Assembly (NCBI RefSeq): GCF_000744705.1
Contig: NZ_JQML01000001.1
Coordinates: 6,086,017-6,150,016, forward strand
Direction: 5' to 3'
Length of the DNA: 64,000 nucleotides
Source of the DNA: Streptacidiphilus albus JL83
Lineage (GTDB): Bacteria > Actinomycetota > Actinomycetes > Streptomycetales > Streptomycetaceae
Part shown: in pieces, positions 1 to 64,000 of the stretch
Position numbering within the stretch: position 1 is the stretch's first letter
Layout of the letters: every line of letters starts with the position of its first letter
The notes under the pieces: model-generated
Told to the model about the DNA's origin: nothing
What the model saw: the letters and a program-made list of their open reading frames with translations, nothing else
Database searches by the model: none
Made by a program: the position numbers and the translations under genes

Positions 1-782
1 CGTCCATCGACTTCGTGGTGATGGGCACCGCCACCCCGGACGCGCTGATGCCGGCCACCGTCAACATGGTCGCCGACCAGCTCGGCCTGGACCAGATTCC
101 CACCTACCAGCTGCAGTCCGGCTGCGCGGGCGCGGTCCAGGCCCTCGACCTGGCCCGGACCCTGGTCACCAGCACCGGCGGCACCGGGCTGGTGATCGGC
201 GGCGACGTCTGCAGCAAGCACCTCGACCTGCGCCGGGACCTCACCGCCGCCGCCCCGAGCGAACTGGTCAACTACGTCCTGTTCGGCGACGGCGCCGGAG
301 CCGTGCTGCTCGGCCCCGAGCCGACCGGTGAGGCGGTCGCGCTGCGTCGGGTGCTTAACCGCGTCACCGGGCTCGGGCGCAAGCCGGGACAGGTGATCGA
401 GTGGTTCGGCATGGCCGACCGGGACAGCGGGAAGCAGGCGATCAACGAGGACTACAAGGCGATCGAGGAGTCCGTCCCGGCCATGGCCGAGGAGATCCTT
501 TGGGAGCTGCTGGACGAACTCGGCTGGTCTGCCGACGAGTTGGACTACCTGCTGCCGCCCCAGCTGTCCGGGACGATGACCGCGAAGATCAACTCCAGGC
601 TCAATCTGCCCGGCGCCGTCGAGGTGTCCTGCGTCGCGGACACCGGTAACAACGGCAACGCCCTGCCCTTCCTGCAGACCGAGCTGCTGCTGAAGCAGAT
701 GACCAGCGGTCAGAAGGCCCTGGCCGTGGCGGTTGAGTCGAGCAAGTGGCTCAAGGCCGGATTCGCCCTGGAAAAGCTCTGA
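1..782 (+). CDS. KAS III (FabH)-like ketoacyl-ACP synthase, 5' end missing
   Basis: Partial gene: the reading frame is open from the first bases, so the N-terminus lies upstream of the window. About 260 C-terminal residues are visible, with the thiolase-fold nucleophile region SGCAGA (Cys codon at 123-125), the glycine-rich GDGAGAVLLG stretch, and a C-terminal GNNGNA region that matches the FabH active-site Asn segment. The FabH HQAN motif, which carries the catalytic His, reads PPQLS here (about 549-566), so that His position is Pro. The enzyme probably condenses or transfers an acyl group to or from a carrier protein; the ACP gene follows after about 70 bp. With the ACP and an E2-like acyltransferase next door, the set resembles tetronate-forming cassettes, but the FkbH-like glyceryl enzyme of those pathways would have to lie upstream. 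Family assignment is firm; substrate is unknown. Confidence 0.85.
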   Translation, partial: SIDFVVMGTATPDALMPATVNMVADQLGLDQIPTYQLQSGCAGAVQALDLARTLVTSTGGTGLVIGGDVCSKHLDLRRDLTAAAPSELVNYVLFGDGAGAVLLGPEPTGEAVALRRVLNRVTGLGRKPGQVIEWFGMADRDSGKQAINEDYKAIEESVPAMAEEILWELLDELGWSADELDYLLPPQLSGTMTAKINSRLNLPGAVEVSCVADTGNNGNALPFLQTELLLKQMTSGQKALAVAVESSKWLKAGFALEKL

Positions 783-851
783 CAGCCGCCCGTTCCCTGC
801 CCGTTCCCTGCCCGTTCCCGCCCGACCCGGCTATCCCAGGAGGAGAGCACT

Positions 852-1091
852 GTGACCGCTCCGATCGCCACGCCCGAGGACTATGTCGTGCTGCTGCGCG
901 ACGCCACCGGTCTGGACCTGGACCTTCCCGCACTCGAGAGCGACTTCGACTCCCTTCCCGGCTGGGACTCGCTGCACCTGCTGAAACTGGTCTCGGCCCT
1001 GGAGCGGGCCACCGGGCAGCGGATCCCGGTGGGCAGGGTCCTGGAGGCCCGCAGCCTGGAGCAGATCCGCCGGGTGGCGGTCGGCGCATGA
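852..1091 (+). CDS. Free-standing acyl carrier protein
   Basis: A 79-residue protein with the carrier motif GWDSLHLLKL; Ser40 is the predicted 4'-phosphopantetheine attachment site. Length and helix pattern fit a discrete ACP/PCP. The GTG start is set by an excellent Shine-Dalgarno (aggaggagag, 838-847) eight to ten bases upstream. Its stop overlaps the next start (ATGA at 1088-1091), so it is translationally coupled to the E2-like acyltransferase. A phosphopantetheinyl transferase two genes downstream could activate it. In tetronate systems such an ACP carries a glyceryl unit; that role is inference from the neighbours only. Confidence 0.88.
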   Translation: MTAPIATPEDYVVLLRDATGLDLDLPALESDFDSLPGWDSLHLLKLVSALERATGQRIPVGRVLEARSLEQIRRVAVGA

Positions 1092-1954
1092 CCGGGCCCC
1101 GGATCGTGCCGGTCCAGGGCCGCCGGCACACGGTCTACTTCCAGGAGTTCGCGGCCCGGCAGCGGGCGGTCTTCCTGGACACCGAGGTGGACATGGCGCG
1201 GGTGGAGGCCCACCGCGAGGCCGCCCGCGACGCCTCGGGCCGCACCTTCTCCCGGGTCAGCTACGTGCTGTTCGCGGTCGGCCGGGTGCTCGCCGAGTAC
1301 CCGGCCGCCAATGCGGTGATGGCCCCGGGCTGGCCCAGCCGCTGGCGCGCGCCGCGGGTCGCCCGCTACGACGGGGTCACCGCCAAACTGGCGCTGGACC
1401 GCGAACTGCAGGGCGAGCGCAGCGTGCTGTCGGCGCTGGTGCCCGGTGTCGAGCGGGCCGGCCTGGCCGAAATCCAGCAGCGGGTCGACCGCTACCGGGG
1501 CCCCGGCACCGACCAGCTGCCCGAGTTCGCCGGGGTGCGCAAGCTGGTCCGGCTGCCGGTGCCGCTGGGACGGCTGGCGTTCGGGCTGGCCATGCGCGAC
1601 CTCGCCCGCCGGGAGCAGGTCTTCGGCACCGTCTCGGTCAGCTCGCTCGGCCACGGCCAGGTGGACGGCTTCCACTCGGTCGGCGGCACCGCGCTCACCG
1701 TCAACCTCGGACGGGTCGTGGACCGTCCGGTGGTGCGGGACGGCGCGGTCGCCGTCGTCCCGGTCATGCGGCTGAACCTGGCCTTCGACCACCGTGTCGT
1801 GGACGGTGCCCTGGCTTCCGACGTGCTCGGCGCACTCAAGCAGCAACTGGAGGAATTCGATGACCGCAGCGGAGCGGAGCCGGTCGGTGCAGCCGTTCGG
1901 ACCGCTGATCAGGATCGCCGGCCGGGACGGGCCCTGGCACCGGATCGGCGCTGA
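1088..1954 (+). CDS. E2-like acyltransferase (2-oxoacid dehydrogenase catalytic domain only)
   Basis: A 288-residue protein matching the catalytic domain of dihydrolipoamide acyltransferases, with the active-site motif DHRVVDG near residue 235. It has no lipoyl domain and no peripheral-subunit-binding domain, so it is not a dehydrogenase-complex E2. Stand-alone proteins of this shape are known in tetronate and spirotetronate clusters, where they acetylate a glyceryl-derived tetronate hydroxyl. The start is the ATG of an ATGA overlap with the ACP stop. Its last 95 bases overlap the downstream phosphopantetheinyl transferase in another frame, so the tail after the catalytic core (about 25 residues, Arg/Asp/Pro-rich) is probably not conserved. 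The substrate cannot be read from the sequence. Confidence 0.82.
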   Translation: MTGPRIVPVQGRRHTVYFQEFAARQRAVFLDTEVDMARVEAHREAARDASGRTFSRVSYVLFAVGRVLAEYPAANAVMAPGWPSRWRAPRVARYDGVTAKLALDRELQGERSVLSALVPGVERAGLAEIQQRVDRYRGPGTDQLPEFAGVRKLVRLPVPLGRLAFGLAMRDLARREQVFGTVSVSSLGHGQVDGFHSVGGTALTVNLGRVVDRPVVRDGAVAVVPVMRLNLAFDHRVVDGALASDVLGALKQQLEEFDDRSGAEPVGAAVRTADQDRRPGRALAPDRR

Positions 1955-2738
1955 CCTGGCCGCGTACGGCACCGCGCTGGTCTACGCCCGCACCGGGGAC
2001 TGGCGGCCGGACCAGGCCCCCGGCCCCCGGCTCCGGGCCCTGCTGGGCCGGGACTGGAGCCGCTACCTGGACCTGTCCCGGCCGGACGTCAGGAACCGCT
2101 TCGCCGCCTCCCGGGTACTGCTCAAGTACGCGGCCGGGGCGGCGCTCCAGGTTGCACCGGAGTCCCTGGAGCTGGGCTACCGCTCCACCGGCCGCCCCTA
2201 TCTGCGCGGCAACGACGCGCTGGACATCAGCCTCAGCCACACCGAGGGGCTGCTCCTGGTCGGACTGACCACCAGTGGCTTCATCGGCGTCGACGTGGAG
2301 GACGCGCGCCGCGAGTTCCACGAGGCCGGCCTGGCACGGCACTGGTGCACCCCCGACGAACTGGCCCGGATCGAGGCGCTGGCGCCGGAGCTGCGCGACC
2401 CGGCACTGGTGCGGTTGTGGACGCTCAAGGAGTCCTACAGCAAGGCGCTCGGCCTCGGCATGCAGTTCCGCTTCACCGATTTCGGCTTCGACTACGAGCA
2501 CGACGGGCGGATCACCGCGCGCACCGTCGAGGACGCCCCGGTCGGCCCGAACGACTGGGCCTTCCAGAGCTATGCGCTGGACGACGACTTCACCGTCAGC
2601 TCGGCCGTCTACAACGTCGGCTTCGGCTCGACCGATGACACGGCGGCGCACACCATGCTCGACCTCAGCCTGTTCGACGCGGTCGCCTCCGTGCTCGGCG
2701 ACGAGGAGTCCGCGGCCGACGCCGGCGAGAGCTGGTGA
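1860..2738 (+). CDS. Sfp-type 4'-phosphopantetheinyl transferase
   Basis: A 292-residue protein with both signature motifs of the superfamily: GVDVED (about residues 142-147, Mg/CoA binding) and WTLKESYSKALGLGM (about 187-201, with the catalytic KE..K). It would transfer the phosphopantetheine arm of CoA to the Ser of a carrier protein, most obviously the ACP encoded just upstream. The start was moved inside the longer open frame because ggagg at 1849-1853 sits six bases before the ATG at 1860; this makes it overlap the acyltransferase gene by 95 bases. The C-terminal 60 or so residues after the core are acidic and lack a recognised domain. Confidence 0.88.
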   Translation: MTAAERSRSVQPFGPLIRIAGRDGPWHRIGADLAAYGTALVYARTGDWRPDQAPGPRLRALLGRDWSRYLDLSRPDVRNRFAASRVLLKYAAGAALQVAPESLELGYRSTGRPYLRGNDALDISLSHTEGLLLVGLTTSGFIGVDVEDARREFHEAGLARHWCTPDELARIEALAPELRDPALVRLWTLKESYSKALGLGMQFRFTDFGFDYEHDGRITARTVEDAPVGPNDWAFQSYALDDDFTVSSAVYNVGFGSTDDTAAHTMLDLSLFDAVASVLGDEESAADAGESW

Positions 2739-2878
2739 CCGGCGCGGGCGGCGGGGCGCGGCGCCACCGCGCTCGGACCCGCGCTTAGGCAGTACGCAAG
2801 TCCTCCAGGGCACGCTCGTTCGAAGCGGGGGCGGCTACTGACGGCGGCGCTCCGGACGAGGAAAGGCGGCCCGTTCCA

Positions 2879-4240
2879 GTGACCACGACCACAGCCGAAC
2901 TTCGCCCTTTGGACATGGCCTTCTGGAGCCTCGAGTCCGAAGCGGCGCCGCTGCACCTCGGTGCGCTGCTGCACTTCGGGCCCGGCGGAGCGCCGGACGC
3001 CGAGTCGCTGGTGTCCCTGCTCGCCGAACGCGCGGGCCGCTCGGCCCGCCTCCGCCAGCGGGTGCACGTGCCGTGGAACCCGCTGGACCCGCCGCGCTGG
3101 GTCGACGACCCCCGCTTCGCCGCCCGGCAGCACATCGGGGTCCACCCGCTGGAGGGTCCGGGCGCGCTGGAACGGGTCACTGCCGCGCTGATGGCGGCGC
3201 CGCTGCGGCGCGAGCTGCCGCCCTGGGAGATCCACCTCCTCACCGGCGGCGGACTCGCCCAGGGCTTCACCCTGCTGCTGAAGGTGCACCACGCGGCCGT
3301 GGACGGCCTGCGCGCGGTCGAGCTCGGGGTCAGGCTGCTGGACCGGCTGGAGGCGGACCGGCAACCCGCCCCCGAACCACCGCCGTCCCGACACCCGGGC
3401 CTGGCCGCCGGGTTGGCGGCGGGGCTGGACGGGTTCACCCGGCGTACCCTGCGCTCGGCCCGGGTCGCGGCCGAGGTCGCCACGGCCGTGGTCGGCAGCC
3501 GGGTCGCGGAGGGCTGGCGGCCGGTCGGTACACCGCTGCACACCGGCGCGACCGGGACCACGGGCGCGGTCGCCGGGGAGCGGGTCCTGGCGCTGCCGTC
3601 GCTCGCCACCCGCGACCTCCAGCTGATCCGCCGGGCGCACGGGGGCACCCTGCACGACATCGTCCTGGCCGTGGTCGCCGGCGGGCTGCGGCGCTGGTTC
3701 CTGGACCTGGGCCGCGACCCCGCGCTGCGCAGCACCCGCGTCCTGGTGCCGGTCAGCCAACGGGCCCGGACCGAGGACGCCGAGCAGGGCAACCAGCTCT
3801 CCGGATTCCTGGTCACCCTGCCGCTGGCCGAACCGGACCCGCTGATCCGGCTCTACCGGGTGCGGGAGGCGATGTCCGCGCACAAGGCGCGCGGTCCGCT
3901 GCGCGGCCCCGGCGCCGTCGCCACCCTGCCGGACCTGCTGCCGCCCGGGGTCCAGCGCTTCACCGGGCCGCTGCTGCGGCCCTCGGCCCCGCTGCTCTTC
4001 GACGCCCTGGTCACCGACGTCCCGCTGCCGGGCCTGCGGTTCACCCTCGCCGGAGCCCCGCTCACGGCCATGAACCCGCTGCCGCCGCTGGCCCAGGGCC
4101 ACACCCTCGCCATCGCGGCCAGCCGCTACCGCGACCGGGTGCACCTCGGCATCCACGGCGAGGCCGACCCCGACCGCGACCCCCGCGACCTCTCGGCCAT
4201 GCTCGCGGCCGAGGTCCGCACCCTGCTGCAGCTGTCCTGA
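2879..4240 (+). CDS. WS/DGAT-family O-acyltransferase
   Basis: A 453-residue protein of the wax ester synthase/diacylglycerol acyltransferase family. It shows the N-terminal PLDMAFWSLE signature and the catalytic HHAAVDG (HHxxxDG) at about residues 137-143. Known members move an acyl group from acyl-CoA to a long-chain alcohol or diacylglycerol; some in biosynthetic clusters acylate other alcohols. The GTG start has gaggaaagg upstream. It is separated by 140 bp from the phosphopantetheinyl transferase and faces the same way, so it may be the last gene of the cluster or an independent storage-lipid gene. Downstream sdaA converges on it. Confidence 0.85.
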   Translation: MTTTTAELRPLDMAFWSLESEAAPLHLGALLHFGPGGAPDAESLVSLLAERAGRSARLRQRVHVPWNPLDPPRWVDDPRFAARQHIGVHPLEGPGALERVTAALMAAPLRRELPPWEIHLLTGGGLAQGFTLLLKVHHAAVDGLRAVELGVRLLDRLEADRQPAPEPPPSRHPGLAAGLAAGLDGFTRRTLRSARVAAEVATAVVGSRVAEGWRPVGTPLHTGATGTTGAVAGERVLALPSLATRDLQLIRRAHGGTLHDIVLAVVAGGLRRWFLDLGRDPALRSTRVLVPVSQRARTEDAEQGNQLSGFLVTLPLAEPDPLIRLYRVREAMSAHKARGPLRGPGAVATLPDLLPPGVQRFTGPLLRPSAPLLFDALVTDVPLPGLRFTLAGAPLTAMNPLPPLAQGHTLAIAASRYRDRVHLGIHGEADPDRDPRDLSAMLAAEVRTLLQLS

Positions 4241-4310
4241 CCTGCCCCCGCGTCGCCCGGCTGCCATCCCTGCCGAGCCGCCGGACGCCCCGGGGACGCG
4301 CCCTGCCACC

Positions 4311-5678
4311 TCAGCACTCGATGACGTTGACCGCGAGGCCGCCCCGGGAGGTCTCCTTGTACTTGACCTTCATGTCGGCGCCGGTCTCCTTCATCGTCTT
4401 GATCGCCTTGTCCAGCGAGACGTGGTGGCGGCCGTCGCCGCGCAGCGCCATCCGGGCGGCGGTGACCGCCTTGACCGAGGCCATGCCGTTGCGCTCGATG
4501 CAGGGGATCTGGACCAGGCCGCCGACCGGGTCGCAGGTGAGGCCGAGGTTGTGCTCGATGCCGATCTCGGCGGCGTTCTCGACCTGCTCCGGGGTGCCGC
4601 CGAGGACCTCGGCCAGGCCGCCGGCCGCCATGGAGCAGGCCGAGCCGACCTCGCCCTGGCAGCCGACCTCGGCGCCGGAGATCGAGGCGTTCTCCTTGAA
4701 GAGCATCCCGATCGCGCCGGCGGTCAGCAGGAAGCGGACGATGCCGTCGTCGTCCGCGCCCTGGATGAAGTTCAGGTAGTAGTGCAGGACCGCCGGGATG
4801 ATGCCGGCCGCGCCGTTGGTCGGGGCGGTGACCACCCGGCCGCCGGCCGCGTTCTCCTCGTTCACGGCCATCGCGTAGAGGGTGACCCACTCCATCGCGT
4901 TGGCCGGGCTGATGCCCTCGGTGCGCAGGGCCCGGGAGGCGGGGGCGGCGCGGCGGCGGACCTTGAGGCCGCCGGGCAGGATGCCCTCGTGGTTCATCCC
5001 GGCGCGGACGCACTCCTGCATCACGTCCCAGATCGCCAGCAGGCCGGAGCGGATCTCGTCCTCGGTGCGCCAGGCCTTCTCGTTCTCCAGCATCAACGAG
5101 GAGACGGACAGGCCGGTCTCGGAGGCCAGCCGCAGCAGCTCGGCGCCGGTCCGGAACGGGTAGCGGAGCACGGTGTCGTCGGGCTTGACCCGGTCCGCGC
5201 CGATGGCGTCCTCGTCGACGACGAAGCCGCCGCCGACCGAGTAGTAGGTCTTCTCCAGCAGCGGCGCGCCCTCGGCGTCGAAGGCCGCGAGGGTCATCCC
5301 GTTGGCGTGGTACGGCAGCGAGCGGCGGCGGTGGAGTATCAGCTGGGTGTCGGGGTCGAAGGCGATCCCGTGGTCGCCGAGGAGCGAGAGCCGCCGGTCG
5401 GCCTTGATCCGTTCGACGTCCAGGTCGGCCTTGGCGATGTCCACGGTGCGCGGGGAGTTGCCCTCCAGCCCCAGCAGGACGGCCTTCGGGGTGCCGTGGC
5501 CGTGGCCGGTCGCGCCCAGCGAGCCGAAGAGCTCGGCCCGGAGCGAGACGGTCTGGGCGAGCAGGCCCTCGGACTTCAGCCGGCGCGCGAACATCCGCGC
5601 CGCCCGCATCGGTCCGACCGTGTGGGAGCTGGACGGCCCGATGCCGATGGAGAAGAGGTCGAAGACGCTGATGGCCAC
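4311..5678 (-). CDS. sdaA: L-serine ammonia-lyase, single-chain iron-sulfur type
   Basis: A 455-residue serine deaminase converting L-serine to pyruvate and ammonia. The N-terminal beta subdomain ([15 protein letters not shown]) and the C-terminal alpha subdomain ([15 protein letters not shown], then cysteines in LTCDPVGG and IPCIERN that bind the iron-sulfur cluster) are both present in one chain. The start is GTG (cac at 5676-5678 on the top strand). It lies 239 bp downstream of glyA on the same strand, behind a strong hairpin, and so may have its own promoter. It ends the serine/glycine gene group. Confidence 0.95.
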
Positions 5679-5793
5679 GGGAGACGCCCTTGTCTTGGTG
5701 GTGGGGGTGCGGTGCCGGGAAGGGCCCGAGGTCGGGGCCCGGTGGCGCGGTTGCGCGGGTGCGCGCGGGAACGAGTTGCGCGGGTCGGGTACG

Positions 5794-5838
5794 TGCGGCG
5801 GGGCACCGGCCCACTGTCCAGTGTGCGCGGTGCCCCGC
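5794..5838 (-). terminator. Hairpin between glyA and sdaA
   Basis: Outer arms 5794-5806 and 5826-5838 (CGGCGGGGCACCG with CGGTGCCCCGCCG) are perfectly complementary over 13 bp, with an inner CACTG/CAGTG pair. There is no T-tract, as is usual in this window. It probably terminates or attenuates transcription leaving glyA before sdaA. Confidence 0.6.
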
Positions 5839-5917
5839 CGAATGGATCCGGATCCGGTCCGGAACGGCTCCCGAACAGCGTCGGAACAGTTCGCTACGGA
5901 CCGGCCGGAGCCGGGGC

Positions 5918-7186
5918 CTACAGGCCCGGGTAGAGCGGGTGCTTCTCGGCCAGGGCGGTGACCCGGGCGGCGAGGGCCGACTTCACGGTCTCGTCGAAGG
6001 AGGGCTTGAGCGCCTCCGCGATGATGTCCGCGACCTCGGTGAAGTCCTCGGCGCCGAAGCCGCGGGTGGCCAGCGCCGGGGCGCCGATCCGCAGGCCGGA
6101 GGTGACCATCGGCGGACGGGGGTCGAACGGGATGGCGTTGCGGTTGACGGTGATGCCCACCGAGTGCAGCCGGTCCTCGGCCTGCTGGCCGTCGAGCTCC
6201 GAGTTGCGCAGGTCGACCAGGACCAGGTGGACGTCGGTGCCGCCGGACAGCACGGAGACGCCGGCCGCCGTGGCGTCCGGCTGGGTGAGCCGGTCGGCGA
6301 GGATCTTCGCGCCCTCAAGGGTGCGCTGCTGGCGGTCCTTGAACTCCTCCGTCGCGGCGACCTTGAAGGCCACCGCCTTGGCGGCGATCACGTGCTCCAG
6401 CGGACCGCCCTGCTGGCCGGGGAAGACCGCGGAGTTGATCTTCTTGGCGTACTCGGCCTTGGAGAGGATCACGCCGCCGCGGGGGCCGCCGAGGGTCTTG
6501 TGGGTGGTGGTGGTGACCACGTCGGCGTAGGGCACGGGGGAGGGGTGCAGCCCCGCCGCGACCAGGCCGGCGAAGTGCGCCATGTCCACCATCAGCAGCG
6601 CGCCGACCGAGTCGGCGATCCGGCGGAAGGCGGCGAAGTCGAGCTGGCGCGGGTAGGCGGACCAGCCGGCGATGATCAGCTGCGGCTGGTGCTCCTTGGC
6701 GAGGCGCTCGACCTCGTCCATGTCGACCAGGTTGGTCTCCGGGTCGACGTGGTACGCGGCCACGTTGTACAGCTTGCCGGAGAAGTTGATCTTCATGCCG
6801 TGGGTCAGGTGACCGCCGTGGGCCAGGTCCAGGCCCAGGATCGTGTCGCCCGGCTTGATCAGCGCGAACATCGCGGCGGCGTTGGCCGACGCGCCCGAGT
6901 GCGGCTGGACGTTGGCGTGCTCGGCGCCGAACAGCGCCTTGACCCGGTCGATCGCCAGCTGCTCGACCACGTCGACGTGCTCGCAGCCGCCGTAGTAGCG
7001 GCGGCCGGGGTAGCCCTCGGCGTACTTGTTGGTCAGCACCGAGCCCTGTGCCTCCAGCACCGCGACCGGGGCGAAGTTCTCGGAGGCGATCATCTCCAGG
7101 GTGGACTGCTGGCGGTGCAGCTCGGCGTCCACGGCGGCGGCGACCTCGGGGTCGAGCTCGTGCAGAGACTGGTTCAGAACCGTCAT
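5918..7186 (-). CDS. glyA: Serine hydroxymethyltransferase
   Basis: A 422-residue PLP enzyme interconverting serine and glycine with tetrahydrofolate. The family landmarks are clear: [10 protein letters not shown] near the N-terminus, [17 protein letters not shown], and the PLP-lysine segment [16 protein letters not shown]. The ATG has a GAGGAA ribosome site. It sits only 30 bp downstream of gcvH on the same strand, so it is probably part of the riboswitch-controlled gcvT-gcvH-glyA transcript, linking glycine cleavage with one-carbon supply. Confidence 0.97.
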
Positions 7187-7216
7187 GGTGTTCTTCCTCG
7201 GAGAGGTCTGGAGTGC

Positions 7217-7594
7217 TCAGGCGCCGGTGTGGGCGGAGTACTCGTCGGCGGTCAGCAGGCCCTCGGGCGTGCCGTCGAGGCGGATCTTGAACAGCCAGCC
7301 CTCGGTGAAGGAAGCGGAGTTGACCAGCGACGGGTCGTCCACCACGGCCTGGTTCGCCTCGACGACCTCGCCGGTCGCGGGGGAGTACAGGTCGCTGACC
7401 GACTTGGTCGACTCCAGCTCACCGCAGGTCTCGCCCGCGGTCACGGTGTCGCCGACCTCGGGAAGCTGCACGTAGACCACGTCACCGAGCGCGTTGGCGG
7501 CGAAGGCGGTGATGCCCACGGTCGACACGCCGTCCTCGGCGGTCGTCAGCCACTCGTGTTCCTTGCTGTACGTGAGGTGCTGGGGGTTGCTCAT
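7217..7594 (-). CDS. gcvH: Glycine cleavage system H protein
   Basis: A 125-residue lipoyl carrier of the glycine cleavage complex; ESTKSVSD holds the lipoylated lysine. The longer open frame was trimmed to the ATG at 7594 because the family starts close to [10 protein letters not shown] and a GGAG site lies just before it. It follows gcvT by 95 bp and precedes glyA by 30 bp. The P protein (gcvP) is not in the window. Confidence 0.96.
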
Positions 7595-7689
7595 GGTGTC
7601 GATTCTCCAGGATGAGGTACGGGAACGGCGAAACGGGTCGCCCACCGTCCAGGTGGTGGACGGCGGCGGGGGAGCGGCGCTGCGGTGGG

Positions 7690-8838
7690 TCAGCGGGCGC
7701 GCTTGTAGAACGGCAGGGCGACGACCCCGACCGGCTCGTGGCTGCCGCGGACGTCCACGGCGACGGTGCTGCCCGGCTCGGCGTGCGCGGCGTCCACATA
7801 GGCCATCGCGATCGGCTTGCCCAGCGTCGGCGAGGGCGCGCCGGAGGTGATCGAGCCGATGACGGTGCCGTCGGTCGCCGACACCACGTCCATCCCGGCA
7901 CGCGGCACCCGGCGTCCGGGCGAGACCAGGCCGACCAGGACCCGCGGCGGCTGGGCGGCGGCCTCGGCGGCGGCCTTCTCCAGCGCCACCCGGCCGACGA
8001 AGTCCCCGCCGTTGGTGGTCTTGTCGAAGCGGACGACCCGGCCCAGGCCGGCGTCGAAGGGGGTGAGCGAGGTGGTCAGCTCGTGGCCGTAGAGCGGCAT
8101 GCCGGCCTCCAGCCGCAGGGTGTCGCGGCAGGACAGCCCGCAGGGGACCAGTCCGGACCCGGCGCCCGCCGCCGTCAGGGCCTCCCAGAGCGCCACCGCG
8201 TCACCGGGCGCGACGAACAGCTCGAAGCCGTCCTCGCCGGTGTAGCCGGTGCGGGCGAGAAGTGCCGGGCGGCCGGCCACGGTGGTCGGCAGGGCGGTGT
8301 AGTACTTCAGCGCCGGCAGGTCGGCCTCGGTGAGCGGGGCGAGGATGCCGGTCGCCTCCGGGCCCTGGATCGCGATCAGCGCGTAGGCGTCGCGGTCGTC
8401 GCGGACCACGGCGTCGAAGCCGGCCGCGCGCTCGGTCAGCGCGTCCAGGACCACCTGGGCGTTGGAGGCGTTGGCGACGACCAGGAACTCGGTCTCGCCG
8501 GTGCGGTAGACGATCAGGTCGTCCAGGATGCCGCCGTCCGGGGCACAGATCATGGTGTAGCGGGCGCGGTTCACGCCCAGCGCGGAGACGAAGCCGACCA
8601 GCGCGTGGTCGAGCAGCTCGCCCGCCTGGGGGCCGGTGAGGGTGATCTCGCCCATGTGGGAGAGGTCGAACAGGCCGGCCCGGTTGCGGACGGCGAGGTG
8701 CTCCTCGCGCTCGCTGCCGTAGCGCAGCGGCATGTCCCAGCCGGCGAAGTCGGTCATGGTGGCGCCCAGGGCGCGGTGCACGGCGTCCAGCGCGGTGAGG
8801 CGCAAGGGCGCAGCGGCGGTCGAATCGGGGGACGACAT
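7690..8838 (-). CDS. gcvT: Glycine cleavage system T protein (aminomethyltransferase)
   Basis: A 382-residue folate-dependent aminomethyltransferase. The start at 8838 ([10 protein letters not shown]) was chosen over the longer frame because it has GAGGAG upstream and the frame above it runs through the riboswitch. Landmarks include [20 protein letters not shown], the folate-site [10 protein letters not shown], and [10 protein letters not shown]. As the first gene below the riboswitch it should be induced by excess glycine. Confidence 0.96.
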
Positions 8839-8894
8839 GGAAAGGACTCCTCGGTGCTCTCGGACAGGCGCATGCAGGGCATGCCGCAGCGGGG

Positions 8895-9140
8895 CTCTCC
8901 CCCTCTGTCGCTGCAACCTGAGAGCTTCACCGGGCGCCCGCCGGAGAACGGGGACGCGCGGCTTGCACCGTTGGTGGGCCTGCCCCGGGCGTACGCCCGC
9001 GGTCGACCACTTTCCAGATGTGCCTCGCCCGTGCGGTAGCTGTGCCTGAGAGTTTCCGGGGAGGGCTTGCTCCTTCGGCGCCGACTGCAACCCCGCTCCC
9101 GCCGGGGGAGGTGGGGCTGGCCTGGCTCTCCCGCGCGGGT
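8895..9140 (-). promoter_or_regulatory. Tandem glycine riboswitch upstream of gcvT
   Basis: Read on the minus strand, the first aptamer (about 9040-9140) begins GGGAGAGCC, contains the core CGCCGAAGGAGCAAGCC and ends CTCTCAGGCA. The second aptamer (about 8895-9010) contains ACGGTGCAAGCC and ends CTCTCAGGTTGCAGCGACAG followed by a G-run. These are the hallmark conserved blocks of the two-aptamer glycine riboswitch. Position directly before gcvT and the same strand support glycine-induced expression of gcvT-gcvH-glyA. The exact transcript start and expression platform were not resolved. Confidence 0.92.
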
Positions 9141-9357
9141 TCGAACGGCCGGTGTGAAGTTGTTGGGCACGCTCATCATGGCATGGAGCGCGGGCCGGTC
9201 GCAGGGGCGCGTCGCCCGCCCGCCCGGCGAAGGTGTCCCGCGCCGCAGTGACAGCCGCGGTGACGGCCGTAGTGACATACATCGCGTCCGTCCCCTGCGG
9301 CCGGGTCGCGGTCGTTATCCTGCGAGGAGGTCACGTCGGAGAACGGTGGTAGGGACG

Positions 9358-10128
9358 ATGCAGCACCCGGTGATTCCGGCGCAGAGCGCGACCGGCGGCT
9401 GGCCCGCCAACGAGCTGGAGCAGGTGCTCACCAGCGCCGTCGGCGACCCGGGCGCGACACCGCGGGTGGTCGAGGTGCTGCGCCGCAGCCACGTCTGGCT
9501 GCCGCTGCCCGGCGGACCCACCCGCGACGGTTCGACGCTGGACCTGCCGACGACCGAGCTGGCCGGCCAGCCCTTCGTGCCGGTGTTCAGCTCCGAGGAG
9601 CAGTTCCGGCTGATCGCCGGCGACCTGCCGTTCGCGGTGGCGCCGGTGTGCGAGCTGGCCGAGGGGATGCCGCTGGGCGTCGGGATCGTGGTCAACCCGG
9701 AGGGCGCGGTCGGGATCCCGATTCCGGCGGGCGGGGTGCCCCAGCTGCGCGGCGCCACCGACGCCCGCGCGGCGGCCGAGCCGAGGGCCGCCTTCGCCGC
9801 CCGGCTGGGGCTGCGGGTGCCCGAGGCGCACGAGGACCCGGTGGAGTTCCTGGTCGCGGCGATCGGTGAACTCTCGGTCACGCCCGTGGTGCTGACGGCC
9901 CGCCGGGCGCTGGTCCAGGTCGAGCAGGACCGGGAGAAGCTGTTCGTCGGGGTGGAGCTGGCCCGCGCCGAGGTCCAGGACCAGCAGGCCGCCAACCTGG
10001 CCCTGGGCCGGGCGCTGGGCGCGGTGCCGCTGCCCTGGGAGGTCGGGATCGTGCTGCTGAACGTGGTCGACGACCCGCTCGCGGACTGGATGCTGACCTC
10101 GGTCCAGCCGTTCTTCGCCCGTGCCTAG
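9358..10128 (+). CDS. SseB-family (enhanced serine sensitivity) protein
   Basis: A 256-residue protein with SseB N-terminal-domain features (FVPVFSSEEQF, EGMPLGVGIVVNPEG) and a C-terminal half (VVLTARRALVQVEQDREKLFVGVEL) typical of the SseB C-terminal domain. E. coli SseB was named for altered serine sensitivity; its biochemical role is not established. The ATG at 9358 has AGGGA just upstream. The gene diverges from the glycine-riboswitch operon, next to serine-degrading enzymes, which agrees with a role in serine/glycine tolerance. It may form an operon with the next gene (65 bp gap). Confidence 0.75.
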   Translation: MQHPVIPAQSATGGWPANELEQVLTSAVGDPGATPRVVEVLRRSHVWLPLPGGPTRDGSTLDLPTTELAGQPFVPVFSSEEQFRLIAGDLPFAVAPVCELAEGMPLGVGIVVNPEGAVGIPIPAGGVPQLRGATDARAAAEPRAAFAARLGLRVPEAHEDPVEFLVAAIGELSVTPVVLTARRALVQVEQDREKLFVGVELARAEVQDQQAANLALGRALGAVPLPWEVGIVLLNVVDDPLADWMLTSVQPFFARA

Positions 10129-10193
10129 CGGGATAGGCTGAGCTGTTCGAAAGGGAGCAGGCCGAGACGGGCGCGCGGGGAGAGGGCGGCAGA

Positions 10194-10919
10194 GTGGTCC
10201 AGGCAGGCGGCGGGGGCGCCATCGAGCGGGCGCTGCTGGAGGTGGCTCCGGGGCGCTTCGACACGTACGAGGCACTGCTGGGCGCTCTCGGCGAGGGCCA
10301 GGTGTGGATGCTGCTCTGGTTCGGCGAGGCCGGTCGGCCGGACGCCCAGTACGGGAACATGGAGGTCGGCGGCTTCGGCTACGCGCCGTGCGTGACCTCG
10401 GCCGAGCAGCTCGCGGCGAGCGGCTGGTCCCGGGCGCACCAGGTGGGCAGCGGGCGTGAGGTCGCCGCCGCGCTCTACCGGGAGCGCTGGGGCCTGTGGC
10501 TGAACCCGCACCAGCCCGGCGGCGGGGTCGGCGTGCCCTGGGCGGACCTGCGCCGGGTCGCGGGCGGCCTGGACCGGCTGCCGGCCGGTCCGCTGCAGAT
10601 CGGCGAGCCGGAGGTGCGGGCCGACGGCTTCTACGCGGCGCTGGCGCAGTCGGCGCAGGCGACGCCGGTGGTGCGCTCGCTGCGCCGGGCCTGGGTCCGT
10701 CCGGCCTGGGGCGAGCCGTACCTGGTGATCGGACTCGACCTCTTCGACTCCGGACCGGCCGCGGTGGAGTCGGTGCGGCTGATGATGGAGCACTCGCTGG
10801 GCTCCGCCCCGGCCGGGGTGGCGGTCTCGACGGTGGCGATGTCCGATCCGTATGATCCGGTGGCGCTGTGGCTCCAGGTGCGCGCGGCGCCGTTCTACGA
10901 CCGTGCTGTCCAGTACTGA
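10194..10919 (+). CDS. Second SseB-like protein
   Basis: A 241-residue protein with the SseB-type arrangement (VWMLLWFGEAG early; a C-terminal region with VRSLRRAWVRPAWGEPYLVIGLDL). It is clearly related in fold to its neighbour but diverged in sequence. GTG start. A TAGGCT box at 10134-10139 is a plausible -10 element for a promoter of its own, with about 48 bases of leader. Pairs of SseB proteins next to gcv/glyA/sdaA suggest a shared role in serine or glycine homeostasis; this is inference. Confidence 0.65.
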   Translation: MVQAGGGGAIERALLEVAPGRFDTYEALLGALGEGQVWMLLWFGEAGRPDAQYGNMEVGGFGYAPCVTSAEQLAASGWSRAHQVGSGREVAAALYRERWGLWLNPHQPGGGVGVPWADLRRVAGGLDRLPAGPLQIGEPEVRADGFYAALAQSAQATPVVRSLRRAWVRPAWGEPYLVIGLDLFDSGPAAVESVRLMMEHSLGSAPAGVAVSTVAMSDPYDPVALWLQVRAAPFYDRAVQY

Positions 10920-11556
10920 CGCTCCTGCCCCTTGCGTCCGTTTCGTAGTAGGACGTCCGGTGCCTGCCGTCCCGCGCCGCCCGGGTCGCGGGCCGAATAA
11001 TGCTGTGCCGTGGGCCCATCCGGACCGTACCCGAACGGTCGGCGAGAGGTGACGCTCAGTCAATTGCGCTCACTGTGACACTCGTAGCAGTGGTGTCAAG
11101 AACGCGCTGGCCTGCCGTGAAGCGTTTCCGCAGCCTGGACGGCACTCCCGGGTCCAGGTAACAGTCGTGTGAATTGATGTATTCGCATATCTCGGCCATG
11201 CATCGAAGCAGATCACAGTTGGGCATCCATTGCCCTTCAGGGGTGGCGGATCTGCTTCCCGCTGTTGAAGAGTGACGCCTCAACGACGCGCCCCGGGCGC
11301 GGAGTAACGCCGTGTCGAGGGGTCGCCGTCACATCCGACGGGCCGGTCCCGCGGCACTCGCGGGCTGGGCGGAACACCTCCGCGCAGGCCGGGGTGCCGA
11401 GGCGCGGCAGCGGAAGTTCTGGGCCTGTTCCGAGTATGACAATTACCTTCCGAACGCCGGACAATCAGACGCAGCATCGCGGGTTCATCGCGCCACGGAT
11501 CGTTCGTACCACTGCACTTGGCACCATCAGTGAGACTGCTAGGGAGTCAACACGCC
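10920..11556 (+). other. Intergenic region before the peptide transporter
   Basis: About 640 bases, noticeably less GC-rich around 11050-11260. A 75-codon frame on the minus strand (11056-11283) has weak GC3 bias and no recognisable domain; I do not call it a gene. An inverted repeat TGACAC (11076-11081) / GTGTCA (11093-11098) could be an operator. AGGGAG at 11541-11546 is the ribosome site for the next gene. The transporter promoter must lie here but no convincing -35/-10 pair was picked. Confidence 0.5.
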
Positions 11557-12555
11557 ATGTCTGCGCCACTAGAGGTCACTGGATCAGCCGACGAGGCAGG
11601 GCCGGACGACGGCGCGCCCACAACTGCGGGCAAGGGGATCGAGGGCCGCTCGCTCGGCCGGATCGCCTGGACCCGGCTGCGCCGCGACAAGGTCGCCATG
11701 GCCGGTGGCATCGTGGTCGCCCTGCTGGTGCTGCTCGCGGTGCTGGCCAAGCCGATCGAGTCCCTCTTCGGACTGCACCCCAACGCCTTCCACCAGAACC
11801 TGATCGACCCGGTGCTGCTCAAGCCCACCGGCTCCTTCGGCGGCATGAGCTTGGCCCACCCGCTGGGCGTGGAACCGCAGTTCGGGCGCGACCTGCTGTC
11901 CCGGGTGATCGAGGGCTCCTGGGTCTCGCTGGCGGTGGCCTTCGGCGCGACCATCCTCTCCAACGTCATCGGCATCGTCCTCGGCGTCGCCGCCGGTTAC
12001 TACGGCGGCTGGGTCGACTCGGTGGTCAGCCGGCTGATGGACATCTTCCTGGCCTTCCCGCTGCTGCTGTTCGCCATCGCGCTCTCCGCCTCGCTGCAGA
12101 ACGGGGCCTTCGGGCTGACCGGGCTGCCGCTGGAGATCAGCGTCCTGATCTTCGTCATCGGCTTCTTCAACTGGCCCTACATGGGCCGGATCGTGCGCGG
12201 CCAGACGCTCTCGCTGAAGCAGCGCGAGTTCGTCGAGGCCGCCCGCAGCCTCGGCGCCCGCGGCCCGTACATCCTGTTCAAGGAGCTGCTGCCGAACCTG
12301 GTCGCCCCGATCATCGTCTACTCGACGCTGCTGATCCCGACCAACATCCTCTTCGAGTCGGCGCTGAGCTTCCTCGGCGTGGGCATCGAGCCGCCGCAGG
12401 CCTCCTGGGGCGGGATGCTCAGCGAGGCGGTCCCGTTCTACAGCGCCGACCCCGAGTTCATGCTCGTGCCCGGTCTGGCGATCTTCGTCACCGTCCTCGC
12501 CTTCAACCTGCTCGGCGACGGGATCCGGGACGCCCTCGACCCGCGTGCCAACTGA
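11557..12555 (+). CDS. Peptide ABC transporter permease, DppC type
   Basis: A 332-residue inner-membrane permease with a soluble N-terminus, a first membrane segment (VAMAGGIVVALLVLLAVLA), and the BPD transport domain, including the EAA loop (EFVEAARSLGARGPYILFKELLPN). It is the first gene of a five-gene importer; it precedes the binding protein, an unusual but recurring order in Streptomyces. The ATG at 11557 follows AGGGAG by ten bases. Confidence 0.92.
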   Translation: MSAPLEVTGSADEAGPDDGAPTTAGKGIEGRSLGRIAWTRLRRDKVAMAGGIVVALLVLLAVLAKPIESLFGLHPNAFHQNLIDPVLLKPTGSFGGMSLAHPLGVEPQFGRDLLSRVIEGSWVSLAVAFGATILSNVIGIVLGVAAGYYGGWVDSVVSRLMDIFLAFPLLLFAIALSASLQNGAFGLTGLPLEISVLIFVIGFFNWPYMGRIVRGQTLSLKQREFVEAARSLGARGPYILFKELLPNLVAPIIVYSTLLIPTNILFESALSFLGVGIEPPQASWGGMLSEAVPFYSADPEFMLVPGLAIFVTVLAFNLLGDGIRDALDPRAN

Positions 12556-12597
12556 CCGGTCCCACCAACCCATCGTGCGAAGGGGAAACCACCAACG

Positions 12598-14391
12598 ATG
12601 AACAGCAGCAAGCGCAAGAGGACCCTCGCGGTCCTGGCCACCGCCGCCTCAGCGGCGATGGCGCTGACCGCCTGCAGTTCGGGCAGCTCCGGCTCCGGCT
12701 CCGGCGGTTCGGGTTCGGCCAAGGCCGGCGCGGCCGTCTACAACGCCGGCAACACCAGCCGGATCAACCCCTCCACGGCGACCGGCGGCACGGAGACCTA
12801 CGAGCTCTCCAGCACCCCCGACTCGATGGACCCGGGCAACACCTACTACGACTACATGTGGGACTTCAGCCGGCTGTACGCGCGGGCGCTGACCACCTTC
12901 GCGCCCACCCCCGGGAGCAAGAGCCTCACCCTGCAGCCCGACCTGGCCACCGGCCTCGGCGTGGCCAGCAACAACGACAAGACCTGGACCTACACCATCC
13001 GGGCCGGGCTCAAGTTCTCCAACGGCCTGCCGATCACCTCGGCCGACGTCAAGTACGCGGTGGAGCGCAGCAACTTCGCCCCCGCCGTGCTCAGCAACGG
13101 GCCGACGTACTTCAACAACCTGCTGGTCCAGAACACCACGGCGTACCAGGGCCCCTACAAGGACCCGAAGGGCGGCCTCAACTCCATCCAGACGCCCAAC
13201 GCCACCACCATCGTCTTCAACCTGAGCCAGCCCTTCGCGGACTTCGACTACCTGGTGTCGATGCCGCAGACGGCCCCCGTGCCGCAGGCCGACGACACCG
13301 GCGCGAACTACGTCAAGAACATCATTTCGTCCGGTCCGTACATGTTCAAGAGCTACACCGACGGCCAGGGCGCGGTGCTGGTCAAGAACCCGAACTGGAC
13401 CCAGGCCAGCGACCCGATCCGGCACCAGTACGCCAACGAGATCGACGTCAAGTTCAACGTCGCGCAGACCACCATCGACCAGGACCTGATCCACGGCAAC
13501 GCGACCATGGACCTCGGCGGCACCGGCATCGCGCCCAGCACCCAGGCGACCGTGCTGCTCAGCCCGACCGAGAAGGCCAACCTGGACGACACCCCCTCCG
13601 GGATGCTCGCCTACACGGCGATCTCGGAGAACGTCGCGCCGTTCAACAACGTCCACTGCCGCGAGGCCGTGGAGTACGGCATCGACAAGCTCTCGGTGCA
13701 GACCGCGGCCGGCGGCAATGTCCACGGTGACATCGCCACCACCATCCTGCCGCCCACGGTGACCGGCTACACCCCGTTCAACCTGTACCCGAGCACCGGC
13801 AACCAGGGCGCCGACACCGCCGACGGCCTGGCCTCGGCCAAGGCCCAGCTCGCGCTCTGCGGCCAGCCGAACGGCTTCACCACCAACATCGCGGCCCGCA
13901 GCGACCGTCCGGGCGAGGTCGCCATGGCCGAGGCCGTGCAGGCCTCGCTGGCCAAGGTCGGCATCACCGTCAACATCAAGCAGTACACCTCGGGCGAGTA
14001 CTTCCAGGACTACGCCGGCTCCCCGGCCTACGTCCACTCGCACGACCTCGGTCTGATGATGATGGCCTGGGCCGCCGACTGGCCGTCCGGATACGGCTTC
14101 CTGGACCAGATCCTCGCCGGCAACACCATCAAGCCCTCCGGCAACACCAACCTGTCCGAGCTGAACGACCCGGTCATCAACAACCTGCTCAACTCGGCCA
14201 TCGCCACCCCCGACGTCGCGACCCGCACCGTCGACTGGGGCACGATCGACAAGGACGCGATGGCGGACGCGGGCATCGTCCCGCTGCTCTACCGCAAGGA
14301 CCTGCTGTACCGGCCCAGCAACGCGACCAACGTCTTCGTCAACGAGTCGTACGGCATGTACGACTACGCCAACATCGGTCTCAACCAGTAG
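12598..14391 (+). CDS. Peptide-binding lipoprotein, DppA/OppA type (SBP_bac_5)
   Basis: A 597-residue extracellular solute-binding protein. The N-terminus has a basic start, a hydrophobic stretch and the lipobox LTAC (Cys at about residue 26), followed by a Ser/Gly-rich linker. Family features include FSNGLPITSADVKYAVER and late MMMAWAADWPSGYGFLDQ. It would capture oligo- or dipeptides and deliver them to the permeases encoded on both sides. Starts 42 bp after the DppC-type gene with aaggggaaa as ribosome site. Confidence 0.93.
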   Translation: MNSSKRKRTLAVLATAASAAMALTACSSGSSGSGSGGSGSAKAGAAVYNAGNTSRINPSTATGGTETYELSSTPDSMDPGNTYYDYMWDFSRLYARALTTFAPTPGSKSLTLQPDLATGLGVASNNDKTWTYTIRAGLKFSNGLPITSADVKYAVERSNFAPAVLSNGPTYFNNLLVQNTTAYQGPYKDPKGGLNSIQTPNATTIVFNLSQPFADFDYLVSMPQTAPVPQADDTGANYVKNIISSGPYMFKSYTDGQGAVLVKNPNWTQASDPIRHQYANEIDVKFNVAQTTIDQDLIHGNATMDLGGTGIAPSTQATVLLSPTEKANLDDTPSGMLAYTAISENVAPFNNVHCREAVEYGIDKLSVQTAAGGNVHGDIATTILPPTVTGYTPFNLYPSTGNQGADTADGLASAKAQLALCGQPNGFTTNIAARSDRPGEVAMAEAVQASLAKVGITVNIKQYTSGEYFQDYAGSPAYVHSHDLGLMMMAWAADWPSGYGFLDQILAGNTIKPSGNTNLSELNDPVINNLLNSAIATPDVATRTVDWGTIDKDAMADAGIVPLLYRKDLLYRPSNATNVFVNESYGMYDYANIGLNQ

Positions 14392-14488
14392 CAGCCACGC
14401 AGGCACTGCCAGAAATTCGGAAGGCAGGTGAAGGCGGCGGCGCCCGCCGGCGGAGAGATCCGTCGGCGGGCGCCGGGGCCGGACTACC

Positions 14489-15495
14489 GTGCTCATGTAC
14501 ATCCTCCGGCGACTCTTCGCCGCGGTGCTACTGCTGCTCATCGTGAGCGCGGTCACCTTCGCCATCTTCTTCCTGGTGCCACGCCTCGCCGGGCAGACGC
14601 CCACCGAGCTCGCCGCCCAGTACGTCGGGCGCGACCCCAGCGCCGCCGCCATCAAGGCGGTGGAGCAGAACCTCGGCTTCGACAAGCCGCTGTACCAGCA
14701 GTACTGGGAGTACATCCACGGCATCTTCGCCGGGCGCGACTTCCAGTACGGCCCCGACGCCTCGCACTGCGGCGTCCCCTGCTTCGGCTACTCCTTCAAG
14801 AGCCACCTGGACGTCTGGCCGCTGATCACCTCCCGGCTGCCGGTCACCGCCTCGCTGGCGATCGGCGCGGCCGTGCTCTGGGTCGTCTCCGGCGTCGGCA
14901 TCGGCGTGCTCTCCGCGCTGAAGAAGGGCTCGCTGCTGGACCGGCTGTCGATGGGCATCGCCCTGGCCGGCATCTCGCTGCCGATCTTCTTCACCGGGCT
15001 GATCTCGCTGGCGCTGTTCAGCTACAAGTGGCCGATCTTCGCCAACGACGTCTACATACCCATCACCCAGAACCCGCTGATGTGGGCGAAGAACCTGGTC
15101 CTGCCCTGGATCAGCCTCGCCTTCCTCTACTCCGCGCTCTATGCCCGGCTCACCCGTGCCGGGATGCTGGAGACCATGGGTGAGGACTACATCAGGACCG
15201 CCCGTGCCAAGGGCCTGCCGGAGCGCACGGTCGTGGTCAAGCACGGCCTGCGGGCCGCGCTGACGCCCATCGTGACCATCTTCGGCATGGACCTCGGTCT
15301 GCTGCTCGGCGGGGCGATCCTGGTCGAGAACGTCTTCTCGCTCCAGGGCATCGGCCAGTTCGCCGTCCTGGCGATCCAGAACCAGGACCTGCCGGAGATC
15401 ATGGCGGTCACCCTGGTCGCCGCCTTCTTCATCGTCGTCGCCAACCTCGCCGTCGACATCCTGTACGCCGCTGTCGACCCCCGGGTGAGGTTCCT

Positions 15496-15499
<4 letters not shown>
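14489..15499 (+). CDS. Peptide ABC transporter permease, DppB type
   Basis: A 336-residue permease beginning with a membrane segment (LRRLFAAVLLLLIVSAVTFA) and containing the EAA loop (DYIRTARAKGLPERTVVVKHGLR). GTG at 14489 and ATG at 14495 are both possible starts, two codons apart. Its stop overlaps the GTG of the next ATPase gene (GTGA at 15496-15499), indicating translational coupling. Confidence 0.93.
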
Positions 15500-16608
<1,109 letters not shown>

Positions 16609-16630
16609 AGCGAGAGAGACGAGAACCCCC

Positions 16631-17671
<1,041 letters not shown>

Positions 17672-17689
17672 GCAGGTACAACTAGGGGC

Positions 17690-18361
17690 GTGACCACCTC
17701 GCGCCTCTTCTCGCCCGATCTGCAGCAGACGCTCGACCTGATCGGGATCTTCGTCTTCGCGCTCTCCGGCGGGCTGCTCGCCGTGCGCAAGAACCTGGAC
17801 ATCTTCGGCATCGCGGTCCTCGCCGAGGCGACCGCCCTCGGCGGGGGACTGCTGCGCGACCTGATCATCGGAGCGGTGCCCCCGGCGGCCTTCCAGAACC
17901 GGGGGTACTTCTTCACCCCGCTGGTCGCCACCGCGGTGGTCTTCTTCCTCCATCCGGAGGTGGCCCGGATCAACAACGCGGTGCAGTTCCTGGACGCCCT
18001 CGGGCTCGGCCTGTTCTGCGTCACCGGCACCGCCAAGGCGCACGACTACGGGCTCAGTTCGGTCGCCGCCGTCGCCCTCGGGGTGGTCACCGCGGCCGGC
18101 GGCGGCGTCGTCCGCGACCTGCTGGTCAGCGAGGTGCCCTCGCTGCTGCGCTGGGACCGCTCGCTCTACGCGGTTCCGGCCCTGGTCGGCTCGATCCTCA
18201 CGGCGGTGCTGATCACCGTCCACGACTTCGACGCCGTCACCGGCACCACCGCCGCGCTGGTCGCCTTCACCGTGCGGATGCTGGCGCTGCGCTACGAGTG
18301 GCGGGCGCCGCGCGCCTGGCACCGGGGCAGCAGCTCCAGCGGCGAGGAGGAGTCGGGCTGA
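17690..18361 (+). CDS. TRIC-family (UPF0126) cation channel protein
   Basis: A 223-residue, very hydrophobic protein with the paired family motifs GGGLLRD and GGGVVRD in two internal repeats and about seven predicted membrane segments. Bacterial members form trimeric potassium-permeable channels related to animal TRIC proteins. The GTG at 17690 has no ribosome site, and a -10-like TACAAC (17677-17682) ends seven bases before it, so the message is probably leaderless. The acidic Ser-rich tail is not conserved. Confidence 0.85.
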   Translation: MTTSRLFSPDLQQTLDLIGIFVFALSGGLLAVRKNLDIFGIAVLAEATALGGGLLRDLIIGAVPPAAFQNRGYFFTPLVATAVVFFLHPEVARINNAVQFLDALGLGLFCVTGTAKAHDYGLSSVAAVALGVVTAAGGGVVRDLLVSEVPSLLRWDRSLYAVPALVGSILTAVLITVHDFDAVTGTTAALVAFTVRMLALRYEWRAPRAWHRGSSSSGEEESG

Positions 18362-18392
18362 GGCCGGTCCCGAGGCCGGTCCCGAGGCGGCG

Positions 18393-19136
18393 TCAGCCCC
18401 GGCCGCCGTACTCCTGGGAGACCGCCTCGGCGGTCCGCATCAGCTCCGGGACCAGTCGCCGCAGCGTGGCCATCGGCGCCACCACCGTCGGGGTGGAGAT
18501 CGAGCAGGCCGCGATGGTCCGGCCGTCCACCCCCCGGATCGGCACCGCGATGCAGTTCACCGTCTCCTCGTACTCGCTGCGGTCCATCGCCCAGCCCTGG
18601 GCCCGGACCTGTTCCAGCTCCGCCCGCAGCTCCATCGGCGTCCGCAGCGAGCGCGCCGTGTAGGCGGGGTACTCCAGCGCCTCCACCACCTCCCGCCGCC
18701 TGGCCTCCGGCAGGTCGGCCAGCAGCACCTTGCCGACGGCGGAGGCGGTCAGCGAGGCGCGCTTGCCGATCCGCGAGTACATCCGGACCGGGTAGCGGCT
18801 CTCCAGCTTGTCGACGTAGACCACCTCGCCGTCCTCGTACACCGCCAGGTGCACGGTGTGGCCGCAGCGCTCGTTCAGCGCCGCCAGGTGCGGCGCGGCC
18901 ACCACCCGGACGTCGATGCTCTCCAGCGCCAGCTGCGCCAGCGAGAACAGCTTGCCGCCGAGCCGGTAGCGGTAGTCGGACTGCCGGTGCACGAAGCCGT
19001 GCTCCTCCAGCGTGCGCAGCAGCCGCAGGGCGGTGGACTTGTGCACCCCGATCCGGTTCGCCGCCTGCTCCAGCGAGGCGGGTCCCTCCGCCAGGGAGGC
19101 CAGGATGACCAGGGCCCTGTCCACTGTCTGCGCCAT
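18393..19136 (-). CDS. IclR-family transcription regulator
   Basis: A 247-residue regulator with an N-terminal winged helix (ASLEQAANRIGVHKSTALRLLRTLEEHGFV) and a C-terminal effector domain (GHTVHLAVYEDGEVVYVDKLES, ACSISTPT). Targets are unknown; it is not the leucine regulator NdgR by my reading. It diverges from the cysteine desulfurase gene, and a 19-bp palindrome lies between them about 50 bp upstream, suggesting autoregulation and possibly control of that gene. Confidence 0.9.
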   Translation of the reverse strand: MAQTVDRALVILASLAEGPASLEQAANRIGVHKSTALRLLRTLEEHGFVHRQSDYRYRLGGKLFSLAQLALESIDVRVVAAPHLAALNERCGHTVHLAVYEDGEVVYVDKLESRYPVRMYSRIGKRASLTASAVGKVLLADLPEARRREVVEALEYPAYTARSLRTPMELRAELEQVRAQGWAMDRSEYEETVNCIAVPIRGVDGRTIAACSISTPTVVAPMATLRRLVPELMRTAEAVSQEYGGRG

Positions 19137-19185
19137 CTGCCGCCCGTCCCGCTCTCGCTACGCGTGTGGACGGAGCTTAGGCATC

Positions 19186-19204
19186 CGTTGCGCAGGATGC
19201 AACG
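19186..19204. promoter_or_regulatory. Candidate IclR operator
   Basis: CGTTGC-N7-GCAACG forms a perfect 6-7-6 palindrome, overlapped by a second inverted pair GCATCC (19181-19186) / GGATGC (19195-19200). It lies about 50 bp upstream of the IclR-type start and about 70 bp upstream of the divergent desulfurase start. Palindromes of this form are usual for IclR proteins. Confidence 0.5.
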
Positions 19205-19270
19205 CGACGACCACGAGTCCATGGACCCGGCGGCGGCGGGTCGCCCGGCCGCTCTACACTTGGTCCCGCC

Positions 19271-20449
19271 ATGCCCTATCTCGACCACGCGGCGACCACG
19301 CCGATGCTGCCCGAAGCGGTCCTCGCGATGACCGAGCACCTCGGCAGCACCGGGAACGCCTCCTCCCTCCACGCCGCCGGCCGCCGCGCCCGCCGCGTCA
19401 TCGAGGAGTCCCGGGAAACCCTTGCCCTGGCCCTCGGCGCGCGCCCCAGCGAGGTCGTCCTCACCGGCGGCGGCACCGAGTCCGACAACCTCGCCGTGAA
19501 GGGCCTTTACTGGGCCCGCCGCAACGCCGACCCGGCGCGGGTCCGGGTGCTGTGCAGTCCGGTCGAGCACCACGCCGTGCTGGACGCGGTCGAATGGCTC
19601 GCCCTGCACGAGGGCGCCAGGATCGACTGGCTGCCGGTCGACGGCTACGGCCGGGTCCACCCCGAGGCCCTGCGGGCGGCCATCGAGGCCGACCCGACGG
19701 ACGTCGCCCTGGTCACCGTGATGTGGGCCAACAACGAGGTCGGCACCATCCAGCCGATCACCGAACTTGCGGCCGTCGCCCAGGAGTTCGGCGTGCCCAT
19801 GCACGCCGACGCGGTCCAGGCCTTCGGCCAGCTGCCGCTCTCCTTCGCCGACTCCGGGCTGGACGCGCTCACCGTCACCGGCCACAAGATCGGCGGCCCC
19901 TACGGAGTCGGCGCGCTGGTGCTGGCCCGCTCGGCCACCCCGGTCCCGCTGCTGCACGGCGGCGGCCAGGAGCGCGACGTCCGCTCCGGCACCCTGGACG
20001 TCCCGGCCGCGGCCGGCTTCGCCGCCGCTGCGGAGATCGCGGTGGCCCGCCGCCCGGAGTACGCCGTCTCGGTGGCCGCGCTGCGCGACACCCTGGTCGC
20101 CGGGGTGCTCGCGGCGGTGCCGGACGCGGTCCTCAACGGCGAGCCGGCCGGTCCTGGCCGGCTCCCCGCCAGCGCGCACTTCTCCTTCCCCGGCTGCGAG
20201 GGCGACGCGCTGCTGATGCTGCTCGACGCCCGGGGCATCGAGTGCTCCACCGGCTCGGCCTGCTCGGCCGGCGTCCCCCAGCCCAGCCACGTGCTGCTGG
20301 CGATGGGCGTCGAACCGGCGCTGGCCCGGGCCTCGCTCCGCTTCTCGCTCGGCCACACCTCCACCGAGGGCGACGTCGCGGCCCTGCTCGACGCCATCGG
20401 CCCGGTCGTCGACCGCGCCAGGATGGCCGGCGCGGCGGCCCGGCGGTAG
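19271..20449 (+). CDS. Cysteine desulfurase (NifS/IscS family)
   Basis: A 392-residue PLP enzyme releasing sulfur from cysteine. It shows [10 protein letters not shown] at the N-terminus, the PLP lysine in [12 protein letters not shown], and the active-site Cys loop [10 protein letters not shown]. The next gene, mnmA, needs the persulfide such an enzyme provides, so this is likely its sulfur donor for tRNA 2-thiouridine. There is no clear ribosome site; TACACT at 19255-19260 is a likely -10, leaving at most a few untranslated bases. Confidence 0.94.
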
Positions 20450-20452
20450 CCG

Positions 20453-20572
20453 GGTTAAGCGCTTGGCGGGGCCACGGCTCCGGCTTTCCGGGGGGGCGAC
20501 CCCCCGTACCCCGGCGTGGACCCGTGGTGGGCGGGGCCCCGTGCGCGGGTTAAGCGTTTGGCGGGGCCACGT
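20453..20572. repeat. Direct repeat before mnmA
   Basis: The sequence gggttaagcg(c/t)ttggcggggccacg occurs at about 20453-20477 and again at about 20548-20572, 95 bp apart. The first copy contains the perfect palindrome AAGCGCTT; the second has AAGCGTTT. Between them is a G7/C6 inverted repeat near 20490-20506. The second copy runs directly into the -10-like TACCCT (20573-20578) of mnmA. Function is unknown. Confidence 0.6.
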
Positions 20573-20586
20573 ACCCTGGACGCATC

Positions 20587-21738
20587 ATGAATGACTTTCC
20601 TGGTGCCCCTGACGAATCCGCCTCCGCCCTCGGCGGGGGGCGGCTGCGTGTGCTCGCCGCGATGTCCGGGGGCGTGGACTCCGCCGTCGCCGCCGCCCGC
20701 GCCGCCGAGGCCGGCCACGAGGTGACCGGCGTCCACCTGGCGCTGTCCAGCAACCCGCAGTCGTTCCGCACCGGCGCGCGCGGCTGCTGCACGCTGGAGG
20801 ACGCCCGCGACGCGCGCCGGGCGGCCGACGTCATCGGCATCCCCTTCTACGTCTGGGACCTGGCCGAGCGCTTCCGTGAGGACGTCATCGACGACTTCGT
20901 CGCCGAGTACGCCGCCGGGCGCACCCCCAACCCCTGCCTGCGCTGCAACGAGAAGATCAAGTTCGCGGCGCTGCTGGACAAGGCCGTCGCGCTGGGCTTC
21001 GACGCCGTCTGCACCGGCCACTACGCCCAGATCGTCACCACCGCCGAGGGCCTGCGCCAGCTGCACCGCGCGGTCGACCCGGCCAAGGACCAGTCCTACG
21101 TCCTCGGCGTGCTCGACGAGGACCAGCTCGCGCACGCCATGTTCCCGCTCGGGGACACCCCCAAGGAGCAGGTCCGGGTGGAGGCCGAGCGGCGCGGCCT
21201 CGCCGTCGCCAAGAAGCCCGACAGCCACGACATCTGCTTCATCGCCGACGGCGACACCCAGGGCTTCCTGGAGCGCCGGCTCGGCACCCGGCCCGGCGAG
21301 ATCGTGGATGTCGACGGCACCCGGCTGGGCGAGCACAGCGGCGCCTACGGCTTCACCATCGGCCAGCGCAAGGGGCTGAAGATCGGCCACCCGGCCGCCG
21401 ACGGCAAGCCCCGCTACGTGCTGGACATCTCGCCGGTCGACAACCGGGTCACCGTCGGCCCGGTCGAGGCGCTGGACGTCCGCGCGCTCACCGGGATCCG
21501 GCCGCGCTGGTGCGGACCCGCGCCGGTCGGCGCCGCCGAGTACACCGCGCAGCTGCGCGCGCACGGCGAGCCGGTCCCGGTCGCCGCCGAGGTGGTCGAC
21601 GGCGAACTGCGGGTCGAACTGGCCGAGGCCGCCCGGGGGATCGCCCCCGGCCAGGCCGTGGTGCTCTACCAGGGCACCAGGGTCGTCGGCTCGGCGACCA
21701 TCGCCACCACCTCGTCCGACCCGGCCCTGGCCCGCTGA
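20587..21738 (+). CDS. mnmA: tRNA-specific 2-thiouridylase MnmA
   Basis: A 383-residue enzyme that thiolates the wobble uridine of tRNA(Lys, Glu, Gln). The ATP-binding P-loop [14 protein letters not shown], the catalytic cysteines in NPCLRCN and DICFIAD, and the C-terminal GLKIGHP region are all present. The gene appears leaderless: TACCCT at 20573-20578 lies eight bases before the ATG, with no ribosome site. The upstream desulfurase supplies sulfur; the LOG gene follows after 43 bp. Confidence 0.96.
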
Positions 21739-21781
21739 CCACGGCTCCTGCCACCGACCGCACCACCCCCGGGGAACCCCT

Positions 21782-22315
21782 GTGAACATCACCGTCTTCT
21801 GCTCCGCCAACAAGCTGGACGACCGCTACACCGCACCCGCCGCCGCCTTCGCCCGGCTGCTCGGCGAGCAGGGCCACACCCTGGTCTGGGGCGGCTCCGA
21901 CGCCGGGCTGATGGGCGTGATCGCGGACGAGGCCAGGGCCGGCGGCGGACGGCTGGTCGGCATCAACGTGGAGATGCTGGCCCACCGGGGCTACCCGGAC
22001 GCCGACGAGATGGTGATGACCCGCGACCTCGCCGAGCGCAAGGCGCAGCTGCTGGGGCGCGCCGACGCGATAGCCGTCCTGGTCGGCGGCGTCGGCACGC
22101 TGGACGAGGTCGGCGAGGTGATCGAGCTGAAGAAGCACGGCGCGCACGGCAAGCCGATCGTCTTCCTGGACACCGACGGCTTCTACGCCGGGCTGCGCCT
22201 CCAGCTGGAGCGGATGGAGCAGGACGGCTTCCTGCCCCGGGCGCTCGACACCCTGGTCCGCTTCGCCGCCGACCCGGCCGAGGCCCTCGACTACCTGGTC
22301 GGCTCCTCCGGCTGA
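21782..22315 (+). CDS. LOG-family (TIGR00730-type) protein, possible cytokinin-riboside phosphoribohydrolase
   Basis: A 177-residue Rossmann-fold protein. The family motif PGGxGTxxE appears as VGGVGTLDE, so the Pro is replaced by Val but the Gly, Thr and Glu are kept. Family members hydrolyse nucleoside monophosphates; the true substrate in actinomycetes is often unclear. GTG start just after ggggaa. Its last 25 bases overlap the end of the convergent channel gene. Confidence 0.8.
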   Translation: MNITVFCSANKLDDRYTAPAAAFARLLGEQGHTLVWGGSDAGLMGVIADEARAGGGRLVGINVEMLAHRGYPDADEMVMTRDLAERKAQLLGRADAIAVLVGGVGTLDEVGEVIELKKHGAHGKPIVFLDTDGFYAGLRLQLERMEQDGFLPRALDTLVRFAADPAEALDYLVGSSG

Positions 22316-24378
22316 GGGACTGCCTCCGACTGAGGGACTGCCTCCGACTGAGGGGCTTCCGGCTGACCGCCCGGCCGCACCTCCTCGCGCTCGCGGCGCT
22401 GCCGGGCCACCACCCGGCGCGAGTCGGCGTGCAGCTCCTGCTCGTTGATCGGCGGGTAGGGAGCGTCCGGCTGGGCACGGGGCAGCCGGGGCAGTGGCGG
22501 CACCGGCAGCCCACCGCGCCGGAAACGCCCGGAGTGCGGCGGCTCCGGAGCACCCGGCAGCGGCTGCGGAGGCGCCGGCGGCTGTGGGGCCGCGCCCGGC
22601 TGTGGGGCGCCCAGGAACGGGAACGGGGCGGGGACCGGGGCGAGCCGGGCCGCGTCCCGCTGGAGCAGCAGGCCCAGGCCCTCTCGGGTGGCGACCACGA
22701 TCACCCGGTCGTCGGGCTCGATCAGCCGCTCCGGGGCCGGGTTCCAGTCCAGGCGGCCGTCGGGGGCCTGGATCGCGACCACCCGCCAGCCGCCGGGGCG
22801 GAACGACTCACCCACCGTCAGCTCGGTCAGCGCGACCCGGCCGCGCACGGTCAGCGTCGCCACCAGCAGCATCTGCCGCTCGACCGGGATCGCGGCCAGG
22901 ACCTGACGGCCCATCATGGCGGCGGCGAAGGTCGGCGCGGCGAGGTAGGACACGCTCCGGCTGCGGGTCGGGGCCTGCGGGTAGGAGGCCCGCAGCGCCC
23001 GGTAGACGGTGCTGGCGTAGGAGTCGTCGAACAGCCGGAGCACCACCCGCAGGTCCGGGCGCTGCTCCCGGGCGAACAGCACGGCCTCCAGATTGACGCT
23101 GTCGTTGCTGGTCAGCGCCATCAGCGTCTGGCAGCGGGCGATCCGGGCGGCGCGGTGGACGGCGGGGTCGGAGATCTCGCCGATGACCACCGGCACCCGG
23201 CGGTCCCGGGCCTGGGCGAGGCCTGGCGCGTCCGGGTTCCGCTCGACCGCGACCACCGGGATCCGGAGGTCGGTGAGGTGCTCCAGGACCCGGGTGCCGA
23301 CCTTGCCCAGGCCCACCACCACGATGTGGTCGGCGATGGTCCGCAGCGGCCGGTTCAGGGTGGTGGCGGTGTTCAGCGCGCCCAGGTTCTCCAGCACCAG
23401 GGCGAGCACCAGTGGCATGATCATCATTCCGGTGAAGGCCGCGGTGAGCTGCAGGACCTGCCGGGCCAGCGGGGCCCCGACGGCGGGGTTGCCGAGGCCG
23501 AAGACGTCCATCAGCACCAGGTAGAACGAGAACGGCAGCGAGTTGCGGGTCACCAGCCAGGTGGCCACGCTGAGCATGGTGATCAGGGTGGCGACGGCCA
23601 GTCCGGCCAGCCGCAGCCGCCGGGAGAAGAGCGCCCCGACCGGTATCCGGGGGATCCGCGAGCGCGGGCGTTCGGGCTCGTCCGGGTCGTGCCGGAGCCT
23701 CAGCACCGCCCGGGTGCCGAAGCTGTCGGCGGCGGCGACCTGGGCCGGCGAGGGCAGCAGGGTGTTCAGCGGGGCGTCGCCCGAGCCCACCGCGTGGTCG
23801 CTGCGCGGGGCGAGCAGCGCCAGTTCGATCCCGGGCCCCGGCGGCTCGAACAGCGACTGCTCGACGACCGAGAAGGTGCCGCTGTCGATCGGGATCACCT
23901 GGTTGCGTCCGGGGACGGCCGAGGAGACCAGCGCCGGGGTCGCGGTGTCGGAGGCGGAGAGCAGGGTGGCCGATCCCGAAGTGTCCCGGGCGACCAGGTT
24001 GAGCAGGTTCTCCAGCCGCTGGCCGAGGGTGCTGTTGAAGATCCGCACCACCAGCCGCAGCCGCGGGTTCAAACCCTGGGCCAGCAGCGCGGCCTGAGTG
24101 ACGGCGGAGTCGTCGTCCATGGTCAGGGCGAGGGCGGTGGCCTGCTCCACGCCGGCCGCCAGCAGCGTCGTCTCGTCCGGGCCGCGCCCGGCGATCACCG
24201 TGACCGAGCCGTCCTCCCGGGCCAGGGCGGCGAGCTGCGGGCCGTGCCCGTCCTCCAGGCTGGGGATGATCAGGGTCACCCGCTCGCGGTAGAGGTGGAT
24301 CAGCTCCAGCGCCAGCCGGTGCGTCAGCGAGTCGCCACCGCAGACGATCATGTGCCCGACCGGATGTGCCTCGGTCAC
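22291..24378 (-). CDS. Two-RCK-domain (TrkA-N) ion channel protein, CASTOR-like
   Basis: A 695-residue membrane protein. The order is an RCK/TrkA-N domain (residues 9-140, GHMIVCGGDSLTHRLALEL), membrane segments at about 256-278 and 308-332 around a pore-like stretch (about 282-302), then a second RCK domain (349 on, DHIVVVGLGKVGTRVLEHL) and a Pro-rich tail. This is the layout of CASTOR/POLLUX-like channels. The usual K+ filter TVGYG is absent. GTG at 24378 was chosen because a GGGGGGAA site precedes it; the longer frame has none. The C-terminal tail contains an 18-bp tandem repeat and overlaps the LOG gene. Confidence 0.8.
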   Translation of the reverse strand: MTEAHPVGHMIVCGGDSLTHRLALELIHLYRERVTLIIPSLEDGHGPQLAALAREDGSVTVIAGRGPDETTLLAAGVEQATALALTMDDDSAVTQAALLAQGLNPRLRLVVRIFNSTLGQRLENLLNLVARDTSGSATLLSASDTATPALVSSAVPGRNQVIPIDSGTFSVVEQSLFEPPGPGIELALLAPRSDHAVGSGDAPLNTLLPSPAQVAAADSFGTRAVLRLRHDPDEPERPRSRIPRIPVGALFSRRLRLAGLAVATLITMLSVATWLVTRNSLPFSFYLVLMDVFGLGNPAVGAPLARQVLQLTAAFTGMMIMPLVLALVLENLGALNTATTLNRPLRTIADHIVVVGLGKVGTRVLEHLTDLRIPVVAVERNPDAPGLAQARDRRVPVVIGEISDPAVHRAARIARCQTLMALTSNDSVNLEAVLFAREQRPDLRVVLRLFDDSYASTVYRALRASYPQAPTRSRSVSYLAAPTFAAAMMGRQVLAAIPVERQMLLVATLTVRGRVALTELTVGESFRPGGWRVVAIQAPDGRLDWNPAPERLIEPDDRVIVVATREGLGLLLQRDAARLAPVPAPFPFLGAPQPGAAPQPPAPPQPLPGAPEPPHSGRFRRGGLPVPPLPRLPRAQPDAPYPPINEQELHADSRRVVARQRREREEVRPGGQPEAPQSEAVPQSEAVPQPEEPTR
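22314..22350. repeat. 18-bp tandem repeat at convergent gene ends
   Basis: ctgagggactgcctccga is present twice in tandem with a third, degraded partial copy. It encodes the repeated PQSEAV segment in the tail of the channel protein on the minus strand and includes the LOG stop codon on the plus strand. Confidence 0.75.
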
Positions 24379-24463
24379 GTTCCGTTCCCCCCGGTCACTT
24401 TGGAGCCATCTGTTCCTATGGTGACGGATGGTGAGCAACCGCGGTCATGATATGTCTGAATGC

Positions 24464-25153
24464 ATGGGTACACATCTGATCACCGGAGCAGGCTCAGGCA
24501 TCGGCGCAGCGGTCGCCGCGCGACTGGCGGAACGCGGCGAGGAACTGTGGTTCCTGGTCCGCGACGCCAAGCGGGCGGCGCAGCTCAAGGCGCAGTTCCC
24601 GGGCAGCAACACGCTCATCGGCGACCTCTCCGCGCCGGACCGGCTCTCCTGGGCACTGGGCCAGCAGGCCCAGCCGGTCGAGCTGGACTCGCTGCTGCAC
24701 ATCGCCGGGGTGGTCCAGCTGGGCACCGTCGGCGATCTCACCACCAAGGTCTGGAACGAGACCCTCGCCGTCAACCTGATCGCCCCGGCCGAACTCACCC
24801 GGCTGTTCCTGCCGACGCTGCGGGTCTCCCGAGGCCACGTGGTCTTCGTCAACTCCGGTGCCGGGCTGACCGCGAGCGCCGAGTGGGGGGTCTACGCGGC
24901 GTCCAAGTTCGGCCTGCGCGGGCTGGCCGACTCGCTGCGCGCCGAGGAGCACGGCAACGGGGTCCGGGTGACCACCGTCTACCCGGGGCGGACCGCCACC
25001 GCGATGCAGCAGCGGGTCCGCTCCCAGGAGGGCCTGCCCTACGACGCCGACGCCTACATCGCCCCGGAGTCGATCGCCACCACCGTCCTGACCGCCCTGG
25101 ACCTGCCGCGCGACGCCGAGATCACCGAGCTGACGGTCCGTCCGGGCCGCTGA
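24464..25153 (+). CDS. Short-chain dehydrogenase/reductase
   Basis: A 229-residue classical SDR with the nucleotide-binding motif TGAGSGIG close to the start, a catalytic Ser in VNSGAG, and YAASK as the active-site Tyr-Lys pair. ATG at 24464 places the Rossmann strand at the very N-terminus; an in-frame ATG at 24452 is an alternative. Substrate is unknown. It diverges from the two-RCK channel gene and converges on the decayed ABC exporter. Confidence 0.9.
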   Translation: MGTHLITGAGSGIGAAVAARLAERGEELWFLVRDAKRAAQLKAQFPGSNTLIGDLSAPDRLSWALGQQAQPVELDSLLHIAGVVQLGTVGDLTTKVWNETLAVNLIAPAELTRLFLPTLRVSRGHVVFVNSGAGLTASAEWGVYAASKFGLRGLADSLRAEEHGNGVRVTTVYPGRTATAMQQRVRSQEGLPYDADAYIAPESIATTVLTALDLPRDAEITELTVRPGR

Positions 25154-25177
25154 GGCCGCGCGGCGGCGATGCCCGGT

Positions 25178-25498
25178 TCACAGTCGGGCGGAGCGGCCGC
25201 TGCCGCGGCGGAGACGGAGGGCGGCGAGGAGGCCGAAGGCCAGGCCGAAGCCGAGGAGGACGGCGCAGCCGGTCAGGGTGCGGGCGGCATCGCCCCGCAG
25301 TGCGGCGTGGAGGGAGCTCATCGCCCAGTAGCCGGGGGAGGCCGGGGCGATCGTCCGCACCCAGGGCGGCAGCGCGGACAGCGGCACCAGCGCGCCGCCC
25401 AGACTGCTGAGCAGCATCCCGCCGATGTCGTAGGCGGCGGAGAGCTCGCCCTGGCTGCGGGCCAGCGCCCCGAGGGCGGTGCCCAGGCCGATCAGCGC
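25178..25498 (-). pseudogene. ABC-2 exporter permease, C-terminal remnant
   Basis: About 106 residues match the C-terminal half of a DrrB-type ABC-2 permease (IGGMLLSSLGGALVPLSALP, APASPGYWAM, a final hydrophobic segment and basic tail). No start or N-terminal half exists: immediately upstream (about 25500) the sequence changes to an ATPase fragment in another frame. This indicates an internal deletion that fused two neighbouring exporter genes. Confidence 0.75.
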
Positions 25499-25501
25499 CG
25501 G

Positions 25502-25660
25502 TCCAGCACCTCGCCCAACTGCAGTTCCTCGGCCAGCGCGGCGGTCCGCCGCCGCTGGTCGCGCCCGGAGAGTCCGCCGAGGGCGGCGAAGAGCAGCAGG
25601 TTGTCGCGGACGGTGGCGCTGACGTAGAGGGCCGGCTCCTGCGGGGCGACGCCGAACGGC
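25502..25660 (-). pseudogene. ABC exporter ATPase fragment
   Basis: About 52 codons read GVAPQEPALYVSATVRDNLL and continue through FAALGGLSGRDQRRR, the Q-loop and helical region of a DrrA-type ATPase. Walker A upstream and signature/Walker B downstream are both missing. The left edge abuts the permease remnant and the right edge abuts a TetR fragment on the other strand, so both ends are deletion junctions. Confidence 0.7.
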
Positions 25661-25961
25661 GCTGCTGGCGGCCGGCCTGCCGCCGTCCCAGGTCCCCCGG
25701 GTGGAACGGATGCTGAGCACCTTCGTCATCGGCCACCTGGCCTCCGAGGCGGGCGGCCGGTTCGGCGCCGGGACGCTGGACCCGCGCGGACGGCGCGGGC
25801 AGCTCCCCGGCGGCGACCTGCCGGGGCACCGGGCGCTGGCCGAGTGGCTGGACGGCCCGGTGGACTGGGAGGCGGAGTACCGGGCCGACCTGGACGACCT
25901 CCGGCGCATGATCGCGGGGATGGCCGAGCAGGCGGCGGGGCCGGCCGAGGGGCCGGAGTAG
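25659..25961 (+). pseudogene. TetR regulator, C-terminal remnant
   Basis: The plus-strand frame reads ALLAAGLPPSQVPRVERML and continues into STFVIGHLASEAGGRF, typical of the ligand domain of TetR proteins, to a stop at 25961. The DNA-binding N-terminus is absent; the frame begins at the junction with the ATPase fragment. A divergent TetR/ABC-exporter pair that lost both 5' ends and their shared promoter in one deletion explains the arrangement. Confidence 0.65.
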
Positions 25962-25981
25962 CGGAGCGGGCGGCGGCCGAC

Positions 25982-26470
25982 TCAGGCCGGGCGCTCGGTG
26001 GTGACCGCGCCGGTGCTGCAGTAGAGCACCCGGCCGTGCCCGTCGGCGATCACGACCTTCAGCGGCACCCGGGTGCCGACCGGGGCCTCGGGCAGGGCCA
26101 GCTGCGTCCAGAGGCTGGTCAGCGAGCGGGCCTCCAGCGGCGGCAGGGTGGCCGGCGGGGCCAGGCGCTGCCCGGTGGCCGGGTCCAGGAACACCACCGA
26201 GGGCTGCCGGACGGCGGTCCCGTTGTAGACCGTCAGATCCTGCCGCAGGGTGGTGCGGTAGAGCGAGAGGCCCCGGTCGGGACGGGTGTCGGTGCTGTGC
26301 ACGGTGAGCCGCTGGACGTCGAAACTGGTGGCGTGCGGCGCGCAGTCGCTCCAGCCCGCCGGGAACGGCGAGGACGACTGCGAGGTGTACGCCTGGGCCG
26401 GTGCGGCGGTGAGCAGCGCGGCGGCGAGGACGGCGGTGGCGGCGGCAAGGATCGGGCGGAGGGGACGCAC
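25982..26470 (-). CDS. Small secreted protein of unknown function
   Basis: A 162-residue protein with a signal peptide (basic start, then AAATAVLAAALLTAAPAQA, cleavage likely after AQA). The mature part has two Cys residues (SDCAPH near its start, LYCST near its end) that could form a disulfide, and a beta-rich look. GTG at 26470 is preferred because GGAG lies six bases before it; the longer frame runs into a purine-rich repeat. No family was recognised. Confidence 0.65.
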   Translation of the reverse strand: MRPLRPILAAATAVLAAALLTAAPAQAYTSQSSSPFPAGWSDCAPHATSFDVQRLTVHSTDTRPDRGLSLYRTTLRQDLTVYNGTAVRQPSVVFLDPATGQRLAPPATLPPLEARSLTSLWTQLALPEAPVGTRVPLKVVIADGHGRVLYCSTGAVTTERPA

Positions 26471-26640
26471 GGGGGACTCCGGTTCTCTGGTGCTGCGGGA
26501 CGGAAGGGACGAGAGGGACGAGGGGACGGGAGGGGACGGGAGGGACGCCGTCATTTCTTCCTACCGGGCGCGGCCGGATGACGGCCGGAGCGGAAGTTCC
26601 ACCCGACCGGGTGAGCGCTCCCGTCCCGTACGCTGCCACC

Positions 26641-27654
26641 GTGACCGCTGAGAGTACGTTTCCGCAGTTGGACGGTGTCGGGGCGACCGGCATCGGCTCC
26701 ATGCCCGGCACCGACGCGCGCGAGGCCGCGAAGACCGTCACCGGTTCCCTCGACGCCCTGCCGCACCTCGTCGAACTGCCGGCCCGGGGGCCCGGCGCGG
26801 ACATGATCGGCCGCAGCCTGGGGCTGCTGGTCGAGCTGTTCGCCCGGGTCGAGCCCTCCGGCTGGCGCTTCGGCGACCGTCCTGGCCGGGACACCCGCCG
26901 GGCCCGCTCCTGGCTCGGCGAGGACCTGGACGCGCTGGAGGAGTTCACCCAGGGCCGGACCGGCCCGCTCAAGATCCAGGCCGTCGGGCCGTGGACGCTG
27001 GCCGCCGGCGTCGAACTGCAGCGGGGCGAGAAGGCGCTGGCCGACCCGGGCGCGGTCCGCGACATCGCCGGATCGCTGGCCGAGGGGCTCCGGCTGCACC
27101 TCGCCGAGCTGCGCCGGCGGGTGCCCGGCGCACCGCTGCTGCTCCAGCTCGACGAGCCCTCGCTGCCGGCCGTGCTGGCGGGCCGGGTGCCGACCGCCAG
27201 CGGCTGGCAGCGGCTGCGCGCGGTCGACCGGCAGGTCGCCGAGGAGACGCTGCGGAGCCTGATCGGTGCGCTCGACGTGCCGGTGGCGGTGCACTGCTGC
27301 GCCCCGGACGTCCCGCTGGCGCTGCTGCGCCGGGCCGGGGCGGCGGCGGTCGCGGTGGACGCGGCACTGCTGACGGAGCGTGACGACGATGCCATCGGCG
27401 AGGCGGTGGAGGACGGCCTGGTACTGCTCGCCGGTGTCGTGCCGTCGGTCGGACCGGCGTTGTCGGACCCGGCCGGTAGTGTCGGCGTTGTCAGGACGTT
27501 GTGGCGCAGGCTGGGGCTCGACCCGGCGCTGCTGGCCCGGCACGTCGTGGTGACTCCGAGCTGCGGTCTGGCCGGGGCCACCCCGTCCTATGCCCGGCTC
27601 GCACTGTCACACAGCGTCACGGCGGCGCAGAGCCTGACGGACAATCCGGAGTAG
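26641..27654 (+). CDS. Cobalamin-independent methionine-synthase-family protein
   Basis: A 337-residue protein resembling the C-terminal zinc-binding half of MetE. It has the early motif TGIGSMPGTDAREA, LLLQLDEPSLP, and the metal-ligand segments VAVHCCAPD and TPSCGLAGATP. It is less than half the length of true MetE and lacks the folate-binding N-terminal half, so it may be a core-MetE-type methyltransferase with another methyl donor. GTG at 26641 seems leaderless: TACGCT (26629-26634) ends six bases upstream. Confidence 0.82.
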   Translation: MTAESTFPQLDGVGATGIGSMPGTDAREAAKTVTGSLDALPHLVELPARGPGADMIGRSLGLLVELFARVEPSGWRFGDRPGRDTRRARSWLGEDLDALEEFTQGRTGPLKIQAVGPWTLAAGVELQRGEKALADPGAVRDIAGSLAEGLRLHLAELRRRVPGAPLLLQLDEPSLPAVLAGRVPTASGWQRLRAVDRQVAEETLRSLIGALDVPVAVHCCAPDVPLALLRRAGAAAVAVDAALLTERDDDAIGEAVEDGLVLLAGVVPSVGPALSDPAGSVGVVRTLWRRLGLDPALLARHVVVTPSCGLAGATPSYARLALSHSVTAAQSLTDNPE

Positions 27655-30051
<2,397 letters not shown>

Positions 30052-30272
30052 CGACGTCCGAATCCAGTCCCGGCCACCGGGGCTGACCGATCGTCAAGTT
30101 ACCTAACGCAAAGGCAAAATGCCCAAGCCCCTGCAAACCACAGCACTATCAAGCCACTTAGGACACCACTGGGTTACGTCCCGTCCAATTTCATATCCTC
30201 TTCACAGAGCTGCATTTACGCTTGAAGCAGCCCGTCCGCAGCGGGTACGCGGGGAAGCAAGAGGACCACTTC

Positions 30273-31904
30273 ATGGAGCGCACGTCCAGGTCCGGCCGTG
30301 CCGGCCAGTCGCGCAGGACTGGGCAGCCGGTCAGGGTCAGCACGCTCGTCGGCGTGCTCGCCGCAGGCGCAGTTCCGCTGCTCCCGCTGGCCCTGCTCGT
30401 CATCAGGAGCGCCCCGCAACTGCTGCCGCTCTTCGCCGTCCCGCTGGCCGTGCTCTACGCGGCCTGGCGGATCGCCCGCGAACGCGTCCGCGACCAGGAG
30501 ACCGACTCGCTCACCGGGCTGGCCAACCGGGGCGCGCTGCTCCGCGCCGCCCGCGAGGCGATCGGCGCCGGAGTCGGCCCGGCGGTCGGCCAGGGCGGCG
30601 GCGCCGGGCACGAGGGCCAGCCCGGCCAGGGCCGCGAGCAGCGCTGGGTCGCCCTGGTGCTGTTCGACCTCGACCGGTTCCGCTCGCTCAACGACACCCT
30701 CGGCCACGCCGCCGGCGACCGGCTGCTGGTCCAGGTCGGCACCCGGCTCCGCCGCGCCGTCGACACCCCGGAGACCCCCGGCGGGCTGGTCGCCCGGATC
30801 AGCGGCGACGAGTTCGCGGTGCTGCTCACCGGCGTCGGCGACACCCAGGGGCTGCTGCAGACCGCCCGCGGCCTCGCCGCCGAGCTGGCCGCGCCCATCT
30901 ACCTCGACGGCATCCAACTGGTCCTGGAGTCCAGCGCCGGACTGGCGGTCAGTCCCGACCACGCCGCCGACGCCGAGACCCTGCTCCGCCGCGCGGACGT
31001 GGCGATGGCCCACGCCCAGCGCAGCCGCAGCGGGATCGAGCTCTACAGCCCGGAGCAGGACGCCGACACCCCGGAGCGGCTGGGCCTGCTGGGCGACCTG
31101 CGCCGGGCCCTGGACAACGGCGATGTGAAGATCCACTACCAGCCCAAGGTCGCCTTCGACGGCCATGTGGTCGGCCTGGAGGCCCTGGTCCGCTGGGACC
31201 GGGTCGGCCGGGGCCCGGTCAGCCCGGAGGAGTTCGTCGGCCTGGCCGAGTCCACCGGGCTGATGCCGCAGCTCACCGACTACGTCCTGGACGCCGCCGT
31301 GGCCCAGCTGGCCTCCTGGCGGGCCGAGGGGATGACCGTGCAGGTCGCGGTGAACGTCTCGCCGCGCGACGTGCTGCGCCAGGGCTTCGCGGGCTCCGTC
31401 GCCGACCGGCTGGCCCGGCACGGCGTCCCGGCGGCCGCGCTGCAACTGGAGATCACCGAGCGGCTGCTGCTGGAGGACGGCCAGCTCGCCGCCGCCACCC
31501 TGGAGGAGCTGCGCGGGTTCGGCGTCGGGATGTCCCTGGACGACTTCGGCACCGGCTACTCCTCGCTGGTCCGGCTGCGTCGGCTGCCGGTCGGCGAGCT
31601 GAAGATCGACCGCTCCTTCGTCAGCCGGATGGTCGCCGACGACCACGACGCGGCGGTCGTGCTCTGCTCGGTCCAGCTGGCGCACTCGCTGGGGCTGACC
31701 GTCGTCGCCGAGGGCGTCGAGGACGACGAGACCTGGGAGCGGCTGCACGACATGGGCTGCGACGCGGTCCAGGGCTGGCTGGTCTCCGCGGCCCTCCCGG
31801 CCGACCAGGCGACCGCCTGGCTGCGGGTCCGGAACGCCGCCCGGCCTGCCCTGGAGGCCGCCGCCGGGGAAACGCCGGTGCAGGCTCCCGCCCCGCCTCC
31901 GTAG
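30273..31904 (+). CDS. rmdB: c-di-GMP protein with GGDEF and EAL domains (RmdB-like)
   Basis: A 543-residue protein. One or two N-terminal membrane segments (VLAAGAVPLLPLALLVIR, LLPLFAVPLAVLYAAW) precede a GGDEF domain with signature SGDEF (about residue 176). The EAL domain is complete (LEALVRW about 302, DDFGTGYSSL about 423, KIDRSF), so phosphodiesterase activity is likely; cyclase activity with Ser in the signature is possible but uncertain. The place directly after ligA matches my memory of S. coelicolor SCO5495 (RmdB), a c-di-GMP phosphodiesterase. AGAGGA precedes the ATG. The symbol rests on synteny and domain layout. Confidence 0.82.
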   Translation: MERTSRSGRAGQSRRTGQPVRVSTLVGVLAAGAVPLLPLALLVIRSAPQLLPLFAVPLAVLYAAWRIARERVRDQETDSLTGLANRGALLRAAREAIGAGVGPAVGQGGGAGHEGQPGQGREQRWVALVLFDLDRFRSLNDTLGHAAGDRLLVQVGTRLRRAVDTPETPGGLVARISGDEFAVLLTGVGDTQGLLQTARGLAAELAAPIYLDGIQLVLESSAGLAVSPDHAADAETLLRRADVAMAHAQRSRSGIELYSPEQDADTPERLGLLGDLRRALDNGDVKIHYQPKVAFDGHVVGLEALVRWDRVGRGPVSPEEFVGLAESTGLMPQLTDYVLDAAVAQLASWRAEGMTVQVAVNVSPRDVLRQGFAGSVADRLARHGVPAAALQLEITERLLLEDGQLAAATLEELRGFGVGMSLDDFGTGYSSLVRLRRLPVGELKIDRSFVSRMVADDHDAAVVLCSVQLAHSLGLTVVAEGVEDDETWERLHDMGCDAVQGWLVSAALPADQATAWLRVRNAARPALEAAAGETPVQAPAPPP

Positions 31905-31973
31905 GATGGGCCTCGCGCCGTTGTCAATACACTGGCGTCGACACTTGAGAACTCACCCCGATGGGATCGCTGC

Positions 31974-32270
31974 ATGCCTGGCATTACGCGCGAGGAGGTC
32001 GCCCACCTCGCCCGGCTGTCGCGGCTGGAGTTGCAGGCCGAAGAGCTGGACCACTTCGCCGAGCAGCTCAACGCGATCGTGGACGCGGTCGCCCGCGTCA
32101 GCGAGATCGCCGCCGATGACGTTCCGCCGACCTCCCACCCGCTGCCGCTGACCAACGTCATGCGGCCGGACGTGGTCCGCCCGTCGCTCACGCCCGCCGA
32201 GGCCCTCGCCGGCGCACCGGCCGTGGAGGAGCAGCGCTTCCGCGTGCCGCAGATCCTCGGGGAGGACTGA
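31974..32270 (+). CDS. gatC: Aspartyl/glutamyl-tRNA amidotransferase subunit C
   Basis: A 98-residue subunit stabilising GatA in the amidotransferase that converts misacylated Asp-tRNA(Asn)/Glu-tRNA(Gln). [17 protein letters not shown] at the N-terminus and the [14 protein letters not shown] segment are typical. TAGGAT near 31902 is a possible -10 in the intergenic gap. gatA follows after six bases. Confidence 0.95.
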
Positions 32271-32276
32271 CCCACC

Positions 32277-33770
32277 ATGACCGATCTCATCCGTTCCACC
32301 GCAGCCGAGACGGCCGCCGCCATCGCCTCCGGCGAGGTCTCCGCCGTCGAGGTGGCCCAGGCGCACCTGGACCGCATCGGCGCCGTCGACGAGAAGGTGC
32401 ACGCCTTCCTCCACGTCGACACCGAGGGCGCGCTCAGCGCCGCCCGCGCCGTGGACGCCAAGCGCGCCGCCGGCGAGGAACTGGGCCCGCTGGCCGGCGT
32501 CCCGCTGGCGCTCAAGGACGTCTTCACCACCAAGGGCGTGCCGACCACGGCCGGCTCGAAGATCCTCGAAGGCTGGGTCCCGCCCTACGACGCCACGGTC
32601 ACCCGTCGGCTGAAGGAGGCCGGCGTCGTCATCCTCGGCAAGACCAACATGGACGAGTTCGCCATGGGGTCCTCCACCGAGAACAGCGCCTTCGGCGTGA
32701 CCGGCAACCCCTGGGACCTCTCCCGGATCCCCGGCGGCTCCGGCGGCGGTTCCGCCGCCGCGCTGGCCGCCTACGAGGCCCCGCTGGCCATCGGCACCGA
32801 CACCGGCGGCTCGATCCGCCAGCCCGGCGCGGTCACCGGCACCGTCGGCGTCAAGCCGACCTACGGCACGGTCTCCCGCTACGGCCTGATCGCCTTCTCC
32901 TCCTCGCTGGACCAGGGCGGTCCCTGCGCCCGCACGGTGCTGGACACCGCGCTGCTGCACGAGGCCATCGCCGGGCACGACCCGCTGGACTCGACCTCCA
33001 TCGACGCCCCGGTGCCGGCCCTGGTCGAGGCCGCGCGCCGCAAGGACGTCAAGGGCATGCGGATCGGCGTCGTCAAGGAGTTCGGCGGCGAGGGCTACCA
33101 GCCCGGCGTGATGCAGCGCTTCCAGGAGTCCGTGGAGATCCTGCGCGCCCTGGGCGCGGAGATCGTCGAGGTCTCCTGCCCGGCGTTCACCTACGCCCTG
33201 CCGGCGTACTACCTGATCGCGCCGTCCGAGGCCAGCTCCAACCTGGCCCGCTTCGACGCCATGCGCTACGGGCTGCGGGTCGGCGACGACGGCACCCGCT
33301 CGGCGGAGGACGTCACCGCGCTGACCCGCGAGGCCGGCTTCGGCCCCGAGGTGAAGCGCCGGATCATCCTCGGCACCTACGCCCTGTCGTCCGGCTACTA
33401 CGACGCCTACTACGGCTCGGCGCAGAAGGTCCGCACCCTGATCACCCAGGACTTCACCCGGGCCTTCGCCGACGTCGACGTGCTGGTCTCGCCGACCACC
33501 CCGACCACCGCCTTCCCGATCGGCGAGCGGGCCGACGACCCGATGGCGATGTACCTGGCGGACCTGTGCACCATTCCGTCGAACCTGGCCGGAAACTCGG
33601 CCATGTCCGTGCCCTGCGGACTCGCCCCGGAGGACAATCTCCCGGTCGGCCTGCAGATCATCGCCCCCGCTCTGGCCGACGACCGGCTCTACCGGGTCGG
33701 TGGAGCGGTGGAGGCGGCACTCAACGACAAGTGGGGACATCCCCTGCTGGAGGAGGCACCGGCACTGTGA
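32277..33770 (+). CDS. gatA: Aspartyl/glutamyl-tRNA amidotransferase subunit A
   Basis: A 497-residue amidase with the Ser-cisSer-Lys triad: Lys in [10 protein letters not shown] (about residue 81), glycine-serine loop [11 protein letters not shown] and nucleophile region [11 protein letters not shown]. It releases ammonia from glutamine for GatB. Its stop overlaps the GTG of the next small gene (GTGA at 33767-33770). Confidence 0.97.
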
Positions 33771-34066
33771 GCAAGTCCATCGAGAAGATCGAGCAGATCG
33801 ACCTGTCCGAGGAGACGAGCGGCAAGGCGAGCAGGGCCAGTCAGCTGAAGGGCTTCAAGCACAGCAAGCCCGGCCTGCTGTTCAGCATCGGCACCAGCGC
33901 CTTCGGCGCGTTCGGCGTGGTCAAGGACATCCGCAAGGCCCGCACCGAGGGCGACGCCCTCAAGCTGGTCAACGCGTCCGTGGCCGCGCTGGCGATCCTG
34001 ACCAGCACCGCCCTGCTCGTCCGTGAGCTGCGCCGACTGGGCAGCGACGACGTGCTGGCCGGCTGA
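33767..34066 (+). CDS. Small membrane protein between gatA and gatB
   Basis: A 99-residue protein with a charged N-terminal third and two hydrophobic segments ([36 protein letters not shown]). It starts with a GTGA overlap with gatA, so it is coupled to it. I recall a small hypothetical gene in the same place in Streptomyces coelicolor, so this one is probably part of the native operon. No function is known to me. Confidence 0.75.
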
Positions 34067-34144
34067 CGGCGGCAGGCTCCCGACAGGCCGTTGGCTGAAG
34101 CAGCTGACGGCCTGTCGAATTCTTCGCACTCGGGAGGGAACGGG

Positions 34145-35422
34145 ATGATCGCGCAGATCCGCATCGACGGCTTCAAGTCCTTCGTGGACTTCACCCTCGA
34201 CGTGCACCCCAGGACGCTCCTCCTCGGCGGCAGCGGGTCCGGGAAGTCCAACCTGCTGGACGCGCTGCGGCTGACCGCCGGCACGATGACCCGCGGTTTC
34301 GACGCGACCCTCGCCGCCGACCCGCGGTTCGCCGCCAGGGACCTGTTCCACCGCGGCGAGGGGCACCGCTGCTCCCGGTTCCGGATCGAGGTCGTGGCGC
34401 TGGTGGCGTCCGTCTACGGACCGCTGCCGCTGCATGTCCGGCTGAGCGCCGGGTACGAGCCGGGGGAGCCCGGACGGCCCGGCCGCGCGCGGCTCGACCT
34501 CCGGGACAGCGGCATCCGGGTGGAGCGCTCGGAGGCGGACGGCTGGCCCGGGGCGGACGTCCCCGAACCCCTCCGGAAGGCGGTCGCGGCCTCGCGCCGG
34601 GCCGTCTTCGGCCGGACCGAGGGCAGCCTGCGCCTGCTGACCTTCGCCGCCGACGGCCGACCCGTACCCGTCCAGGGCCGCCTGGGTGCGGGGGAGAAGG
34701 TCGACCTGACCGGGCTCGCGCACCGCGAGTGCGAGTCCTGGCGCACGCTGCTGCCCGAGGTCTCGGCGATGCGCGGCCCGGCCCCGGCCGAGGCCGCGGG
34801 GCCGCTCGGCGCGGACGGCGGCAACCTGGCGCTGGTCCTCGACCGGATCCGGCACCAGGCCCCCGAGTCCTTCACCCGGCTCCTCGCCGACCTCGCCGCG
34901 GTCGTCCCCGGCGTACGCGGGCTGCGGACGGAGTTCCTGGAGCCGCGTCAGCAGTTCGACTTCGCCGTCGACCTGGTCGGCAGCGGTTGGACCGACCCCG
35001 GCTCGCTCTCCGAGGGCACGCTGCGGGCGCTCGCGCTGCTGGCCGCCGAGGCGGACCCGCAGGGCCACGGGCTGCTGCCGGTCGAGACGGTCGAGCAGGG
35101 CGTCCCGGCCGGCCGGGCAGCCGAGCTGGTGCGCAGGCTGAGCCGGGAGGCGGACTGGCCGCGACCCGGTGCCGCCGGGCGCTACCGGCAACTGCTTGCC
35201 AGTACCCATTCCCCGGCGCTGCCGGCCGCGCTCGGCGACGACCGTCCCGGCAGCCTGGTCGTCCTGGAACAGGCGGACCGGATCGACCCGGGGCAGGGCA
35301 CTCGGTCGCAGGTCACCGCGGCCCGCTGCTTCCCGACCGAGCACCTCCCCACCGAACTTCCCTCCTACCAGCAGTGGCTGTCGGACACCGCGGCCGCGCT
35401 CGAACTGAAAGGTTTCCTGTGA
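34145..35422 (+). CDS. AAA/ABC-like ATPase inserted before gatB
   Basis: A 425-residue ATPase of the RecF/SMC-like (AAA_21) type. It begins [13 protein letters not shown], with Walker A GGSGSGKS at 28-35, signature-like [10 protein letters not shown] (about 287) and H-loop STHSP (about 352). The place expected for Walker B reads [10 protein letters not shown], where relatives have a form like LL.IEEPENG: one acidic residue survives, the next is Thr. ATG at 34145 has gggagg upstream. Its stop overlaps the GTG of gatB (GTGA). I do not recall this gene within gatCAB of model Streptomyces, so it looks like an accessory insertion. Such ATPases often partner nucleases in defence or repair, but no partner is seen. 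Confidence 0.75.
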
Positions 35423-36918
35423 GCACCATTGACCTGGTGTCCTACGACGACGCCCTCTCCGTCTACGACCCGGTGATGGGCCTAGAGGTCCATGTCGAGC
35501 TGGGCACCGCCACCAAGATGTTCTGCGGCTGCTCGACCGAGCTGGGCGAGGAGCCCAACTCCCAGGTCTGCCCGACCTGTCTGGGCCTGCCCGGCTCGCT
35601 GCCCGTGGTGAACGCGGTCGGCGTGGAGTCCGCCATCAAGATCGGGCTCGCGCTGAACTGCGAGATCGCCGAGTGGTGCCGCTTCGCCCGGAAGAACTAC
35701 TTCTACCCGGACATGCCGAAGAACTTCCAGACCTCCCAGTACGACGAGCCGATCGCCTACAACGGCTACCTCGACGTCACGCTGGAGGACGGCGAGGTCT
35801 TCCGGGTGGAGATCGAGCGAGCCCACATGGAGGAGGACACCGGCAAGTCCTCGCACATCGGCGGCGCGACCGGGCGGATCCAGGGCGCCTCGCACTCGCT
35901 GCTGGACTACAACCGGGCCGGCATCCCGCTGATCGAGATCGTCACCAAGCCGATCGAGGGGGCCGGCGCCCGCGCCCCCGAGGTCGCCAAGGCGTACGTC
36001 GCCGAGCTGCGCGAGGTCATCAAGGCGCTCGGGGTGTCCGAGGCGCGGATGGACAAGGGCCAGATGCGCTGCGACGTCAACCTCTCGCTGCGCCCGATCG
36101 GCCGGGTCGAGTTCGGCACCCGCTCGGAGACCAAGAACGTCAACTCGCTGCGCAGCGTCGAGCGCGCCGCCCGGTTCGAGATCCAGCGGCACGCCGCGGT
36201 GCTGAACGGCGGCGGCACCATCCTCCAGGAGACCCGCCACTTCCACGAGGAGGACGGCAGCACCAGCGCCGGGCGGATCAAGGACAACGCCGAGGACTAC
36301 CGCTACTTCCCGGAGCCGGACCTGGTGCCGGTCGCCCCCTCGCGCGAGTGGGTCGAGGAGCTCCGGGCCGGGCTGCCGGAGATGCCCCGGGTGCGGCGCG
36401 AGCGGCTGCAGGGCGAGTGGGGCATCTCCGACCTGGAGATGCAGTCGGTGCTGAACGCCGGTGCGATCGAGCCGATCCTGGAGACCATCGCCGCCGGCGC
36501 CCCCGCCGACCAGGCCCGCAAGTGGTGGATGGGCGAGCTGGCGCGCCGCGCCAACGAGTCCGGCACCGAGCTGGCCGCCCAGCCGATCACCCCGGCCCAG
36601 GTGGCCCGGGTGTGCGCGCTGGTCGCCGCCGGATCGCTCAACGACAAGCTGGCCCGCCAGGTCATCGAGGCCGTGCTGGACGGCGAGGGCGAGCCGGACG
36701 AGGTCGTCGCCAAGCGCGGTCTGGCCGTCGTCAGCGACGACTCGGCGCTGGGCGCGGCCGTGGACGAGGCCATCGCCGGCAACCCGGACGTGGCCGCGAA
36801 GATCCGCGACGGCAAGCTCGCCGCGGTCGGCGCGCTGGTCGGCGCGGTGATGAAGGCGACCCGCGGCCAGGCCGACGCGGCCCGGGTCAAGGAGCTGATC
36901 CTGGAGCGCCTGAGCTGA
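35419..36918 (+). CDS. gatB: Aspartyl/glutamyl-tRNA amidotransferase subunit B
   Basis: A 499-residue subunit with the GatB signature ([20 protein letters not shown], the zinc-binding [12 protein letters not shown]), the kinase-like core ([18 protein letters not shown]) and the C-terminal YqeY-like tail. The GTG start overlaps the stop of the ATPase gene, so GatB synthesis now appears coupled to it. Confidence 0.97.
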
Positions 36919-36948
36919 TCCCGAAGTGATCGCCGCACAGCTGGTCGC

Positions 36949-36979
36949 AGCCCCGTTTGCCCTGGTGGCAAGCGGGGCT
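36949..36979 (+). terminator. Terminator after gatB
   Basis: Arms 36949-36961 (agccccgtttgcc) and 36967-36979 (ggcaagcggggct) pair over 13 bp with one G-U, around a 5-base loop. There is no T-run. Confidence 0.75.
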
Positions 36980-37103
36980 GTGTTGCGATCCGGTGCGCCT
37001 CCTGTAACACCGGTTGTGACGCACCAAGCGAAACCCTGTGAGTCCCCGGCCGCGTGTAGGTGATTGATAAGCACACACCGACACGTACTCCTCGGGGGAC
37101 ACC

Positions 37104-37868
37104 ATGAACCAGACCCGCCGCCGCATCCTGCCCCTCGTCCTCATCGCCGCCGCCGGCACCATGGCGCTGAGCGCCTGCAGTGGCAGCGCCAACGGCACGG
37201 TCTCGGCCGGCGGCGGTGCCTCGGCCTCGGCGTCCGGATCGACCTCAGGATCGACGTCCGGCTCGACCTCCTCCTCCACCTCCACCGGGCAGCCCACCCA
37301 GTCCGCGGGCTCCTCGAACGGCGGCTCCACCGCCGGCAGCAGCAACGGCGGGTCCGGTTCCGGCACCAGTGCCACCAGCGACTCCTACGCCTACAAGCAC
37401 CCCTGCACCGGCGGCCAGCTGACGGTCAAGGCGTCCTACGACTCCGCGCTGGGCGTCACCAAGCGGCTGATCGAGGTCACCAACACCGGCAGCGCCTCCT
37501 GCGGCCTGACCTACTACCCCTCGGTCGCCATCGACAACAGCGCGACCATCAACACCACCAGCGGCACCCCCGAGACGGTGCAGCCCGCCGTCCCCGGCGG
37601 CCTCGGCGGCCCGCCGTACTTCCCGATCTACGCCGGCGCCCACGCCTACGCCGTGGTCGACCTCGACCCCAGCCACGCCACCTCCGGCGCGAGCAAGCAG
37701 TACAACACCCTCTCGGTGATCGCCACGACCGAGCTGCCCGACGCCGACACCGTCAACACCACCATCACCGAGGAGGGCAGCGGCGGCGGCAACCCCTACG
37801 TCAAGAGCCCCTTCCTCGGCCTCTACCGCAGCACCGTCACCGACGCCGTCAGCTCGGCCAAGGGCTGA
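37104..37868 (+). CDS. Secreted lipoprotein, DUF4232-like
   Basis: A 254-residue exported protein with lipobox LSAC (Cys about residue 25), then about 70 residues very rich in Ser, Gly and Thr as a wall-spanning linker. The C-terminal part (HPCTGGQLTVKASYDSALG, LIEVTNTGSASCGLTYYPSV, with a Cys pair) fits DUF4232-type beta-sandwich proteins of actinomycetes. ATG start follows ctcggggga. Function is unknown. Confidence 0.75.
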   Translation: MNQTRRRILPLVLIAAAGTMALSACSGSANGTVSAGGGASASASGSTSGSTSGSTSSSTSTGQPTQSAGSSNGGSTAGSSNGGSGSGTSATSDSYAYKHPCTGGQLTVKASYDSALGVTKRLIEVTNTGSASCGLTYYPSVAIDNSATINTTSGTPETVQPAVPGGLGGPPYFPIYAGAHAYAVVDLDPSHATSGASKQYNTLSVIATTELPDADTVNTTITEEGSGGGNPYVKSPFLGLYRSTVTDAVSSAKG

Positions 37869-37885
37869 GCCGCGGGACGCCGGAC

Positions 37886-37945
37886 AGCGGGACACCGGAC
37901 ATCAGGACCACCGGACGTCAGGACCACCGGACATCAGTACACCAG
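37886..37945. repeat. Short tandem repeat downstream of the lipoprotein gene
   Basis: Units close to ggacatcaggaccacc recur three times between about 37896 and 37940 with small changes (acatc/acgtc, gtaca), preceded by gacaccggac. It is non-coding by my reading; no role is evident. Confidence 0.6.
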
Positions 37946-38137
37946 GCATCGGCGCAGCCGCGCATCGGGCACCGTGCCGCACCGTCTAGGCATCCCCAGG
38001 ACCGGGCCTAAGGCCCCCGGGCGGCGCGGAACCCGACAGCTGCCCGATGTCCGGGACCCCCCTGGGCGAGCAGAGTCCTCCTCGGCAGCGCAGTCGGCAC
38101 CAGGCCGACTGACGGACCGTCACCGAGGGAGCCCGGT

Positions 38138-38344
38138 ATGTCCAGCGAGATCTACTACGCGTCAGTCAGCTACCGAGCCGGCGAGCTGCGCCAGGCCGCC
38201 GAGCGGCAGCGCCGGATCCGGGAGGCCGTCGGCGCCGCCCGCGCCCTGGCCGCGGAGGAGCGGCCCGATGGCGAGCGTTCCGGCAGCCGGAGCAGGGGAC
38301 GCCGGAGCCGCCGTCGGCAGTCCGCCGCCGCGTGCGGCTGCTGA
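38138..38344 (+). CDS. Small basic protein, hypothetical
   Basis: A 68-residue frame beginning [20 protein letters not shown], helical and charged, ending in an Arg/Ser-rich tail with CGC. The ATG has gagggag six bases upstream, a good ribosome site, which is the main support for it being real. It lies 25 bp before the LuxR-type gene. No family recognised. Confidence 0.45.
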
Positions 38345-38369
38345 GTCAGCGGCTGCCGGGGAATGTGCG

Positions 38370-41300
38370 ATGCTCGACCTTGTGCAGCGGATATCGGTGA
38401 GCCCCGTCTTCGTCGCCCGCTCCGGCCAACTCGCCGAGCTGGCGGCGGCCCTGGACCGGGCCGAGGCGGGACAGCCGCAGGCGGTGCTGGTGGCCGGGGA
38501 CGCCGGTGTCGGCAAGACCCGGCTGCTGGAGGAGTTCGCCGCCACCGCGACCGCCTGTGGCGCGACCGTCGCCGTCGGCGGCTGCGTGGAGATCGGCGCG
38601 GACGGGCTGCCCTACGCCCCTCTGGTCACCGCGCTGCGCACGCTCCACCGCGAACTGCCCGCCGAGGTCGAGCAGGCCGCCGTCGGCCAGGTCGGCCACC
38701 TCGGCCGACTGCTGCCGGAGCTCGGCTCGTTCGAGCCGGGTACGAGGGGCGCGGCCGAGGCCCCCGCCGCCGACGAGTACAGCCGGGCCCGGCTGTTCGA
38801 GCAGACCTCCCAGTTCATCGAGCGGCTGGCGGAGGGCCGCACCCTGGTCCTCGCCCTGGAGGACCTGCACTGGTCCGACCGCTCCACCCGCGAACTCCTG
38901 CTCTACCTGCTGCGCTCGCTGCGCACCGCCCGGCTGCTGCTGGTCGCCAGCTACCGGACCGACGACCTGCACCGCCGCCACCCGTTGCGGCCCTTCCTGG
39001 CCGAGCTCGACCGGCTGCGCACCGTCCAGCGGCTCGAACTCCCGCACCTCGCCAAGGCCGAGGTCGCCCAGCAGCTGGCCGGCATCCTGGCCGCCCCGCC
39101 GGAGCCATACCTGGTCGACCGGGTCTTCCGGCGTTCCGAGGGCATCCCCTTCTTCGTCGAGGAGCTGGCCGCCAGCTACCAGCAGGGCTGCTCGGCCGGA
39201 CTCACCGAGTCGCTGCGCGACCTGCTGCTGGTCCGGGTCGCGGCCCTGCCCGAGGACGTCCAGGCAGTCCTCCGCACCCTCGCCCAGGGTGGCTCCGCGG
39301 TCGAGTACGGACTGCTCGCCGAGGTGCTGGGACTGCCCGAGGACGAGCTGATCGGGCTGCTGCGCACCGCCGTGGACGTCAACATCCTCCGGCCGACCGC
39401 CGACGGCGACGGCTACCGCTTCCGGCACGCCCTGGTCCGCGAGGCGGTCGCGGACGACCTGCTGCCCGGCGAGGGCAGCCGGATCAAGCGCCGCTACGCC
39501 ACCGCGCTGGCCGCCCGGCCCGGACTGGTCCCCGCCGACGAGCTGACCGCCCGCCTCGCCAACTACTGGTACAGCGCCGGCGATCCGGCCCGGGCGCTGC
39601 CGACCGCGCTGCAGGCCGGGCGCGAGGCCCGCTGCCGGAACGCCTTCGCCGAGCAGCTGCAGATGCTGGACCGGGTGCTGGAACTCTGGGACCGGGTGCC
39701 CGAGGAGGTCCTGTCGGCGCTGCCCCGGACCCGGATCGCCGAGGCCTACCCGCAGGCCGCCGACGGCCGTCCGTCCTGCACCGACATCCTGGCCGAGGCG
39801 GCCGACGCGGCCCGGCTGACCGGGGACCGCGAGCGCTGCTTCAGCCTCTGCAAGCAGGCGCTGCGGCAGGTCGACGAGGTCGCCCAGCCGGCCCTCGCCG
39901 CCTGGTTCCTGACCCTCAGCTCGCGCTTCGGCAAGGCCGCCAACGGCGGGAAGGAGGAGCTGGAGCACGCCCGCCGACTGGTCGACGAGCTGCCGCCCAG
40001 CGCCGTCCAGGCCGAGGTGCTCAGCCGGCTCGCCGCCTGCGACATGGTCGACTGGCCGGACGAGTCCGACATCGTGATCGCCGAACGCGCCGTGGCCATC
40101 GCCCTCCAGGTCGGCGCGGAGACGGTGGAGCTGCATGCCCGCTGCACCCTCGGCACCCTGCTGAACACCCTCGGCCGGGAGCAGCAGGGCATGGCCGAGC
40201 TCGACCGGGTGCTGCGCCGCTCGCTCGAACTGCAGGACCCGGACCTGATGTCCCGGGTCCACGTGCTGGTGTCCGACGCCCAGGAGCAGCTGGGCCTCTC
40301 CGTCGAGGCGGTCCGCACCGCCCGGAACGGCTGGGCGCTGGCCAGGTCCAGCGGGATGGCCGGCTCGGCCGGGGCGATCCTGCGCGGCAACCTGGTCGAG
40401 TCGCTGCTCTCGACGGGCGGCCTGGACGAGGCCGAGGAACTGCTGGGCTCCGCCCGGGACACCCTCTGGGCGGCCCGGGAGCAGAGCTTCCTGTCCCGGC
40501 TCGGCGGCAACGCCGCGCTGCTGCGCGACGACCTGCCCGCCGCCGTGCGGCACCTCGCCGAGGCCCGCGAGGCCACCCCGCCCACCGCCCAGTTCCTGCT
40601 GCCGCTGGGCGAGCTGGAGCTGCGGCTGGCGGCGGCGCAGGGACGTTTCACCGAGGCCAGGGCGGTGCTGCTGCGCCTGCTCGACGGGCCGGGCTTCCCG
40701 CCCGGCAAGACCCGCTACCTGTGGCCGATCCTCTTCCACGGCGCCGCCGCCGAGGCCGACTCGCGCGGACTGCCGGGCTCCGACAGTGGTCGGGCCGAGG
40801 TGCTCGACCTGCTGCGGCGGACCGCGTTCCAGCTCAACGACCGGTGGCCGCTGGCCGAGGGCTGGTCGCTGCTGTTCGAGGCGGAGCTGGGCCGGGCCGA
40901 GGGCCGGGTCGACGCCGAGCCCTACCTGGAGGCCGCGGCCGTGCTGGAGGCCACCGGGCTGCCCTACCCGCTCGGCACCGCGCTGCTGCGCGCCGCCGAG
41001 GCCGAGGCGGCGCGCGGCGACCGGAGCGCCGCCGCCGAGCTGCTGCGCCGCGCGGAGGCGGCGGCGGAGCGCCACGGCGACCTCCGGCTGCGGCGCGAGG
41101 CCGGGCTGCTGGCGGACCGCGCCCGGCTGCACACCGCCGCCGCGGCGGCGGAGCCGGCCGAGCCCGAGGCCCCGGCGCTCGGACTCACCCCGCGCGAACA
41201 GGACGTGCTGCGGCTGGTCGCCCTGGGCCGGACCAACCGTCAGATCGCCGAGGAGCTCTACATCTCGCCGAAGACGGCGAGCGTCCATGTCTCCAACATC

Positions 41301-41381
41301 CTGGCCAAGCTGGAGGTCGGCGGCCGGGGCGAGGCCGCCGCCATGGCCCACCGGCTGCGGCTGTTCCCGGTCGCCGGCTGA
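38370..41381 (+). CDS. Large LuxR-family ATP-binding regulator (LAL/MalT type)
   Basis: A 1003-residue regulator with an N-terminal AAA_16 ATPase domain (Walker A GDAGVGKT at 43-50, [12 protein letters not shown] as Walker B), a long TPR-like helical middle, and a C-terminal LuxR helix-turn-helix ([20 protein letters not shown]) at about 935-995. LAL proteins often act as activators of secondary metabolism or sugar use; the target here is unknown. The frame is open further upstream, but that part has no domain and crosses the small upstream gene, so ATG at 38370 is used. Confidence 0.85.
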
Positions 41382-41425
41382 ACCGGTCGCCCGGGGCCGC
41401 CGGGCCGCCCCGTAGGCTCGGCCGC

Positions 41426-42349
41426 ATGACGCGCTACCTGCTGCCCTACCCGCCCGCCGAGATCGGCGGCCTGCCCGAGAGTCTGGACGCCGCCGTCTGG
41501 GACGGGACCGCCCAGCCGCCGTCCCAGCAGGTGCTCGACGGCGTGGAGTTCTTCTGCCTGCCGTACCTGCGCACCGCCGCGGCGGTGCCGCTGCTGGCGC
41601 GGATGCCCGCGCTGCGGGTCGCGCAGACGCTCACCGCCGGCGTCGACGACGTGCTGCCGCACCTGCCCGCCGGAGCGGTGCTGTGCAATGCCCGGGGCCT
41701 GCACGATGCCAGCACCGCCGAGCTGGCGATGACGCTGATCCTGGCCTCGCTGCGGGGGATCCCGCAGTCCGTGCGGCGGCAGGACGCGGGGGAGTGGCGC
41801 CAGGAGTTCCACCCGGCGCTGGCCGACCGCACCGTGCTGATCGTCGGCCACGGCTCGATCGGAGCGGCGCTGGAGGAGCGGCTCCGCCCGTTCGAGTGCG
41901 AGGTGGTCCGGGTGGCGCGCAGCGCGCGTTCCGCGCCCCACGGACCGGTGCACGCCCTCGAAGAGCTTCCCGAGCTTCTGCCCGCCGCCGATGTGGTGGT
42001 GCTGCTGGTGCCGCTCACCGAGCGGACCCGCGGTCTGGCCGACGCCGGGTTCCTGGCCCGGATGAAGGACGGCGCCCTGCTGGTCAATGTCGCCAGGGGC
42101 GGGGTGGTCGACACCGGCGCCCTGCTGGCGGAGCTGGCCTCCGGACGGCTCCGGGCCGCGCTCGACGTCACCGATCCCGAGCCGCTGCCGGCCGACCACC
42201 CGCTCTGGCACGCCCCGGGCGTGCTGATCACTCCCCATGTCGGCGGCCCCAGTTCGGCGTTCCTGCCCCGGGCGCTGCGGCTGCTGCGCTCGCAGCTGCT
42301 GCTGGACCTGGCCGGTGAGCCGCCGGCCCACGCCGTCGCCAAGGGCTGA
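41426..42349 (+). CDS. D-isomer-specific 2-hydroxyacid dehydrogenase family protein
   Basis: A 307-residue NAD-dependent oxidoreductase. The nucleotide-binding motif is VGHGSIGAALEERL; catalytic Arg in NVARGGVVDTGAL, Glu in DVTDPEPLP and His in ITPHVGG are in order. The substrate is not predictable. The ATG has no ribosome site, and TAGGCT at 41413-41418 ends seven bases before it, the expected geometry for a leaderless message. Confidence 0.88.
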   Translation: MTRYLLPYPPAEIGGLPESLDAAVWDGTAQPPSQQVLDGVEFFCLPYLRTAAAVPLLARMPALRVAQTLTAGVDDVLPHLPAGAVLCNARGLHDASTAELAMTLILASLRGIPQSVRRQDAGEWRQEFHPALADRTVLIVGHGSIGAALEERLRPFECEVVRVARSARSAPHGPVHALEELPELLPAADVVVLLVPLTERTRGLADAGFLARMKDGALLVNVARGGVVDTGALLAELASGRLRAALDVTDPEPLPADHPLWHAPGVLITPHVGGPSSAFLPRALRLLRSQLLLDLAGEPPAHAVAKG

Positions 42350-42489
42350 GCACCGCCGCCGATCCCCCGCCGACCCCCGGCTCACCCCCAACTCGCTCTC
42401 GGCGCGCACCGGTACGCCCCCGCCGCGACCGTTTCACCCCTGCTTCACCCGGCGGAGCGAATCCGCTCCAATGGCCATGCGCCGCTCCA

Positions 42490-42502
42490 TTACTCTGAGT
42501 TG
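42490..42502. promoter_or_regulatory. Possible BldD-type box upstream of the cdgC-like gene
   Basis: TTAC-TCTGA-GTTG matches the BldD consensus TNAC-N5-GTNA at all but the last base, about 145 bp before the start codon. BldD is known to repress several Streptomyces diguanylate cyclase genes, and I recall cdgC among them. Context makes the call plausible; the match alone is weak. Confidence 0.35.
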
Positions 42503-42645
42503 AGTGTCCATGTCGCAGAGTGACGAGAGTGGTGTAAGGTCCAGACCGGGAGAACCGGTACGGAGTTTTCCGCCCCGATGCTCCGACCGCAGCCGGGGCC
42601 GGAGGGGGTATGACCGGTGTTGCTGAGTAGTGAACTGTGCGCTGA

Positions 42646-45489
42646 ATGGGCCGAACAGCAGCCCCCGCACCCCGAAGCCGGCCCCCGCCCGACGGTGGCG
42701 CCGCGCACGACCCCGACCGCGGTTCCGGAGCCGAACCGCCGCGTCGCGCCAGCTGGCTGCCCCGGCTGCTGGTCGTCCTGGTCTGCACCGGCTACCTGGC
42801 CGGAGCGGCCAGGGACTGGGGCTCGCGCGGACTCGCCGACTTCATGGGCGACTTCGGCCTGGCCGGCGCCGCGCTGACGGCCGCGCTCTCCTGCTTCGCC
42901 TACGCCTGCGGCACCGGCGGCCGGAACAACCGCTCGGCCTGGCTCTGCTTCGGCTTCTCCTCGTTGATGGTCGCCCTCGGCAACGGCGTCTGGGGCTGGT
43001 ACCAGGTGGTCCGCCACACCGCCATGCCGGAACCCTCGATCGCCGACTACGTGTTCCTGCTGTTCGCACCGCCCGCCATCGTCGGCCTGCTGCTGCTCGC
43101 CAACCGGCCGCGCAACCTGGCCGGCTGGCTCTGCCTGGCGCTGGACGGCTGGCTGATCGCCGGCTCGCTGCTGACCCTCAGCTGGAGCCTGGCGCTCGCC
43201 CGCACCGCCCACGGCCACGAGGGCAGCCTCGCCCTGGCCTATCCGGTGCTGGACATCCTGCTGATCAGCATGGTGCTCGGGCTCAGGTTCCGCAGCCGCG
43301 AGGGCAACCGCTCGGCCGTCCACACCGTGATCGCGGCACTCGCCCTCACCGTCGTCTGCGACGCCCTGTTCACCAGCGCCGCCGTCAAGGACTCCTACCA
43401 CTCCGGCGAACTCCTCGACGCCGGCTGGTTCACCGGCAGCATGCTGCTGGCCTGGGCGCCCTGGGTCGGCGGCCGGTCCGCCCGGGGTGCGCGACCGCCG
43501 GCCGTGCGCCCCCGGGTGGCCTCCACCTTCAGCGCGCTCACCCCCTACGCCGCCGCCGGGATCTGCACCGCCGGCCTCTTCTACAACGCCCTCGGCCGGC
43601 ACCAGCTCGACCGGGTGGTGCTGATCGTGGCCTGCACCGTGGTCTTCGCGCTGATCCTGCGGCAGGGCATCATGCTGCTGGACAACGTCGCCCTGGCGCA
43701 GCGGCTGGCCCGGCAGGAGCAGCACTTCCGCTCGCTGGTCCAGGGTTCCAGCGACGTCATCATGATCGCCGACCCGGCCGGGGTGCTGCGCTACGTCAGC
43801 CCGGCCGCCACCGGCGTCTACGGGCGGGCGGCCGAGGAGATCGTCGGGACCAGGCTGCCCGAGATGGTGCACCCGGACGACCTCGGCCATGTGCTGTGGG
43901 AGGTCCGCCGCTACCTCGCGCAGAGCCCGAACGAGGAGCCGACGGCCCGGATCGAGTGCCGGGTCCGCTCCGGCGCCGGGGCCTGGCTGGACGTCGAGTC
44001 GACCGTCAACCGCTACCGCGACGGGCTGATCTTCAACTGCCGGGACGTCTCCGAACGCGTGCGGCTGCAGGCCCAGTTGGAGCACAACGCGTTCCACGAC
44101 ACGCTCACCGACCTGCCCAACCGGGCGCTGTTCCTGGAACGCGGCCGGGCCGCGCTGCACGGACGCGACGCCAGCGGGCAGGTCGCCGTGCTCTTCCTCG
44201 ACCTCGACGGCTTCAAGGCGGTCAACGACAGCGCCGGCCACCAGGCCGGGGACGACCTGCTGGTCCAGGCCGCCCGCCGGCTGCAGGAGTCCGTGCGCTC
44301 CGGCGACACCGTCGCCCGGCTCGGCGGCGACGAGTTCGCGGTGCTGCTGGTCGGCGGCGTGGACGAGGCCGAGGCCGCCGAGATCGCCGAACGGCTGCGG
44401 GTCGCGCTCTCCGCGCCCTACTGGATCGGTGGCGAGGAGCTCACCGTCGCCGCCAGCATCGGCATCGCCCTGGCCGAGACCGGGATCACCCCGGCCAAGC
44501 TGCTCCGCAACGCGGATCTGGCGATGTACCAGGCAAAGAAGCACGGCAAGGACCGGATCACCCTCTACGGCCCGGAGCTGCGCAGCGATCACCACCGCCG
44601 CAGCGAGCTGGACCAGCAACTGCGCACCGCCGTCCGCGACGGCCGGTTCGCCCTGGTGCACCAGCCCGTGGTGGACCTGCGGACCGGCGAGATCGCCGCG
44701 CTCGCGGTCCAGGTCCGCTGGCGGGCGGCCCAGGGCGAGGTGCTCACCCCGGCCGAGTTCCTGCGGGTCGCCGACGGCGGCGACCGGGCCGCCCGGCTCG
44801 CCCGCTGGCTGGTGGAGCAGGCCCTGCTGCAGGCCGCCGAACGACGCGACCGGCTGCCCCCGCCGGCCGGCCGGCTGCCGGTGTCGGTGCCGCTCTCGGC
44901 CGCCCGGGTGACCGCGCCCGGCCTCTACGAGGCGGTGGAGAGCCTGCTGCGGCGCACCGGGCTGCCGGGTTCGGCGCTGGTGCTGGAGATCGCCGGCGGC
45001 GAGGCGGCGGGCGGCCGTCCGCAGCACTTCGACGAACTGGTGCGCCGGCTGGCGGACTTCCGCAAGCTCGGGGTGGGCCTGGTGCTGGACGGCCTCGGCG
45101 GCGCGTCCGCACCGCTCAGCGGCCTGCGGCGGCTGCCGGTGAACATGATCAAGATCGAGCGCGGTCTGGTCGACGGCATCACCGACTCGCCCTTCCTGCG
45201 GACCCTGGCGACCTCGGTGCTGCGACTGGGCCAGGAGCTCGGGCTGACCACCCTGGCCGAGGGCGTGGACCAGGCCGCGCAGGCCGGGCTGCTCCGCGAA
45301 CTGGGCTGCCGGCAGGCGCGTGGCCTGCTCTTCTCCGGCCCGGTGGAGCAGCAGGAACTCGACGAACTGCTGCTCGGGCCGGGCTTCGCACTGCCCGACC
45401 GCACCTGGTCCGACCTGCGCACCAGACCCTTCGTCGGTGTACGTCTCGACCTGGGTCCGCATGATGAGACGCCGATGGCGCCGGCTTGA
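42646..45489 (+). CDS. cdgC: Membrane diguanylate cyclase with degenerate EAL domain (CdgC-like)
   Basis: A 947-residue protein. Several membrane segments fill roughly residues 37-345, then a PAS domain (about 365-470, HFRSLVQGSSDVIMIADPAG), a GGDEF domain with intact LGGDEF (about 560), and an EAL-like domain. The EAL domain has lost key residues: the EAL motif reads ALAVQVRW and DDFGTGYSSL reads LDGLGGASAPLSGL, so it is probably a non-catalytic regulatory domain. Net activity should be c-di-GMP synthesis. Location just upstream of ilvB matches my memory of SCO5511 (CdgC); the symbol rests on that. The stop codon lies within the -35 of the ilvB leader promoter. Confidence 0.82.
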   Translation: MGRTAAPAPRSRPPPDGGAAHDPDRGSGAEPPRRASWLPRLLVVLVCTGYLAGAARDWGSRGLADFMGDFGLAGAALTAALSCFAYACGTGGRNNRSAWLCFGFSSLMVALGNGVWGWYQVVRHTAMPEPSIADYVFLLFAPPAIVGLLLLANRPRNLAGWLCLALDGWLIAGSLLTLSWSLALARTAHGHEGSLALAYPVLDILLISMVLGLRFRSREGNRSAVHTVIAALALTVVCDALFTSAAVKDSYHSGELLDAGWFTGSMLLAWAPWVGGRSARGARPPAVRPRVASTFSALTPYAAAGICTAGLFYNALGRHQLDRVVLIVACTVVFALILRQGIMLLDNVALAQRLARQEQHFRSLVQGSSDVIMIADPAGVLRYVSPAATGVYGRAAEEIVGTRLPEMVHPDDLGHVLWEVRRYLAQSPNEEPTARIECRVRSGAGAWLDVESTVNRYRDGLIFNCRDVSERVRLQAQLEHNAFHDTLTDLPNRALFLERGRAALHGRDASGQVAVLFLDLDGFKAVNDSAGHQAGDDLLVQAARRLQESVRSGDTVARLGGDEFAVLLVGGVDEAEAAEIAERLRVALSAPYWIGGEELTVAASIGIALAETGITPAKLLRNADLAMYQAKKHGKDRITLYGPELRSDHHRRSELDQQLRTAVRDGRFALVHQPVVDLRTGEIAALAVQVRWRAAQGEVLTPAEFLRVADGGDRAARLARWLVEQALLQAAERRDRLPPPAGRLPVSVPLSAARVTAPGLYEAVESLLRRTGLPGSALVLEIAGGEAAGGRPQHFDELVRRLADFRKLGVGLVLDGLGGASAPLSGLRRLPVNMIKIERGLVDGITDSPFLRTLATSVLRLGQELGLTTLAEGVDQAAQAGLLRELGCRQARGLLFSGPVEQQELDELLLGPGFALPDRTWSDLRTRPFVGVRLDLGPHDETPMAPA

Positions 45490-45515
45490 CACCCGCCAGG
45501 GTGCCGGAGGATTGT
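45486..45515 (+). promoter_or_regulatory. Predicted promoter of the ilvB leader
   Basis: A perfect -35 TTGACA (45486-45491) contains the cdgC stop codon TGA. With an 18-bp spacer, GATTGT (45510-45515) is a fair -10. Transcription would start at about 45522, that is at the ATG of the leader peptide. Confidence 0.55.
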
Positions 45516-45522
45516 CGAGCCC

Positions 45523-45564
45523 ATGAGCACCCGCATTCTCGTACTTGGCGAGCGCGTCGGCTGA
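45523..45564 (+). CDS. ilvB leader peptide
   Basis: A 13-residue frame, MSTRILVLGERVG, ending TGA. It contains the run Ile-Leu-Val-Leu, read with codons ATT-CTC-GTA-CTT, three of which are rare in this GC-rich genome. All three branched-chain amino acids are therefore sensed in four codons. It is followed by a T-tract terminator and then ilvB, the classical plan of ribosome-mediated attenuation: stalling when these aminoacyl-tRNAs are scarce should prevent termination. No ribosome site precedes the ATG, in line with the leaderless start predicted from the promoter. Confidence 0.75.
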   Translation: MSTRILVLGERVG

Positions 45565-45617
45565 TCCGGAGAACAGAGTCTTCACCGACCAGATCCCGGA
45601 ATCACCAAGCTGACGCG

Positions 45618-45655
45618 CTACCCCTCGCATGCCCTAGGCACGAGGGGTTTTTTGT
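45618..45655 (+). terminator. ilvB attenuator
   Basis: CCCCTCG (from 45621) pairs with CGAGGGG (45641-45647), with inner TGCC/GGCA, followed by six T and GTTGC. Just upstream, AGCGCGTCGGCT (45551-45562, end of the leader ORF) is complementary to AGCTGACGCGCT (45608-45619) over 12 bp with one G-U, a stem that a stalled ribosome would disturb. Confidence 0.8.
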
Positions 45656-45721
45656 TGCTCCCGGCACCATCCGAAACGCCTCCACAACGCCGTGCGTACC
45701 CCTCCGAGAAGGAACCAGCAG

Positions 45722-47563
45722 ATGACTGAGCAGGCAGCCGCCCCGCATCGCGGAGAGACCCCCGTCGCCGAGCCCATGACCGGGGCCCAGTCGCTCATCC
45801 GCTCGCTCGAGGCGGTCGGCGCCGACACCGTGTTCGGGATCCCCGGTGGCGCCATCCTCCCCGCGTACGACCCGCTGATGGACTCCACCAAGGTCCGCCA
45901 CATCCTGGTCCGCCACGAGCAGGGGGCCGGCCACGCCGCCACCGGCTACGCCCAGGCCACCGGCCGGGTCGGCGTCTGCATGGCCACCTCGGGGCCCGGC
46001 GCGACCAACCTGGTCACCCCGATCGCCGACGCCTACATGGACTCGGTGCCGATCGTCGCCATCACCGGGCAGGTCGCCAGTGCCGCCATCGGCACCGACG
46101 CCTTCCAGGAGGCGGACATCTGCGGCATCACCATGCCGATCACCAAGCACAACTACCTGGTCACCGACGCCGCCGAGATCCCCCGGGTGATCGCCGAGGC
46201 GTTCCACATCGCCGCCACCGGCCGCCCGGGACCGGTCCTGGTCGACATCGCCAAGGACGCGCTGCAGGCGCGGACGGTGTTCCGCTGGCCGGTCGAGCTG
46301 CAGCTGCCCGGCTACCGCCCCGTCACCAAGCCGCACGCCAAGCAGATCCGCGAGGCGGCCCGGCTGCTGACCGGCTCCAAGCGCCCGGTGCTCTACGTCG
46401 GCGGCGGCGTGATCAAGGCGGGCGCCACCGCCGAGCTGCGGATCCTGGCCGAGCTGACCGGCGCCCCGGTGGTCACCACCCTGATGGCGCTCGGCGCCTT
46501 CCCCGACACCCACGACCAGCACCTGGGCATGCCCGGGATGCACGGCTCGGTCGCCGCCGTCACCGCGCTGCAGAAGGCCGACCTGCTGTTCGCCCTCGGT
46601 ACCCGCTTCGACGACCGGGTCACCGGCCGGCTGGACACCTTCGCCCCGCACGCCAAGATCGTCCACGCGGACATCGACCCGGCCGAGATCGGCAAGAACC
46701 GCACCGCGGACGTGCCGATCGTCGGCGACGCCCGGGAGATCCTGGCCGACCTGATCCAGGCCGTCCAGGCCGATCTCGAAAAGGACACAGCCGCGGCGGG
46801 TGTCACCGCCGCCTACCCCGAGTGGTGGCAGCAGCTCAACCAGTGGCGGAAGACCTACCCGGTCGGCTACGACGCGGCCCCGGGCGGGATGCTCAGCCCG
46901 CAGCAGGTCATCGAGCGGATCGGGCAGCTGGTCGGCCCGGACGCGATCTACGCGGCGGGCGTCGGCCAGCACCAGATGTGGGCCTCGCAGTTCCTCACCT
47001 TCGAGAAGCCGGCCACCTGGCTGAACTCCGGCGGCGCGGGCACCATGGGCTACGCGGTCCCGGCCGCGATGGGCGCCAAGGCGGGGATGCCGGGCACCGA
47101 GGTCTGGGCGATCGACGGCGACGGCTGCTTCCAGATGACCAACCAGGAGCTGGTCACCTGCGCGCTGAACAACATCCCGATCAAGGTCGCGGTCATCAAC
47201 AACGGCTCGCTGGGCATGGTCCGCCAGTGGCAGACCCTCTTCTACGACCAGCGCTACTCCAACACCGTGCTGCACAGCGGCCCGGGCCACGACGGCAAGG
47301 CCCAGCCGGCCCAGGGCACCCGGATCCCGGACTTCGTGAAGCTCGCCGACGCGATGGGCTGCGTCGGACTGCGCTGCGAGCGCCCGGAGGACCTGGACGC
47401 GGTGATCCAGGAGGCGATGGCCATCACCGACGCCCCGGTCGTGATCGACTTCATCGTGCACCAGGACGCCATGGTCTGGCCCATGGTCGCGGCCGGTACC
47501 AGCAACGACGAGATCCTGGCCGCCCGTGACCTGCGCCCGGACTTCGGCGACGAGAACGACTGA
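45722..47563 (+). CDS. ilvB: Acetolactate synthase large subunit
   Basis: A 613-residue ThDP enzyme forming acetolactate or acetohydroxybutyrate, the first shared step of Val/Leu/Ile synthesis. The catalytic Glu is in [12 protein letters not shown]; the C-terminal ThDP motif is [24 protein letters not shown] at 45722 follows gagaaggaa. It is controlled by the upstream attenuator and followed by ilvN after 44 bp. Confidence 0.97.
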
Positions 47564-47607
47564 CACCCCCCGCCAGCATCCAGGACCGGAACCAAGGGAT
47601 AGGAACC

Positions 47608-48132
47608 ATGTCCAAGCACACCCTCTCCGTCCTCGTCGAGAACAAGCCCGGCGTGCTCGCCCGCATCGCCGCACTGTTCTCCCGCCGGGGATTCAACATC
47701 GACTCGCTCGCCGTCGGACCGACCGAGCACCCCGACATCTCCCGGATGACCATCGTCGTCAATGTGGAGGACCTGCCGCTGGAGCAGGTGACCAAGCAGC
47801 TCAACAAGCTGGTCAACGTGATAAAGATCGTCGAGCTGGACCCGGCCGCGGCGGTCCGCCGCGAGCTGATCCTGGTCAAGGTGCGTGCTGACAGCGAGAC
47901 CCGCTCGCAGATCACCGAGATCGTCCAGCTGTTCCGGGCCAAGACCGTGGACGTCTCCCCGGAGGCCGTGACGGTCGAGGCCACCGGCAGCTCGGACAAG
48001 CTGGAGGCGATGCTGAAGATGCTGGAGCCCTACGGCATCAAGGAACTGGTGCAGTCGGGAATGGTGGCGGTGGGCCGCGGCGCCCGCTCGATCACCGACC
48101 GCTCGCTCCGGGCGCTCGACCGCAGCGCCTGA
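47608..48132 (+). CDS. ilvN: Acetolactate synthase small (regulatory) subunit
   Basis: A 174-residue subunit with an N-terminal ACT domain (LSVLVENKPGVLARIAALFS) that carries valine feedback inhibition, and the C-terminal ALS_ss domain. ATG follows gggatagga. The stop codon is the first arm of an inverted-repeat element leading to ilvC. Confidence 0.96.
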   Translation: MSKHTLSVLVENKPGVLARIAALFSRRGFNIDSLAVGPTEHPDISRMTIVVNVEDLPLEQVTKQLNKLVNVIKIVELDPAAAVRRELILVKVRADSETRSQITEIVQLFRAKTVDVSPEAVTVEATGSSDKLEAMLKMLEPYGIKELVQSGMVAVGRGARSITDRSLRALDRSA

Positions 48133-48155
48133 GACGCCAGTCTCATTATCTGAGA
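48130..48155. promoter_or_regulatory. Three-armed TGAGA/TCTCA element upstream of ilvC
   Basis: TGAGA (48130-48134, including the ilvN stop), TCTCA (48141-48145) and TGAGA (48151-48155) follow one another, so the middle arm can pair with either neighbour. TCTCA-N5-TGAGA is a palindrome of operator size. A related TCTCA-N5-TAGGA occurs 5' of the leuB region at about 54650. It may be a binding site of a branched-chain regulator; unproven. Confidence 0.4.
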
Positions 48156-48196
48156 ACGAAACCCGTCACGCCCCCACCGGCGTACGGTGTCCCTAA

Positions 48197-49228
<1,032 letters not shown>

Positions 49229-49244
49229 GCCCCGGTTCGCAGTG

Positions 49245-49280
49245 GCGGGGGCGTCCGTGCGTGGACGCCCCCGCTTCTTT
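49245..49280 (+). terminator. Terminator after ilvC
   Basis: Arms 49245-49256 (GCGGGGGCGTCC) and 49263-49274 (GGACGCCCCCGC) pair perfectly over 12 bp around a 6-base loop, followed by ttcttt. Confidence 0.85.
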
Positions 49281-49476
49281 GTACGGATTGTCAGATCCCG
49301 TGCGGGTGATTCCTCCGCATGGGCATGGGTCGCCGACCCAACCCTCGCTAGACTCCCGAGTGCGCGTCAGGCTCACAGCGTCGTGCGTCTCCAACGCGGC
49401 ATGCCACCGTCCCCACCATGCCGTCCGTGCCCAAGGCCTGCGGCCGGGGAGACCCGGACAGTAAGGACACACTGTC

Positions 49477-51084
49477 GTGAGCGCTGCTACCCCTCATCAG
49501 AAGCCTGTCGTCCTGATCGCCGAAGAACTGTCGCCCGCGACCGTCGACGCTCTCGGCCCCGACTTCGAGATCCGCCACTGCGACGGCGCCAACCGCGCCG
49601 AGCTGCTGGCGGCCATCGCCGACGTCGACGCGATCCTGATCCGCTCGGCCACCAAGGTCGACGCCGAGGCCATCGCCGCCGCCCGCAAGCTCAAGGTCGT
49701 CGCCCGCGCCGGCGTCGGTCTCGACAACGTGGACGTCCCCGCCGCCACCAAGGCCGGCGTGATGGTCGTGAACGCGCCCACCTCCAACATCGTCACCGCC
49801 GCCGAGCTGGCCTGCGGCCTGCTGATCTCCACCGCCCGGCACATCCCGGCCGCCAACCTGGCGCTGAAGAACGGCGAGTGGAAGCGCAACAAGTACACCG
49901 GCGTCGAGCTGGCCGAGAAGACCCTCGGCGTGGTCGGCCTCGGCCGCATCGGCGTCCTGGTCGCCCAGCGGATGTCCGCCTTCGGGATGAAGATCGTCGC
50001 CTACGACCCCTACATCCAGGCCGCCCGCGCGGCCCAGATGGGCGTCAAGCTGCTGCCGCTGGACGAGCTGCTGCAGGTCGCCGACTTCATCACGGTGCAC
50101 CTCCCGAAGACCCCGGAGACCATCGGCCTGATCGGCGACGAGGCGCTGCACAAGGTCAAGCCGACCGTGCGCATCGTCAACGCCGCGCGCGGCGGGATCG
50201 TCGACGAGGAGGCCCTGGCCTCCGCGCTGAAGGAGGGCCGGGTCGCCGGCGCCGGGCTCGACGTCTACGTCAAGGAGCCCTGCACCGACTCGCCGCTCTT
50301 CGCCTTCGACAACGTGGTGGCCACCCCGCACCTGGGCGCCTCCACCGACGAGGCCCAGGAGAAGGCCGGTATCTCGGTCGCCAAGTCCGTCCGCCTGGCG
50401 CTCGCGGGCGAGCTGGTCCCCGACGCGGTCAACGTCCAGGGCGGCGTCATCGCCGAGGACGTCCGTCCGGGCCTGCCGCTGGCCGAGAAGCTCGGCCGGA
50501 TCTTCACCGCGCTGGCCGGCGAGGTGGCCGTCCGCCTCGACGTCGAGGTGCGCGGCGAGATCACCCAGCACGACGTCAAGGTGCTGGAGCTGTCCGCGCT
50601 CAAGGGCGTCTTCGAGGACGTCGTCGCCGAGACCGTCTCCTACGTCAACGCGCCGCTGTTCGCGCAGGAGCGCGGCCTGGAGGTGCGGCTCACGACGACC
50701 AGCGAGAGCCCCGAGTACCGCAACGTCATCGTCGTCCGCGGCACCCTGACCGACGGCCGCGAGGTCTCCGTCTCCGGCACGCTGACGGGCCCGAAGCGGA
50801 TCCAGAAGATCGTCGGCGTCGACACCTTCGACGTGGACGTGGTCCTCACCAACCACATGGGCTTCTTCCGCTACGACGACCGCCCCGGCGTGGTCGGCAC
50901 CCTGGGCCGCCTGCTCGGCGAGGCCGGCATCAACATCGCCGGCATGCAGGTCTCCCGCGACGACGAGTCCGGCGACGCGCTGGTCTCGCTCACCGTCGAC
51001 AGCGAGATCCCGCAGCCGCTGCTGGCCGAGATCTCCGCCGAGATCGGCGCCAAGTTCGCCCGCTCGGTGAACCTCAGCGCGTGA
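49477..51084 (+). CDS. serA: D-3-phosphoglycerate dehydrogenase (long form)
   Basis: A 535-residue first enzyme of serine synthesis. NAD-binding motif GVVGLGRIGVLVAQR, catalytic Arg (VNAARGGIVDEEAL), Glu and His regions, an intervening domain and a C-terminal ACT domain (RPGVVGTLGRLLGEAGINIAGMQ cut short here as RPGVVGTLGRLLGE) are present, as in the mycobacterial long form inhibited by serine. GTG start after aagga. The 250-bp upstream gap contains the ilvC terminator and a TAGACT -10-like box near 49350. Confidence 0.96.
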   Translation: MSAATPHQKPVVLIAEELSPATVDALGPDFEIRHCDGANRAELLAAIADVDAILIRSATKVDAEAIAAARKLKVVARAGVGLDNVDVPAATKAGVMVVNAPTSNIVTAAELACGLLISTARHIPAANLALKNGEWKRNKYTGVELAEKTLGVVGLGRIGVLVAQRMSAFGMKIVAYDPYIQAARAAQMGVKLLPLDELLQVADFITVHLPKTPETIGLIGDEALHKVKPTVRIVNAARGGIVDEEALASALKEGRVAGAGLDVYVKEPCTDSPLFAFDNVVATPHLGASTDEAQEKAGISVAKSVRLALAGELVPDAVNVQGGVIAEDVRPGLPLAEKLGRIFTALAGEVAVRLDVEVRGEITQHDVKVLELSALKGVFEDVVAETVSYVNAPLFAQERGLEVRLTTTSESPEYRNVIVVRGTLTDGREVSVSGTLTGPKRIQKIVGVDTFDVDVVLTNHMGFFRYDDRPGVVGTLGRLLGEAGINIAGMQVSRDDESGDALVSLTVDSEIPQPLLAEISAEIGAKFARSVNLSA

Positions 51085-51102
51085 GCCGCTGACGCGATCC
51101 GA

Positions 51103-51143
51103 CAGGCCCGGGCCCACCCTTCCGAGGGGTGGGCCCGGGCCTG
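51103..51143 (+). terminator. Terminator after serA
   Basis: A perfect 17-bp stem: 51103-51119 (CAGGCCCGGGCCCACCC) with 51127-51143, 7-base loop. No T-run. Being symmetrical, it may also serve the convergent HD-domain gene. Confidence 0.8.
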
Positions 51144-51249
51144 CATGACCATTCGGCGCCAGGAGCGCCTGTACATCCTGCGCAGCACCTGCATCGGCGG
51201 CTGACGTGTCCGCGCCGCCCCGGTCAACGGGGCGGCGCGGGGCAGCAGT

Positions 51250-51702
51250 TCACTCGTCGACGGTCAGCAGGCGGCGCATCAGGGCGTACTTCTCCCGCAG
51301 CCGGGCCTGCGTTGCCGGGTTGAGTACGGCCAGCCGGTCCGGGTCGCTGTTGTGGGCCAGGTCGGCCAGCTTGATCGTGACCGCGCCCGGCACCGCCAGC
51401 AGCCGGGCGGCGTAGTCGCGCGGGTCCTCGCCCCGGTGCTTGGTCATCGCCAGCACCAGCGACTTGGTGCGTTCCGTCAACGGCGCGCCGGCCAGCCACT
51501 CGGCCGTGAGCGCGCCGTCCTCGACCGCGTCGTGCAGCCAGGCCGCCGTGACCTGCTCCGGGTCGCCGCCCCGGGCGGCGGTGCCCCGGGCCACCGCCTC
51601 CAGGTGTTCGGCGTAGGGCCGTCCGGCCTTGTCCACCTGCCCCGCGTGCACCCGCCGCGCCAGCGCCTCGACCTCGGCCAGGCTCATGACCGGTTCGCTC
51701 AT
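51250..51702 (-). CDS. HD-domain phosphohydrolase
   Basis: A 150-residue protein like the hydrolase domain of RelA/SpoT: ARRVHAGQVDKAGRPYAEHL, then the HD pair in AAWLHDAVEDG and the distal Asp in IKLADLAHNSD. It may hydrolyse (p)ppGpp or another nucleotide; there is no synthetase domain. ATG at 51702 follows GGGGGAA. It lies 20 bp after the ArsR-like gene on the same strand, forming a probable operon. Confidence 0.82.
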   Translation of the reverse strand: MSEPVMSLAEVEALARRVHAGQVDKAGRPYAEHLEAVARGTAARGGDPEQVTAAWLHDAVEDGALTAEWLAGAPLTERTKSLVLAMTKHRGEDPRDYAARLLAVPGAVTIKLADLAHNSDPDRLAVLNPATQARLREKYALMRRLLTVDE

Positions 51703-51722
51703 CGGATTCCCCCTCGGTTCGG

Positions 51723-52733
51723 TCAGGTCAGTCTGCCCGATCCCCCCGACAGCGCGTCCCCCAGCGGCGTGCGCCGGTACAGCACCGAGCGGCCGGAGCG
51801 GGCCCGGGCCAGCAGGCCGCCGGCCAGCAGCACCGCCAGGTGGTCGCCGACCGCGCCCGGCGCCAGGCCGAGCTCGCGGGCCAGCTGGCTGGTGCTGGCC
51901 GGTACCTCCAGGGCGAGCAGGATCCGGGCCCGGGAGCGGCCCAGCAGTCCGCCGAGCGCGGCCGGGGAGTCCGGGGCCGGGTCCGGCTCCTCCCACAGCG
52001 CGGCGGTGCCCCGGGCCGGGTAGATCAGCGTCTTCGGCCAGGGGGCCTCCCAGTGGTAGGCGGTCCCCGGCCGGACCAGTACCGAGGGGATCAGCAGCAG
52101 CCCTTCCCCGTTCAGCCGAACCGTCTCGCTCGGCCCCGAGCGCCCGCGCTGGGCCGCCCGCTTCACCTCGATCCCGCCCTCGTGCCAACGGACGCCGGGG
52201 TGCAGGTCGCCGATGGCCGCCGCCCAGCCGCGCTCGCCGATCACCCCGACCCGGTGCACCACGTCCCGCTCGCAGAGCGCCCGCAGCCGGGGCCAGTCCT
52301 GCGCCAGCAGCTCCCGCCAGGCCAGGTCCAGCGCCTCGGCGATCAGCGCGACCGGGTCCGGCCCGGTCAGCACCGCCAGCACCGCGGGGTCGGTCACCGG
52401 CCGCAGCGACATGACGTGCGCGATCTCGACGCGGGCCTGCTCCGGCGGGGCGGCCCGGATCGCGGCCAGGTCGTCGGCCCAGGTCTGCGCGAGCCCGCGC
52501 GGCGGAATGGTGACGAAGTCCGCCCCGTACCGCCCGGTGTGGAGGGCGAGCGCCGCGCCCAGTGCGGGATCCCGCCGCAGCCGCTCGAACCGCGGGCGCA
52601 GCCGGGCCGCCCACGGCCCCGGCAGCGGTCGGCCCAGCGCCAGCCGGTTCAGCAGGGAGGCCAGCTCGAAGGCGGGGGAGAGGGCGAACCGGCTGCGCAG
52701 CAGGTCCTCGGCGGAGGCCTCGAAGCGGATCAC
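51723..52733 (-). CDS. ArsR-like winged-helix regulator with DUF5937-type N-terminal domain
   Basis: A 336-residue protein. The first 240 or so residues form an uncharacterised domain (LSPAFELASLLNRLA); the C-terminal part is an ArsR helix-turn-helix (LGRSRARILLALEVPASTSQ, then LARELGLAPGAVGDHLAVL). It diverges from an MFS transporter gene 92 bp away; between them ctacgtcc/ttacgtcc repeats and ATGCT/AGCAT arms could be operators. Control of the transporter is likely by analogy with other divergent pairs. Confidence 0.82.
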   Translation of the reverse strand: MIRFEASAEDLLRSRFALSPAFELASLLNRLALGRPLPGPWAARLRPRFERLRRDPALGAALALHTGRYGADFVTIPPRGLAQTWADDLAAIRAAPPEQARVEIAHVMSLRPVTDPAVLAVLTGPDPVALIAEALDLAWRELLAQDWPRLRALCERDVVHRVGVIGERGWAAAIGDLHPGVRWHEGGIEVKRAAQRGRSGPSETVRLNGEGLLLIPSVLVRPGTAYHWEAPWPKTLIYPARGTAALWEEPDPAPDSPAALGGLLGRSRARILLALEVPASTSQLARELGLAPGAVGDHLAVLLAGGLLARARSGRSVLYRRTPLGDALSGGSGRLT

Positions 52734-52825
52734 GCCACCGATGCTACGTCCGGACCGGGCATCCGACCTTACGTCCAGGGGCGAAGCATTGGCGGGCCGG
52801 GCCGGGCCCGGCGAGGCTGCTCCGC

Positions 52826-54052
52826 ATGACCACCACCACCGCGGACGCCCCGGTCCGCCGCACCACCTACCGGGAGGTGCTGGCCGATCCGCGGTACCGG
52901 CTGCTCTTCCTCACCCGCACGGTGGCGATCATCGCCGACTCGCTGCGGATCACCACCTTCTCGGTGCTGGTCTTCGCGGGCACCGGTTCGCCGCTGCTCA
53001 GCGCGGTCGCCTTCGGCGCCGGCTTCCTGCCGCAGCTGCCCGGCAGCGTGCTGCTCGGCTCGTTGGCCGACCGGCTCCCGCCCCGGGCGCTGATCGCCGG
53101 CGGCTACCTGCTGGAGGGAGCGGCCGCGATCGCCCTGGCCACGGCCGGGCTGCCGATCGCGGCGAGCCTGGCGCTGGTGGCCGTGGTCGCCCTGGTCACT
53201 CCGCTGTTCGGCGGCGCCTCGGCCCGGCTGACGGCCGAGTGGCTGACCGGCGACGCCTACGTCCTGGGCCGCTCGCTCAACAACATGGCCTCCTCCGGGG
53301 CGCAGCTGGTGGGCCTCGCCCTCGGCGGCGCGGCCGTCGCGTCGCTCGGGGCCCACCGCGCGCTGCTGGTCGGCGCCGGGCTCTACCTCGTCGTCTCGGC
53401 GGCGGTACGGCTGGGCCTGCCGGACCTGCGTCCGGCCGCGTCGGCGACCGGTTCGGTGCTCCGCTCCAGCCTGCGCGGGGCGGGCGGTCTGCTGCGCGTG
53501 CCCGGTCTGCGGCGGCTGCTGCTGGCGCAGTGGCTGCCGTCCGCGTTCACGGCGGGCGCGGAGGGCCTGATCGTCGCCTACGCCGGGCAGCGCCGCTTCG
53601 CGCCCGGCAGCTACGCCCTGCTGATGGCCTGCCTCCCGTTCGGGATGCTGCTGGGCGACCTGCTGGTCGGCCGACTGCTGTGGCCGGCCACCCGGGAGCG
53701 GCTGGTGGTCCCGCTGGTCGCACTGCTGGGCCTGCCGCTGCTCGGCTTCGCGGCCGCGCCCGGACCCTGGCCCGCGGCGGCCCTGCTGCTGCTCACCGGT
53801 GCCGGCTTCGCCTACGGCCTGGGCCTGCAACGGGTCTTCCTGGACGCCCTGCCCGCCGACGGCCAGGGCCAGGCCTTCGGCCTGGTGAACTCGGGCAACA
53901 TGACCCTCCAGGGCCTCGGCCCGGCCTGCTTCGGCGCCCTCGCCGCGCTCACCGGCAGCGGCGCCGCGATGGCCCTGGCCGGTGCCTGCACCCTGCTCAC
54001 CGCCGCCTGGATCGCCACCTGGCGTCAATCCGCCGCCGGGGAACCGGGGTGA
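52826..54052 (+). CDS. MFS transporter
   Basis: A 408-residue membrane protein with about twelve hydrophobic segments and the loop 2-3 motif GSLADRLPPRALIAGGY, typical of major-facilitator exporters. Divergent from the ArsR-like regulator, so perhaps inducible efflux; substrate unknown. The ATG has no ribosome site and GAGGCT (52813-52818) ends seven bases before it, resembling the leaderless TAGGCT arrangement at 41413. Confidence 0.85.
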   Translation: MTTTTADAPVRRTTYREVLADPRYRLLFLTRTVAIIADSLRITTFSVLVFAGTGSPLLSAVAFGAGFLPQLPGSVLLGSLADRLPPRALIAGGYLLEGAAAIALATAGLPIAASLALVAVVALVTPLFGGASARLTAEWLTGDAYVLGRSLNNMASSGAQLVGLALGGAAVASLGAHRALLVGAGLYLVVSAAVRLGLPDLRPAASATGSVLRSSLRGAGGLLRVPGLRRLLLAQWLPSAFTAGAEGLIVAYAGQRRFAPGSYALLMACLPFGMLLGDLLVGRLLWPATRERLVVPLVALLGLPLLGFAAAPGPWPAAALLLLTGAGFAYGLGLQRVFLDALPADGQGQAFGLVNSGNMTLQGLGPACFGALAALTGSGAAMALAGACTLLTAAWIATWRQSAAGEPG

Positions 54053-54055
54053 AAC

Positions 54056-54095
54056 GACGTCAGGGCCCCACTCCGAGGAGTGGGGCCCTGACGTC
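54056..54095. terminator. Bidirectional terminator between MFS gene and tRNA-Lys
   Basis: An 18-bp perfect stem: 54056-54073 (GACGTCAGGGCCCCACTC) with 54078-54095, 4-base loop. It lies between the convergent MFS gene and tRNA gene. Confidence 0.85.
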
Positions 54096-54111
54096 TACTA
54101 CCTGCAAGCTG

Positions 54112-54185
54112 TGCGCCGCCAGGGACTCGAACCCCGGACCCGCTGATTAAGAGTCAGCTGCTCTAACCAACTGAGCTAGCGGCGC
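54112..54185 (-). tRNA. tRNA-Lys (anticodon CUU)
   Basis: A 74-nt cloverleaf on the minus strand: acceptor GCGCCGC/GCGGCGC, D arm GCTC..AGTTGGTTAGAGC, anticodon stem GCTGA/TCAGC with loop CTCTTAA (anticodon CTT), T arm CGGGG-TTCGAGT-CCCTG, discriminator A. CCA is not encoded. No duplicated 3' end suggestive of an integration was seen. Confidence 0.97.
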
Positions 54186-54291
54186 CTGCTGACGTGGAAG
54201 AGATTACATGATCCGGCGGGAAACTCCGAATCGGTATCCTGGGCCCGCCGGGTGAACGTCCCGGTAACCGGCCGCCGGACAGGGGGAGCGC

Positions 54292-54615
54292 ATGACCGAA
54301 AGCAGCAGTGCCACGGGTGGCGAGGTGGACCAGCAGGCCCAGGCGGAGCTGCTCCGACTGCGGGGCAGCATCGACAACATCGACGCCGCGATCGTCCACA
54401 TGCTGGCCGAGCGCTTCAAGTGCACCCAGGAGGTCGGGCGGCTGAAGGCGCAGTACAGGCTGCCGCCGGCCGATCCGGCCCGCGAGCGGGACCAGATCCA
54501 GCGGCTGCGCGACCTGGCCGAGAACGCCCGGCTCGACCCGGCCTTCGCCGAGAAGTTCCTCAACTTCATCATCGCCGAGGTCATCCGCCACCACGAGCGG
54601 ATCGCGGGGGCCTGA
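54292..54615 (+). CDS. Chorismate mutase, AroQ type
   Basis: A 107-residue all-helical enzyme converting chorismate to prephenate. LRGSIDNIDAAIVHMLAERF, the Lys in TQEVGRLKAQY, and ERDQIQRLRDLAENARLDPA fit the AroQ fold. ATG follows agggggag. It is divergent from tRNA-Lys. Confidence 0.93.
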   Translation: MTESSSATGGEVDQQAQAELLRLRGSIDNIDAAIVHMLAERFKCTQEVGRLKAQYRLPPADPARERDQIQRLRDLAENARLDPAFAEKFLNFIIAEVIRHHERIAGA

Positions 54616-54645
54616 GTCGGCCCGGCCCGAGGGCGGCGTGAGCAG

Positions 54646-54665
54646 CCGTCATCTCAGATAGTAGG
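54646..54665. promoter_or_regulatory. Degenerate TCTCA-N5-TAGGA motif upstream of the leuB region
   Basis: catctcagatagtagga, around 54650-54666, shares TCTCA-N5-T(G/A)(A/G)GA with the palindrome upstream of ilvC. It lies in the AT-richer gap ahead of a small ORF and leuB. A shared regulator is possible but not shown. Confidence 0.3.
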
Positions 54666-54852
54666 AAATCCAAGTAGTTGTGCAGACAGTTCAGGTCCAC
54701 TGTCGTAACGTGAGGTCATCAGGCGGTCCGCTGCATCTCCAGCCGGTCCTGATCGGCCCTTGCCGCAGGTGACCCCTGCGCGGCCACGCACCCCCACCCT
54801 CACCTTCCCCGTCCTGTGCACGGAGCAGTCCGTGCGTGCGATCGGAGTTCCC

Positions 54853-54993
54853 ATGGACCAGCTGCGCCCGCAGACCCCTCCCCGCCGTAGCCGCCGCGCC
54901 GACGCGGCCGCCGAGCGCGCCAACGCCGCAGCCGCGCTGCAGCGGGCGCTCGACCGCCGTGACAACGGCGGCGCGACCGGCCACGACCGCTGA
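54853..54993 (+). CDS. 46-residue basic protein upstream of leuB
   Basis: A short frame, MDQLRPQTPPRRSRRADAAA onward, Arg/Ala-rich with a helical ANAAAALQRALDRR segment. GGAG at 54844-54847 is five bases before the ATG, and GC3 bias is coding-like. It ends just before a strong hairpin and 72 bp before leuB. It contains few branched-chain codons, so it does not look like an amino-acid-sensing leader. Function unknown. Confidence 0.5.
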   Translation: MDQLRPQTPPRRSRRADAAAERANAAAALQRALDRRDNGGATGHDR

Positions 54994-54998
54994 AGGCG

Positions 54999-55033
54999 GT
55001 CGGATTCCGTCCACATATCGGACGGAATCCGAC
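54999..55033 (+). terminator. Hairpin between the small ORF and leuB
   Basis: GTCGGATTCCGTCC (54999-55012) pairs perfectly with GGACGGAATCCGAC (55020-55033) around a 7-base loop. It probably terminates the small-ORF transcript or protects the leuB message; only 32 bases separate it from the leuB start. Confidence 0.65.
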
Positions 55034-55065
55034 CGACAGGTGAAACCAGGAGTATCGTCCCCGAC

Positions 55066-56109
55066 ATGTCTCGTACCCTCCGCCTCGCAGTGATCCCCGG
55101 TGACGGCATCGGCCAGGAAGTCGTGGCCGAAGGCCTCAAGGTCCTCTCCGCCGTCCTCCCCGCCGATACCAAGGTGGAGACCACCGAGTACGACCTCGGC
55201 GCCCGCCGCTACCACGCCACCGGCGAGACCCTGCCGGACAGCGTGCTGGAGGAGCTGAAGCACAACGACGCCATCCTCCTCGGCGCGATCGGTGACCCGT
55301 CCGTGCCCTCCGGGGTGCTGGAGCGGGGGCTGCTGCTCAAGCTGCGCTTCGCCTTCGACCACCACGTCAACCTCCGCCCCGGCAAGCTGTTCCCGGGCGT
55401 CTCCTCGCCGCTGGCGGGCGAGCCGGAGATCGACTTCGTGGTCGTCCGCGAGGGCACCGAGGGCCCGTACGCCGGCAACGGCGGCACGCTGCGCACCGGC
55501 ACTCCGGAGGAGATCGCCACCGAGGTCAGCCTGAACACGGCCTTCGGCATCGAGCGGGTCGTCCGCGACGCCTTCGCCCGCGCCCAGGCCCGTCCGCGCA
55601 AGAAGCTGACGCTGGTTCACAAGAACAACGTCCTGGTCCACGCCGGGCACCTGTGGACCCGGATCTTCAACGCGGTCGCGGCCGAGTTCCCCGAGGTCAG
55701 CACCGACTACCTGCACGTCGACGCGGCGACGATCTTCTTCGTCACCCAGCCCGAGCGCTTCGACGTCATCGTCACCGACAACCTGTTCGGCGACATCCTG
55801 ACCGACCTGGCCGCGGCCGTCACCGGCGGCATCGGCCTGGCCGCGAGCGGCAACATCAACCCGTCCGGCGCCTTCCCGTCCATGTTCGAGCCGGTCCACG
55901 GCTCGGCCCCGGACATCGCCGGCCAGGGCAAGGCCGACCCGACCGCCACCGTGCTCTCGGTCGCCATGCTGCTCCAGCACCTCGGCCTGAACGACGAGGC
56001 CGCCCGGGTCGAGGCCGCGGTCGCCGCGGACCTCGCCGCGCGCACCGGTCAGGCCCCGCGCTCCACCGCGCAGATCGGCGACGCCCTCGCCGCCCGAGTA
56101 GCCGGCTGA
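55066..56109 (+). CDS. leuB: 3-isopropylmalate dehydrogenase
   Basis: A 347-residue NAD-dependent decarboxylating dehydrogenase of leucine synthesis. Features include [20 protein letters not shown], the substrate Lys/Tyr region and the metal-binding [17 protein letters not shown], then [19 protein letters not shown] at 55066. leuA and leuCD are not in the window. Confidence 0.96.
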
Positions 56110-56154
56110 CCAGCCGGCACTCGGAACGAAGGACCTACAGCGGTCCGGAAGACA

Positions 56155-56319
56155 GTGAGCCGAATCCGGCTGGTCAGCACGCTCTGTGACCCCGGTACCA
56201 CCGGTTCGCGCCTTCCGGGCCGCTTTGCCGTGCCGCCGCGCCTGCGGCTGTTCGAGCGGACCCGGAAGGTGCGACCATCGACCCTGGGCCCCCGCGACGC
56301 CTCGGGCCGCCCGACATGA
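56155..56319 (+). other. Candidate short upstream ORF before ilvE
   Basis: A 54-codon GTG-started frame ([14 protein letters not shown] at its start) with GGAAGA just upstream. Early codons for Ile, Leu, Val and Leu recall a leader peptide, but the codons are common ones, no T-tract terminator follows, and the frame could be chance in GC-rich DNA. Listed as a possibility only. Confidence 0.2.
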
Positions 56320-56344
56320 CGACACGGTGAAGGACGTAGCCACC

Positions 56345-57454
56345 ATGACCTCCCCCATGGACACCATCGAGATCGAGCTCAAGCCCTCGGCCCACCCGCT
56401 GGCCGCCGAGGAGCGCGAAGCCAGGCTCGCCAACCCCGGCTTCGGCCGTTTCTTCACCGACAACATGGTGACCATCCGCTGGACCGAGGGCCGGGGTTGG
56501 CACGACGCCCAGCTGGTGCCCTACGGACCGATCGAACTCGACCCGGCGACCTCGATCCTGCACTACGGCCAGTCGATCTTCGAGGGCCTGAAGGCGTACC
56601 GGACGGCCGACGGCAGCATCCAGACCTTCCGCCCCTACGCCAACGCCGCGCGGTTCCAGTCCTCCGCGCGCCGGCTGGCCATGCCGGAGCTGCCGCAGGA
56701 GACCTTCGTCGCCGCCGTCGAGGCGCTGGTCCAGCAGGACCAGGCGTGGGTGCCGGCCCAGGACGAGGCCAGCCTCTACCTGCGCCCGTTCATGATCGCG
56801 ACCGAGGTCGGCCTCGGCGTCCGCCCCGCCAACGAGTACCTGTTCCTGCTGATCGCCTCCCCGGCCGGCGCCTACTTCCCCGGTGGCGTCAAGCCGGTCT
56901 CGGTCTGGCTCTCCGAGGAGTACGTCCGTGCCGCGCCCGGCGGCACCGGCGCCGCCAAGTGCGGCGGCAACTACGCCGCCTCCCTGGTTGCCCAGGCCGA
57001 GGCCGCCGCCCACGGCTGCGACCAGGTCGTCTACCTGGACGCGATCGAGCGCCGCTGGATCGAGGAACTGGGCGGCATGAACCTCTACTTCGTCTTCGGC
57101 GAGGGCGAGAACGCCCGGATCGTCACCCCCGAGCTCTCCGGCTCGCTGCTTCCCGGCATCACCCGCGACTCGCTGCTGAGCATCGCCGCCGACCTCGGCT
57201 ACGCCACCGAGGAGCGGAAGATCTCCGCCGACGAGTGGCGCGCGGGCAACGCCGACGGAGCCCTCACCGAGGTCTTCGCCTGCGGCACCGCCGCCGTGAT
57301 CACCCCGGTCGGCTCGGTCAAGTCCGCGCGCGGCAACTGGACGGTCGGCGCGGGCGAGCCCGGCCCGGTCACCCTCAAGCTCCGGGAGACCCTGCTGGCC
57401 CTGCAGACCGGCCGCCGCGAGGACACCCACGGCTGGATGCACAGCATCGTCTGA
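56345..57454 (+). CDS. ilvE: Branched-chain amino acid aminotransferase
   Basis: A 369-residue class IV PLP aminotransferase performing the last step of Val, Leu and Ile synthesis. [30 protein letters not shown] (with the substrate-site region) and the PLP-phosphate [10 protein letters not shown]-type tail are clear; the PLP lysine is in the AAKCGGNY segment. ATG at 56345 follows aaggacg; an in-frame GTG upstream is less likely. Confidence 0.96.
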
Positions 57455-57460
57455 CCCACC

Positions 57461-57497
57461 CGGGCCCCGCCGCCCCGAAGGGGGGCGGCGGGGCCCG
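57461..57497 (+). terminator. Terminator after ilvE
   Basis: Perfect 16-bp stem: 57461-57476 (CGGGCCCCGCCGCCCC) with 57482-57497, 5-base loop; no T-run. Confidence 0.8.
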
Positions 57498-57558
57498 AGC
57501 CGTGGGTAGCCTCGATCCGTACCACTCGTTGAGCAGTGAGCACCGGAAGGGAGGGGCC

Positions 57559-58125
57559 ATGTCCGCAGCAACATTCGACTTCGCCGACGTCGACCGGAGC
57601 GAGGGGGACGGCCTGCTGGAGGCGTTCCTCGCCCTGGAGACCCCCGAGGGCTTCAAGGCCGAGCTCATCGAGGGGGAGATCGTCGTGACACCACCGCCGG
57701 ACGGCGACCACGAGACCGCGATCGGCCGGATCGTCTGGCAGATCGCTCGCCAATGCCCGGAGGAGCTGGACTTCGCCGGAGGCAAGGGTCTGATCGTCCC
57801 CACCGGGCGGTTCATCCCGGACGGCACCTTCACCCGGGACGGAGCCATGCTCGGCCGGGAGTCCTGGTCCGAGCCCGAGGGCGTGCTGATGGTGCTGGAA
57901 GTCACTTCCAGCCGTCCCGGCAAGGATCGCGAGCAGAAGCGGCGAGGCTGCGCCGCTGCCGGGATCCCGCTCTACCTGCTGGTGGACCGCCAGCGGGACC
58001 AGGTCGTGCTGCACAGCGAGCCCCGGCACGGGGACTACACGGTCGTGGCCACCGCCGCTCTCGGCGATCCGCTGCGGCTGCCGAAGCCCTTCGACTTCGA
58101 ACTGGACACCGCCAGGCTGCACTGA
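57559..58125 (+). CDS. Uma2-family (DUF820) putative restriction-endonuclease-fold protein
   Basis: A 188-residue protein with the Uma2 layout: AELIEGEIVVTPPPDGDHE, RFIPDGTF with the conserved Asp, and VLEVTSSRPGKDREQKRRG, the PD-(D/E)xK-like Glu and Lys region, then GIPLYLLVD. Such proteins are very numerous in actinomycetes and cyanobacteria with no settled function. ATG follows aagggagggg. It sits alone between ilvE and the cimA leader. Confidence 0.85.
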   Translation: MSAATFDFADVDRSEGDGLLEAFLALETPEGFKAELIEGEIVVTPPPDGDHETAIGRIVWQIARQCPEELDFAGGKGLIVPTGRFIPDGTFTRDGAMLGRESWSEPEGVLMVLEVTSSRPGKDREQKRRGCAAAGIPLYLLVDRQRDQVVLHSEPRHGDYTVVATAALGDPLRLPKPFDFELDTARLH

Positions 58126-58196
58126 CCGCCGATCTGCGGCGTCCCGCATCCTGAGACCTTCCGTCCCGCGCGGCGCGCCTGTGCAAGACTGCGGAC

Positions 58197-58247
58197 GTGC
58201 CCTCGCTCGCGCTCATTATTGGCAGCAGGCGCGCCGGTCCGCAGTGA
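58197..58247 (+). CDS. cimA leader peptide
   Basis: A 16-residue frame, MPSLALIIGSRRAGPQ, starting GTG and ending TGA. It contains two consecutive ATT isoleucine codons, rare here, after two Leu CTC codons. It precedes a T-tract terminator and the citramalate synthase gene, whose pathway makes isoleucine, so the codon content fits isoleucine-responsive attenuation. AAGACT (58185-58190) ends six bases before the GTG, suggesting a leaderless start; there is no good ribosome site and no clear -35. Confidence 0.7.
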   Translation: MPSLALIIGSRRAGPQ

Positions 58248-58305
58248 CCGCTCCGCACGACAGACCCGTATGCGGAACGGACATCGTGTTCTCAGACCCG
58301 CGCGC

Positions 58306-58336
58306 AGACCTCTCGCATCCGCGAGGGGTTTTTTTG
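58306..58336 (+). terminator. cimA attenuator
   Basis: CCTCTCGC (58309-58316) pairs with GCGAGGGG (58321-58328) around a 4-base loop, followed by seven T and GTTGC. The 3' arm and tract are nearly the same sequence as in the ilvB attenuator. TCCGCA at the end of the leader ORF (58238-58243) can pair with TGCGGA (58271-58276). Confidence 0.78.
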
Positions 58337-58500
58337 TTGCCCGGCGCGCTCCCACAAGGAGCCGTCGGACGACCGAGGCGCACGCGGCGATGGGGGACAG
58401 TGGCCATGGTCCCGGGAGTCACCCCGGGATCCCCGTGGAGGTCCCCGCCCGGCAACCAGCCGGCCGGGGGCCACCCAGCCCCGGACAGGAGACCCCAGGC

Positions 58501-60111
58501 ATGACCCTCAACGACGACTTCCACGTCTTCGACACCACGCTTCGCGACGGTGCGCAGCGCGAGGGCATCAACCTCACCGTTGCCGACAAGCTGGCCATCG
58601 CCCGCCATCTGGACGACTTCGGAGTCGGCTTCATCGAGGGCGGCTGGCCCGGTGCCAACCCCCGTGACACCGAGTTCTTCGCCCGCGCCGCCGCCGAACT
58701 GGAGCTGCGCAACGCCCAACTGGTCGCCTTCGGCGCGACCCGCCGGGCCGGCGGCAGCGCCGCCGACGACGCCCAACTGGCCGCCCTGGTCGCCTCCGGC
58801 GCCCCGGTGGTCACCCTGGTCGCCAAGTCCCACGACCGCCACGTCGAACTGGCCCTCCGCACCACGCTGGAGGAGAACCTGGAGATGATCGCCGACAGCG
58901 TGCGCCACCTGCGCTCGCTCGGCCGCCGGGTCTTCCTCGACTGCGAGCACTTCTTCGACGGCTACAAGGCCAACCGGGACTACGCCCTCGCCGTGGTCCG
59001 GACCGCGCACGAGGCCGGGGCCGACGTGGTCGTGCTCTGCGACACCAACGGCGGGATGCTGCCGGCCGGCGTCCACGCGGTCGTCGCCGACGTCCTCGCG
59101 CAGACCGCCGGCTACCTGCCCGGCGCGCGGATCGGGATGCACGCCCAGGACGACACCGGCTGCGCCGTCGCCAACACCCTGGCCGCCGTGGACGCCGGCG
59201 CCACCCACGTCCAGTGCACGGCCAACGGCTACGGCGAGCGGGTCGGCAACGCCAACCTCTTCCCGGTGGCCGCCGCACTGGAGCTGAAGCACGACCGCCG
59301 GGTGCTGCCCCCCGGCGCGCTCCAGGAGATGACCCGGATCTCGCACGCCATCGCCGAGGTCGTCAACCTGACGCCGTCCACCCACCAGCCCTATGTCGGG
59401 GTGTCCGCCTTCGCCCACAAGGCCGGGCTGCACGCCTCCGCGATCAAGGTCGACCCCGACCTGTACCAGCACACCGACCCGGCGCTGGTCGGCAACAGCA
59501 TGCGGATGCTGGTCTCCGACATGGCCGGCCGCGCCTCGGTCGAGCTGAAGGCCGTCGAGCTGGGCTTCCAGGACACCCTCGACCGCGACGCGGTCGGCCG
59601 GGTGGTCGCCTCGGTCAAGGCGCGGGAGAACCTCGGCTACACCTACGAGGCCGCCGACGCCTCCTTCGAGCTGCTGCTGCGCGACGAGATCGCCGGTCGG
59701 CGCAGGCGCTTCTTCACCCTGGAGTCCTGGCGCACCATCAGCGAGCAGCGCGCCGACGGCAGCCCGGCCAACGAGGCCACGGTCAGGCTGAGCGTCAAGG
59801 GCACCAGGACCGTCGCCACCGGCGAGGGCAACGGCCCGGTGCACGCCCTGGACCAGGCGCTGCGCGCCGCGCTGGAGCGGATCTACCCGCAGCTGGCCGC
59901 CCTGGAGCTGGTGGACTACAAGGTCCGCATCCTGGAGGGCCAGCACGGCACCGAGTCGAAGACCCGGGTGCTGGTGTCCACCGGCGACGGCAAGGTCGAA
60001 TGGTCGACCGTCGGCGTCGCCGAGAACGTGATCGGCGCCTCCTGGCAGGCACTTGAGGACGCCTACACCATCGGGCTGATCCGGGCCGGGCTGGAGCCCC
60101 AGGAGGACTGA
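58501..60111 (+). CDS. cimA: Citramalate synthase
   Basis: A 536-residue enzyme condensing pyruvate with acetyl-CoA to citramalate, giving 2-ketobutyrate for isoleucine without threonine. FDTTLRDGAQREGINLTVAD and FIEGGWPGANPRDTEFF are diagnostic of CimA rather than LeuA (which has GEQSPG in that place). The TIM barrel is followed by a C-terminal LeuA-dimer regulatory domain, likely isoleucine-sensing. ATG at 58501. The neighbouring leader peptide with Ile-Ile codons supports this assignment over isopropylmalate synthase. Confidence 0.93.
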   Translation: MTLNDDFHVFDTTLRDGAQREGINLTVADKLAIARHLDDFGVGFIEGGWPGANPRDTEFFARAAAELELRNAQLVAFGATRRAGGSAADDAQLAALVASGAPVVTLVAKSHDRHVELALRTTLEENLEMIADSVRHLRSLGRRVFLDCEHFFDGYKANRDYALAVVRTAHEAGADVVVLCDTNGGMLPAGVHAVVADVLAQTAGYLPGARIGMHAQDDTGCAVANTLAAVDAGATHVQCTANGYGERVGNANLFPVAAALELKHDRRVLPPGALQEMTRISHAIAEVVNLTPSTHQPYVGVSAFAHKAGLHASAIKVDPDLYQHTDPALVGNSMRMLVSDMAGRASVELKAVELGFQDTLDRDAVGRVVASVKARENLGYTYEAADASFELLLRDEIAGRRRRFFTLESWRTISEQRADGSPANEATVRLSVKGTRTVATGEGNGPVHALDQALRAALERIYPQLAALELVDYKVRILEGQHGTESKTRVLVSTGDGKVEWSTVGVAENVIGASWQALEDAYTIGLIRAGLEPQED

Positions 60112-60120
60112 GGCCGGGGC

Positions 60121-61527
60121 CTACCGCGCGCCGCCGCCGGGCCGGGCCAGCAGGACGGCGGCCGCGACGGTGCCGGCCTGGTGCTCGACCTGGCGGGCGA
60201 TCGGCAGCCAGGTGCCGGGGAACCGCTGCCGGTACTCCTCGCACCAGTGGTCGGCCAGAGCCTCCAGCCGGTCGCGCAGCGGTCCGGTGCCGGGGCGCTG
60301 CGGATCGAGCGCCCGGCGCAGCATCGACGCGGCGCGCAGCGGCACCCGGTGCGCCCACAGCTCCAGGGTCGCCAGCCGGGAACGGGTCATCGGCGGCAGC
60401 GCGGGCTGGTCCGGAAGGACGACGCCCGGGTCCCACTCGTCGGCCAGCGGCGCGCAGACGTCGAGGGCGCTGCGGACGGCGCGCGGCAGCGGGCCCTCGG
60501 TCAGCGCGCCGAGCCGCTCGGCCTGGGCCAGCAGCTCGTCGAGCAGCCGGCCGTGCCGGCGCATCCGGGCGGCGAGGGCGGTCAGTTCGGCCTCGGGGTC
60601 GCCGATCGGGGTCGGGTCGGCCAGCCGGCCGCAGGTCCACAGCGGCACCTCGACGATCAGCGTGGAGCCGCCGTGCCGGTGCGGGGCGTGCCAGGTGGTG
60701 CGGCCGAGCTCCCGGGAGCTGGCCTCCGGTCCCCGGTCGGCCGCCTCGGGCATCAGGAACACGCCGGGGTTCGGGTTGGGCCAGAAGTAGACGTCGTAGG
60801 GCGAGAGTTCGACCGGGATGCCGAGCCCGGCGGCCGAGCGGGCGAAGTGCCCGTCGAGTCCGGGCTGGTCGCGGGTCGCCTGCAGGAAGGTCCCGCCCAC
60901 GTCGGTGCTGTGCAGCGAGCACTGGAGGAACGGCCGCAGCTCGTCGATGACCGCGAGCAGGGCCCGGCTCTCCGGCAGGTCCGCGCCGAGCGAGGGGGCC
61001 CACTCCGGCTGCTCCTCGCCGGCCGGGCGGAAGAAGTCCCGGTAGTGCCCGGCCAGGGTGTACGGGCCGGGGGTGCGGCCGTGGGAGGCCAGGCTGGCGC
61101 CGTCGGGGTCCAGGCAGAGCAGCAGGTTCCAGGTGCAGCCGGCCCGCAGCCCGGGGTCGGCGACGACCCGGCGGGCCAGCTCCAGCACGGTGGCGCCGCC
61201 GACCGACTCGTTGGCGTGCGCTCCGGCCACCACCAGTGCCTGTGGCGCCGCCCGGCCGACCGAGAGCAGCAGCAGCGGCCGTCCGGCCCGCGAGCGGCCG
61301 ACCTGCCGCAGCCGGCAGAGCTCGGGATGGCGCTCGGCCAGCAGCTCCGCCGCCCGGACGACCTCGTCCGGGGTGGGGTAGCGGTCCTCGACCGCGACGG
61401 CCCGTCGGGCCGCGTCCGAACCGTCGACCGTCGGCGATGCGTCGACCACCGGTGACGCGTCGGCCACCGGGATCGCTTCGGCCACCGGCGCGCTGTCGTC
61501 GAGCGGCAGCGACTTGGCGAGAGACAT
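60121..61527 (-). CDS. M14-family zinc carboxypeptidase
   Basis: A 468-residue protein with the metallocarboxypeptidase layout: zinc ligands in GAHANES (HxxE) and CSLHSTD (His), and a catalytic Glu in STLIVEVPLW. No signal peptide is seen; the N-terminal 45 residues are a repetitive Ala/Val/Asp/Pro stretch (VADASPVVDASPTVDGS), so it may be cytoplasmic. The start is uncertain: ATG at 61527 is used, a GTG lies four codons upstream. It converges on cimA. Confidence 0.8.
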   Translation of the reverse strand: MSLAKSLPLDDSAPVAEAIPVADASPVVDASPTVDGSDAARRAVAVEDRYPTPDEVVRAAELLAERHPELCRLRQVGRSRAGRPLLLLSVGRAAPQALVVAGAHANESVGGATVLELARRVVADPGLRAGCTWNLLLCLDPDGASLASHGRTPGPYTLAGHYRDFFRPAGEEQPEWAPSLGADLPESRALLAVIDELRPFLQCSLHSTDVGGTFLQATRDQPGLDGHFARSAAGLGIPVELSPYDVYFWPNPNPGVFLMPEAADRGPEASSRELGRTTWHAPHRHGGSTLIVEVPLWTCGRLADPTPIGDPEAELTALAARMRRHGRLLDELLAQAERLGALTEGPLPRAVRSALDVCAPLADEWDPGVVLPDQPALPPMTRSRLATLELWAHRVPLRAASMLRRALDPQRPGTGPLRDRLEALADHWCEEYRQRFPGTWLPIARQVEHQAGTVAAAVLLARPGGGAR

Positions 61528-61666
61528 TGACGCATTGACAGGCACTGGCTGCGACCCCGTTCGTTCGTCCCCGTCCCGGCAGCGCGTCGTTCCGACGTCC
61601 GGCCAGCAGACCACGGCTCCTGTCGCACCGTCAAGAACGGCCCGGTAAGGGGCCGGTGCGGAGGCC

Positions 61667-61725
61667 GGACAGGAGGACGGGCCGGTACGGCAGGCTCGCT
61701 GCCGGACCGGCCCGCCCTCCTGTCC
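61667..61725 (-). terminator. Large hairpin after cvnD
   Basis: GGACAGGAGG at 61667 pairs with CCTCCTGTCC ending at 61725, and the inner CGGGCCGGT and CGGCA segments pair as well, giving a stem of about 25 bp with two small mismatches and a 7-base loop. It probably ends the conservon transcript on the minus strand. Confidence 0.75.
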
Positions 61726-61734
61726 GCGCGGCGG

Positions 61735-62325
61735 CTAGCGCAGTCGGGCGAGGAGGGCGTGCTCGACGAGGGTGATGAGTGCGGATTTGGCGCTGTCGCG
61801 GCGTCGGGCGTCGGTGGTGATGATGGGGGTTTCGGCGCTGAGTTGGAGGGCTTCGCGGACTTCTTCGGGGTTGTGGGTCTGGGTGCCGTCGAAGACGTTG
61901 AGGGCGACGACGAAGGGCAGGCCGCTGTTTTCGAAGTAGTCGATGGCGGGGAAGCAGTCGGCGAGGCGTCGGGTGTCGACCAGGACGACGGCGCCGATGG
62001 CGCCGCGGACGAGGTCGTCCCACATGAACCAGAAGCGGTCCTGTCCGGGGGTGCCGAAGAGGTAGAGGATCAGGTCCTGGTCCAGGGTGATCCGGCCGAA
62101 GTCCATGGCCACCGTGGTGGTGGTCTTGTCGGCGACGTGGCTCAGGTCGTCGATGCCGGCGCTGGCGCTGGTCATCACCGCTTCGGTGCGCAGCGGGTTG
62201 ATCTCCGAGACCGCGCCGACCAGGGTGGTCTTGCCCACACCGAAGCCGCCCGCCACGACGATCTTCGCGGAGGTGGTGGCGCGGGTCGGGGCAGGAGCCG
62301 CGGGCCTAGAGCTTGCGTAGTCCAC
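61735..62325 (-). CDS. cvnD: Conservon Ras-like GTP-binding protein CvnD
   Basis: A 196-residue small GTPase-like protein with P-loop GGFGVGKTTLVGAV, switch region TTTTVAMDFGRI, FGTPGQDRFWFMWDD and the base-specificity-like ALNVFDG. CvnD proteins act with CvnA-C as a membrane-associated signalling complex resembling eukaryotic G-protein systems. Its start overlaps the end of cvnC by 20 bases. The gene order and place match my memory of the cvn1 locus. Confidence 0.93.
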   Translation of the reverse strand: MDYASSRPAAPAPTRATTSAKIVVAGGFGVGKTTLVGAVSEINPLRTEAVMTSASAGIDDLSHVADKTTTTVAMDFGRITLDQDLILYLFGTPGQDRFWFMWDDLVRGAIGAVVLVDTRRLADCFPAIDYFENSGLPFVVALNVFDGTQTHNPEEVREALQLSAETPIITTDARRRDSAKSALITLVEHALLARLR

Positions 62326-62908
62326 TGAGCACCCTTTCGAGCAGTGTCACGTCTGGCGTGCCGCCGGAATCGCCTCCGGCAGCGGGCTGGTGGATCGCGA
62401 CCAGGCCGGATTCGGCCAGGTCGGCAACGAGGATGCGGGCCACCCCGAGGGGGATGGACAGCAGGGCCGAGATCTCGGCCACGGACTTGATGTCCTGGCA
62501 GAGGTGGCAGATCCGCTGGTGCTCCGGGAGGAGCGAGGCGAAGCGCTCGGGCGGCGTCGTGGTCGAGACCAGGGCCTCGATCGCCAACTGGTAGCGGGGC
62601 CGGGTCCGGCCGCCGGTCATCGCGTAGGGGCGGATCAGCGGCTGGTCGTCCTGGTCCTGCTCCGGCTCGCCGCGCCGGGACCCCTGGGCCGACGAGGACG
62701 GACGGTTCCAGTCGTCCTGGTACGGCTGGTCGCGGTAGCCGCCTCCGGTGTAGCCGTTCTCGACGTACCGCTGTTCTTCCTGGTACGGGTTGCTCTCGTA
62801 GCCGGGGTAGCCGGGGGCGTAGCCGCCACCGGGACCGCCGAACGCGTCATGACCTGTACCCGGATAGCCGGTGCCGTACTGGCCGTGCTGATCCTCTGAC
62901 GCTGTCAC
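62306..62908 (-). CDS. cvnC: Conservon DUF742 protein CvnC
   Basis: A 200-residue protein. The N-terminal half is Gly/Tyr/Pro/Gln-rich and disordered (YPGYESNPYQEEQRY); the C-terminal half is the DUF742 winged-helix-like domain (IRPYAMTGGRTRPRYQLAIE, HQRICHLCQDIKSVAEISAL). GAGGAGGAA precedes the ATG. It sits 132 bp after cvnB, a GT-rich gap in which I see no feature. Confidence 0.92.
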   Translation of the reverse strand: MTASEDQHGQYGTGYPGTGHDAFGGPGGGYAPGYPGYESNPYQEEQRYVENGYTGGGYRDQPYQDDWNRPSSSAQGSRRGEPEQDQDDQPLIRPYAMTGGRTRPRYQLAIEALVSTTTPPERFASLLPEHQRICHLCQDIKSVAEISALLSIPLGVARILVADLAESGLVAIHQPAAGGDSGGTPDVTLLERVLSGLRKL

Positions 62909-63040
62909 GGTTCCTCCTCACAGTGGGGCGACGGGGCGTTGCGGCTCTTGTCTGTGTGCTGTGCGGGTGGTGCGGGTGCTGGCCGTGCATCGGTGCAGTG
63001 CTGTGGTCTCGGTACGGTGCTGCGGTTCCGGCGGAGTCTG

Positions 63041-63463
63041 TCAGTGGAGCAGGCTGCCCTGGAGCTCCGCGCGCAGGGCCGGGGTCAGCACCGTACCGGC
63101 CCGGTCGACCAGGAGTGCCATCTCGTACCCCACCAGGCCGATATCGCTGTCCGGGGCCGCCAGCACGGCAAGTGACGAGCCGTCGGAGACCGCCATGATG
63201 AAGAGGAAGCCGCGCTCCATCTCCACCACGCTCTGGGTCACCCGGCCGCCCTCGAAGATCCGCGAGGCGCCCTGGGTGAGCGAGCTCAGCCCGGAGGCCA
63301 CCGCGGCGAGCTGGTCGGCCCGGTCCCGGGGGAAGCCCTCGGACATGGCGAGCAGGAGGCCGTCCGCGGACACCACCACCGTGTGCGACACCCCGGGGGT
63401 GCTGTCCACGAAGTTGGTGATCAACCAGTTCAGGTTCTGTGCCGCCTGGGACATCTGACTCAC
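63041..63463 (-). CDS. cvnB: Conservon roadblock/LC7 protein CvnB
   Basis: A 140-residue roadblock/LC7 protein (LNWLITNFVDSTPGVSHTVV, VVSADGLLLAMSEGFPRDRA), probably a GTPase-regulating partner of CvnD. GTG at 63463 lies two bases after the cvnA stop; ATG at 63454 is an alternative start. Confidence 0.93.
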   Translation of the reverse strand: MSQMSQAAQNLNWLITNFVDSTPGVSHTVVVSADGLLLAMSEGFPRDRADQLAAVASGLSSLTQGASRIFEGGRVTQSVVEMERGFLFIMAVSDGSSLAVLAAPDSDIGLVGYEMALLVDRAGTVLTPALRAELQGSLLH

Positions 63464-63465
63464 TG

Positions 63466-64000
63466 CTAACGCTCCGGGTGGTTCGGGCCGCCGAAGAGAT
63501 CGGTGCCGCCGTGCTGGTCGGGGTGGGGAGAGTCGCCTGCGCTGCGGCCCTGCTGGACGCCGCGGCGCAGATTGGTGAGCCGGCCGCGGACCTCCTCGGG
63601 GGTGCGGGACAGCTGCGAGGTGGTGCTGCCGGCCTGGTCGCGGCCGGGTTCCTGGACGTTGCCCGGGAGCAGGTTCTGCCGCGGCACGCGGCGGGGCAGG
63701 CCCGCCTCGGTGGTGCCGCCGGCCACGGGGGTGCGCATGGCCTCCGGCGCGGTCGGCAGGAAGGCGTCCGTCGAGCTCTGGCCGCTGTCCTCACGGGCGC
63801 CGGTGAACCAGTTGGGACGCTCGCCGGTCTCCCGCTCGCCGATGGCCCGACCGCCGAGGGCCTGGCCGGGACGGCGCTGCGGCAGCGCGCCGGTGCCGCC
63901 GGCGCCGCCGTTGTTCTGCGGCAGCGAGGGACGCGGCTCCTCGGCCTGCGGGGCCTGCGGGGTCTCCGGGTAGTACGGCTGGTTGAACTGCGGTTCGGGC
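63466..64000 (-). CDS. cvnA: Conservon sensor histidine kinase CvnA, C-terminal tail (partial)
   Basis: The minus-strand frame is open from the window end to a TAG at 63466-63468. Only the disordered tail is visible: GLPRRVPRQNLLPG and TPEEVRGRLTNLRRGVQQGR, sequences characteristic of conservon kinase C-termini. The kinase core and membrane part lie beyond the window. It is the first gene of cvnA-B-C-D. Confidence 0.85.
   Translation of the reverse strand, partial: PEPQFNQPYYPETPQAPQAEEPRPSLPQNNGGAGGTGALPQRRPGQALGGRAIGERETGERPNWFTGAREDSGQSSTDAFLPTAPEAMRTPVAGGTTEAGLPRRVPRQNLLPGNVQEPGRDQAGSTTSQLSRTPEEVRGRLTNLRRGVQQGRSAGDSPHPDQHGGTDLFGGPNHPER

Follow-up and report, generated by a model that had tools for sequence, protein, structure and literature searches.

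Described tetronate systems and the present locus

The tetronate is a small ring present in several antibiotics, and tetronates include phosphatase inhibitors as well as antibiotics. Every tetronate cluster sequenced up to 2016 contains FkbH, an ACP, and a FabH-like protein (PMC4979870). In many tetronate clusters, the acetyltransferase Agg4 and the eliminase Agg5 are added, forming a glycerate-utilization operon (PMC7489565), and in the abyssomicin producer, mutation of abmA5 causes the acetyl-tetronate to accumulate (PMC5819245).

The locus analyzed here lies at the start of a 64,000-nucleotide stretch (the window; G000:C1:6086017-6150016) of the 9.9-Mb single-contig genome of Streptacidiphilus albus JL83, whose glyA is 93% identical to that of Streptacidiphilus sp. 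4-A2, the nearest among the genomes compared. Compared by published descriptions (PMC4979870 and PMC5819245), the RK-682 pathway (RkD KAS III, RkE FkbH, and RkF ACP) follows the same fatty-chain 3-acyl tetronate logic, to which the locus adds two acyl dehydrogenases (ACADs), an E2-type O-acyltransferase (E2), a P450, a WS/DGAT-like O-acyltransferase, and DpsC-like acyltransferases. With the glycerate-utilization operons of agglomerin (agg1-5), abyssomicin (abyA1-A5), and tetromadurin (mad7/8/16/17/18), it shares KAS III, FkbH, ACP, and E2, whereas it has neither an Agg5/AbmA5-type eliminase nor a modular PKS, carries two glyceryl-type ACPs, and has FkbH-ACP placed 17 kb from KAS III-ACP-E2. 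The operons of the fatty acyl-AMP ligase (FAAL) type found on plasmids in Streptomyces sp. NBC_00826 and NBC_01276 share FAAL-ACAD-ACP-KSAT-KASIII, FkbH, ACP, and a phosphopantetheinyl transferase (PPTase) with the locus; unlike it, they carry a single ACAD, enclose FkbH within the operon, and lack E2, WS/DGAT, and an FAD enzyme of subtype I. A literature search confined to open-access rather than subscription papers found no described cluster with the same gene set.

Genes at the window edge

The 54 kb upstream of the window were fetched and genes were called there; gene content, order, family membership, active-site motifs, phylogeny, co-occurrence, and the absence of Agg5 were read directly in the analysis. 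On this gene content, window positions 1-4240 are very likely the 3'-terminal part of a ~38.5-kb gene cluster for tetronate biosynthesis (G000:C1:6051718-6090256, corresponding to window -34298 to 4240). A tetronate is very probably the product class, and it is predicted to be made from a fatty acid.

The original prediction had placed KAS III-like, discrete ACP, E2, and PPTase genes together at the window edge with a WS/DGAT gene downstream, and all four proved genuine and colinear on the plus strand. The 5' end of the KAS III gene is cut by the window edge (3' part at window 3-782), and the full gene (G000:C1:6085776-6086798, plus strand, 340 aa) starts 241 bases before the window. It is followed by the discrete glyceryl-ACP-like carrier ACP3 (852-1091; Pfam PP-binding, E 3e-7; DSL motif), the Agg4-like E2 (1088-1954; 2-oxoacid_dh, E 2e-16; DHRVVDG motif), and the Sfp-type phosphopantetheinyl transferase PPT1 (1860-2738; ACPS, E 8e-18; GVDVE and WTLKESYSK motifs), with the WS/DGAT-like gene next on the same strand (2879-4240; WS_DGAT_cat, E 4e-34; HHAAVDG motif). 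Catalytic motifs were intact in ACP3, E2, PPT1, and WS/DGAT, the last of which scored 282 against TIGR02946, below the curated cut-off of 310. The ACP3 and E2 genes share a 4-nt overlap (ATGA), and PPT1, whose start at 1860 is served by a GGAGG ribosome site, overlaps the end of E2 by 95 nt. The gene order at the window edge was repeated in several other genomes at 54-86% identity, and this recurrence exceeds chance.

The WS/DGAT gene was kept directly downstream of PPT1 in the genomes G012 and G008 only, and G235 has its Agg5 in this place. Because of this conservation in two other species, WS/DGAT is probably part of the cluster. On its window side, the cluster is bounded by minus-strand genes reading as sdaA, glyA, gcvH, and gcvT of serine/glycine metabolism (window 4311-8940), which are unrelated housekeeping genes and do not adjoin the cluster in G012 or G008.

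The KAS III groups with tetronate-forming enzymes

By sequence, the best solved match of the KAS III was 5by7 (E 1.3e-115), followed by a FabH (E 2.3e-30). According to the PDB, 5by7 is AbyA1, the abyssomicin tetronic acid condensing enzyme, to which the KAS III is about 58% identical, and a predicted structure of the portion inside the window (mean pLDDT 80) again had 5by7 as first PDB match at 58% identity. In a maximum-likelihood tree, the KAS III fell in a clade with AbyA1 whose members mostly adjoin FkbH, apart from FabH (support 99/98) and from DpsC/CerJ-like proteins. A placement outside the tetronate clade, which would have spoken against the original prediction of a tetronate-like gene set, was not seen, and the grouping of the KAS III with AbyA1 and FkbH-adjacent enzymes, together with the FkbH found upstream, upholds that prediction. 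The catalytic Cys122 and the FabH-type Asn (N297) were invariant across the 16 aligned clade members, and all 16, as well as AbyA1, have PPQL at the position of the FabH catalytic-His motif PHQAN. Judging from this alignment, PPQL instead of PHQAN is a trait of the whole tetronate KAS III clade and not peculiar to the window.

Several ring types are made by KAS III-like enzymes, and weak HMM matches linked this one to StlD/DarB, so that a pyrone, resorcinol, or butenolide could be considered as the ring formed in place of a tetronate. This is extremely improbable, as AbyA1 is far nearer to the KAS III than other solved enzymes (E 1e-115 versus 1e-6 for StlD and 2e-9 for CorB) and the clade is accompanied throughout by FkbH, a glyceryl-type ACP, and E2.

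Genes upstream of the window

A KS-AT PKS protein (6082718-6085696) is encoded immediately upstream of KAS III, in keeping with the PKS expected there by the original prediction, with the KS motifs TACS, EGHGTGT, and NLGHT and an AT GHSVG motif combined with HAFH of the malonyl type. Its C-terminal FDSVM stretch resembles a carrier domain, and Pfam called none there. Preceding it are the genes for P450 (6075736-6076950), FAAL (6077082-6078821), ACAD1 (6078825-6080615), ACAD2 (6080612-6082372), and ACP2 (6082425-6082721), so that FAAL, ACADs, ACP, and KS-AT directly upstream of KAS III offer a source of the beta-ketoacyl thioester.

The FkbH-like protein also sought upstream was found at 6067226-6069106 (TIGR01686, E 9.5e-93; DLDNT and LSCRV motifs). 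It is the sole FkbH in the genome, and none was found in any of 14 control genomes. It lies away from KAS III, whereas most tetronate operons have the two genes side by side, and is adjoined by its own glyceryl-ACP-like carrier ACP1 (6069103-6069327). Both ACP1 and ACP3 grouped with cassette ACPs, and each is separately conserved. The locus thus holds FkbH, a discrete glyceryl ACP, a tetronate-clade FabH-like enzyme, and a beta-ketoacyl source, by which a tetronate cluster is recognized. A role of FkbH in methoxymalonyl-ACP formation was rejected, as no partner dehydrogenase or O-methyltransferase genes were seen nearby and its closest relatives stand in tetronate cassettes. A link to foxicin was also rejected, the foxicin FkbH being a domain of a PKS-NRPS (PMC5318452).

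Further upstream, two KAS III-like (DpsC-like) acyltransferases (starting at 6064949 and 6066088; DpsC matches, E 1e-68 and 4e-58) have Ser at the nucleophile position as in DpsC, in contrast to Cys in CerJ and ChlB3 (compare PMC9573744). They are preceded by an FAD oxidoreductase of subtype I (6063529-6064800; L149:3529-4800), an SRPBCC cyclase-like protein (6063025), a type II thioesterase (6062183), a 306-aa alpha/beta hydrolase with a GHSLGG motif (6061266), a second PPTase (6060135), and BTAD/SARP-type regulators with an AfsA-like protein (6052302-6059975). A second FAAL-ACAD-PPTase set, 42-45% identical to that of the cluster, lies 157 kb upstream (L011:4394-8843, genome 5925394-5929843); the 16 kb read there yielded no match to KAS III, FkbH, KS-AT, or E2. 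Beyond the original prediction, the gene content points to three further features: the lack of an Agg5-type eliminase, priming of the chain by FAAL in place of assembly by a modular PKS, and a second glyceryl-type ACP.

Related clusters in other genomes

In the same set of 150 relatives, 31 genomes had KAS III, 32 had FkbH, and 30 had both (Fisher p about 4e-28, relatedness uncorrected). The presence of E2 and PPTase in relatives was assessed by tblastn, the GC-frame gene caller having missed some, and a contig scan with the generic pattern LFGDGAGA gave five informative named loci. An operon of the form FAAL-(ACAD)-ACP-KSAT-KASIII-FkbH-ACP-(E2)-PPTase recurred in many actinomycetes, including the NBC_00826 and NBC_01276 plasmids. 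FAAL-less cassettes (G030, G105, and G009), several of them beside larger PKSs, consisted of KASIII-FkbH-ACP-E2-Agg5-like hydrolase. Because these are without PPT1, a dedicated PPTase is a companion of the FAAL type; it was present as predicted and accompanies FAAL-type tetronate clusters generally rather than being peculiar to this cluster.

As a whole, the cluster is common to G012 and G008 at about 56-86% identity, and this trio shares the two glyceryl-type ACPs, the distance between FkbH-ACP1 and KASIII-ACP3-E2, and the WS/DGAT gene downstream. Close relatives of it occur in G038, G235, G289, G239, G427, and on the NBC_01435 plasmid. Cassettes of KASIII-FkbH-ACP-E2 were also seen on plasmids of the methanotroph Methylosinus trichosporium OB3b (L146:10007-16208) and the bacillus Pseudalkalibacillus (L145:9944-18574).

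Absence of Agg5 and the associated FAD oxidoreductase

In most comparable clusters, an Agg5-type alpha/beta hydrolase eliminates the acyl group to give an exocyclic methylene. An Agg5-like protein profile built from ten cassette-linked sequences scored about 390-560 bits in most relatives with E2, the nearest ones (G038, G235, G239, G289, and G427) among them. It had no match in the 118 kb around the cluster, and genome-wide searches of the window genome, G012, and G008 returned only generic hydrolases of at most 53 bits, far from the cluster. The Agg4-like E2 of agglomerin/spirotetronate-type (exomethylene) clusters is thus present at window 1088-1954 and their Agg5-like eliminase is absent, which leaves the five-gene glycerate-utilization set incomplete. 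As Agg5 is present in nearly all comparable clusters, the product is likely finished differently here.

In 395 Streptomycetaceae genomes, E2 was found in 57, an Agg5-like protein in 54, and both in 49. The eight genomes with E2 and no Agg5 were the window genome, G012, and G008, and five carrying a divergent cassette (G003, G195, G198, G231, and G273). One FAD oxidoreductase subtype (support 100/100), with members 63-79% identical to the protein encoded at 6063529-6064800, was present in all eight. Among 34 searched genomes with both E2 and Agg5, it occurred in G219 and G229 only, beside a second, Agg5-less cassette. In six of the seven divergent cassettes (G003, G195, G198, G219, G229, G231, and G273; L159-L164 and L169), the FAD gene directly follows E2, in the slot held by Agg5 in G427. 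This association is a lead and not proof, because it is drawn from about two independent lineages and the Methylosinus plasmid cassette carries both the FAD oxidoreductase and Agg5 genes. The near-exact exchange of Agg5 for one flavoenzyme subtype across Streptomycetaceae genomes yields a specific, testable hypothesis of a new tailoring step. The best solved match of the FAD oxidoreductase was the flavin monooxygenase 8uiu (E 3e-29); a PyrE3/TedJ-type Diels-Alderase was considered and rejected, no such match having been obtained, and the halogenase motif WxWxIP was not found in the protein.

Tailoring without an Agg5-type elimination is given about even chances on these gene patterns. An agglomerin-type end, with the gene swapped and the chemistry unchanged, is a doubtful alternative, in which E2 would acetylate the hydroxymethyl group and the 306-aa hydrolase or the FAD enzyme would eliminate acetate to give a 5-methylene tetronate. 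The E2 is of the Agg4/AbmA4 type, which acts in acetylation-elimination (PMC5819245), and the hydrolase, which carries a GHSLGG motif, shows 82-83% conservation in G012 and G008 and was not found in related Agg5-bearing clusters. However, it has no recognizable relation to Agg5, and it does not explain the other Agg5-less cassettes because it is absent from them. Agg5-like hydrolases without E2 were observed in FAAL-type tetronate clusters of G043, G186, G335, G385, and G451, and also in Streptomyces sp. uw30 (L063) and on an S. chartreusis plasmid (L147).

FAAL-type clusters with neither E2 nor Agg5 (G050, G078, G071, and S. spiralis) indicate that E2 is not needed for the ring, and E2 might then be a leftover without a role, the product being a plain RK-682-like 5-hydroxymethyl tetronate. 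This is unlikely, since E2 is 67-71% conserved in the trio, keeps DHRVVDG intact, and has its translation coupled to that of the ACP and PPTase genes.

Predicted pathway and product

By analogy with characterized homologs, the two PPTases would activate the carriers, FAAL would load a fatty acid onto ACP2, the two ACADs would desaturate the carrier-bound fatty acid, and KS-AT(-ACP) with its HAFH motif would add one malonyl unit, leaving a beta-ketoacyl thioester because no reductive domain is present. FkbH, like its named homologs, would form glyceryl-ACP, and KAS III would join the beta-ketoacyl and glyceryl units via C-C and C-O bonds, releasing a 3-acyl-5-hydroxymethyl tetronate. An RK-682-like compound of this kind with an unsaturated fatty chain is the most likely product predicted.

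E2 would acylate the 5-hydroxymethyl group, as its characterized homologs suggest, and most likely, albeit speculatively, the O-acyl ester would be kept or be processed by the subtype-I FAD oxidoreductase. The compound predicted from the cluster is an unsaturated acyl tetronate primed with a fatty acid, and its 5-position would be finished without the textbook eliminase. A tentative elaboration is that acetylation-elimination was replaced here and, separately, in the second cassette group, with the subtype-I FAD oxidoreductase acting after E2 and the C5 side group oxidized or kept as an ester rather than turned into an exocyclic methylene; with two glyceryl-type ACPs and with DpsC-like acyltransferases next to FkbH, attachment of a second glycerate-derived unit would also be feasible. 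Oxidation and additional acylation steps would fall to P450, WS/DGAT, and the two DpsC-like acyltransferases, the roles of the latter three being speculative.

The AfsA/SARP genes would regulate the cluster, which is small enough to express heterologously, and the product would be exported by an MMPL transporter (6069496) and an MFS transporter (6074048-6075480; L149:14048-15480). The MFS gene is split in this assembly by a frameshift, either a mutation or an assembly error, and is intact in G012.
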